From the NCBI RefSeq assembly GCF_011058165.1, contig NZ_JAALEG010000058.1, positions 1 through 41,142 of the forward strand: a DNA stretch of 41,142 bases. The letters run 5' to 3'. Shown here in pieces: positions 1 to 41,142 of the stretch. The notes beneath the pieces are model-generated. The model did no database searches and was not told the origin of the DNA. It saw nothing but the letters and a program-made list of their open reading frames with translations. Position 1 is the first letter of the stretch. Each line of letters starts with the position of its first letter. The DNA comes from Rhodococcus aetherivorans. Lineage in GTDB: Bacteria > Actinomycetota > Actinomycetes > Mycobacteriales > Mycobacteriaceae. Position numbers and translations under genes: made by a program.

Positions 1-224
1 CTCACACCCCACCCCCGACCCGCACCGTGCCGGCCGTCCTCACGACGGCCGTCCCCCCACGGTCGACGAAGGGTAACGCACCCCTGCGACATCGGCACGC
101 AGGCGGGCGCGAAGACGGCCTGCGCGAAGCGATGTCGTATCGTCTCCGCGAGGTCCGGGCGACACCGGGCGGGCGAGCCCGGCCCGGACCGCAGCACGGT
201 CGGGGGACGACGGGGGGATGGACG
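1..224. other. Upstream region of eccD, no gene seen
   Basis: No convincing coding region is visible here on either strand. In M. tuberculosis the ESX-4 ATPase gene eccC4 lies on the opposite strand just upstream of eccD4, so this stretch may be a divergent promoter region, but no eccC start can be read before the left edge. A purine-rich stretch (cggggggatgg, 211-221) could be the ribosome binding site of eccD. The minus-strand open frames here are composition shadows. Confidence 0.4.
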
Positions 225-1709
225 ATGACGGCTGCGCACACCGAACCGGGGCGGATCGGCGCGCCCGAACTCTGCCGCGTGACCGTGCTGGCCCAGCACA
301 CACAGGTCGACCTCGCGTTACCCGCGGACGTCCCTGTCGCGCTGCTCGTGCCGGGGGTCGTCGATCTCATCACCGCCCACCGGTCCCACAACGACTTCGA
401 CGCCTCCTCCGAGCGGGTCGAGCCCGAGGCGTGGGCGCTGGCCCGTCTCGGATCGTCGCGTCTCGCCGCCGCGCTGAGCCTGCACGAGCACGGCGTCCGG
501 GACGGGGACCTGCTGGTGCTCGAGCACGCGTCGGCACCTGCGCCACCCCCGCTGTTCGACGACGTGACCCACAGCGTCGCGACGGCGGACGAGGCCGGCG
601 CGGGCCGCTGGTCGCCGCGTGCGGCGGCCGCGGTCGCGGCGGTCGTCGCCCTGTCCGCGACGGTCGTCGGGGTGGGGGCCCTGCTGCGACTTGCCTCCCC
701 GGACGGCCGGACGGCCGCCGGTGCCGGCTGCGCCGCGCTCGCCGCCCTGCTCCTGCTCGCCGGGATCCTGCTCGGGCGGGCCCGCGACGACCACCGCACC
801 GCGGCGCTCCTGTGCGCCTGCGCGGTCCCGGCCGCCTTCGCCACCGGAATTCTCGTGGTGCCCGGCTCTTTCGGACCGGCGCACCCCATGCTCGGGGCGG
901 TCCTGTCGGGGGCGGTGGCGACCCTGGTCCTGCTGCTGACCGCCGTCGGAAGGGCGCCCTTCGCCGCGGTCGCCGCCGTCGCCGCGACCGCCGCGGCCGC
1001 ATTTCTCGTCGCCGCCTCGACCGGGATCTCCGCCTCCGCGGTCGGCGCCGGTGTCGTCGTCACGGCCCTGCTGACGGTGACATTCGCACCCCGCCTCGCC
1101 ATGAAATTCGCCGACCTGCCGTTGCCGCCGGTGCCCGGTCCCGGGACCGGGACCGGGACCCCCGCGCCGCAGACCGAAGACGGCAGGGACGGACCGGACT
1201 CCCCGGACGGCGGGGACCGGTCACTGCCCGATCCCAGCGAGCTGGCGGCGGCCGCCGCGCGGGCACGCGACCACCTCACCGGGCTGATCGGTGCGGGAGC
1301 CGTTCTCGTCGTCGCGGGCGCATGGTGTGCCGCGGCGCCGCTGTCCGGCGACGGTCTCCGCTTGCCCGGCACCGCCCTCGCCGTCGCCGCGGCGGCGGTG
1401 ATCATGCTGCGCGGCCGCACCTACACCGATGCGCGCCAGGCGACGTTGCTGGTGGCAGGCGGCGCAACCGTGCCGGTGGGCCTGCTCGGCGCGGCCGCGG
1501 TCGGCGGATCCGCGCCGCCCGTCGTCGTGTTCGCCCTCGCCCTTGCCGTCGCGACCGCAGCGCTGGTGTTCGGCGTGGTCGCGCCGCGACGATCGTTCAC
1601 GCCGGTGCAGCGCCGCGCCGCCGAAGTGGTCGAGTACGCGGTGATCGCGACGATCGTGCCGTTGGCCTGCTGGGTCACCGGGCTCTACGCCGCCGTCCGC
1701 GGGTTCTGA
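225..1709 (+). CDS. eccD4: EccD, ESX-4-type type VII secretion membrane channel protein
   Basis: A 494-residue inner-membrane component of the type VII secretion system. The first ~85 residues form a soluble ubiquitin-like (YukD-type) domain beginning at CRVTVLAQHTQVDLALP. It is followed by many Ala/Val/Leu-rich membrane segments, broken near the middle by a charged Pro/Gly/Asp-rich loop (around 1130-1230) containing a GTGTGT repeat. In characterised ESX systems EccD dimers line the membrane pore together with EccB, EccC and EccE. The ATG at 225 was chosen because a G-rich ribosome site precedes it and the protein then has the usual family length; an in-frame ATG at 27 would add an atypical Arg-rich leader. 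mycP starts one base after its stop, which suggests one operon. The ESX-4 assignment rests on position beside truA/rplQ, as in M. tuberculosis. Confidence 0.9.
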   Translation: MTAAHTEPGRIGAPELCRVTVLAQHTQVDLALPADVPVALLVPGVVDLITAHRSHNDFDASSERVEPEAWALARLGSSRLAAALSLHEHGVRDGDLLVLEHASAPAPPPLFDDVTHSVATADEAGAGRWSPRAAAAVAAVVALSATVVGVGALLRLASPDGRTAAGAGCAALAALLLLAGILLGRARDDHRTAALLCACAVPAAFATGILVVPGSFGPAHPMLGAVLSGAVATLVLLLTAVGRAPFAAVAAVAATAAAAFLVAASTGISASAVGAGVVVTALLTVTFAPRLAMKFADLPLPPVPGPGTGTGTPAPQTEDGRDGPDSPDGGDRSLPDPSELAAAAARARDHLTGLIGAGAVLVVAGAWCAAAPLSGDGLRLPGTALAVAAAAVIMLRGRTYTDARQATLLVAGGATVPVGLLGAAAVGGSAPPVVVFALALAVATAALVFGVVAPRRSFTPVQRRAAEVVEYAVIATIVPLACWVTGLYAAVRGF

Positions 1710-1710
1710 C

Positions 1711-3099
1711 GTGGCCCGCGGCGCACGCCTCGTTGTCGTCGCCCTGGTGCTGACGGCCTCGTCCTTCGGAACGGCCCCGTCCGCCGCGGCGGAACCTCCG
1801 CCCGTCGATGCCGGGCGCCTGCCCCCGCCCGGGGAACCCGGGCCCGTCGACGACACCGGGCAGCGTTCGCCGTGTACCACGGTCGACGTCGCCGGCGACA
1901 GCGCCTCGATCCCGGAACCACAGCGCGTGCTGAACTTTCCGGCCGTGTGGCCGCTGAGTCGCGGGGCGGGGCAGCTCGTGGCGGTGATCGACACCGGGGT
2001 GGGCCGCAATGCGCGGCTGCCCGGGTTGGTACCGGGGGGCGACTATGTCTCCTCGGGCGATGGGACGCAGGACTGCGACGCCCATGGGACCCTGGTGGCG
2101 GGGCTCGTCGCGGCGCAGCCGGTCCCCGGGTCGGGGTTCGCCGGTGGCGCCCCGGATGCGCGGATCCTCACCGTGCGCCAGTCCAGCCGCCACTTCTCGG
2201 CGCGACGGTCGGATCCCGCCGACCACGATGCGCGTACGTCGCCCGGCTACGGCAACGTGCGCACGATGGCGATGGCGGTGCGCCGCGCCGCGGACCTCGG
2301 CGCCACCGTCATCAACATCTCCGAGGTCGCCTGCGCGCCGGCCGCGGAGGGCCTCGACGACCCCGAACTCGGGGCGGCGGTGCGGTACGCGACCGAGGTG
2401 AAGGACGCCGTCGTCGTGGCCGCAGCCGGCAACGTGGAGGACCGCTGCCAGGGGTCGAACCCGCAGGGGCTCGATCCTCTCCGGCCGGGAGACGATCCGT
2501 GGCGCGCGGTCACGACCGTGGCCTCGCCGGCCTGGTACGACGACTACGTACTCACGGTCGGCTCGGTCGAGCCGGACGGGTCACCGTCGAGCTACAGCCT
2601 GCCGGGGCCGTGGGTGGACGTCGCCGCGCCCGGCAGCGGGGTGGTTTCCCTGCATCCCACCGCCGATGGCCTCGTCGACGCCTACCGGGGAGCCGAGGGC
2701 CCGGTGCCGGTGTCCGGCACGAGCTTCGCCGCGCCGCTGGTGGCCGCGACCGTCGCGCTGGTACGGGCGCGGTTTCCGCACCTCGATGCCCGCGCCGTGG
2801 CGATGCGGATCGAGGCCACGGCGCACGCACCGGCGGAGGGCTGGAATCCGCGGGTGGGCCACGGCGTGATCGACCCCGTCGCGGCGGTGACCGCCCCGCC
2901 GAGGGAGCGGCGTCCGCAGGAGCCGGCCTCGGTGGCCGTCGCGGCGCCGATACCGCGGACGCCGCCGGATCACCGGCCCAGGGACGTCGCGGTCGTCGTG
3001 GCGGCGGTGGTGCTCGCGGTCCTGGGGGTGGCGGCGTCGGCGACCGCGCCGCTGCGGCGCCGTCGTCAGCGGCCGGCGCCGACCGGCGCCGGGTCGTGA
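1711..3099 (+). CDS. mycP4: MycP, mycosin subtilisin-like serine protease of ESX-4
   Basis: A 462-residue membrane-anchored S8 protease. The N terminus carries a signal peptide (residues 1-27, ending SAAAEPP). The catalytic triad is visible: Asp94 in AVIDTGVG, His125 in DAHGTLVAG and Ser338 in SGTSFAAPL, with oxyanion-hole Asn241 in AAAGN. A C-terminal membrane helix (about 425-447) is followed by an Arg-rich cytosolic tail. Mycosins are required for assembly or stability of ESX channels and face the periplasm-like side. The GTG start lies one base after the eccD stop with no clear ribosome site, so translational coupling is likely. Its 3' end overlaps the convergent eccB gene by 34 bp. Confidence 0.93.
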   Translation: MARGARLVVVALVLTASSFGTAPSAAAEPPPVDAGRLPPPGEPGPVDDTGQRSPCTTVDVAGDSASIPEPQRVLNFPAVWPLSRGAGQLVAVIDTGVGRNARLPGLVPGGDYVSSGDGTQDCDAHGTLVAGLVAAQPVPGSGFAGGAPDARILTVRQSSRHFSARRSDPADHDARTSPGYGNVRTMAMAVRRAADLGATVINISEVACAPAAEGLDDPELGAAVRYATEVKDAVVVAAAGNVEDRCQGSNPQGLDPLRPGDDPWRAVTTVASPAWYDDYVLTVGSVEPDGSPSSYSLPGPWVDVAAPGSGVVSLHPTADGLVDAYRGAEGPVPVSGTSFAAPLVAATVALVRARFPHLDARAVAMRIEATAHAPAEGWNPRVGHGVIDPVAAVTAPPRERRPQEPASVAVAAPIPRTPPDHRPRDVAVVVAAVVLAVLGVAASATAPLRRRRQRPAPTGAGS

Positions 3100-4520
3100 T
3101 CCGGCGCGACACCGTCGTGGGCGACGAGTGCCTCCGCCCGCCCGAGTGCAGGACCCGGCGCGAACAGTTCGACGATCTGCCACGGCGCGGGCACCGGTTC
3201 GGAGAATCCCAGGGCGGTCGCGGCTTCCGCGTCGACGATCCCGTAGCGCACGCCGGTGTCGGCCACGTAGAAGAGGGCGCCGCGCCGCGCACTGTCCGGC
3301 GCGACGGAGGTGGTCTGCACGAACGCCCCCCGGCCGGGCGCGAGGTAGGCGCTGTCGGCCTCGGGCCCGGCGCCGTCCGCCTGGGCCAGGGACACGGGCA
3401 CCGCGCCGTCGGGCAGCGGCAGCGCGGACCCCGCCGACACCTCGACGACGGACCGCGACCGTTCGGCCGCGCCGACCCCCGGGGTCCACGTCAGGCAGGC
3501 GACGGGACGGTCGCGGGCATCGATGACGGTGGGCACGGTGGCGGGAAAGGTGTCCACCGCGAGACCCCGCACGGTCGGAGCGTCGCGCAGCACGTCCGGC
3601 GCGACGGCCGGGATCTCCGCGGCGCCCTGCGAGTCGGTGAAGTGGACGATCTGCGCTGTCGCCTCGGACACCTCCTGCACGCCGTCGCGCAGCACGACGT
3701 AGAACCTCTTCCCGTCGGGCACCGCGACGCGGACCACCGAACCGACGGTCAGCGATCCGATCGGATAGCCGGGTTCGCCGCCAGCACCGGGGATCCGCGG
3801 GGCCTCGAGCCGCGGCACCTCCGGGATCGCGGCGAGCAGGCCCGGTCCGACGGGACGTGCCATGCCGGCATCGATGCCGAGGACGCGGGTGAGCGCCTGG
3901 TCCGCCAGATCCACCTCGGCGCGGGAGCCGCGGTAGACCAGATGGTGCCTGCCGTCGGCCGCGACGAGCAGGGCCTCGTCGTCGGCGAGAGGCCGCACGC
4001 GCTCGCCGTAGGCCGGCTCTCCCCCGGTGACGGTCGTTGTGACGGAACGACTTCCGTCGGTCGTCACGGTGTCGCACACCGTCCACGGCAGCGGTGCCGC
4101 GACGTGTGCCAGCGCGGACGGCGCACCGGGGATACCGACGAGGGGCCCCCGGGGCCGGGTTTCGAATTCGCCGTCGGCAACGACGGCGGGGGCCTCGGGC
4201 CGCCCGAGCACCAAACGGGCGGAGGCCAGGTTGAGTACCGGATGGAAGGCGCCGTCGATCGCGACCAGCATCGCGCCGGAATCGCGTCCCACCACAATCG
4301 CCGCGTCACCGATCCTGTCCTGCGGGCGGAGCAGAGCGAGCGCGGCACAGCCGGCGAGGCCGACACAGGCGAGGACGGCGCCCACCGCCAGGGCACGCGA
4401 CTGCGACCGCATCGGGTCGTGGATCATCCGCACGTCTCGCCGCACCAGTGCATGTTCCATGCGGCGCACCAGAAATCGGTAGCCGTTGACCTGCCAGCGC
4501 GTGGTCGGCTGCGCTCCCAT
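3066..4520 (-). CDS. eccB4: EccB, ESX-4-type type VII secretion protein
   Basis: A 484-residue single-pass membrane protein. The N terminus begins MGAQPTTRWQVNGYRFLVRR, the signature start of EccB, followed by one membrane helix (about residues 42-64). The rest is a large extracytoplasmic domain with the repeated beta-type fold of the family. One Cys in each of the motifs VCDTV and PVACLTW could form the conserved disulfide. EccB is the periplasmic vestibule of the ESX channel and in some systems has ATPase activity. The ATG at 4520 matches the family N terminus; longer frames upstream are spurious. It is divergent from eccE (105 bp apart) and convergent with mycP, the same orientation as in M. 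tuberculosis ESX-4. Confidence 0.92.
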   Translation of the reverse strand: MGAQPTTRWQVNGYRFLVRRMEHALVRRDVRMIHDPMRSQSRALAVGAVLACVGLAGCAALALLRPQDRIGDAAIVVGRDSGAMLVAIDGAFHPVLNLASARLVLGRPEAPAVVADGEFETRPRGPLVGIPGAPSALAHVAAPLPWTVCDTVTTDGSRSVTTTVTGGEPAYGERVRPLADDEALLVAADGRHHLVYRGSRAEVDLADQALTRVLGIDAGMARPVGPGLLAAIPEVPRLEAPRIPGAGGEPGYPIGSLTVGSVVRVAVPDGKRFYVVLRDGVQEVSEATAQIVHFTDSQGAAEIPAVAPDVLRDAPTVRGLAVDTFPATVPTVIDARDRPVACLTWTPGVGAAERSRSVVEVSAGSALPLPDGAVPVSLAQADGAGPEADSAYLAPGRGAFVQTTSVAPDSARRGALFYVADTGVRYGIVDAEAATALGFSEPVPAPWQIVELFAPGPALGRAEALVAHDGVAPDHDPAPVGAGR

Positions 4521-4625
4521 CGATCCTCCCCCGTACGACGCCCCCTCCGCCGCAACACAGTACAGTTCCGCCCGGGAACGTCGGGGGGGCCGGGCCGTCG
4601 CTCGGGTGGGAACGGGGGAATCGTC
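4521..4625. promoter_or_regulatory. Divergent eccB/eccE intergenic region
   Basis: This 105-bp region separates the two outward-facing genes. An acagtacagt stretch at 4557-4566 offers a -10-like TACAGT for the plus strand (4561-4566) and TACTGT for the minus strand (4557-4562), so the two promoters may overlap. No convincing -35 elements are seen. A purine-rich gggggaa ends at 4620, six bases before the chosen eccE GTG. Confidence 0.4.
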
Positions 4626-6242
4626 GTGCAGGATGGGATCTTCCGGCGGCCGCGGCGCCGCTGCGTGGTGACGGTGGTGCGGGCGCAGTGCGCGGCGGTG
4701 ATCGGCGCGACGACGGCGGCGGCGACGGGCGCTCCGCTTCCCGCTGCGGTGACCGTGGCGGTACTGGCCGCGCTGGCGGTGGCGGTGCCTGTCCACGGAC
4801 TCGACGCCGTCGAATGGGGGCGGCTGTGGTGGCGGTTCCGGCGCCGTTCGCTGCGGTCCGGCCCGGTGATCGTCGACGTCGCGGCGGGCGACGATCGACC
4901 GGTCGGGGTGTGCTGGGACGGCACCGCCGTCGTGGCGGTGGTCGAGCTGGTACCGACGGCCGGCGAGCTCACCCGGCTGACACGAGATCGGGCCGAACCG
5001 CTGCGCCGGCTTCCGCTGGCCGCGATCGCCGCGTGCCTCGCCACGCACGACGTCGGCCTCGACGGAATCGACGTCATCGTGCACGGCAGCCGGGTGTGCG
5101 ACGAGACCGCCGCCGGTGCGGCGTACGAGCGCCTGATCGGGCCGCTGCCCGCCGCCGCGACGCGCACCGTGTGGCTCGCGCTGCGGTTCGGCTCCGTCGC
5201 CTGCCCGGCCGCGGTGGCCCGCCGTGGCGGCGGCTCGGAGGGCGCGGCGCGCGCGGTGACCGCCGCGGCGCGGCGCGTCGTGCGCGCGTTGGCGGAGCAG
5301 CATCACACCGCGAGGATCCTCGGCGCGGGAGAGATCGCCGGGGCGGTGGAGTCCGTCGCCGGGTGCGCGGATCCGGCGTTGCTCGAGGAGGATCGGGGCG
5401 CAGTACGGCTTCCCGGCGGCTACAGTCGCGCCGCGGTGGTGGAGCCGGGGCACCTCGACCGGGCGATCATGACCCGGGTCTGGTCCGAGTCACTGTCGTC
5501 GGCGACGATCGCGGTTCGGCTGCGCCCCGGCGCCGAGCCGGGAGCCGTGCGGGTGGGAGCGTCGGTGCGCGGCACGAGCCGCACGCCCGAGCCGAGGATC
5601 CGGATGCCGGGCACCCGACGGCTGTGGAGCCGCGAACTGGACGGGTTGCTGGCGTCGATCCCGACGGCCGCGGTGGGGCTCGAGGATCTGATCCCGCTGC
5701 GCACCATGCACCTCGCCGACGTCGACGCCCTGGCGCTGCCGGTGACGGGATGCGGGCAGCTGCTCGGCGCGGACGAGTCCGGTGCGGCCGTGTCCGTCCG
5801 CCTGACCGGCCGGGGGGTGCGCACCGTGTATGTCGCCGGGGAGCTGTATCTGGCGCAGCAGGTGGTGTTCCGGGCGGTGGCGACGGGCGCCCGCGTGGTG
5901 ATCCACACCGATCGCGCCCTGGCCTGGCGTCCCCTGCTGGCCGCGGCGGGTCCGGACCGGTTGCGGTTGGCCGGCGACGATCGGGGCTTCGACACGATCG
6001 TGTACGACGGCGTGCGGCCGGCGACGGTCCCGGCCGGGACGACCGCGATCCACGTGCACGCACACCCGGATCGGTGGCCGCGCGAGCGCCCGGACGTGTC
6101 GATCCTGCAGCCCGGAGCGGCCGGCGATCGGGTGGTGCTGGCGGTGGGTGGCCGACGGCTGTCGCTGTCGTTGGTGAGCATCGACGCCGAGGCCGCGTAC
6201 ATCGGCCGTCCGCGTGCCGCGCAGCCGGCGCCCGCACGCTGA
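4626..6242 (+). CDS. eccE4: EccE, ESX-4-type type VII secretion protein
   Basis: A 538-residue protein with two closely spaced N-terminal membrane helices (about residues 14-34 and 37-57) followed by a basic stretch (WRFRRRSLR) and a large soluble domain, the layout of EccE. The segment after the basic stretch (PVIVDVAAGDDRPVGVCWDG) is typical of the family's cytosolic domain. EccE sits at the periphery of the ESX membrane complex. GTG 4626 was chosen because gggggaa lies six bases upstream and membrane helices follow directly; the frame is open far upstream, but that part reads as an Arg/Gly-rich shadow of mycP and eccB. M. tuberculosis ESX-4 lacks eccE, whereas ESX-4 loci of M. abscessus and Nocardiaceae retain one. 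The family call is from architecture and context more than from a sharp motif. Confidence 0.8.
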   Translation: MQDGIFRRPRRRCVVTVVRAQCAAVIGATTAAATGAPLPAAVTVAVLAALAVAVPVHGLDAVEWGRLWWRFRRRSLRSGPVIVDVAAGDDRPVGVCWDGTAVVAVVELVPTAGELTRLTRDRAEPLRRLPLAAIAACLATHDVGLDGIDVIVHGSRVCDETAAGAAYERLIGPLPAAATRTVWLALRFGSVACPAAVARRGGGSEGAARAVTAAARRVVRALAEQHHTARILGAGEIAGAVESVAGCADPALLEEDRGAVRLPGGYSRAAVVEPGHLDRAIMTRVWSESLSSATIAVRLRPGAEPGAVRVGASVRGTSRTPEPRIRMPGTRRLWSRELDGLLASIPTAAVGLEDLIPLRTMHLADVDALALPVTGCGQLLGADESGAAVSVRLTGRGVRTVYVAGELYLAQQVVFRAVATGARVVIHTDRALAWRPLLAAAGPDRLRLAGDDRGFDTIVYDGVRPATVPAGTTAIHVHAHPDRWPRERPDVSILQPGAAGDRVVLAVGGRRLSLSLVSIDAEAAYIGRPRAAQPAPAR

Positions 6243-6252
6243 GCCGGGTCCC

Positions 6253-6819
6253 TCAGCCGGGGTAGGGCTGGGCGGCCCGCCCGGCGCGCACGGTCCGCGC
6301 CCACCAGGCGAGCTGGTTCAACATGCGCTGCGCGGCGTCGATCGCGGCGCCGTCGGTGGTGGTGCCGTCGGCGGCGAAGGCGTGCTTGACGCGGTGGAAG
6401 CTGACCGATTCGCGGACCGGGACCATGTGCACCTCGACGACGACCTGCCGGAGTTGCTCGACGGCGCGCAATCCGCCGGAGAGCCCGCCGTAGGAGACGA
6501 ATCCGATCGGCTTGGTGCGCCATTCGCGTTTGACGGTGTCGATGGCGGTCTTGAGGGCGGCCGGGTACCCGTGGTTGTACTCGGAGGTGACGACGGCGAA
6601 TGCGTCGGCCGCCTCGATCCGCCGGGTGAACGCCTCGGCCTCAGGGCCGCCGGAGAGATCCTGCGGCAGCGGGGTGTCGGCGAGGTCGAGCACGCCGACG
6701 TCGAACTCGGGGCGCTGCCGTGCGGTGGCGGCGAACCAGTCGGCGACGACGGGGGCGATCCGTCCGGCGCGCACGCTGGCGACGACGATCTCGAGACGAA
6801 TCGGGGCTTCGGCGTCCAT
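6253..6819 (-). CDS. NAD(P)H-dependent FMN reductase family protein
   Basis: A 188-residue flavodoxin-fold oxidoreductase of the NADPH-dependent FMN reductase family. The flavin-phosphate loop is represented by VASVRAGRIAPVVADWF near residues 13-29. The family motif SEYNHGYPAALKTAID lies near the middle, followed by GFVSYGGLSGG, also typical. Such proteins reduce FMN, quinones or azo compounds in the cytosol; the substrate cannot be read from sequence. It starts 18 bp after the tetR stop on the same strand, so tetR and this gene are probably one transcript under the control of that regulator. Confidence 0.85.
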   Translation of the reverse strand: MDAEAPIRLEIVVASVRAGRIAPVVADWFAATARQRPEFDVGVLDLADTPLPQDLSGGPEAEAFTRRIEAADAFAVVTSEYNHGYPAALKTAIDTVKREWRTKPIGFVSYGGLSGGLRAVEQLRQVVVEVHMVPVRESVSFHRVKHAFAADGTTTDGAAIDAAQRMLNQLAWWARTVRAGRAAQPYPG

Positions 6820-6837
6820 GGGCCGATGGTAGGCGGC

Positions 6838-7419
6838 TCAGGCGGTGAGGCCGTGGGTCAGGAGGGCGGCGAGTTCGCGGTAGGCCTGGGCGTCCGGCAG
6901 GCCGGTGGCCTCGGCGACGTGGCGCTGCTGGATGCGGACCATGACAGCCGCGACGACGTCGGCGACGAACGCGGCGTGCACGTCGCGCAGTTCGCCGGCG
7001 GCGACGCCGTCGGCGATGAGGTCGCGGACGCGTTCGGCGGCGAGGCGGGTGTTGCGTTCGTAGACCTCGCGGGCGGTGGGGGCGGCGGCCATGTCCTCCA
7101 TGAACTGCGCGGAGGCGGGTTCGAGTTGCCGGCCGACGGCTTCGAGGTAGGCGCGGATGCGGTCGGCGGCGCCGGTGTGGCCGTCGAGTTCGGCCTCGAC
7201 GCGTTCGGTGGCGCCACGGAAGAAGTGCACGGTGGCCGCGCGGACGAGGCGGTCCTTGCTCTCGGCGAGGGTGTAGAGCGTCGACTTCGAGCAGTGCAGG
7301 CGGGCGGCGATGTCGTCGAGGGTGAAGTGGGCGAAGCCCGCGGCGAGGAACAGGGCGACGAGCTGGTCGAACAGCTGCGCCTGACGTGCCGTGCCGCGTC
7401 GGATCCCCGCTCTTGTCAT
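6838..7419 (-). CDS. TetR family transcriptional regulator
   Basis: A 193-residue TetR-type repressor. The N-terminal helix-turn-helix lies at about residues 32-59 (FTLDDIAARLHCSKSTLYTL, then ESKDRLV), with a helical ligand-binding C-terminal domain. It is divergent from an acyl-CoA dehydrogenase and upstream of a flavin reductase, so it probably controls both in response to an acyl-CoA or related ligand; this is inference from context. A -10-like TACTGT (minus strand, 7432-7427) lies seven bases before the ATG, so the message may be leaderless and the repressor may regulate itself through the palindromes overlapping this promoter. Confidence 0.88.
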   Translation of the reverse strand: MTRAGIRRGTARQAQLFDQLVALFLAAGFAHFTLDDIAARLHCSKSTLYTLAESKDRLVRAATVHFFRGATERVEAELDGHTGAADRIRAYLEAVGRQLEPASAQFMEDMAAAPTAREVYERNTRLAAERVRDLIADGVAAGELRDVHAAFVADVVAAVMVRIQQRHVAEATGLPDAQAYRELAALLTHGLTA

Positions 7420-7426
7420 ACTTCAT

Positions 7427-7456
7427 ACAGTACTGCAGTATCGTTCTCAGTACTAT
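7427..7456. promoter_or_regulatory. Operator/promoter between tetR and acyl-CoA dehydrogenase
   Basis: An inverted repeat AGTACTG-N12-CAGTACT occupies 7429-7435 and 7448-7454. It encloses a perfect 10-bp palindrome, tactgcagta, at 7431-7440. A -10-like TACTAT (7451-7456) for the dehydrogenase and TACTGT for tetR (7427-7432, minus) both overlap the repeats. This layout fits a TetR dimer or pair of dimers blocking both promoters. Confidence 0.65.
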
Positions 7457-7476
7457 TTCCGATCGAGGAGTCTGCC

Positions 7477-8619
7477 GTGCCTGTCGAGCGCCTGCTGCCC
7501 ACCCCCGAGGCCTACGACCTCATCGAACTGACCCGCGACGTCGCGGACAAGGTTCTCGCCCCGCGGGTCGTCGAACACGAGCGCACCGAGACGTTCCCCG
7601 AGGGGGTCTTCCCGGCCCTCGGCGCGGCGGGGTTGCTGAGCCTGCCGTACCCGGAGGAATTCGGCGGCGGCAACCAGCCGTACGAGGTGTACCTGCAGGT
7701 GCTCGAGGAGCTCGGCGCCCGCTGGGCGGCGGTTGCCGTCGCGGTGAGCGTGCACGGGCTGTCGTGCTTCGCGCTGGCCACCCACGGCACCGACGAGCAG
7801 AAGAACAAGTGGCTGCCGGACATGCTCGGCGGCGACACGATCGGCGCCTACAGCCTCTCCGAGCCGCAGGCCGGGTCCGATGCCGCGGCCCTGGCCTGCC
7901 GCGCGACGGCCGTGGACGGCGGCTACCGGATCTCCGGATCGAAGGCGTGGATCACCAACGGCGGCAAGGCAGACTTCTACACGCTGTTCGCCCGGACCTC
8001 CGACGCCGGCTCGAAGGGCATCTCCTGCTTCCTCGTGCCGGCCGGAACCGAGGGCCTGAGCTTCGGTAAGCCCGAGGAGAAGATGGGTCTGCACGCCATC
8101 CCGACCACCACCGCCCACTACGACGACGCGTTCGTGCCCGGCGAGCGCCGCATCGGCGCCGAGGGCCAGGGCCTGCCGATCGCGTTCAGCGCGCTCGACT
8201 CGGGCCGGCTCGGCATCGCGGCCGTCGCGGTGGGTCTCGCGCAGGCCGCGCTCGACGAGGCCACCGCATACGCCAAGGAGCGCAAGGCGTTCGGCAAGAA
8301 GATCATCGACCACCAGGGACTCGGGTTCGTCCTCGCCGACATGGCCGCCGCGGTGGACTCGGCCCGCGCGACGTACATCGACGCCGCGCGCCGCAAGGAT
8401 GCCGGCCTGCCCTACTCGCGGCAGGCGTCGGTCGCCAAGCTCGTCGCGACCGATGCGGCGATGAAGGTGACCACCGACGCCGTGCAGGTGCTCGGCGGCT
8501 ACGGCTACACCCGCGACTTCCCCGTCGAACGTTTCATGCGGGACGCGAAGATCACCCAGATCTTCGAGGGCACGAACCAGATCCAGCGGCTGGTCATCGC
8601 GCGGCACCTGGCCGGCTGA
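7477..8619 (+). CDS. Acyl-CoA dehydrogenase
   Basis: A 380-residue FAD-dependent acyl-CoA dehydrogenase, the usual family length. The N-terminal helical domain is followed by the middle beta domain with AYSLSEPQAGSDAAAL and the flavin-contacting WITNGG. The C-terminal domain holds ERKAFGK and QVLGGYGYTRDFPVERFMRD. The catalytic base is probably Glu364 in QIFEGTNQIQ, the position used by short- and medium-chain enzymes. It catalyses alpha,beta-dehydrogenation of an acyl-CoA, passing electrons to ETF; chain length cannot be inferred. The GTG start has gaggag six bases upstream. Control by the divergent TetR protein is likely. Confidence 0.93.
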   Translation: MPVERLLPTPEAYDLIELTRDVADKVLAPRVVEHERTETFPEGVFPALGAAGLLSLPYPEEFGGGNQPYEVYLQVLEELGARWAAVAVAVSVHGLSCFALATHGTDEQKNKWLPDMLGGDTIGAYSLSEPQAGSDAAALACRATAVDGGYRISGSKAWITNGGKADFYTLFARTSDAGSKGISCFLVPAGTEGLSFGKPEEKMGLHAIPTTTAHYDDAFVPGERRIGAEGQGLPIAFSALDSGRLGIAAVAVGLAQAALDEATAYAKERKAFGKKIIDHQGLGFVLADMAAAVDSARATYIDAARRKDAGLPYSRQASVAKLVATDAAMKVTTDAVQVLGGYGYTRDFPVERFMRDAKITQIFEGTNQIQRLVIARHLAG

Positions 8620-8627
8620 CGGTGTGA

Positions 8628-8675
8628 ACTCCCGGCAGCCCCGGGGCGCGCACTCCCGGCGGCGTCGGGGCGCGC
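8628..8675. repeat. Two-copy 24-bp tandem repeat
   Basis: Two adjoining 24-base units (8628-8651 and 8652-8675) both begin actcccggc and end cggggcgcgc, with three mismatches between them. They lie directly after the acyl-CoA dehydrogenase stop. No function is apparent; each unit is GC-rich and could contribute to transcription termination. Confidence 0.6.
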
Positions 8676-8786
8676 GGCCGTCCTCCCCGGCGGCTCGCGC
8701 ACCCCGACACCGCCCGGATAACTCCTGCCGTGGAATCTGAAACATCCTCCTGTCAGATTTCGCGAACCACCTGCTACCGTGCGCCG

Positions 8787-8954
8787 GTGGACAGACGCCG
8801 TAGGCGTGGCCGCAGAGCCGCGGACCGGATGGAGTGGGCGGCCGACGCCGCGGACACGGTGGCGACACTCGCCGAGCTCGGCGTCCTGTTCCTGCGGCTC
8901 CTGTCGCTGCCGTTCCGCGCGGTGGCGGCGCTGCTCCGGATGATCGCGGACTGA
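8787..8954 (+). CDS. Small hypothetical protein with one membrane-type helix
   Basis: A 55-residue product that I do not recognise. It begins with a strongly basic stretch ([12 protein letters not shown]), then an acidic/alanine segment, then a hydrophobic helix (LGVLFLRLLSLPFRAVAALL) ending near the C terminus. A -10-like TACCGT at 8775-8780 puts a transcription start at or next to the GTG at 8787, so a leaderless message is plausible. An in-frame ATG at 8730 would add 19 residues with no ribosome site. It is followed by 126 bp and then the 21-codon gene. Basic N terminus plus a single helix suggests a small membrane-associated protein; the gene could also be spurious. Confidence 0.45.
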   Translation: MDRRRRRGRRAADRMEWAADAADTVATLAELGVLFLRLLSLPFRAVAALLRMIAD

Positions 8955-9033
8955 CCTCCGACCCCTCGCCGTTCCCCTCGGTATCCTGCGTCACATTTTC
9001 TGGGCAAAGCGGACAGCCTGTACTTAGATCTTG

Positions 9034-9061
9034 TTGGACGTACGTCCAGGATTTGTACATC
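9034..9061 (+). promoter_or_regulatory. Promoter with 14-bp palindrome ahead of the 21-codon gene
   Basis: A perfect palindrome, tggacgtacgtcca, spans 9035-9048 and overlaps a -35-like TTGGAC (9034-9039). A -10-like TACATC (9056-9061) follows at a 16-bp spacing. The arrangement suggests a repressible promoter with a TetR-type operator over the -35 element. The regulator is not identifiable from the window. Confidence 0.6.
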
Positions 9062-9080
9062 GACATCGGAGGTAATTCCC

Positions 9081-9146
9081 ATGCTGCTCGGCTCGCTCGG
9101 CTCCCTGATCGACCACGTGCTCTCCTTCCTCAGCTGGCTGATCTGA
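9081..9146 (+). CDS. 21-residue amphipathic hydrophobic peptide
   Basis: A very short ORF of 21 codons with an excellent ribosome site (cggaggtaattccc directly before ATG 9081). The peptide starts MLLGSLGS and ends SFLSWLI. Its polar residues (Ser5, Ser8, Asp11/His12, Ser15, Ser18) fall three to four apart, so a helix would have one polar and one strongly hydrophobic face. It has a promoter with a palindromic operator upstream and a strong terminator 21 bp after its stop, so it looks like a complete transcription unit. Possible roles are a PorA/PorH-like envelope pore peptide, a type I toxin, a small membrane regulator or a leader. No homologue is claimed. Confidence 0.6.
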   Translation: MLLGSLGSLIDHVLSFLSWLI

Positions 9147-9167
9147 GAGACGCCTCGACGCGTAGCG

Positions 9168-9199
9168 AAGGGGGCGAGGTCATCCGACCTCGCCCCCTT
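9168..9199. terminator. Strong hairpin terminator, possibly bidirectional
   Basis: A perfect 14-bp stem (aagggggcgaggtc / gacctcgccccctt) with a 4-base loop lies 21 bp after the 21-codon gene and 29 bp beyond the stop of the convergent mycolyltransferase-like gene. A short T-containing tail (gctgttt) follows on the plus strand and the stem supplies the paired A/T ends on both strands. Confidence 0.85.
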
Positions 9200-9228
9200 G
9201 CTGTTTCCGTCACGCGTGCCGGGCCGCG

Positions 9229-10233
9229 CTACGCGCCGATCGCCTCCGCGAGGATCGGCCAGGACTCGTGCAGCGCGTCCTGCCAGTAACCCCACGAGTG
9301 CGTGCCCTGCGCGCCCGTGCTGAAGGTCGCCTCGATCCCGAGTTCGTCGAAGGTCCGCCGCAGCCGCTCGGTGCACTGGGCCGTGGCCGCCTCGATGGAT
9401 CCGAGGACGACCAGGTCGACCGGATCCACCTGCCCGCCCAACGCCGCCTCGTGCGGGCCGGGCAGACCGCCGCCGGACGAGATGTACAGCGTCGTGCCGC
9501 GCAACTTCTCCGCGTTCAGCGCCGCATCGTTGGCGATCCACCCCGGTCCGCCGATCGGCCCCCACATGTTCTCGACGTCGCCGCCGCCGAGGGTGACGAC
9601 GGCCTCCACGTAGCTGCGCCCCGGGTCGCTGCTCGTCTGTGCACACCCGCTGTAGGACGCCACCGCCTCGTACAGCCCCGGCGACTGCTGGGCGAGGGCC
9701 AGCACCGAGCTGCCCGACATCGACATCCCCGCGACGGCGTTGCGGCCGTCGGCGCCCAGCACCGCGTCGACGACCGGCGGCAACTCCGACGTCAGGAACG
9801 TCGCCCACCGGTGCCGGCCGAGCTTCGGGTCGTCGCGGATCCAGTCCGTGTAGTACGCGAAGGCGCCGCCCACGGGAGTGACGACGTTGACGTTCTTGCC
9901 GTCGAAGAACTCGCGGACGTCCGTCTGGTCCCGCCAGTTGGCGGCGTCCTCACCCCCACCGGCGCCGTTGAGCAGGTAGAACGTCGGTCGCGCCGCGGAG
10001 GTGTCCGCGGGCCGGATCACCTCGACCGGGATCACCCGGTCCATGGACGGCGAGTACACGTGCAGCACCCAGTCGCGCGCGGTCCGCTCCTCCACGTGAT
10101 CGACGTAGGCACCGGCCGGGTCCGCATCCGCAGCCGGCTGGGCGAGCGCCGGTGCCGTCAGCAGCGACGTCGCGGCGAGCAGTGCCACCGCCACCGTCGC
10201 ACCCCGTCGCCGGATCGCGGGCAAGTCCAGCAA
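9229..10233 (-). CDS. Secreted mycolyltransferase-like (antigen 85 family) protein 1
   Basis: A 334-residue alpha/beta hydrolase with a Sec signal peptide (cleavage near ALAQP, residue 32). Family features in order are YLLNGAGGGEDAANW, VVTPVGG with YYTDW, the nucleophile elbow AGMSMSG (Ser171), MWGP, the probable acid Glu281 in GSIEAAT, and His312 in GTHSWGYW. These match the Ser/Glu/His triad of the Ag85 mycolyltransferases, which move mycolic acids between trehalose, arabinogalactan and, in corynebacteria, small porin peptides. Cys197 and Cys287 may form a disulfide. The TTG at 10233 was chosen because gggagg lies about seven bases upstream; an in-frame GTG at 10251 is an alternative. Esterase activity on other substrates is possible. 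Confidence 0.85.
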   Translation of the reverse strand: MLDLPAIRRRGATVAVALLAATSLLTAPALAQPAADADPAGAYVDHVEERTARDWVLHVYSPSMDRVIPVEVIRPADTSAARPTFYLLNGAGGGEDAANWRDQTDVREFFDGKNVNVVTPVGGAFAYYTDWIRDDPKLGRHRWATFLTSELPPVVDAVLGADGRNAVAGMSMSGSSVLALAQQSPGLYEAVASYSGCAQTSSDPGRSYVEAVVTLGGGDVENMWGPIGGPGWIANDAALNAEKLRGTTLYISSGGGLPGPHEAALGGQVDPVDLVVLGSIEAATAQCTERLRRTFDELGIEATFSTGAQGTHSWGYWQDALHESWPILAEAIGA

Positions 10234-10258
10234 TGGGTGCCTCCCTCTCACACGCCGA

Positions 10259-10283
10259 TCCCCCGGCCGGGCCGGCCGGGGGA
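10259..10283 (-). terminator. GC-rich hairpin between truA and mycolyltransferase 1
   Basis: A 10-bp stem, tcccccggcc / ggccggggga, with a 5-base loop lies about 40 bp after the truA stop and about 25 bp before the TTG start of the next minus-strand gene. It may terminate truA transcripts or form part of the next gene's leader. A TGATATG stretch (minus strand, near 10300-10313) could be a -10 for the mycolyltransferase gene. Confidence 0.5.
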
Positions 10284-10324
10284 CGTGCTCGTCGGAACAT
10301 ATCACCGGCCGGCCCGGCCGCAGG

Positions 10325-11272
10325 TCAGCAGCAGCCGGGGCTGATGGGCCCGCGCATCTCGCGGGTGGCCGCGTTGCGCGCCGCGAGGTCGTCGTCGGCG
10401 GGATAGTCGACGCCGACGAGACTGAGCCCGTGCGCCGGGGCCACGGCCACCGCCGCGGCACGCTCCCGTTCGTCGAGCAGTGCGGTCATCCATTCGACAC
10501 TGCGCCGCCCCTCCCCCACGGCCAGCGCCGCGCCGACGAGGCTGCGCACCATCGACCAGCAGAACGCGTCCGCGCTCACGTGCGCGGTGAGGATCACGCC
10601 GACGTCCGGACCGGCGCCCGCCGCGCGACCGCCGGACACCGTCCAGTCGAAGCGCTGCAGTTCGCGGACCGTCGTCGCCCCGTCGCGCCGCTTGCAGAAG
10701 GCCGCGAAGTCGTGCAGGCCCAGCAGCGAGGTCGACGCCGCGCGCATCGCGTCGACGTCCACCGGCTTGGGCCAGGCGACGGTGTCGCGGGCCCGCAGGG
10801 GGTCCGCCCCGTACACGGCGGTGGTGAGCCGGTACTCGTAGTGCCGGCGGATCGCCGAGAAGCGGGCGTCGAAGTGCGGCGGGGCGACGGAGATGCCGGT
10901 GATGCGGACGTCGCGGGGCAGGAACCGGGCGAGACGGCGCACCAGGCGGACGAGGTCGTCCGGAATCGCGGCGGTGGGGACGTCGACGTGCGCGACCTGA
11001 CCGGAGGCGTGCACCCCGGCGTCGGTGCGGCCGGCGACGGTGAGCTGCACCGGCGCGCGCACGATCGCACCGAGCTTCTCCTCGATCTCCCCGCACACCG
11101 TCCGCCGTCCGGGCTGACGCGCCCAGCCGGAGAAGTCGGTGCCGTCGTAGGCGATGTCGAGCCGCAGCCGGGTGGTGTCCACGGCGGCGGCGGAAGGGTT
11201 CTCGAAAGCAACGGGCCCGCCGCCCCCGTGGGGGGCGACGGGCTCGTTCGCTTCAGCGGATGCCGAAACCAA
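10325..11272 (-). CDS. truA: tRNA pseudouridine(38-40) synthase TruA
   Basis: Converts uridines 38-40 of the tRNA anticodon arm to pseudouridine. The core starts at [21 protein letters not shown] and carries the catalytic Asp84 in [16 protein letters not shown]. Later family motifs are [15 protein letters not shown] and [11 protein letters not shown]. The product is 315 residues from a TTG at 11272, six bases from the rplQ stop. A GTG at 11182 would give a 285-residue protein beginning just before the conserved core. A strong hairpin lies inside the first 20 codons of the longer form, which makes the start uncertain. The truA-rplQ order matches M. tuberculosis. Confidence 0.93.
11215..11243 (-). 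terminator. Hairpin after rplQ, within the truA 5' end
   Basis: On the minus strand GCCCGTCGCCCCC pairs with GGGGGCGGCGGGC (one G-U pair) around a 3-base loop, 35 bp after the rplQ stop. A partly T-rich stretch (CCGTTGCTTTC) follows. It is probably a terminator or attenuator of the ribosomal operon, reducing readthrough into truA. It falls inside the coding frame if truA starts at TTG 11272. Confidence 0.65.
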
Positions 11273-11277
11273 GTGGA

Positions 11278-11850
11278 CTAGTCCTTCTTGGCCTCGTCGG
11301 CGTCCTTGGCGTCGGCCGCGGTGGCGTTCTCGTCCTCGATCGCGTCGACGACGGCGTCCGCGTTCTCGACCTGCGCGTCGGTGGCGTCGGCCTCGACGGC
11401 CTCGACCACATTCTCCTCGGCCGGGGCCTCGGTGGCCGGCGCGCTCTGCGAGGCGGCGACGCGCCGGGCGCGGTCGGCCTCGGACGTGACCGTCTTCTCC
11501 TTGACGAGCTCGATGATCGCCATGGGAGCGTTGTCACCCTTGCGCGGCATCGTCTTGACGATGCGGGTGTAGCCGCCGTTGCGGTCCTCGTAGAACGGGC
11601 CGATCTCCGCGAACAGCGTGTGGACGACGTCCTTGTTGCGGATGACCTTCAGCACCTCACGACGGTTGGCCAGCGTGCCGGCCTTCGCGTGCGTGACGAG
11701 CTTCTCGGCGTAGGGCCGCAGGGCCTTGGCCTTGGCCTCGGTGGTGGTGATGCGGCCGTGCTCGAAGAGCGCGGTGGCCAGGTTGGCCATCAGCGCCTTC
11801 TGGTGCGAGGCCGACCCGCCGAAGCGGGCACCCTTCTTGGGCTTGGGCAT
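11278..11850 (-). CDS. rplQ: 50S ribosomal protein L17
   Basis: L17 sits at the base of the large subunit near the exit tunnel. The conserved first 120 residues begin [20 protein letters not shown] and include the motif around [17 protein letters not shown]. The remaining ~70 residues are an acidic, Ala/Glu/Asp-rich tail absent from the 120-residue E. coli protein but common in actinobacteria. It follows rpoA by 31 bp on the same strand and is the last ribosomal gene before the hairpin preceding truA. Confidence 0.97.
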
Positions 11851-11881
11851 GATGAATCTCCTAGTAACGGACCGTGAGCTG

Positions 11882-12943
11882 CTACAGCTGCTCGGTCTCG
11901 GCGTAGTCCTCGTTCCCCTCGGCGTCGCCGAAGGAACCGGCGTCCGTGTCGCTCCAGGTACCGGTCGCGGCGTCGTAGCCGGCGACGGTGCTCGGGTCGA
12001 AGGACGCGGGGCTGTCCTTGAGGGAGAGGCCGAGCGAGTGCAGCTTGACCTTCACCTCGTCGATGGACTTCTGACCGAAGTTGCGGATGTCGAGCAGATC
12101 GGACTCCGTGCGTGCCACGAGCTCACCGACGGTGTGCACACCCTCGCGCTTGAGGCAGTTGTAGGACCGGACCGTCAGGTCGAGGTCCTCGATGGGGAGT
12201 CCGAAGGAGGCGATGTGGTCGGCCTCGGCGGGCGAGGGACCGATCTCGATGCCTTCTGCTTCGACGTTCAGCTCACGGGCCAGACCGAAGAGCTCCACCA
12301 GGGTCTTGCCCGCCGAGGCGAGCGCGTCCCGCGCGGTGATCGAGTTCTTGGTCTCCACGTCGAGAATCAACCGATCGAAGTCGGTGCGCTGCTCGACGCG
12401 GGTCGCCTCCACCTTGTAGGTCACCTTGAGCACCGGCGAATAGATCGAGTCGACCGGGATGCGGCCGATCTCGGCGCCGGATGCCTTGTTCTGAACAGCG
12501 GGGACGTAGCCGCGGCCGCGCTCGACGACGAGCTCGATCTCCAGCTTGCCCTTGTCGTTCAGGGTGGCGATGTGCAGGTCCGGGTTGTGGACGGTGACAC
12601 CGGCCGGGGGCACGATGTCGCCCGCGGTCACGGTGCCGGGGCCCTGCTTGCGGACGTACATGGTGACCGGCTCGTCCTCTTCCGAGCTGACCACGAGGCC
12701 CTTGAGGTTCAGGATGATGTCGGTGACATCCTCCTTGACCCCGGGGACCGTGGTGAACTCGTGGAGCACGCCGTCGATGCGAATGCTGGTGACGGCCGCG
12801 CCCGGAATCGAGGACAGCAGGGTGCGACGAAGCGAGTTGCCGAGGGTGTACCCGAAACCGGGCTCGAGGGGTTCGATGACGAACTTCGAGCGGTCGTCGG
12901 CGATGACCTCTTCGCTGAGGGTGGGTCGCTGCGAGATGAGCAT
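11882..12943 (-). CDS. rpoA: RNA polymerase alpha subunit
   Basis: A 353-residue alpha subunit that dimerises to nucleate RNA polymerase assembly. The N-terminal domain begins [13 protein letters not shown] and includes [22 protein letters not shown]. The C-terminal domain (about 250-320) carries [19 protein letters not shown], where Arg259 corresponds to the UP-element-contacting Arg265 of E. coli. A short acidic tail follows. It lies between rpsD and rplQ as usual in bacteria; two hairpins in the 102-bp gap after rpsD may adjust its expression. Confidence 0.98.
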
Positions 12944-12958
12944 GGAGTGCCTCCTTGT

Positions 12959-13032
12959 GGGCGTCCGCCATATGACGCCCTGGTCGGGGTGTGGTGTCCC
13001 CCCGGACCTCGGGAGGACCGGAAGGACACCAC
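12959..13032 (-). promoter_or_regulatory. Two hairpins in the rpsD-rpoA gap
   Basis: The gap holds a 7-bp stem, gggcgtc/gacgccc (12959-12965 and 12974-12980), and a 9-bp stem, gtggtgtcc/ggacaccac (12991-12999 and 13024-13032). Neither is followed by a clear U-tract, so processing sites, an attenuator or an S4 control site are all possible. Confidence 0.4.
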
Positions 13033-13045
13033 GGCGCGAAGCGCC

Positions 13046-13651
13046 TTACTTCGAGTAGTACTCGACGATCAGCTGTTCCTGCAGCGGGATGTCGATCTGC
13101 GCGCGCTCGGGGAGCTGGTGGACCAGCACCCGCAGACGCGGGCCGACGACCTGCAGCCAACCCGGGATCGGGCGGTCACCCTGGGTCTCACGGGCCACCT
13201 GGAAGGGCAGCGTGCCCAGCGACTTCTCGCGGACGTCGATGATGTCGTACTGCGAGACGCGGTAGCTCGGGATGTCGACCTTCTTGCCGTTCACCAGGAA
13301 GTGGCCGTGGCTCACCAGCTGGCGGGCCTGACGGCGGGTCCGGGCGAGACCGGCACGGTAGACGACGTTGTCCAGACGCGACTCGAGGATGACCAGCAGG
13401 ACCTCACCGGTCTTGCCGGGCCGGCCGGCGGCCTCCTCGTAGTAACGACGGAACTGCTTCTCCATCACGCCGTAGGAGAAGCGGGCCTTCTGCTTCTCCT
13501 GCAGCTGGAGCAGGTATTCGCTCTCCTTGATCCGCGCGCGGCCGTGCTGGCCGGGCGGGTAGGGGCGACGCTCGAACGCCTGGTCGCCTCCGACGAGGTC
13601 GACGCGCAGACGACGCGACTTACGGGTAACGGGACCGGTATAGCGAGCCAT
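13046..13651 (-). CDS. rpsD: 30S ribosomal protein S4
   Basis: A 201-residue primary 16S rRNA-binding protein that nucleates small-subunit assembly and influences decoding accuracy. It begins MARYTGPVTRKSRRL and carries the S4 RNA-binding domain around RRQARQLVSHGHFLVNGKKVDIPSYRV. It ends in the family-typical LIVEYYSK. There is no Cys-rich zinc motif near the N terminus, so this is the C-minus form. It lies 21 bp after rpsK in the rpsM-rpsK-rpsD-rpoA-rplQ cluster. Confidence 0.98.
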   Translation of the reverse strand: MARYTGPVTRKSRRLRVDLVGGDQAFERRPYPPGQHGRARIKESEYLLQLQEKQKARFSYGVMEKQFRRYYEEAAGRPGKTGEVLLVILESRLDNVVYRAGLARTRRQARQLVSHGHFLVNGKKVDIPSYRVSQYDIIDVREKSLGTLPFQVARETQGDRPIPGWLQVVGPRLRVLVHQLPERAQIDIPLQEQLIVEYYSK

Positions 13652-13672
13652 GATTCAAACCTTCCTTTCCCG

Positions 13673-14086
13673 TTAGACGCGACGCCGCTTGGGCGGACGG
13701 CAGCCGTTGTGCGGCTGGGGGGTGACGTCGGAGATGGTGCCGACCTCGAGGCCCGCGGCCTGGAGGGAGCGGATCGCCGTCTCGCGGCCCGAGCCCGGGC
13801 CCTTCACGAAGACGTCGACCTTCTTGACACCGTGCTCCTGCGCCTTGCGGGCAGCGTTCTCGGCGGCGAGCTGCGCGGCGAACGGGGTCGACTTGCGCGA
13901 ACCCTTGAAGCCGACGTGGCCGGAGGACGCCCAGGAGATGACGTTGCCGTTCGGGTCCGTGATGGACACGATCGTGTTGTTGAAGGTGCTCTTGATGTGA
14001 GCGGCACCGTGCGGGACGTTCTTCTTGTCCCTGCGGCGCGCCTTCTGGGTCTTCTTCGGACCGGTGCTGCGTGACTTGGGAGGCAT
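13673..14086 (-). CDS. rpsK: 30S ribosomal protein S11
   Basis: A 137-residue protein of the small-subunit platform, contacting mRNA and 16S rRNA near the Shine-Dalgarno helix. Typical motifs are [33 protein letters not shown], and the C-terminal [17 protein letters not shown]. The start overlaps the rpsM stop by one base (TAATG), indicating coupled translation. Confidence 0.98.
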
Positions 14087-14454
14087 TACTTCTTCTTTCC
14101 TGCGACGGTGCGCTTCGGACCCTTGCGGGTGCGGGCGTTGGTCTTGGTGCGCTGTCCACGCACGGGCAGACCACGACGGTGTCGCAGGCCCTGGTAGCAG
14201 CCGATCTCGATCTTGCGACGGATGTCCGCCTGGACCTCGCGGCGGAGGTCACCCTCGACCTTGTAGGTCTCCTCGATGAACTCGCGCAGCTTGGCGAGAT
14301 CCTCGTCGGAGAGGTCCTTGCTGCGCAGATCCGGGCTCACGCCGGTGGCCTCGAGGATCTCCTTCGAGCGGGTACGGCCGATGCCGTAGATGTAGGTCAG
14401 TGCGATCTCCATCCGCTTTTCGCGGGGAAGATCGACACCTGCGAGACGTGCCAT
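14086..14454 (-). CDS. rpsM: 30S ribosomal protein S13
   Basis: A 122-residue protein of the small-subunit head that contacts the P-site tRNA and bridges to L5. It begins [19 protein letters not shown] and ends in a basic tail ([15 protein letters not shown]). The helix-hairpin-helix [14 protein letters not shown] is present. It is the first gene of this block, with a 244-bp gap separating it from rpmJ upstream, so a separate promoter there is likely. Confidence 0.98.
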
Positions 14455-14698
14455 GTGGCATTCCTATTCGGTGTGCGGAGGTCTGCTCCCAGCCCGTCCC
14501 CTGCGTCGTGAAACTGTGTGGTCCCGCGGCCCGGCCGAAGCCGGAACGCCGGTAGTCCGAAACACAGTGGGGCCCCGGCCTCCGAACCGGGGGTATATCG
14601 CGCGGCTCCCCGACGAATCGGGAATCGTGACCGAACGACTGGTGCTGGAAGGTCTTCTCTAGCTTGTTGCCAAGCCGATCTTTCGAAGAGCGGGTGGT
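14455..14698 (-). promoter_or_regulatory. rpmJ-rpsM intergenic region, probable rpsM promoter
   Basis: This 244-bp gap holds no gene. On the minus strand a GATATA/TATACC stretch (14599-14592) could be a -10 for the rpsM-rplQ block, leaving a leader of about 130 bases. No strong -35 is seen. A short inverted repeat, ccccgg/ccgggg (near 14573-14592), overlaps it. Confidence 0.4.
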
Positions 14699-14812
14699 CT
14701 AGCCCTGGCGCTGCTTGTGGCGCAGGTTCTCGCAGATCACCATGACCCGGCCGTTACGGCGGATCACCTTGCACTTCTCGCAGATCTTCTTGACGCTCGG
14801 CTGAACCTTCAC
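14699..14812 (-). CDS. rpmJ: 50S ribosomal protein L36, zinc-binding form
   Basis: A 37-residue protein of the large subunit. Cys11, Cys14, Cys27 and His32 (ICEKCKVI... VICENLRHK) form the zinc ribbon of the C-plus type, the form that mycobacteria replace with a cysteine-free paralogue when zinc is short. It starts with GTG at 14812, with AGGAGA about ten bases upstream. It lies 91 bp after infA on the same strand, as in other actinobacteria. Confidence 0.95.
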
Positions 14813-14876
14813 GGTGCGTCTGATCTCCTGTGTGTACGCCTGCGGCAGAGCACGAGGCATGCCGCAGACATGGTTC

Positions 14877-14898
14877 TCCCCGACCGTGCGGCCGGGGA
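14877..14898 (-). terminator. Hairpin after infA
   Basis: Minus-strand TCCCCGGCC pairs with GGTCGGGGA (one G-U pair) around a 4-base loop, starting six bases after the infA stop. There is no U-tract, so it is more likely partial attenuation or RNA stabilisation between infA and rpmJ than full termination. Confidence 0.45.
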
Positions 14899-14903
14899 AG
14901 CTC

Positions 14904-15125
14904 TTACTTGTAGCGGTAGACGATGCGCCCACGCGACAGGTCGTAGGGCGAGAGCTCCACGACAACCCGGTCCTCGGGCAGGATGCGAATGTAGTGCTGA
15001 CGCATCTTGCCGCTGATGTGAGCCAGGACCTTGTGACCGTTCTCGAGCTCAATGCGAAACATCGCATTGGGCAGCGGCTCGATCACGCGACCCTCGACCT
15101 CGATGGCTCCGTCTTTCTTGGCCAT
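14904..15125 (-). CDS. infA: Translation initiation factor IF-1
   Basis: A 73-residue OB-fold factor that occupies the ribosomal A site during initiation. It begins [20 protein letters not shown] and carries [13 protein letters not shown] and [21 protein letters not shown], ending RYK, all typical. The ATG at 15125 is preceded by ggagg with a short spacer. It is the first gene of the infA-rpmJ transcript and is divergent from dtd. Confidence 0.98.
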
Positions 15126-15242
15126 ATCCTCCGCGATCCGTGTTGTTCGGCGTGTGGTTGCATCGGTTTCCGTTACCGTGACGCTCGACGTGACCGGCCT
15201 GCGGACAACCGCGGGCCGGCGCGCAGGGCGCACCATCGATCT

Positions 15243-15272
15243 ATGTTACGGGAACTTTCCCACCGGGGCCAA
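15243..15272 (-). promoter_or_regulatory. Probable infA promoter
   Basis: Minus-strand TTGGCC (15272-15267), an 18-bp spacer and TAACAT (15248-15243) form a plausible sigma-A-type promoter pointing at infA, giving a leader of about 110 bases. It lies in the divergent region shared with dtd. Confidence 0.5.
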
Positions 15273-15297
15273 ATGCCGAGATGCGAGGAGGACGGCC

Positions 15298-15735
15298 GTG
15301 CGGGCGTTGGTTCAGCGGGTGACGGGTGCCGCGGTCGCGGTCGACGGGCGCGAGGTCGCCCGCATCTCGCCCCGGGCCGGCGGTCACGGGCTGCTCGTGC
15401 TCGTCGGCGTGACCCACGACGACGACGCGGCGAAGGCCGCCACGCTCGCCCGGAAGGTGTGGACGTTGCGGATCCTCGAGGACGAGAAGTCCGCGTCCGA
15501 TCTGGCCGCACCGATCCTCGTCGTCAGCCAGTTCACGCTCATGGCCGACACCCGCAGGGGCCGCCGTCCGTCGTGGTCGGCGGCCGCGCCACGCGCGGTG
15601 GCCGAACCCCTGGTGGACGAGTTCACGACGGCGCTGCGCGGCCTGGGCGCCGACGTGCAGACCGGCGTCTTCGGGGAGCACATGGAGGTGAGCCTGGTGA
15701 ACGACGGCCCGGTCACCCTCCTGCTCGAGGCGTGA
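15298..15735 (+). CDS. dtd: D-aminoacyl-tRNA deacylase
   Basis: A 145-residue enzyme that removes D-amino acids (and glycine from tRNA-Ala) from mischarged tRNAs. The two signature motifs are present: SQFTL at 77-81 and NDGPVT at 135-140, which form the chiral-proofreading site across the dimer. The GTG at 15298 has gaggagga upstream. It stands alone on the plus strand between infA and map and is convergent with map. Its insertion between map and infA breaks a widely conserved gene order. Confidence 0.95.
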
Positions 15736-15754
15736 ACCGGCGGCGCCCGCGGCC

Positions 15755-15807
15755 CGAGCGAATGTATCGTTCAGCTCCTTCACGGCAGCGAGCGATACAT
15801 TCGCTCG
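15755..15807. repeat. 15-bp inverted repeat with 23-bp loop between dtd and map
   Basis: The arms cgagcgaatgtatcg (15755-15769) and cgatacattcgctcg (15793-15807) are perfectly complementary and separated by 23 bp. It lies between the convergent stops of dtd (15735) and map (15820). It could be a bidirectional terminator, though the loop is long and no T-tract follows, or a repetitive extragenic palindrome or protein-binding site. Confidence 0.75.
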
Positions 15808-15819
15808 CCGCCACCGCCG

Positions 15820-16617
15820 CTACTCCGGGCGCGGGGTCAGGATGCGCGGACCGTCCTCGGTCACCGCGACGGTGTGCTCCCAGTGCGCGGCGCGGCTGCC
15901 GTCGGTCGTGACGACGGTCCACTTGTCGCCGAGCACCTCGGTCTCGTAGGTGCCGAGGGTCAGCATCGGCTCGATGGCGAGCACCGATCCCACCACGAGA
16001 CGGGGGCCCTTGCCGGGCGCGCCCTCGTTCGGCAGGAACGGGTCCATGTGCATCTCGCGGCCGATGGCGTGGCCGCCGTAGCCGTCGACGATGCCGTAGC
16101 TCCGGCCGTGCGCCGACTCCGCGGCGCGGGTACCCAGCTCGATGGCGTGCGAGACGTCGGTGAGCCGGTTGTCCGGCAGCATCGCCGCTATCCCCGCCTC
16201 CATCGACAGCCGCGTCGCATCGCTGAGGTCGGCGTCGGCGGCGGAGAGCTCACCGACTCCGAAGGTCCACGCCGAGTCGCCGTGCCAGCCGTCGAGAATC
16301 GCGCCGCAGTCGATCGACACGAGATCGCCCTCGGCGAGGATCTCCGTCGCCGAGGGGATGCCGTGCACCACGCGGTCGTTCACCGACGAACAGATCGAGC
16401 CGGTGAACCCGTGGTAGCCCAGGAAGGAGGGGACGGCCCCCGCGTCGCGGATGACCGCCTCCGCCACCTGGTCCAGTTCCAGGGTGCTCACGCCCGGCTT
16501 CGCCGCCTTCCGTACCGCCACGAGAGCGGCGCCGACGACGGCACCCGCCGCCGCCATCGCATCGAGTTCGCCGGCGGTGCGGAACGGAACCACCTTGCGC
16601 TTGCGCCCGAAACCCAT
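15820..16617 (-). CDS. map: Methionine aminopeptidase, type I
   Basis: A 265-residue cytosolic metalloprotease that removes the initiator methionine from nascent proteins. The five metal ligands are Asp103 and Asp114 ([19 protein letters not shown]), His183 (GYGGHAIG), Glu216 (AIEPM) and Glu247 (WEHTVAV). His85 in VVHGIP is the substrate-contacting histidine. It lacks the N-terminal SH3-binding extension found in one of the two mycobacterial MetAPs. It lies 18 bp after adk, in a secY-adk-map operon. Confidence 0.97.
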
Positions 16618-16635
16618 CTTCTTGCTCCTGCGTCC

Positions 16636-17181
16636 TTACTTGCCGAGGGCCGCGAGGGCGCGCGCGTTGATCTCGTCGACCTCGCCGACGGCGTCGACCG
16701 TGACGAGCGAATCGGCGTAGTAGTCGAGCAGCGGCGCGGTCTCCTCGCGGTAGACCCGGAGCCGGTTGCGGATGACGTCCTCGGTGTCGTCGGCGCGGCC
16801 GCGGGCGAGCATCCGCTCCACCACCACGTCCTCGTCGATGTCGAAGGACAGGACCCCGTCGAGTTGGGTGTCGAGATCCTTCAGGATGGCCTCGAGTTCG
16901 CGAGCCTGCTCCACGCTGCGGGGGAAGCCGTCGAGCAGGAAGCCGTTGGCGGCGTCGGGCTCGGCGAGGCGGGCGCGCACCATGTTGTTGGTGATCTCGG
17001 CGGGCACGAGCTCCCCGGCGTCGATGTACTTCTTGGCTTCGAGGCCGAGCGGGGTGCCCTGCCCGATGTTGGCCCGGAACAGATCCCCGGTGGAGATTGC
17101 GGGGACGCCGAGCTTCTCCGACAGGATGGCGGCCTGCGTGCCCTTGCCGGCACCGGGCGGACCGAGGAGTACAAGTCTCAC
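16636..17181 (-). CDS. adk: Adenylate kinase
   Basis: A 181-residue enzyme interconverting ATP + AMP and 2 ADP. It begins (GTG) [19 protein letters not shown] with the P-loop at residues 7-15, followed by the AMP-site segment [10 protein letters not shown] and [11 protein letters not shown]. The LID region is the short form ([14 protein letters not shown]) without the zinc-type insertion, as in mycobacteria. The GTG start overlaps the secY stop by four bases (GTGA), so translation is coupled. Upstream in-frame ATGs fall inside secY and are not used. Confidence 0.97.
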
Positions 17182-18491
17182 TTGAGGAACCCTTCGTAGT
17201 TGCGCTGCATGAGTTGACTTTCGATCTGCTTGACAGTGTCCAGCGCGACACTGACGAGAATGAGCACCGCGGCGCCGCCGAAGATGCTGGTGGCGGTCTG
17301 GCTTCCCGAGAGGAAGAAGTTGGGCAGCGTCGCGATGAGACCCAGGTACAGCGAACCTGGAACCGTGATGCGGTTGAGGACGTAGCTGAGGTACTCGGCA
17401 GTGGGGCGTCCCGGCCGGATGCCGGGGATGAATCCGCCGTACTTCTTCATCTCGTCGGCCCGTTCCTCCGGGTTGAAGGTGATGGCGACGTAGAAGAAGA
17501 CGAAGAAGACGATCAGCGAGAAGTAGATCGCGATGTAAACGGGGTTGTTCGGATTCACCAGGTATTCGTTGATGATCCGCTGCCACCAGCTCGGGTCGGT
17601 GGCCGAGGTGGCTCCGGTCAGCTGGGCGATGAGGTTCGGCAGGTACAGCAACGACGACGCGAAGATCACCGGGATGATGCCGGCCTGGTTGACCTTCAGG
17701 GGCAGGTAGGTCGAGGAACCGCCGTACATGCGCCGGCCCACCATGCGCTTGGCGTACTGCACCGGGATCCGGCGCTGGCCCTGCTCGACGAACACCACGC
17801 CGGTGATGACCACCAGCGCGACGACGAGGACGATGGCGAAGACCAGGCCACCGCGGGACTCGAGGATGGTGCGGCCCTCGGCCGGCAGCCGCGAGGCGAT
17901 GCCGGAGAAGATCAGGATCGACATGCCGTTGCCGACGCCGCGCTCGGTGATGAGCTCACCGAACCACATGACGAGTGCCGCACCGGCCGTCATGACCAGC
18001 ACGATCACGACCATGCCGAAGATGCTGTCGTCGGCCAGGATCGGTTCGGTACAGCCCTGCAGCAGCTGACCACGGGCCGCGAGGGCGACGATGCCGGTGG
18101 ACTGCAGCACGGCGAGCGCCACCGCGAGGTACCGCGTGTACTGCGTCATCTTGGCCTGGCCGGCCTGGCCCTCCTTGCGGAGTTCCTCGAATCGAGGAAT
18201 GACCACCGTCAGCAGCTGGACGATGATGCTCGCGGTGATGAACGGCATGATGCCGATCGCGAACACCGACAGCTGTAGCAGCGCGCCACCGGAGAACAGA
18301 TTGATCAGCGAGTAGATCCCGGCGGAGTCGCCGCCGCTGAGCTGATCGATGCAGGCGCGCACATTGCCGTAGTCGACGCCCGGAGACGGCAACGTCGCGC
18401 CGAGGCGGTACAGGGCCACCAACCCGAGCGCGACGAGGATCTTCCGCCTCAGGTCCGGGGTCCTGAGGGCCGAGACGAAGGCGGAAAGCAA
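17178..18491 (-). CDS. secY: Protein translocase subunit SecY
   Basis: A 437-residue pore subunit of the Sec translocon with about ten membrane helices. It starts [19 protein letters not shown] and contains the typical lumenal plug region after LPSPGVDY, the [15 protein letters not shown] cytosolic loop, [11 protein letters not shown], and the C-terminal [13 protein letters not shown] segment. It leads the secY-adk-map operon. A hairpin 30-70 bp after rplO separates it from the spc cluster, so secY probably has its own promoter in the 247-bp gap. Confidence 0.98.
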
Positions 18492-18738
18492 AGATCCTCC
18501 TGGCAGGGCGAAACGGGAGACTGTGGATCGACGCGCGGGGTCCGACGGTCGACAACTCTTGAACTCTAGCAGCGCGCCCCGGACCGGTGCCGTGGCGCCG
18601 GTCCGGGGCGGCTCGCACGCGCGGCGGATGTGCTCCGCCGCGCGGCATGCGGTGGGGTGCGAACGCCGAACGGCCGCACTGCGGGACGTGCTGCAGTGCG
18701 GCCGTTCTCGAGCTGTGCGTCACGCACGAGCGAACCGG
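18492..18738 (-). promoter_or_regulatory. rplO-secY intergenic region
   Basis: A 247-bp gap without a gene. It holds the hairpin at 18668-18707 listed separately and, nearer secY, a purine-rich ggagga ribosome site before the ATG (minus strand, about 18502-18496). A GC-rich stretch lies between. A secY promoter is expected but no -10/-35 pair stands out. Confidence 0.35.
18668..18707 (-). terminator. Hairpin after rplO
   Basis: A perfect 15-bp stem, gaacggccgcactgc / gcagtgcggccgttc, with a 10-base loop begins about 31 bp after the rplO stop. It is a likely terminator or attenuator of the spc ribosomal cluster. The downstream tract is only weakly T-rich. Confidence 0.75.
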
Positions 18739-19182
18739 TCAGGCCAGTTCGGTCGCGGTGCCGCCGGCAGCGGCGATCTTCTCCTTGGCGGAACCGGAGA
18801 ACTTGTTCGCGGTCACCTGCACGGCAACCGTGAGCTCGCCCTCGCCGAGGACCTTCACGAGCTGGTTCTTGCGAACCGCGCCCTTGGCGACGAGCTCGTC
18901 GACGCCGACCTGGCCACCCTCGGGGAACAGGCGGGCGATGTCGCCGACATTGACGACCTGGTATTCGGTGCGGAAGGCGTTCTTGAAGCCCTTGAGCTTC
19001 GGCAGCCGCATGTGCAGCGGCATCTGGCCACCCTCGAAGGCCGCCGAGACGTTCTTGCGCGCCTTGGTGCCCTTCGTACCGCGACCGGCGGTCTTGCCCT
19101 TCGAACCCTCACCGCGGCCGACGCGGGTCTTGTCCGTCTTCGCGCCCGGGGCCGGGCGCAGGTGGTGCAGCTTGATGGTCAC
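18739..19182 (-). CDS. rplO: 50S ribosomal protein L15
   Basis: A 147-residue late-assembly large-subunit protein. It begins [20 protein letters not shown] and has the Gly/Arg/Lys-rich [19 protein letters not shown] segment that penetrates 23S rRNA, followed by [20 protein letters not shown]. It overlaps rpmD by 4 bp (ATGA). It is the last gene of this ribosomal run before the hairpin. Confidence 0.98.
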
Positions 19183-19379
19183 TTGGAGGCCTCCTCAGCA
19201 GTGACTTCCTCGACAACGACGAGGTGACGCACCACGTTGATCAAGCCGCGGTTCTGCGCGTTGTCCTCGCGGACCACGGACTGGCGGATCTTCCGCAGAC
19301 CGAGGGTGCGCAGGCTGTCGCGCTGGTTCGACTTGGCGCCGATGGTGCTCTTGACCTGCGTGATCTTCAGCTCTGCCAT
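19179..19379 (-). CDS. rpmD: 50S ribosomal protein L30
   Basis: A 66-residue large-subunit protein beginning [20 protein letters not shown], with the family motif [16 protein letters not shown] and HLVVVEEV. It overlaps rpsE by one base upstream and rplO by 4 bp downstream, so all three are translationally coupled. Confidence 0.97.
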
Positions 19380-20029
19380 TACTTCACGCTCCCAGCAGCC
19401 TGTGCCCGGGCGCGCAGCATGCCCGCAGGTGCGACGTCCTCGAGGGGCAGACCGCGGCGAGCCGCGACTTCCTCGGGGCGCTGCAGCTGCTTGAGGGCGG
19501 CCACGGTGGCGTGCACGACGTTGATGGCGTTGTCGCTACCGAGCGACTTCGACAGGATGTCGTGGATGCCCGCGCATTCGAGCACGGCACGCACCGCGCC
19601 ACCGGCGATCACACCGGTACCCGGCGAGGCCGGACGCAGCATGACGACACCCGCCGCGGCCTCACCCTGCACCGGGTGGGTGACGGTGGAGCCGATGAGC
19701 GGGACGCGGAAGAAGCCCTTGCGCGCTTCCTCGACACCCTTCTGGATGGCCGCGGGAACTTCCTTGGCCTTGCCGTAGCCGACGCCGACCAGGCCGTTGC
19801 CGTCGCCCACGATCACCAGCGCGGTGAAGCTGAAGCGACGGCCGCCCTTGACGACCTTCGACACACGGTTGATCGAGACGACACGCTCGATGTAGTTCGA
19901 CTTCTCGGCGGCACCGCCGCCACGCGAGTCACGATCGCGGCGGTCGCGACCACCACGCTGGTCCCCGGTGTTGGGGCCATTCTGTCCGGCGGGGCCGTTG
20001 CCGCCGTCACGCCGCTGACGTCCCGGCAT
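19379..20029 (-). CDS. rpsE: 30S ribosomal protein S5
   Basis: A 216-residue protein at the mRNA entry side of the small subunit, involved in fidelity and mRNA unwinding. The conserved core starts at [21 protein letters not shown] and includes [17 protein letters not shown] and [20 protein letters not shown]. The first ~45 residues are a Gly/Arg/Asp-rich, low-complexity extension typical of actinobacteria. It lies 31 bp after rplR. Confidence 0.98.
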
Positions 20030-20060
20030 CAGGCGTTCCTTCCGTTCGAAGAGATGGTCA

Positions 20061-20474
20061 TCAGAACTTCAACCCGCTTTCGCGAGCCGCGTCTGCGAGG
20101 GCCGCGATCCGGCCGCTGTAGGTGTGGCCGCCGCGGTCGAAGACCACGGCCTCCACGCCGGCAGCCTTGGCACGCTCGGCGAGCAGCTGACCGACCTTGG
20201 CGCCGCGCGCCTTCTTGTCGCCCTCGACCGCACGCACGTCCGGCTCGACGGTCGAGGCCGCCGCCAGGGTGGTGCCCGTCAGGTCGTCCACCAGCTGGGC
20301 GTGGATGTGGCGCGAGGACCGGTTCACGACGAGACGGGGACGCTCGGCGGTGCCGGCGACCTTCTTGCGCAGACGGAAGTGCCGACGCTGCTTCGACAGC
20401 CGACGCCGGGTGGACGCGTCCTTGCCGAGCGGAATCCGCTTGGCCTTCTGGTTCTCGGTCTGGCTCATGATCAC
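20061..20474 (-). CDS. rplR: 50S ribosomal protein L18
   Basis: A 137-residue 5S rRNA-binding protein. Motifs include [29 protein letters not shown] and the C-terminal [21 protein letters not shown]. The GTG at 20474 overlaps the rplF stop by 4 bp (GTGA); the ATG two codons later (20468, MSQTEN) is an equally possible start. Confidence 0.97.
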
Positions 20475-21010
20475 TTACCCGTCTTTCCGACCTTGCGGCG
20501 CACCTGCTCGCCCTCGTAGCGGATGCCCTTGCCCTTGTACGGGTCGGACTTGCGCAGCCGGCGGATGTTGGCCGCGATCTGGCCGACCTTCTGCTTGTCG
20601 ATGCCCGAGATCGAGAACTTCGTCGGCGACTCGACCGCGAACGTGATGCCCTCGGGGGCCTCGATCGGGACCGGGTGGCTGTAGCCGAGCGAGAACTCGA
20701 GGTCCTTGCCCTTGAGCGCGACGCGGTAACCGACGCCGTGGATCTCCATCTTCGTGGTGTACCCCTGGGTGACACCGTCGATGAGGTTCTGCACGAGGGT
20801 GCGCGACAGGCCGTGCAGCGCACGGCTGCGGCGCTCGTCGTTCGGACGGCTCACGTTGAGCGCGCCGTCCTCACCCTTGGCGATGGTGATCGGCTCGGCG
20901 ATGGTCAGCGAGAGGTTGCCCTTGGGGCCCTTCACTGCGACGTCCTGGCCGTCGATGGTCACCTCGACACCCGAGGGGACGGTGACCGGAAGCTTTCCAA
21001 TACGCGACAT
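20471..21010 (-). CDS. rplF: 50S ribosomal protein L6
   Basis: A 179-residue protein near the factor-binding site of the large subunit, made of two similar domains. It begins [19 protein letters not shown] and ends with the conserved [20 protein letters not shown]. It follows rpsH by 14 bp in the usual spc order. Confidence 0.98.
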
Positions 21011-21024
21011 TGTGGTGGCCTCCC

Positions 21025-21423
21025 TTACCAGACGTAGGCGAGGACTTCCCCGCCCACTCCCTGCTTGGCCGCCTGGCGATCGGTGAGCAGGCCGGAGGAC
21101 GTGGAGATGATCGCCACGCCGAGGCCGCCCAGGACCTTGGGCAGGTTGGTGGATTTCGCGTACACGCGCAGGCCGGGCTTCGACACGCGGCGCACACCGG
21201 CGAGGCTGCGCTCACGGGAAGGGCCGTACTTGAGGTCGACGACGAGGGTCTTGCCCACCTCGGCATCCTCGGTGCGGAAGTCGGCGATGTAGCCCTCACG
21301 CTTGAGGATCTCGGCGATGTTCGCCTTGATCTTCGAGTGGGGAAGCTTCACCTCGTCGTGGTACGCCGTGTTGGCGTTGCGCAGACGCGTCAAGAAGTCT
21401 GCGATGGGGTCGGTCATGGTCAT
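21025..21423 (-). CDS. rpsH: 30S ribosomal protein S8
   Basis: A 132-residue 16S rRNA-binding assembly protein. It begins [20 protein letters not shown] and ends in [26 protein letters not shown], the conserved C-terminal RNA-binding motif. In E. coli S8 is the translational repressor of the spc operon. The ATG at 21423 fits the family start; frames extending upstream into the gap are not conserved. Confidence 0.98.
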
Positions 21424-21601
21424 GGCTGACCTGTTCACCTTTCTCGTTGCGGTTCCCATGCAACACCGGCAGTGGTGACGAATCACCGGTGCGCCGGCCG
21501 TGGGCCTACGACGAACTTGGTTTCATGCGGACCGGACGCGGATGCGACCGGCCCCTGACAGTAGTGACGGTGGGCGACCCTGCGGTCACCCACCGTTCAC
21601 G
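21424..21601 (-). other. rpsN-rpsH intergenic region
   Basis: A 178-bp gap inside the spc cluster with no gene. It contains the hairpin at 21567-21596, listed separately, and then an unremarkable stretch up to the rpsH ribosome site (AAAGGTG, minus strand). A promoter for rpsH onwards may lie here but no clear hexamers are visible. Confidence 0.35.
21567..21596 (-). terminator. Hairpin directly after rpsN
   Basis: The arms acggtgggcgacc (21567-21579) and ggtcacccaccgt (21584-21596) pair over 13 bp with one mismatch and a 4-base loop. The stem begins five bases after the rpsN stop. It may attenuate transcription between rplE-rpsN and rpsH or act as a regulatory RNA element. Confidence 0.6.
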
Positions 21602-21787
21602 TCACCAGGAGCTCTTGTGAACTCCGGGAAGCTCACCGCGGTGTGCCATCTCACGGAGGCAGACGCGGCAGAGGCCGAACTTGCGGAACACCGCGTGAGG
21701 GCGCCCGCAACGCTGGCAGCGGGTGTAGGCGCGCACCGCGAACTTCGGCTTCTTGTTGGCCTTGTTGACCAGTGCCTTCTTAGCCAT
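21602..21787 (-). CDS. rpsZ: 30S ribosomal protein S14, zinc-binding type Z
   Basis: A 61-residue small-subunit head protein. Two CxxC motifs (RCQRCGRPH and LCRVCLREM) bind zinc, which marks the short C-plus type (rpsZ/rpsN1). A longer cysteine-free paralogue is often encoded elsewhere and used under zinc limitation. It lies 4 bp after rplE and is followed at once by a hairpin. Confidence 0.97.
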
Positions 21788-21791
21788 GGGC

Positions 21792-22358
21792 TCAGTTCTC
21801 CTTGAACGGGAAGCCGAGGTGCTTCAGCAGGGCACGGCCTTCTTCGTTGTTGGTGGCGGTCGTGACGACGGTGATGTCCATGCCGCGCGGACGATCGATC
21901 TTGTCCACGTCGATCTCGTGGAACATCGACTGCTCGTTCAGGCCGAACGTGTAGTTGCCGTTGCCGTCGAACTGGTTGCCGTTGAGGCCACGGAAGTCCC
22001 GGATACGGGGCAGCGCGATGGAGACCAGGCGGTCCAGGAACTCCCACATGCGGTCGCCGCGCAGCGTGACGCGCGCACCGATCGGCATGCCCTCACGGAG
22101 CTTGAACTGCGCGATCGACTTGCGGGCCTTGCGGATCTCCGGCTTCTGGCCGGTGATCAGGGCCAGGTCGGCGACGGCGCCGTTGATCAGCTTCGCATCG
22201 CGGGCGGCGTCACCGACACCCATGTTGACGACGACCTTCACGACGCCGGGGATCTGCATGACGTTCGCGTAGTCGAACTCCGCGTTCAGCGCGTCGCGGA
22301 TCTCCTCGCGGTACCGGGTCTTCAGACGCGGTGCGGTCTTGTTCTCGGTGGTGGTCAT
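21792..22358 (-). CDS. rplE: 50S ribosomal protein L5
   Basis: A 188-residue protein binding 5S rRNA and the P-site tRNA, forming the bridge to S13. The family motifs [36 protein letters not shown] and RIRDFRGLN are present. It follows rplX by one base and precedes rpsZ. Confidence 0.98.
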
Positions 22359-22359
22359 G

Positions 22360-22680
22360 TCAGATGTCCTTCCCGTTCTTCCGGGAAATCCGAACGCGCT
22401 TGCCGGTTTCCTCGTCGGTCCGGTAGCCCACCCGGGTGGGGTTGCCGTCCGAGTCGATGACAGCGACGTTGGAAACGTGGATCGGGGCCTCCTGCGTCAC
22501 GATGCCCCCGGAGGAGGCGCCGCGCTCGTTGGCCGAGACCGCCGTGTGCTTCTTGATCCGGTTCACGCCCTCGACGAGGACCCGGTTCTCCTTCGGGTAG
22601 GCCGCGATGACCTTGCCCTTGGCACCCTTGTCCTTGCCCGAGATGACGAGCACGGTGTCGCCCTTGTGCACCTTCATCAC
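22360..22680 (-). CDS. rplX: 50S ribosomal protein L24
   Basis: A 106-residue assembly-initiator protein of the large subunit. The KOW motif [17 protein letters not shown] lies near the N terminus, followed by [11 protein letters not shown] and [15 protein letters not shown]. The start overlaps the rplN stop by 4 bp (ATGA), so the two are translationally coupled. Confidence 0.98.
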
Positions 22681-23045
22681 AGCACCTCCGGAGCGAGCGA
22701 GACGATCTTCATGAACCGCTTGTCGCGCAGCTCACGGCCGACGGGGCCGAAGATGCGGGTGCCGCGCGGGTCGTTGTCACCCTTGATGATGACGGCGGCG
22801 TTCTCGTCGAACTTGATGTACGAGCCGTCCGGCCGGCGGCGCTCCTTGGAGGTGCGCACGACGACAGCCTTGACGACGTCACCACGCTTGACGTTGCCAC
22901 CGGGGATCGCGTCCTTCACGGTGGCGACGATGATGTCACCGATACCGGCGTAGCGACGGGACGAGCCACCGAGAACGCGGATGCAGAGAATCTCCTTGGC
23001 ACCCGTGTTGTCGGCGACGCGCAGTCGCGACTCCTGCTGGATCAC
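22677..23045 (-). CDS. rplN: 50S ribosomal protein L14
   Basis: A 122-residue protein at the subunit interface (bridge B8). It begins (GTG) [19 protein letters not shown] and includes [22 protein letters not shown] and the conserved C-terminal [19 protein letters not shown]. It is the first gene of the rplN-rplO block; a 206-bp gap with a large hairpin separates it from rpsQ. Confidence 0.98.
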
Positions 23046-23251
23046 TTACTTCTCCTTGACCTGGCTGAATTCGACAGATCCGGGTGCGCGCACCCTTTTC
23101 TGTCTGCACGGCGGATTTCCGACCCGACGTGCACGGTCCGTACCCACGAAGGTGGGGCTGTCCCGGCGCTGCCTGAAGCAGGCCGCTCGAGACAACCCCA
23201 CCATCGTACTGGGTCCCTTCGTCACCCCCGCGGCGGGGGGTGGAGGAGGCC
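23046..23251 (-). other. rpsQ-rplN intergenic region
   Basis: A 206-bp gap between the S10-type and spc-type clusters. It contains the branched hairpin at 23153-23204 and then a stretch leading to the rplN ribosome site (AAGGAG, minus strand). A promoter for rplN may lie between the hairpin and the gene, but no convincing hexamers are seen. Confidence 0.35.
23153..23204 (-). terminator. Branched hairpin between rpsQ and rplN
   Basis: The outer arms ggtggggctgtc (23153-23164) and gacaaccccacc (23193-23204) pair over 12 positions with one wobble. An inner stem, GCCTG/CAGGC, lies in the loop. It begins about 47 bp after the rpsQ stop. It marks a likely break between the S10 and spc transcription units. 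Confidence 0.6.
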
Positions 23252-23536
23252 TTACTTGGCCTTCTCGAGCACCTCGACCAGACGCCACCGCTTGGTCGCG
23301 GACAGCGGACGGGTCTCCATCAGCTGCACGCGGTCGCCGATGCCGGCCACGCCGTTCTCGTCGTGCGCCTTCACCTTGGTCGTACGGCGGATGATCTTGC
23401 CGTACAGCGGGTGCTTCACCCGGTCCTCGAGCTCGACCACGATCGTCTTCTCCATCTTGTCGGAGACGACGTAGCCGATGCGGACCTTGCGGCTGGCGCG
23501 CTCTTCCTTCTGGGTCACTGCCTTTTCCTCACTCAT
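23252..23536 (-). CDS. rpsQ: 30S ribosomal protein S17
   Basis: A 94-residue OB-fold protein binding the 5' domain of 16S rRNA. The core is [20 protein letters not shown] and the motif [22 protein letters not shown] follows. About 12 N-terminal residues are an acidic extension. It overlaps rpmC by 4 bp and is the last gene of the S10 cluster before the branched hairpin. Confidence 0.98.
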
Positions 23537-23769
23537 GCCGCGTCACCCGCATCCGGGCCGGAGGCCAGGCCGAGCTCGCGCTCACGCAGCACCGTGTAGA
23601 TGCGAGCGATCTCGTTGCGCACGACGCGCAGCCGGCGGTTGTTGTCCAGCTGGCCGGTGGCCATCTGGAAACGAAGGTTGAACAGCTCTTCCTTCGCTTC
23701 GCGGAGCTTGGTGACCAGCTCTTCCTCGGTCAGCTCGCGGAGCTCTGTGGCGGGGGTTCCGGTAGCCAT
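23533..23769 (-). CDS. rpmC: 50S ribosomal protein L29
   Basis: A 78-residue helical-hairpin protein at the peptide exit tunnel, near the SRP and trigger-factor docking site. The motif [20 protein letters not shown] leads into [15 protein letters not shown] and [16 protein letters not shown]. The ATG at 23769 shares one base with the rplP stop, and its stop overlaps rpsQ by 4 bp. Confidence 0.97.
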
Positions 23770-24185
23770 CAGAACTGCTCCTCCCTCGTCACGATCCTGC
23801 ACTTGCACGGGAGCTTGTGCATCGCGCGCCGAAGGGCCTCGCGGGCAATCTCCTCGTTCGGGTAGCTCATCTCGAACATCACCCGTCCGGGCTTGACGTT
23901 CGCGACCCACCACTCGGGCGAGCCCTTACCGGAACCCATGCGGGTCTCGGCCGGCTTCTTGGTGAGGGGGCGATCCGGGAAGATGTTGATCCAGATCTTG
24001 CCGCCACGCTTGATGTGCCGGGTCATGGCGATACGAGCGGACTCGATCTGCCGGTTGGTGATGTAGGCCGGCTCGAGAGCCTGGATGCCGTAGTCACCGA
24101 AGGTCACCTGGGTCCCACCCTTGGCGGCACCCGAGCGGCTCGGGTGGTGCTGCTTGCGGTGCTTGACCCGCCGTGGGATCAACAT
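23769..24185 (-). CDS. rplP: 50S ribosomal protein L16
   Basis: A 138-residue protein that helps position the A-site tRNA. It begins [19 protein letters not shown] and includes [40 protein letters not shown] and [15 protein letters not shown] C-terminal motifs. It follows rpsC by 3 bp. Confidence 0.98.
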
Positions 24186-24188
24186 GCG

Positions 24189-25407
<1,219 letters not shown>

Positions 25408-25411
<4 letters not shown>

Positions 25412-25689
25412 CGGCGCTTGCTCTTCCGGTCGTCCTTGATGTGGCCCTTGAACGTACGGGTCGGCGCGAACTCGCCGAGCTTGTGGCCGACCATCGACTC
25501 CGAGACGAACACCGGCACGTGCTTGCGACCGTCGTGGACGGCGAACGTGTGACCGATGAAGTCGGGCAGAATGGTGGAACGGCGCGACCAGGTCTTGATG
25601 ACCTGCTTGGTGCCCTTTTCGTTCTGCGTATCGACCTTCGCCAGGAGGTGGTCGTCGACGAACGGGCCCTTCTTGAGGCTGCGTGGCAT
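25408..25689 (-). CDS. rpsS: 30S ribosomal protein S19
   Basis: A 93-residue protein of the small-subunit head, near the A-site tRNA. It begins [19 protein letters not shown] and carries [20 protein letters not shown] and [16 protein letters not shown]. It lies 19 bp after rplB. Confidence 0.98.
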
Positions 25690-25708
25690 TCTCTAACTCC
25701 CTCCTTGA

Positions 25709-26542
<834 letters not shown>

Positions 26543-26579
26543 GAGTCTTCTCGTCCTCTATCTCTCGAGACCCGGCCGC

Positions 26580-26885
26580 CTACGCGACCGGCCCTCCGAA
26601 GATCTCGATGGGCTTGCTGTCGGCCGACAGGGTCACGAGCGCGCGCTTGGTGTCCTTGCGCTTGCCGTAACCGAACCGGGTCCGCTTGCGCTTGCCCTGA
26701 CGGTTGGCGGTGTTGACGCTGGTCACCTTGACGCCGAAGACCTTCTCGACGGCAATCTTGATCTGCGTCTTGTTCGAGTCCGGGTGCACCAGGAAGGTGT
26801 AGGTGCCTTCCTCCATCAGCCCGTAGGACTTCTCGGAGATGACCGGAGCCAGCAGGATGTCGCGCGGATCCGCGATCGTGCTCAC
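26580..26885 (-). CDS. rplW: 50S ribosomal protein L23
   Basis: A 101-residue protein at the tunnel exit, the docking site of trigger factor and SRP. The motifs [20 protein letters not shown] and [20 protein letters not shown] are typical. The GTG at 26885 overlaps the rplD stop by 4 bp (GTGA); longer upstream frames lie inside rplD. Confidence 0.98.
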
Positions 26886-27565
26886 TTGCTCTCCTCCTTC
26901 TCTGCCTGGGCGGACTCGGCCGGCCCGTGGATGAACGTGTCGAGCGCCTCGACGCTGAACACGACGTCGTCGCTGTAGAGCACGTCGTAGGTGTTCAGCT
27001 GGTCCGGAGCGATCGCGTGCACGTTCTGCAGGTTCTGCACGCTCTTCCACGCCGCGAGATCCTCACGGCCGACGACGAGGAGCAGGTTCCTGCGATCGGT
27101 CAGCTCCGCGAGGAAGGTGCGCGCGCCCTTGGTCGACGGCGTCTGTCCGGCCACGAGCTCGGTGATCACGTGGATGCGCTCGTTGCGGGCCCGGTCGGAG
27201 AGGGCACCGCGGAGGGCGGCGGCCTTCATCTTCTTGGGGGTGCGCTGGCTGTAGTCGCGCGGCTGCGGGCCGTGCACGGTGCCACCGCCGGCGAACTGCG
27301 GCGCGCGGGTCGAACCCTGGCGGGCGCGGCCGGTGCCCTTCTGGCGGTACGGCTTCCGGCCACCGCCGCGGACCTCGCCGCGGGTCTTGGTGGCGTGCGT
27401 GCCCTGGCGAGCCGCGGCGAGCTGCGCGACAACCACCTGGTGGAGCAGCGCGATGTTCGCGGGGGCGTCGAAGATCTCGGCGGGGAGATCGACGGTGCCG
27501 TTGGTCTGGCCGCCGGGGGCCTTGACGTCGAGCGTCAGCTTGGTTGCGGTCTCGGTGCTGGTCAT
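26882..27565 (-). CDS. rplD: 50S ribosomal protein L4
   Basis: A 227-residue protein whose extended loop reaches the exit tunnel. The loop is seen as [21 protein letters not shown], followed by [20 protein letters not shown]. In E. coli L4 also represses its own operon by acting on the S10 leader; whether this applies here is unknown. It overlaps rplC and rplW by 4 bp each. Confidence 0.98.
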
Positions 27566-28215
27566 GCCCGTGCACCACCCTTCACTGCGGTCTTGACGAT
27601 CACGACGCCGCCCTTGCGGCCCGGGATCGCACCCTTGATCAGCAGCAGGCCGTTCTCGGCGTCCACCTTGTGGACCGAGAGGTTCTGCGTCGTGATGCGG
27701 TCGCTACCCATGCGCCCGGACATGCGGGTTCCCTTGAACACGCGGCCCGGGGTGGCGCAGCCACCGATGGAGCCCGGACGACGGTGCACAGCCTGCGCAC
27801 CGTGCGAGGCGCCCTGGCCGGCGAAGCCGTGGCGCTTCATGGTGCCGGCGAAGCCCTTGCCCTTGGAGGTGCCGGTGACGTCGACGAATGCGCCGTCCTC
27901 GAAGACCTCGGCGGTCAGTTCCTGGCCGATCTCGAAGCCCTCGGTGTCGTCGACGCGAAGCTCGACGATGTGGCGGCGAGGGGTGACACCCGCCTTGGCG
28001 AACTGGCCGGCGACCGGCTTGGTGACCTTGCGCGGGTCGATCGCACCGTAGGCGAGCTGCACGGCGCTGTAGCCGTCGCGCTCCTCGGTGCGGATCTGGG
28101 TGACCACGTTCGGTCCGGCCTTGACGACGGTGACCGGAACGACCCGGTTGTTCTCGTCGAAGACCTGGGTCATGCCGAGCTTGGTGCCCAGGATTCCCTT
28201 GATCTGGTTAGTCAT
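27562..28215 (-). CDS. rplC: 50S ribosomal protein L3
   Basis: A 217-residue early-assembly protein with a finger reaching towards the peptidyl transferase centre. It has [16 protein letters not shown] at the N terminus and [20 protein letters not shown] plus [20 protein letters not shown] in the finger region. It follows rpsJ by 45 bp. Confidence 0.98.
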
Positions 28216-28260
28216 GTGTTGTCTCCGCTGCGTCTTCTACAAGCTCGCTGGTCTCGAAAG

Positions 28261-28566
28261 TCACTGAATGTTGACGTCGACGCTCGCCGGGAGGTCGATG
28301 CGCATGAGCGCGTCGACGGTCTTGGGCGTCGGGTCGAGGATGTCGATCAGCCGCTTGTGAGTCCGCATCTCGAAGTGCTCGCGCGAGTCCTTGTACTTGT
28401 GCGGCGAGCGGATGACGCAGTACACGTTCTTTTCGGTGGGCAACGGCACCGGGCCGACCACGCGGGCGCCCGTGCGGGTCACCGTCTCGACGATCTTGCG
28501 CGCAGATGCGTCGATCGCCTCATGGTCATAGGCCTTGAGCCTGATGCGGATCTTTTGTCCCGCCAC
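28261..28566 (-). CDS. rpsJ: 30S ribosomal protein S10
   Basis: A 101-residue small-subunit head protein that also binds NusB in antitermination. It begins (GTG) [20 protein letters not shown] and has the conserved [20 protein letters not shown] and [26 protein letters not shown] lies about eight bases before the GTG at 28566. It is the first gene of the S10 cluster, with a long untranslated leader. Confidence 0.98.
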
Positions 28567-29107
28567 GCTTAGTGTCCTTTTCTTGCCGCGTTTCGTAGTA
28601 CCCGAACGAGTCGGGAACCACCTCGTCTGCACAGTTCCACCCGAACGGCGACGGCGAACAGCACTCTTCACACTTCGTGACCGGGCGCACCCGATCCGCA
28701 TGCCGCTGTTCATCTGTCATTGTTCTCCGGCACACGCGGTCGGGCGTGTCGCCCTACTGCTCGCTCCGCGGCGTCGAACCAACGCTCGACACCACGGATC
28801 GACCTGCCGGATGCACCCGTACGGGTACAGGGAGGTACTGCTTCCGTCTTGCATGTGGCCGCGACCAGGCCGTCAGGCTCGATCCGCGACTGTCACTCGA
28901 TCTCGTTCCGAGCCGCGGAAAACCGTGACCCGGTCAAGGCAACCTGACCAGTATGCAGGAGCGAATCACGATTCTCAACTCCAGGTCCGACCGGCGCAGC
29001 CGAACAGCCGGCCGCATCCCCGCGGGTTTCGAACCGGAAGCCGAAAGTGCGCGATAATGCCTCATCGCGAGTCCGCCACGGGAAACACACGACCTGAAGG
29101 AGCAGAA
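28567..29107. promoter_or_regulatory. S10 operon leader and promoter, and gntR upstream region
   Basis: On the minus strand TTGAGA (28978-28973), a 17-bp spacer and CATACT (28955-28950) form a plausible S10 promoter, which would give a leader of about 375 bases before rpsJ. The leader contains small inverted repeats (acccgtacgggt, 28815-28826; cccga/tcggg, 28601-28615) and a 64-codon frame (28526-28720) whose reality is doubtful. On the plus strand GATAAT (29053-29058) may be the -10 of gntR. Confidence 0.5.
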
Positions 29108-29803
29108 ATGACCACTTCCGCACGGTTCCGCTCCGCGGATTCGACGCCCATGCGCCGACGGCCCCAGCTGTCCGACGACGTGGCCGTGCACGTACGCAAC
29201 CTCATCATGTCCGGCAGCGCGCGTCCCGGCGACTTCATCCGGCTCGACGAGACCGCGGCCGAACTCGGGGTGAGCGTTACTCCCGTGCGCGAGGCACTGC
29301 TGACGCTCCGCGGAGAGGGCCTCGTCGAACTCGTGCCGCACCGAGGGTACGTGGTGGCTCCGCTCAGCCGGCACGACATCAACGACCTGTTCTGGCTGCA
29401 GGGCCGCATCGCCGAAGAACTTGTCGTACGGGCCACCCGGACGGTTACTCCCCAGGACATCGTCGAACTCACCGAACTCAACACCCGCCTCGCCGATGCG
29501 GTAGAGAGCTGCGACGGTGCCCGCATCGAGGATCTCGAGTTCGCTTTCCACCGCGCCGTCAACCGCCTCGCCGACGCCCGCAAGCTCGCGTGGTTCCTGC
29601 TCAACGCCACGCGCTACACACCGGTCACCTTTTATTCGTCCGATCCGGACTGGGGCACCACGGCGGTGCAGACCCACGCGCGGCTGATCGACGCCTTGTC
29701 GCGGCGCGACGCGGCGGTCGCCGGCGCGGTGACCAGCGAGCATTTCGCCGACGGTGCCGAGCGGTTGGTGCGGCACCTAGACGAGGTAGGGATCTGGGAC
29801 TGA
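29108..29803 (+). CDS. GntR family transcriptional regulator (FCD/FadR type)
   Basis: A 231-residue regulator. The N-terminal winged helix contains RLDETAAELGVSVTPVREAL and LRGEGLVELVPHRGYVV, classical for GntR. The C-terminal half is an all-helical FCD-type ligand domain with FHRAVNRLADA; these usually sense small organic acids through a bound metal. The ATG at 29108 has aaggag five bases upstream. It is followed, 229 bp later on the same strand, by an ABC exporter operon, so regulation of that operon is possible but unproven. Confidence 0.9.
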   Translation: MTTSARFRSADSTPMRRRPQLSDDVAVHVRNLIMSGSARPGDFIRLDETAAELGVSVTPVREALLTLRGEGLVELVPHRGYVVAPLSRHDINDLFWLQGRIAEELVVRATRTVTPQDIVELTELNTRLADAVESCDGARIEDLEFAFHRAVNRLADARKLAWFLLNATRYTPVTFYSSDPDWGTTAVQTHARLIDALSRRDAAVAGAVTSEHFADGAERLVRHLDEVGIWD

Positions 29804-29943
29804 CCAAGCCGCCGAACTGCCGTCGGCGTGCGGCTCGAACCGGCCACGGGCCGACCGCACCGCCCGGTGCGCACATGCTGTCCACACTGCGACGACCGCC
29901 ACGATCCCGACCGGGCGAATGCCGAGCCGGTAACATCTGGCGG
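29804..29943 (+). promoter_or_regulatory. Probable promoter of the exporter operon
   Basis: After the gntR stop there is no gene up to 29943. A -10-like TAACAT at 29931-29936 would place the transcription start at about 29943/29944, directly at an ATG. No good -35 is visible. The upstream part is GC-rich without a clear terminator for gntR. Confidence 0.45.
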
Positions 29944-30039
29944 ATGCGAGGGGATTACCTGTCGACCGACCGAACACGTCGACAGCAGAAGAGCGGCCTC
30001 CCCTCCGGACCCGACTTCGACGGCGGAGAGCGATGCTGA
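29944..30039 (+). CDS. Possible leaderless 31-codon upstream ORF
   Basis: An ORF of 31 codons begins at an ATG seven bases after TAACAT, so it would be read from a leaderless message. Its stop (TGA 30037-30039) overlaps the start of the exporter ATPase (ATG 30033), the geometry of translational coupling. The product is hydrophilic and Arg-rich (RTRRQQK), ends in Cys, and has no recognisable domain. Mycobacteria express many such leaderless small ORFs. It may act only through its translation. Confidence 0.4.
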   Translation: MRGDYLSTDRTRRQQKSGLPSGPDFDGGERC

Positions 30040-31043
30040 GATTCCAGGACGAAGCAGTACTTGTGGAGGATGTGCACAAGTCCTTCGGCGACGTCCACGC
30101 CCTTCGCGGAGTCACCTTCTCTGCGGCGAAGGGCACTGTTCTCGGCGTGCTGGGCCCCAACGGCGCCGGCAAGACCACCACCGTGAAGGTCCTGTCCACC
30201 CTGCTGCGCCCGACCCAGGGTCGAGCGATGATCGCCGGCTACGACGTGGTACGCAACGCCCCGGAAGTACGCCGTGCGATCATGATGACCGGACAGTACG
30301 CCGCGCTCGACGAGACGCTGACCGGTCGCGAGAACCTCGTGCTGTTCGGCCGCCTGATGGGGCTGGACATCGCGGCCGCCCGGCAACGAGCCGACGATCT
30401 CCTCCGCGAGTTCGACCTCGTCGAGGCGGGGAAACGGGCTGTCCGCCACTACTCCGGTGGTATGCGCCGGCGGGTGGACATCGCGTGCGGACTGGTGGTC
30501 CGCCCGGAAGTGGTGTTCCTCGACGAGCCGACGACCGGCCTCGACCCGCGCAGCCGTCAGGGCGTGTGGTCGTTGGTCGCCGCGCTGAAGAACGAAGGCA
30601 TCACCGTGCTGCTCACCACCCAGTACCTCGAGGAAGCGGACCTGCTCAGCGACAACATCATCGTCATCGACAAGGGCACGGTGGTCGCGGAGGGCACCGC
30701 GGACGAACTCAAGGCGCGCACCGGCGGAAGCTTCTGCGAGATCGTACCGGACGACCCGCGGGCGGTGCCGTGGATTGTGCACGCGCTCGGCAACCTCGTT
30801 CCCCAGGAGGTGCGCGCCGAGATCGCGCAGCACCCCGGGACCGACCGCGTCGCGATCCCGGCGCCGTACGGGCCCGCGACCCTTGCCGAAGCGCTGCGGC
30901 GGCTCGACGGATCGCGTATCCCGCTCGCGGACATCGGTCTGCGCCGCCCCTCCCTCGACGACGTCTTCCTCAGCATCACCGGACATGCGGCCTCGCCTGC
31001 GTCGGACGGAACGAGCTCGGAACGGAAGGAGCCGCCCTCGTGA
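30033..31043 (+). CDS. ABC exporter ATP-binding protein, DrrA family
   Basis: A 336-residue ATPase. Walker A is GPNGAGKTT (41-49), the Q-loop is Gln88, the signature is YSGGMRRR (from residue 140), and Walker B is VVFLDEP with Glu165. The switch position reads TTQYLEEAD, with Gln in place of His as in the DrrA drug/lipid exporters. The C-terminal extension ends RRPSLDDVFLSITGHA, also characteristic. It energises the two permeases that follow, with which it overlaps by 4 bp (GTGA). Mycobacterial DrrABC exports phthiocerol dimycocerosates; Streptomyces DrrAB exports daunorubicin. The substrate here is unknown; the nearby peptide synthetase makes a lipopeptide a candidate. Confidence 0.93.
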   Translation: MLRFQDEAVLVEDVHKSFGDVHALRGVTFSAAKGTVLGVLGPNGAGKTTTVKVLSTLLRPTQGRAMIAGYDVVRNAPEVRRAIMMTGQYAALDETLTGRENLVLFGRLMGLDIAAARQRADDLLREFDLVEAGKRAVRHYSGGMRRRVDIACGLVVRPEVVFLDEPTTGLDPRSRQGVWSLVAALKNEGITVLLTTQYLEEADLLSDNIIVIDKGTVVAEGTADELKARTGGSFCEIVPDDPRAVPWIVHALGNLVPQEVRAEIAQHPGTDRVAIPAPYGPATLAEALRRLDGSRIPLADIGLRRPSLDDVFLSITGHAASPASDGTSSERKEPPS

Positions 31044-31894
31044 CCGTCACCGCGAAGAGTCTCGTCGCGCAGAACCGGGTGCAGCAAGGCGGTACCATCT
31101 CGGTGCCCGCCAAGCGGGTGGGCGCGCACCGCCGCGCGAACCCCTCGGGATTGCAGCAGTGGCTCGCGCTCACCGGCCGCACCGTGTGGACGATGATCCG
31201 CTATGGCGAGATCCTCGTCGCGATCCTCGCGCCGTTAATCTTCACGGTCGGCTTCTATCTGCCGCTGAAATTCGTAATGCAGCTCCGCGGGGTGGACTAC
31301 GCGCAGTTCCTCATGCCGATCATCGTGATGCAGGCGATGGCATTCACAGCGATCTCGGCGTCGCAGTTGTCGGCGATGGAGAACGCAAACGGGTTCAGCA
31401 CCCGGCTCAAGACGATGCCGGTGGTCGACGCCGTGCCCCTGCTGGCGCGCATGTCGAGCGGAGTGGTGCGGTCGGCGGTGTCGCTGACGGCGGCCCTGCT
31501 GTTCGGCCACGTCATCGGCTTCCGCTTCAGCGCGGGGTTCTGGCAGGCCGCGTTGTTCTGTTCCTTCGCGATGCTCATCAGCATCACCCTGTCGCTCGGG
31601 GCCGACGCGATCGGCTCGCTGTCGAAGAGCCCCGAGGCGACGGCGCAGGCATTGACCTTGCCGCAGTTGATCCTGGGTATGCTCTCGTGCGGCTTCGTCC
31701 CCGAGGACGGGTTCCCCGAGTGGATCAGGCCGTTCGTGCGTAACCAACCGATCTCCCAGTTCTCCTTCGCGATGCGCGACATGGCGGAGGGCGGCGTCAC
31801 GGCGTCCGTGTTGTTTCCCGCTGCGGCCTGGTGCCTCGGGCTGCTCGCGGTGTTCGGCCCGCTGGCCTTCTGGGCGAGTATGAGGCGCCAGTGA
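31040..31894 (+). CDS. ABC-2 type permease, DrrB-like, first subunit
   Basis: A 284-residue membrane protein of the ABC-2 family. A ~35-residue basic cytosolic start is followed by about six membrane helices (LVAILAPLIFTVGFYLPLKF first) and the family region with GFVPEDGFPEWIRPFVRNQP. The GTG start overlaps the ATPase stop (GTGA) with ggaagga upstream, and the stop overlaps the next permease in the same way. It probably forms a heterodimeric channel with that permease. Confidence 0.9.
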   Translation: MTVTAKSLVAQNRVQQGGTISVPAKRVGAHRRANPSGLQQWLALTGRTVWTMIRYGEILVAILAPLIFTVGFYLPLKFVMQLRGVDYAQFLMPIIVMQAMAFTAISASQLSAMENANGFSTRLKTMPVVDAVPLLARMSSGVVRSAVSLTAALLFGHVIGFRFSAGFWQAALFCSFAMLISITLSLGADAIGSLSKSPEATAQALTLPQLILGMLSCGFVPEDGFPEWIRPFVRNQPISQFSFAMRDMAEGGVTASVLFPAAAWCLGLLAVFGPLAFWASMRRQ

Positions 31895-32757
31895 AGAAGC
31901 AACCGGAGCAGTCGGTTCCCCGATCTCGGTTCGACGCGGGCCACATGTTCGACTTTCCCTCCCCCAACGCGGCGCGGTCGGAGAGTTCGGCTCGCGCGCT
32001 GCTGGAGCACAGTTTCGTCCAGTGCAAGCGGCTACTGCTCCGGTGGTCCCGCGACCCCGCCACCATGATCCAGGCACTGCTGTATCCGGCGCTGACGTTG
32101 GTGATGTTCCGCCTCGTGCTCGGCGACTCGGTGTCTGCCGCAACAGGCCAGCCCGCGATCTACGGCAATGTGCCGCTCATCGCGCTGGTCGGCGCGATGT
32201 TCGGGTCGGTCGTCAGCGCCGTCGGATTGAAACTGGAACGGAAGAGCGGGCTGCTGAGCAGGTTCTGGACCCTGCCCGTGCACCGGGCGTCGGGCTTGGT
32301 GGGCCGGATGCTCGCCGAGGCCGTTCGCGTGTTCGCCACCACGGTCCTCATCGTCGCGGTCGGGATGCTGCTCGGCTTCCGGTTCAACCAGGGGCTGCCG
32401 GCGGCCGTGGCGATGATGCTGGTGCCCGTGCTGTTCGGGATGGGCTTCGCGGTGATGGTCACGGCCCTGGCGACGATCTCCGGGGACGCCCCACTCGTCG
32501 AACTGGTATCCATCCTGTGCACCCTGCTGATGTTCTTCAACTCCGGATTCGTCCCGGTCTTTGCCTACCCGACGTGGCTGCAGCCAATCGTGCAGTATCA
32601 ACCGATGTCGTGCGCTGTCGACGCCATGCGGGGCCTCTCGCTTGGCGGTCCGGTGCTCGAGCCGCTCCTGCAGACCACGGCATGGTCGCTCGGCCTGATC
32701 GCGATCTTCCTGTACCCGGCGATCCGCGGATATCGCCGGGCCGCGGCGACCGGCTGA
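31891..32757 (+). CDS. ABC-2 type permease, DrrC-like, second subunit
   Basis: A 288-residue ABC-2 membrane protein with about six helices. The conserved region SGFVPVFAYPTWLQPIVQYQ corresponds to that in the first permease (GFVPEDGFPEWIRPFVRNQP), so the two are paralogues. The N-terminal ~55 residues are hydrophilic. The GTG at 31891 overlaps the preceding stop by 4 bp. The gene order ATPase-permease-permease is that of mycobacterial drrABC. Confidence 0.9.
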   Translation: MKKQPEQSVPRSRFDAGHMFDFPSPNAARSESSARALLEHSFVQCKRLLLRWSRDPATMIQALLYPALTLVMFRLVLGDSVSAATGQPAIYGNVPLIALVGAMFGSVVSAVGLKLERKSGLLSRFWTLPVHRASGLVGRMLAEAVRVFATTVLIVAVGMLLGFRFNQGLPAAVAMMLVPVLFGMGFAVMVTALATISGDAPLVELVSILCTLLMFFNSGFVPVFAYPTWLQPIVQYQPMSCAVDAMRGLSLGGPVLEPLLQTTAWSLGLIAIFLYPAIRGYRRAAATG

Positions 32758-32768
32758 CACCGGTCCAC

Positions 32769-32774
32769 TAGCGT
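32769..32774 (+). promoter_or_regulatory. -10-like element for a leaderless dehydrogenase gene
   Basis: TAGCGT lies seven bases before the ATG at 32782. Transcription would start at or next to that ATG and give a leaderless message, separate from the exporter operon. Confidence 0.4.
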
Positions 32775-32781
32775 GGCTGCC

Positions 32782-33558
32782 ATGACAGATGCAGCCGCAC
32801 ACCCACCACGCAGTTCCGACCGGCCGGTAGCGCTCGTCACCGGCCCGACCTCGGGTCTCGGCACCTCCTTCGCGCGGCTCCTCGCGAGCCAGGGACACGA
32901 TCTCGTGCTCGTCGCGCGGGACGAGGACCGCCTCCGCGCCCTGGCCACCGAGCTCGAAACGGAGCACGGCGCCGGGACCGAGCTCATCGTCGCCGATCTC
33001 GCCACGGGGAAGGGACGCATGATGGTCGCCGCGCGGCTCGCGCGCGGCATCGACGTCCTGGTGAACAACGCGGGATTCGCCACGCCTGGTGTGTTCTGGG
33101 ACACGGAACCCGAGCTGCTGCAGGCGCAACTCGCGGTCAACGTGACGGCGGTCATGGAACTGACCCACGCCGCGCTGCCGCCGATGCGCGCCGCGGGCCG
33201 GGGCACGATCATCAACGTCGCGAGCGTCTCCGGGCTGCTGTCCGGGCCCGAGTCGGCCTACGGGGCCGGCAAGGCCTGGGTGGTGAAGTTCTCGGAGGGC
33301 CTGGCGCATCAGCTCACGGGCAGCGGCGTGCACGTGCAGGCTCTGTGCCCGGGATATATGAAGACCGAGTTCCACTCACGCGCGGGCCAGGACGCCTCGG
33401 GTGTACCCGGCGCCCTGTGGTCCGATCCCGACGAGGTGGCGCGCACCGGTCTACAAGACGCCCAGAAGGGCTGGGCGGTCAGCGTGCCGGGATGGCGCTA
33501 CAAGCTGTACACCACAATCGACCGCCTAAAGCCCCGCCGTCTGGTGTGGCGTTGCTGA
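32782..33558 (+). CDS. Short-chain dehydrogenase/reductase
   Basis: A 258-residue classical SDR. The cofactor motif is TGPTSGLG (20-27), NNAG lies at 95-98, and the catalytic residues are Ser148 or Ser150, Tyr160 and Lys164 (YGAGK). The basic residues after the first beta-alpha-beta unit (VARDEDRL) suggest NADP(H). The substrate is not readable. The ATG at 32782 was preferred because a -10 element lies just upstream; a GTG at 32773 would add three residues. It is 24 bp after the second permease and ends before a strong terminator. Confidence 0.88.
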   Translation: MTDAAAHPPRSSDRPVALVTGPTSGLGTSFARLLASQGHDLVLVARDEDRLRALATELETEHGAGTELIVADLATGKGRMMVAARLARGIDVLVNNAGFATPGVFWDTEPELLQAQLAVNVTAVMELTHAALPPMRAAGRGTIINVASVSGLLSGPESAYGAGKAWVVKFSEGLAHQLTGSGVHVQALCPGYMKTEFHSRAGQDASGVPGALWSDPDEVARTGLQDAQKGWAVSVPGWRYKLYTTIDRLKPRRLVWRC

Positions 33559-33576
33559 GCGCCTCCGGCAGAGACG

Positions 33577-33610
33577 ACTGTGGGCCCTCCGGGACGGGAG
33601 GGCCCACAGT
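33577..33610. terminator. Bidirectional terminator between dehydrogenase and mycolyltransferase 2
   Basis: A perfect 14-bp stem, actgtgggccctcc / ggagggcccacagt, with a 6-base loop lies between the convergent stops at 33558 (plus) and 33658 (minus). It can serve both strands. Confidence 0.8.
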
Positions 33611-33657
33611 GGCCGGATACCGGCCCCACCCGGCGCTCTCACGCCGGCCGGAACCGG

Positions 33658-34731
33658 TCAGCCCTGCTCGACCTGCAACGCTCGGGCGAGAACCGGCCAG
33701 GACGCCTTCAGCTCGTCCTCCCAGTACCCCCACGAGTGCGTCCCGCTGTCGCGGAAGTTGAAGGTCGCCGGAATCCCCAACTCCTCAAGGCGATCGCGCA
33801 GATTTTGAGTGCAGTAGTTGGTGGCTGCCTCGATGACCCCGCCGACGACGACCTGGTTCGCGACGTTGCCCGCGTCGCCGTTCATCGCCGGGCCGTCACC
33901 GTTGTCGTACCGACCCGGCAAGCCGTTGCCATTGGAGACGTACAGTTCGAAGCCCCGTAGCCTCTCGGCATGCAGGTAGGGGTCGTTCGCAGCCCAGGCC
34001 GGGTCATCCGGCGGTCCCCACATGTTGACCGTCTTCCCGCCACCCCAGGTTTCCACGGTCAGCCGCACGAACTGCTGCCCGATCGGGTCGCTGGTCTGCG
34101 CGCACCCGCTGTATGCGGCGATGCCGCGGAACAGGCCGGGCTTTGCGGTCGCCAGGGAGAAAACCGATGTGCCGGACGAGGACAGACCGGCGATCGCGTT
34201 GACACCGTTGGCGCCGAGCGCGGCGTCCATGATCGGCGGGAGTTCCTCCGAGATGAAGGTCGTCCACTTGTTGTTGCCGAGCACCGGGTCAGGGTTTTTC
34301 CAGTCGGTGTAGTAGCTGAATCGGCCTGCCAGCGGAGAGACCACGTTGATGTTCTTGGCGGTCAGGAAGGAAATGGCGTCCGTCTGCAGGCGCCACGTGC
34401 CCCCGTCCTCGCCACCGCCCGCACCGTTGAGCAGATACAGCGTGGGACGTGGCTCGCTGGTGTCGGCGGGCCGCCACACGTCCACCGGGATCTCCCGGTC
34501 CATCGACGCCGAGTACACCCAGATGATGATCGAGTCCTCGTCGTAGACCTCGGCCTTGGTGATCTTCGAGCCGTTCGGCGCAGCGACGGACGCGAGCACG
34601 CGACCGGAGTCGAGGACGGGGTCCGCCGCGGCCGTTGACCATCCGGCGGCCAGCGGCACCGTCGCCGCCGTCAGCGCGACCGCTAGAGACCTCGCGACGC
34701 CGACCCCCACACGCTTGCTCATTCGACGCAT
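33658..34731 (-). CDS. Secreted mycolyltransferase-like (antigen 85 family) protein 2
   Basis: A 357-residue alpha/beta hydrolase with a signal peptide ending near STAAADP (residue 37). Family motifs are YLLNGAGGGEDGGTW, SYYTDW, the elbow AGLSSSG with Ser184, MWGPPDDPAW, Glu301 in VIEAATNYC, and His332 in GTHSWGYW. Cys210 and Cys307 are conserved in all three paralogues here and may be linked. It is closely similar to protein 3 (35402-36487), sharing the mature N-terminal pattern ASV..NGSKIT. The start at 34731 is a choice between clustered ATG/GTG codons (34722, 34746). It probably transfers mycolic acids in the outer envelope. Confidence 0.87.
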   Translation of the reverse strand: MRRMSKRVGVGVARSLAVALTAATVPLAAGWSTAAADPVLDSGRVLASVAAPNGSKITKAEVYDEDSIIIWVYSASMDREIPVDVWRPADTSEPRPTLYLLNGAGGGEDGGTWRLQTDAISFLTAKNINVVSPLAGRFSYYTDWKNPDPVLGNNKWTTFISEELPPIMDAALGANGVNAIAGLSSSGTSVFSLATAKPGLFRGIAAYSGCAQTSDPIGQQFVRLTVETWGGGKTVNMWGPPDDPAWAANDPYLHAERLRGFELYVSNGNGLPGRYDNGDGPAMNGDAGNVANQVVVGGVIEAATNYCTQNLRDRLEELGIPATFNFRDSGTHSWGYWEDELKASWPVLARALQVEQG

Positions 34732-34800
34732 ACCCTCGCTTACCACCTTCCGTGTTCCGCCGTTGCACGCGTACCGGTGCCGCAACGGTCCCCATACAGC

Positions 34801-34829
34801 TCGATGGGACCCCATCGGGGTCCCATCGA
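34801..34829 (-). terminator. Terminator after the small secreted protein gene
   Basis: A perfect 13-bp stem, tcgatgggacccc / ggggtcccatcga, with a 3-base loop starts 24 bp after the minus-strand stop at 34853. It separates the small gene from mycolyltransferase 2, whose promoter must then lie in 34732-34800. Confidence 0.75.
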
Positions 34830-34852
34830 ACGTCGTTTCCGGTCGATCGTCG

Positions 34853-35092
34853 TCAGGCGATTGCGAAGCATTGGCCGCCGTTCAGGACGAACAGCTTGCC
34901 GGGAGGGCAGTTCGGAGGAGTGACGAGATCCGCGAGCTCCTCCGGCGTGAGGGTGGTCAACCCGGGCAGGATGTCGCTGACGACCGGCGCGTTCGGATCG
35001 ATGATCGGGGCGGCCTGGGCGGCACCTGCCGCGCCGAGAGCAATGGCGGCGGCCGTGGTCGTGCCGAGCAGGGCGGCGAGTGTACGACGCAT
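34853..35092 (-). CDS. Small secreted protein with two cysteines, unknown function
   Basis: A 79-residue precursor that I do not recognise. Residues 1-28 form a Sec signal peptide (MRRTLAALLGTTTAAAIALG..., cleavage after AQA). The mature ~51 residues are Pro-rich and carry two cysteines near the end (TPPNCPPGKLFVLNGGQCFA), which could form one disulfide. GAGGAG lies a few bases before the ATG at 35092. It has its own terminator and stands between two paralogous mycolyltransferase-like genes, so it may be an envelope component or acyl acceptor; this is only context. Confidence 0.75.
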   Translation of the reverse strand: MRRTLAALLGTTTAAAIALGAAGAAQAAPIIDPNAPVVSDILPGLTTLTPEELADLVTPPNCPPGKLFVLNGGQCFAIA

Positions 35093-35401
35093 GGGAGATC
35101 TCCTCTGTGTGTGGCCGCAAGGACCGTGGGCCGAGCGGGTGCGACAGCGCACCGTCATCCGCATCGAGTGCGCCGCAAGGAGAATACAGCATGCACCCGT
35201 ATAGAGCGGATGCTCGGTCCGGTCGGTGGCGCCGCGGCAACAGCAGTGAAACGAAGGCGGCGATCGGCGCGATTTCTTCCGGATACGACGATACCGTCGG
35301 TCCGTCGGGCCGGCGGCCCGGTGTACCAGCGACACGGAAGAGTCCCGACCGGAAAATCCGCTCGGAGGCATCGAATACGACGGAGAGGCGGTTCCCGACC
35401 C
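35093..35401. promoter_or_regulatory. Divergent region before the small secreted protein and mycolyltransferase 3
   Basis: This 309-bp region has no convincing gene. On the plus strand TATAGA (35200-35205) may be a -10 for mycolyltransferase 3, giving a leader of about 190 bases. On the minus strand TATTCT (35186-35181) or TATACG (35203-35198) could serve the small secreted gene. The two would overlap face to face. Confidence 0.4.
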
Positions 35402-36487
35402 ATGCTTCGATCGAAGACCCGAGCCGAGTCCGGTTCGCCGCCACGCGCGCAGGCACTCGTACTGCGATTCGTCGTTCCGGTCTGCGCGGCCCTGCTCGTG
35501 TCGCTCCTCGGCTCGCCGATCGCCGGCGCCGACCCTGTCGTCGCCCAGGGCCGGCCGATCGCATCGGTGGAATCGGCCAACGGATCGAAGATCACCCGGA
35601 TCGAGGTGCGCGACGCTCGCTCGGTGATCATGTACGTCTACTCCGGCTCGATGGACCGGGAGATCCCGCTCGACGTGCTGCGCCCCAGCGACACGAGCGT
35701 GCCGCGGCCGACGCTGTACCTGCTCAACGGCGCCGGCGGTGGTGAGGACGGCGCAACGTGGCGCGGGCAGACCGACACGGTCGAATTCCTGTCGGACAAG
35801 AACGTCAACGTGGTGACCCCGATGGCTGGCAAGTGGAGCTACTACACCGACTGGCGCGCCCCCGACCCGGTGCTCGGAGTCAACAAGTGGACGACGTTCC
35901 TCACGAAGGAGCTGCCTCCGCTGATCGACGCCGGATTGGGCGCCAGCGGTGTCAATGCGATCGCGGGCGTGTCCTCGTCGGGAACCTCGGTGCTGCAGCT
36001 CCCGATCGCCGCGCCGGGCCTCTACCGCGGTGTCGCAGCCTACAGCGGCTGCGCGCAGACCAGTGATCCAGCGGGCCGGCAATTCGTCGAGCTGACGGTG
36101 GAGACGTGGGGCGGCGGCGACACGGTGAACATGTGGGGCCCGCCGGACGACCCGGCCTGGGTGCAGAACGATCCCTATGTGAATGCCGAGAAGCTGCGCG
36201 GCCTCGAACTGTACCTCTCGACGGGATCCGGCATCCCCGGCCCGTACGACACACTCGCCAACCCGCGGGTCGGCGGCGACCCGGGCGTGCTCGCCAATCA
36301 GATCGTCGTAGGCGGCGTCATCGAAGCAGCCGTCAACGGCTGCACCCACAATCTGGCACGCCGGCTGGGCGAGCTGCAGATCCCGGCGACGGTCAACTTC
36401 CGCCAGACGGGCACGCATTCGTGGGGCTACTGGCAGGAGGACCTCGTGAATTCGTGGCCGGTTCTGGACCGCGCGCTGCAGGGCTGA
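35402..36487 (+). CDS. Secreted mycolyltransferase-like (antigen 85 family) protein 3
   Basis: A 361-residue alpha/beta hydrolase with an N-terminal signal sequence (hydrophobic core FVVPVCAALLVSLLGSPIAG, cleavage near GADP). Catalytic residues by motif are Ser191 (AGVSSSG), Glu308 (VIEAAV) and His339 (GTHSWGYW), with Cys217 and Cys314 as the shared cysteine pair. It is more similar to protein 2 than to protein 1, so 2 and 3 probably arose by local duplication. The ATG at 35402 has ggagagg about ten bases upstream. Transfer of mycolic acids to trehalose, arabinogalactan or protein is the likely reaction. Confidence 0.87.
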   Translation: MLRSKTRAESGSPPRAQALVLRFVVPVCAALLVSLLGSPIAGADPVVAQGRPIASVESANGSKITRIEVRDARSVIMYVYSGSMDREIPLDVLRPSDTSVPRPTLYLLNGAGGGEDGATWRGQTDTVEFLSDKNVNVVTPMAGKWSYYTDWRAPDPVLGVNKWTTFLTKELPPLIDAGLGASGVNAIAGVSSSGTSVLQLPIAAPGLYRGVAAYSGCAQTSDPAGRQFVELTVETWGGGDTVNMWGPPDDPAWVQNDPYVNAEKLRGLELYLSTGSGIPGPYDTLANPRVGGDPGVLANQIVVGGVIEAAVNGCTHNLARRLGELQIPATVNFRQTGTHSWGYWQEDLVNSWPVLDRALQG

Positions 36488-36520
36488 GCGACTTCCAAAC
36501 CCGCACAGGGCACCCCTACC

Positions 36521-36570
36521 GCGCAGCGGCCGGCCGGCCGGGATCGTCACCCGCCGGCCGGCTGCTGCGC
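36521..36570. terminator. Bidirectional terminator before the NRPS end
   Basis: The arms gcgcagcggccggccgg (36521-36537) and ccggccggctgctgcgc (36554-36570) pair over 17 bp with one wobble and a 16-base loop. They lie between the convergent stops at 36487 (plus) and 36591 (minus). Confidence 0.7.
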
Positions 36571-36590
36571 GTGCACCGATCGCCGCTGCC

Positions 36591-39500
36591 CTACCTCGGG
36601 TCGGTCCTCGCATCGGCGGGCACGTCGTCGACCACGACGGCGTCGTCGATGGCGCGGAAGAAACCGATGCGGCTGTAGTAGTCGACGTATCGCCGCAAAA
36701 TCTCGGCGTCTACCCGCGGGCAGTCGATGCCCGTGCCGTCGAGCACCGCGCGCGCACGACCATCGGCGAAGGTCTCGGTTTCGGCCAGGCCCGTCGCGAA
36801 CTGACCGGACACCAGCATCGCCCGCATCAGGCTGTCGTCACCGCAGGCCGACAGCGACTCCGCCGTCGCGAACAGGGCCGTTCCGAACTCCATCACCGTC
36901 ACCGGCCGCAGCTCGAATCCGTGGCTCCGCAACTGCTCCGCGAGCTCGGCCATGGCCGTCCGGTACGGCGACACCAGATGGAAGGTGCCGCCCCACGTGC
37001 CGGGATCGAGAGCGATCCGCACCAGCGCCCGGGCGACATAGTTGACGGGAACCATCGACACGGTGCCGTCGGCGGCGTCCGGGATCATTCTCAGCGCGAC
37101 GATCGCGCGCACCATGTTCCAGAACGCGTCGTCGGTGCCGCATGCGCCCGTGACCACGTCGCCGGTGATGAGACCCGGACGGTAGACGGAGACGGGGATG
37201 CCGCGGCTGCTGGCGATCCGCACGATCGCCTCACCGACCCATTTGGACTGCACGTACCCCGAACCACCCACCCGTTCGGGCTCGAGGCACTCGTCCTCGG
37301 TGGCGACACGCGGTATGCCCGCCGCGATCGCGGCCTCGTCGGTAACCACGGAGCCGGTGGAGACGAAGTGCAGCGGCTTGAGGTGGTCCGTCGCGGCGAG
37401 CCGCAACAGTTCCTCGGTCGCCAGCACGTTCGGACGGTGCAGCCGACCGTACGTTTCGATGTGGTTGACGCGTGCACCGTTGTGCACGATCACATCGATG
37501 CGTTCGGCGAGGTCGGAGAACTGCTCCGCTGTAAGTCCGAGCCGGTCCTCCGCGAGATCCCCGGGGACGGCCACGATCCGGTCGCCGTCGCCGTCACGCG
37601 ACGAACCGAACCGCTGCATGGCGGACTCGATCCGCTCGAGACCGTGCGCGGCGGAGTCCGCCCGGACGAGGCACCAGATCTGCGCGTCGGTCCGATCGAG
37701 CAGTTCTCGTACGAGGAACGAGCCGAGGAATCCCGTCGCACCGGTCAGCAGGATCCGCTCCGGCTTCGTGCGCACCGGTCCCGCTCCGTCTGCGGTGATG
37801 TCGGCGGGCAGCTGCGCGTGCTCGGCGAAGCCGGCCACCGCGACATCCTGCCGGGCCGGGTCGAGGTGGCGAGCCAGATCCTCCACCCGGGAGTGGTCGA
37901 ACAACTCCTGCACGCCCACGTCGACACCGACGAGTTCGCGCAGCCGGTTGACCACCTTCACCACGAGCAGGGAATGACCGCCGAGCTCGAAGAAGTCGTC
38001 GTCGAGTCCGACTCGCTCGGCTCCTAGCACCTCGGCGAACACGCCCGCGACGGCGAGTTCGATCGGGGTCGTCGGCACGCGGAACCGTCGAGCCTCGAAC
38101 ACCGGTTCCGGAAGCGCCCGCCGGTCCAGCTTGCCCACCGGGGTCAACGGGATCTCGTCGAGCACAACGAAGGCCGACGGCACCATGTGCGACGGCAGGA
38201 CGCGCGCCACGAACTCCTTCAGCTCCGCCGCATCGACCTCCGCGCCCTCGGCAGGCAGCACGTAGGCGACCAGCTGCGCACCGGCCGCGCCGTCCCGCCG
38301 ATGAGCCGTCGTGGTTGCGAAAGCCACCGACGGATGCTCGGCCGTCGCGGCGTCGATCTCGCCGAGTTCGATCCGCAGCCCGCGCACCTTGACCTGGAAG
38401 TCGCTGCGTCCCACGTAGGAGATTTCTCCGGCCGCGGTCCACGCCACTACGTCGCCGGTGCGGTACATCCGCTCTCCCGGCACCCCGTACGGATTGGCGA
38501 CGAACCGCGCCGACGTCAAGGCGCGCCGCTCATGATAACCACGCGCCAGCTGCACGCCGGAGATGTACAGTTCGCCGGCGACGCCGACGGGAACGGGCCG
38601 CAATCGGTTGTCAAGCACCAGTTCCCGCACGCCTCGGATGGGGGCACCGATCGTCACCGGATCACCCACGGCCATGGAATCGGAGATGTTCGTCATGATC
38701 GTGGTCTCGGTCGGACCGTACCCGTTGTAGAGGGATCGGCCCGGCGCCCACCGTTCCACGATCTCCGACGGCACGGCCTCGCCACCCGCCACGAGATGCT
38801 GCAGCGACCCGAGATTCGCCGGGTCCATCGACGCGAGCACAGTCGGGGTGATGAATGCGTGCGTGACCGACTCCCGGCATATCAGCTCCGCGAGCTCGGC
38901 CCCACCGAAGACCGAGGCCGGTGCGATCACCATCGTCGAGCCCGCCGCGATCGCCAGCAGCAGTTCGAGCACCGAGGCGTCGAAGCTGGGCGAGGCGACG
39001 TGCAGCACCCGAGACAGCAGCGTCGGGCTGTACCGCTCGTACTGCTCGACGCAGAAGTTGTGCAGGCCGGCGTGCGTGACGGCAACACCCTTCGGCAGGC
39101 CCGTGGACCCCGATGTGTAGATCACGTAGGCGACTTGCGCGGACCGAATCGGTGCGGGCAGGTCCGCATACGTCACCGGGGCGCCAGACACCTCGGCGCA
39201 GCGCGCCTCTACGTCCGCTTCGTCGAGCACCCACCAGTCGACCGCGGCCGGCAACGACTGCACGTGCGCGGCCAGGGTGAGACCGAGCACCGCACCCGAG
39301 TCGGTGATCATGTGGGTCACGCGATCGGCCGGGTAGTTCACATCGACGGGCACGTAGCCAGCGCCGGTCTTCGTCACAGCCCACACGGCGAGCACGGACT
39401 CGATCGAGCGGGGAATCGCGATCGCGACGAGATCCGAGGCGCCGACCCCGCGGTCGAGCAGGACCCGAGCGAGCCGCGAGGACCGTTCGTCCAGTTCGCA

Positions 39501-41142
39501 GTAGGTCAACTCCCGCCCCTCGCACCGCACGGCCACGCCGTTCGGGTTCTTGGCGACGGCCTCGGCGAGCAGGTTGGGCAGGGTCGAGGTCCACGCCGGT
39601 CCGCGTGGGGCGGTCGTACCAAGGACGGGAACCGCGAGGAGCGCGGCGCGCTCGTCCGCACCGAGGACGTCGACGTCGCCGATCGCGACGCTCGGCTCGG
39701 CGGTCACCGAGTCGACCACGCGGACCAACCGCTGCGCGAAGGAGGCCACGGTGCTCTCGTCGAACAGGTCGGTCGCGTAGGTCAGCGCGACGTCGAGGCC
39801 TGCCGCACCGCCCTGCGGACCGACCTTTTCGACCACCGTGAACTGCAGGTCGAAGCGAGAGACCGAGTCTTCGGGGTCGAGCCCGGCGACGCGCAGGTCG
39901 CCGAGTTCGAAGCTCGTCCGGGGGGTGTTCTGGAACACCAGGGCCACCTGGAACAGCGGGTTCCGGGCCGTGGACCGCTCGATGTCGAGTTCCTCAACGA
40001 GCCGCTCGAACGGCACCTCGGCATGGCCGAACGCGGCGAGGTCCGCCTCTCTGACCCGGGACAGCAGCTCGGTGAACGACTCGTCGGCGACGACCGGCGT
40101 GCGCAGCACCAGGGTGTTGACGAACATGCCGACCAGGTCGTCGAGTTCGGCCTCGCCGCGTCCGGCGACGGGCGTCCCGATCACGATGTCGTCGCTGCCG
40201 GAGAGCTTGCCCAGTAGGACCGCCAGCGCGGCGTGCACCACCATGAACGGCGTGACCTGCCGGCGGGCGGCGAGTTCCGCGATCGCTTCCTGCGTCGCGG
40301 ACGGCAGCTCGGTCCGGAACGTCGCGCCCCGGTTCGACGCGACCGGCGGCCGTGGCCGGTCGGTCGGCAGATCCAGTTCCTCGGGGACGCCCGCCAGCTG
40401 CGACTTCCAGTACCGCAACTGCTGCGCGAGCAGCGAGTCGGGGTCGGTCTCGTCGCCGAGCACCTCACGCTGCCACAGGGTGTAGTCGGCGTACTGCACC
40501 GGCAGCGGCGCCCACGCCGGCGCCTCGCCGCGGCTGCGCGCCGCATACGCCACCATCACGTCGCGGGTCAGCGGACCCATCGAGAACCCGTCCGCGGCGA
40601 TGTGGTGCACCACGACCACGAGCACGTGCTCGGTGTCGGTGAGCCGCAGCAGCGCCGCGCGGACGGGCACGCGGTCCGTGACGTCGAACCCGGTGGAGAC
40701 CAATTCCGCGACGCGGTTGTGTATCTCGTCCTCAGTGACCGTGTCGTACGTGAGGTCGAGGCGACCCTGCTCCGGGGTGCAGATCTTCTGCACGCCGACC
40801 CCGTCGAGCTCGGGGTAGACGGTGCGCAGCACCTCGTGCCGGGCGACGACGTCATCGAGCGCGTCACCCAACGCGGTCACGTCGAGTTCGCCGGTGAGGC
40901 GGATCGCCATCGGGATGTTGTATGCCGCAGACGCAGGGTCGAACCGGTTGAGGAACCACATCCGCGACTGCGCCAACGACAACGGCACCCGCTCCGGCCG
41001 CTCCCGCGCCACCAACGCCGCCCGCGCCCCCGACCCGGCATGCGACTCGAGCCGCGCCGCCAACCCCGCCACCGTCGACGCCTCGAACACCGTACGCACC
41101 GGCACCGACGCCTCGAGCGCCGCCCCGATCCGCGCCACCACC
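36591..41142 (-). CDS. Nonribosomal peptide synthetase, terminal module with thioester reductase (partial)
   Basis: The visible 1516 residues continue beyond the right edge. They begin with the second half of a carrier domain (to about residue 40), then a condensation domain (about 50-490, HHIAADG at 179-185), an adenylation domain (about 525-1010, core A3 YTSGSTGLPKG near 675, GYGPTETT near 808, Lys1004), a carrier domain with phosphopantetheine Ser1057 in ELGGHSLL, and a reductase domain (from 1129, NADPH motif TGATGFLG, Tyr1296/Lys1300). There is no thioesterase, so the peptide is released reductively as an aldehyde or alcohol. The specificity residues read D-A-L-F-V-G-G-I-M-K by alignment from memory with the GrsA Phe domain; I do not assign an amino acid. 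Terminal reductases also end mycobacterial glycopeptidolipid synthetases. Confidence 0.95.
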   Translation of the reverse strand, partial: VVARIGAALEASVPVRTVFEASTVAGLAARLESHAGSGARAALVARERPERVPLSLAQSRMWFLNRFDPASAAYNIPMAIRLTGELDVTALGDALDDVVARHEVLRTVYPELDGVGVQKICTPEQGRLDLTYDTVTEDEIHNRVAELVSTGFDVTDRVPVRAALLRLTDTEHVLVVVVHHIAADGFSMGPLTRDVMVAYAARSRGEAPAWAPLPVQYADYTLWQREVLGDETDPDSLLAQQLRYWKSQLAGVPEELDLPTDRPRPPVASNRGATFRTELPSATQEAIAELAARRQVTPFMVVHAALAVLLGKLSGSDDIVIGTPVAGRGEAELDDLVGMFVNTLVLRTPVVADESFTELLSRVREADLAAFGHAEVPFERLVEELDIERSTARNPLFQVALVFQNTPRTSFELGDLRVAGLDPEDSVSRFDLQFTVVEKVGPQGGAAGLDVALTYATDLFDESTVASFAQRLVRVVDSVTAEPSVAIGDVDVLGADERAALLAVPVLGTTAPRGPAWTSTLPNLLAEAVAKNPNGVAVRCEGRELTYCELDERSSRLARVLLDRGVGASDLVAIAIPRSIESVLAVWAVTKTGAGYVPVDVNYPADRVTHMITDSGAVLGLTLAAHVQSLPAAVDWWVLDEADVEARCAEVSGAPVTYADLPAPIRSAQVAYVIYTSGSTGLPKGVAVTHAGLHNFCVEQYERYSPTLLSRVLHVASPSFDASVLELLLAIAAGSTMVIAPASVFGGAELAELICRESVTHAFITPTVLASMDPANLGSLQHLVAGGEAVPSEIVERWAPGRSLYNGYGPTETTIMTNISDSMAVGDPVTIGAPIRGVRELVLDNRLRPVPVGVAGELYISGVQLARGYHERRALTSARFVANPYGVPGERMYRTGDVVAWTAAGEISYVGRSDFQVKVRGLRIELGEIDAATAEHPSVAFATTTAHRRDGAAGAQLVAYVLPAEGAEVDAAELKEFVARVLPSHMVPSAFVVLDEIPLTPVGKLDRRALPEPVFEARRFRVPTTPIELAVAGVFAEVLGAERVGLDDDFFELGGHSLLVVKVVNRLRELVGVDVGVQELFDHSRVEDLARHLDPARQDVAVAGFAEHAQLPADITADGAGPVRTKPERILLTGATGFLGSFLVRELLDRTDAQIWCLVRADSAAHGLERIESAMQRFGSSRDGDGDRIVAVPGDLAEDRLGLTAEQFSDLAERIDVIVHNGARVNHIETYGRLHRPNVLATEELLRLAATDHLKPLHFVSTGSVVTDEAAIAAGIPRVATEDECLEPERVGGSGYVQSKWVGEAIVRIASSRGIPVSVYRPGLITGDVVTGACGTDDAFWNMVRAIVALRMIPDAADGTVSMVPVNYVARALVRIALDPGTWGGTFHLVSPYRTAMAELAEQLRSHGFELRPVTVMEFGTALFATAESLSACGDDSLMRAMLVSGQFATGLAETETFADGRARAVLDGTGIDCPRVDAEILRRYVDYYSRIGFFRAIDDAVVVDDVPADARTDPR

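Follow-up and report, generated by a model that had tools for sequence, protein, structure and literature searches.

A dispersed family of very short peptide genes in Rhodococcus and Prescottella, with a candidate place at the membrane or envelope

A compact peptide gene convergent to a mycolyltransferase

The window analyzed here is a 41,142-nucleotide stretch of the Rhodococcus aetherivorans genome (contig NZ_JAALEG010000058.1, positions 1 to 41,142; genome size 6.43 Mb), in which a small transcription-unit-like feature occupies positions 9024–9199. Four of its elements had been described in an initial annotation and were confirmed at the following places: a perfect 14-bp palindrome, TGGACGTACGTCCA (9035–9048); a Shine-Dalgarno sequence, GGAGG (9068–9072, plus strand), which lies 8 bases before the start codon and is conserved in six species; a 21-codon open reading frame (9081–9146, plus strand; ATG at 9081, TGA at 9144–9146) encoding the peptide MLLGSLGSLIDHVLSFLSWLI; and a perfect 14-bp terminator-like stem-loop with a 4-base loop (9168–9199, plus strand), situated between two convergent genes. 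Related species have a stem in the same position, its sequence being partly or wholly different. The convergent neighbor (9229–10233, minus strand) was correctly noted as mycolyltransferase-like; it matches PF00756 (1.5e-26) and is similar to Cmt1/MytC (45% identity to Cmt1), and any functional link to the peptide is putative. Further upstream on the plus strand, a short frame (8787–8954) encodes an arginine-rich and then hydrophobic sequence; a similar frame occurs in R. ruber (L051), and a different, longer one (L130) takes its place in genome G004.

The terminator stem scores 38 (the best of 100 shuffles reached 24) and is followed by the tail GCTGTTT, which is why a strict terminator scan of 8700–9400 (requiring 5 T in 8 bases) lists none. 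The 151-base stretch of the unit as a whole folds moderately better than shuffled sequence (z −1.96, with 10 of 200 shuffles as good). A search of 8600–9300 against Rfam gave no match at the gathering score, the best being asX1 over the terminator stem (34.8 vs 70 bits), which is a weak test for an antitoxin RNA.

The −35/−10 pair that had been annotated as overlapping the palindrome was not recovered. A consensus scan for sigma-70-type promoters over 8700–9400 found none on either strand (a weak test in actinobacteria), and the closest relative at the locus has TTGTCCAT where the window has TTGTACAT, 3' of the palindrome. We assign no −35 element. Six aligned species that carry the window's type of peptide (class A, see below) share three upstream blocks, namely TTAGAT/TTGAAT, the palindrome, and GGAGGT; the first, a −10-like block and putative promoter element at 9024–9029 (plus strand) in the window, lies 5–8 bases 5' of the palindrome. 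Because this conserved block lies just upstream, the palindrome is placed near the likely 5' end of the RNA, and we infer that transcription starts at or just before it.

Two readings of the palindrome were weighed. Its arms, TGGAC/GTCCA, are identical in the six class A species and the loop varies (GTAC/ATAC/AAAC), with no compensatory change beyond one U-G pair, so that the arms fit a protein site as well as a hairpin. No second site was found in the window's genome with up to one mismatch allowed, which speaks against the operator of a multi-site regulon; a single-site operator is possible. Across 18 genomes of the genus, a looser motif, GGACNNACGTCC with a ribosome site after it, gave six matches that are the peptide gene itself in six genomes; the other 14 rows (13 places), in which two of the motifs recur between genomes, compare with 8 matches for a reversed control. 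Reading the palindrome as a 5'-proximal RNA stem-loop (TGGAC-GTAC-GTCCA) owes to the other members of the family and not to the class A arms: the stem that scores best locally ends 22–34 bases 5' of the ATG in 23 of 29 copies, with differing sequences, and the operator was demoted to the alternative. The description of a self-contained unit for a real amphipathic peptide stands, and that of a promoter overlapped by an operator is unsupported.

The 5' stem exceeds the 95th percentile of shuffles in 16 of 29 copies, and its mean score is 18.0 in the family, compared to 13.1 in 19 control genes (taken from a rough ORF picker) and 11.7 in shuffles. In folding energy, the 60-base 5' region does not differ from the control genes (−17.8 vs −17.5), and the region of the window copy folds no better than its shuffles (z −0.48). 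In predicted folds, the Shine-Dalgarno sequence is for the most part paired, with a mean unpaired value of 0.194 in the family (n = 27), 0.161 in shuffles, and 0.308 in the same 19 control genes; sequestration of the ribosome site beyond that of shuffles is therefore unsupported.

Other upstream elements were noticed by eye. GTAAC elements precede nine copies (L042, L010, L125, L126, L090, L044, L106, L110, and L114), and in L010, L042, and L125 the GTAAC is placed ten bases after a GTGAC; as a lead, these may be MtrA/GlnR-like sites. GTGTC...GGGTAY blocks stand immediately 5' of the 5' hairpin in L105, L111, L113, and L116, and presumably resemble alternative sigma factor promoters. The literature accessible to our search offered nothing decisive on MtrA/GlnR-like GTAAC or GGGTAY elements of this kind.

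Family membership, distribution, and coding evidence

A DNA search of 61 genomes recovered the unit at 94% identity in G003 and at 71–75% in G017, G004, and G006, always with the 21-residue frame; weak matches (E of 10 or less in all 61 genomes) were taken up only for L009, L010, L014, L017, and L028. Further copies were found with a pattern consisting of a ribosome site followed by M-x-L-G-S-L, the reversed control of which gave no matches. When 84,980 species were scanned with one genome each, 25 stretches matched, 13 of which encode peptides of 21–32 residues, all in Rhodococcus or Prescottella; the other 12, which have frames of at least 59 residues in unrelated taxa (two of them cut by the stretch end), were dropped. 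L115, L121, and L122 (frames of 124–125 residues) were likewise dropped before the family was counted, and L156 (G049) was left out. Across 401 genomes of the taxonomic family (31 genera, from a larger group), a strict pattern matched 14, which belong to just two genera.

A family profile applied to 41 genomes recovered 22 of the 24 genus copies then known; the two that escaped it are G006:C2:4682911 and, next to the mycolyltransferase, the copy of G012. It additionally found a remnant in G002 and, in G017, a new copy, MLLGSLALTLGGLLLALGIIL, which has a ribosome site of its own and is flanked on either side by a hairpin (by eye). The window copy, whose peptide is itself a member of the profile, was found in its own genome at E 6.6e-8, and in these 41 genomes, a set without Prescottella, no match from outside the genus had an E below 0.39; matches at E 0.014 and above were left out.

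In total, the family comprises 30 copies in 18 genomes (28 distinct DNA copies, one found by synteny, and one by profile), with 25 in 13 of the 18 genus genomes and five in five of the 14 Prescottella genomes. Most copies (21 of 30) are 21 residues long, and the others have 27 (five), 28 (two), or 32 (two). Genomes carry up to three copies, and a convincing copy is absent from five of the 18 genus genomes. The second copy in the window's genome, MVLGSLAATLFTLLAGLGILL (G000:C202:25767–25829; L110, L123), lies about 220 bases or less from a contig end, and its R. ruber orthologue (L106) is preceded by an 11-bp 5' hairpin.

Two types of peptide can be distinguished. Class A, to which the window peptide belongs, is amphipathic with a polar stripe and has a hydrophobic moment of 0.35–0.41, equalled or exceeded by fewer than 1% of shuffles, which bears out the annotation of an amphipathic peptide; as judged from the sequence, it has no recognizable signal. 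Class B is uncharged and transmembrane-like, with a mean hydropathy of 2.0–2.4 in its 21-, 28-, and 32-residue forms, and the 27-residue Prescottella forms average 1.7–1.8. The window peptide had no match in Pfam, NCBIfam, PADLOC, or PDB sequences, nor did the other family peptides that were tried (one against Pfam, three against NCBIfam, and one against PADLOC). A mobile origin was considered and set aside, as one class B peptide had no match in plasmids and phages (a short query and a weak test) and the family pattern had none in viral contigs. The start hexapeptides MLLGSL, MILGSL, and MVLGSL led, within the literature text available, to one paper on an unrelated human protein, and no description of an LGSL family was met in the searchable literature on Rhodococcus small peptides, porins, and small ORFs, which takes in a minority of subscription papers.

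It is very probable that this is a translated gene under selection. All nine differences between L107 and L114 are silent and fall on third codon positions, and pN/pS ranges from 0 to 0.51 over eight groups (one of them with a single difference). Third positions account for 28 of 34 differences in group C, 39 of 56 in B1, and 54 of 84 in Prescottella, counts that are sums over sequence pairs and thus not independent. Selection is weaker in class A (44 of 104; pN/pS 0.48) and in the class B genes at the mycolyltransferase locus (12 of 24; 0.51). Met1, Leu3, Ser5, and Leu6 are invariant in 22 distinct peptides and the copies share the start consensus M-[LIV]-L-[GS]-S-L, although residues 3–6 (LGSL), Ser5 included, were largely demanded by the search patterns. 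Copies found by synteny are free of that demand, and those found by position alone (G011, G012, and G013) begin alike, apart from a G4S change in G012 (MLLSSLGDLLEQLLSALSALL).

The initial annotation had proposed a search of related genomes, and had stated that a conserved RNA structure around an unconserved peptide frame would point to a non-coding RNA. The opposite was seen, with the frame fixed and the hairpin sequence diverging. The peptide is conserved and a perfect 3' stem beyond all 100 shuffles is present in 23 of 28 copies, with L105, L108, L110, L113, and L114 having no outstanding 3' stem (imperfect stems are visible in some of these); the 5' stems differ in sequence across the family. 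Codon usage scores of the family range from −0.22 to 0.12 and give no sign of high expression. As a separate observation, TCT is the codon of Ser5 in 15 of 28 copies and of no other serine in the family, and it makes up 1–3% of serine codons in neighboring genes.

The mycolyltransferase locus and competing explanations

Fourteen genomes have a recognizable mycolyltransferase locus, which in 13 of them was called by a mycolyltransferase of at least 59% identity and by shared flanks where these were compared (the flank comparison left out L063–L067, from G005, G007, G010, G014, and G016). In G005, which is 75% complete, the call is based on a peptide gene convergent to a mycolyltransferase fragment and following the end of an acyl-CoA dehydrogenase gene. 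An intact peptide is present in 10 of the 14 genomes, belonging to class A in six (G000, G003, G004, G006, G012, and G017) and to class B in four (G005, G009, G011, and G013). Decayed remnants of the peptide gene were recognized in L058 (G002), L054 (G008), and L062 (G015), and nothing recognizable of it is left in G001. The peptide gene is dispensable. That several species have lost or exchanged it at the locus makes a core partner less likely and favors an accessory role, perhaps at the surface or in permeability. Two further mycolyltransferase genes lie divergently in the window (33676–34596, minus strand; 35492–36478, plus strand), and their PorA-binding-like segment is longer than that of the gene beside the peptide.

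A small channel protein is known from R. erythropolis. The initial annotation had raised the idea of a mycoloylated peptide of the PorA/PorH kind; in the version weighed here, the peptide would be exported without a signal, a Cmt1-like mycolyltransferase would esterify it on Ser5 (or Ser8), and it would be anchored in the mycomembrane. The best solved relative of the convergent neighbor is indeed Cmt1 of Corynebacterium glutamicum (4.5e-76), ahead of PS1 and antigen 85. In the parts of the sources available, MytC is given as the enzyme behind PorA, PorH, and ProtX mycoloylation (PMC11927696), the same enzyme is named Cmt1 (PMC11066868), and MytC is marked by a loop for peptide specificity and has orthologues in Rhodococcus (PMC5310785). 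The invariance of Ser5 in 22 of 22 distinct peptides, subject to the pattern demand described above, its Gly/Ser-rich small-residue context, which is like that of mapped sites (PMC11066868, available text), and the retention of the peptide in 10 of 14 genomes with the locus all keep the idea alive. Since no strict consensus for mycoloylation is given in the available text beyond Gly, Ala, and Ser being overrepresented near the serine (PMC11066868), the LGSLGSL start fits and pinpoints no site. However, for the 15 genus copies at other places, no mycolyltransferase (E 1e-80 or better) lies on the same contig closer than 20 kb, and the shortest distance is about 25 kb, in G013; the contigs of some of these copies, such as the second one in the window's genome, end close by. 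Moreover, the two other mycolyltransferases in the window are equally Cmt1-like. Between MWGP and the CT..L region, a segment that takes in the residues of Cmt1 put forward as binding PorA (PMC11927696, available text), the neighbor counts 73 residues and its orthologues 71–76, fewer than the 84 of Cmt1 and the 77–79 of five paralogues in the same genome. The peptide is also about half as long as PorA (45 residues; PMC12632848, in part), and the porins of R. ruber and R. corynebacteroides are described, in the text available, as signal-bearing and MspA-like (PMC9233653). Mycoloylation of the PorA/PorH type is thus possible, is not favored by us, and seems unlikely on balance.

A type I toxin-like membrane peptide under antisense or trans RNA control would account for a short hydrophobic product, up to three copies per genome, a narrow distribution, and hairpins, as well as for a Shine-Dalgarno sequence that is less open than in the 19 control genes; yet this sequence is no less open than in shuffles, and neither the promoter scan of both strands, the Rfam search, nor the plasmid, phage, and viral-contig searches (all within the scopes given above, the first two and the peptide query against plasmids and phages being weak tests) returned a match, which leaves this explanation rather unlikely. 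We would give the same low weight to the idea that the peptide regulates a membrane protein complex as a small subunit. Peptides of about this size that form a single helix do act in this manner, but paralogues inside one genome diverge strongly and neighbors vary among loci with no common partner by eye, the putative neighbors of other copies (judged by eye from sequence starts) including an enoyl-CoA hydratase, an HxlR-like protein, a transporter-like protein, a GAF-like sensor, and a LuxR/MalT-like protein. That the unit is a non-coding RNA or a leader with an incidental frame would explain the hairpins at both ends, but is very improbable given the codon-position bias and a frame that stays fixed while the hairpin sequence diverges. 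A leader or attenuator would require a same-strand gene downstream, and here the terminator is followed by a convergent gene, so that there is nothing downstream to attenuate.

Proposed role and comparison with known systems

The reading that we prefer, at a little short of an even chance, is that these are self-standing genes for single-helix membrane or envelope peptides, the unit in the window being a monocistronic small-protein gene that belongs to a family dispersed through Rhodococcus and Prescottella; the single-helix membrane or envelope character is suggested by peptide composition. The short mRNA would begin with one stem-loop and end with another, and should therefore be stable. The peptide, lacking a recognizable signal sequence, would then enter the envelope membrane as one helix and self-associate. 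Class B would provide an uncharged helix about long enough to cross the membrane, and class A, with its polar stripe, may rest on the surface of the membrane or form the lining of a small bundle. A likely role for such peptides would be to alter the permeability or physical properties of the envelope, the peptide type being swapped between species at a fixed locus. A more elaborate and distinctly improbable version is that they are lipidated 21-residue peptides that are exported without a signal, carry a mycolic acid on the invariant Ser5, and pack in the mycomembrane. The two chemistries, polar-striped and uncharged, would then be interchangeable and swapped between species at a fixed locus.

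The analysis points to a recurrent and selectively maintained gene family, mostly of 21 codons, that is covered by no Pfam, NCBIfam, or PADLOC model. Its layout (a hairpin, a ribosome site, about 21 codons, and a terminator) could serve as a search template for more such genes. To our knowledge, the mycomembrane protein content of genera other than Corynebacterium and Mycobacterium has been little studied. If the peptides reach the envelope, they would represent a new class of mycomembrane component, and if they were lipidated as well, they would be, as far as we know, the smallest mycomembrane proteins.

Several known systems offer points of comparison. The phenol-soluble modulins of Staphylococcus are peptides of about 21 residues that have no signal sequence and form an amphipathic helix; class A resembles them in all three respects, although it occurs in another phylum and is net negative, and class B is uncharged and hardly amphipathic. 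Type I toxins such as Ibs and TisB are small and hydrophobic and occur in several dispersed copies, and the present family is likewise short, hydrophobic, and present in multiple dispersed copies. KdpF and CydX are small membrane regulators of 20–30 residues with a single transmembrane helix, a feature predicted here as well, but no constant neighboring complex was seen around the family. Finally, PorA, PorH, and ProtX of Corynebacterium share with the family the lack of a recognizable signal, the short length, a helical character (judged here from sequence), a serine in a small-residue context, and a host that makes mycolic acids. PorH and PorA, at 57 and 45 residues, share an operon (PMC12632848, in the text available), and the family differs from them in both size and pairing, its peptides of 21–32 residues being encoded by single genes that mostly have 3' stems of their own.
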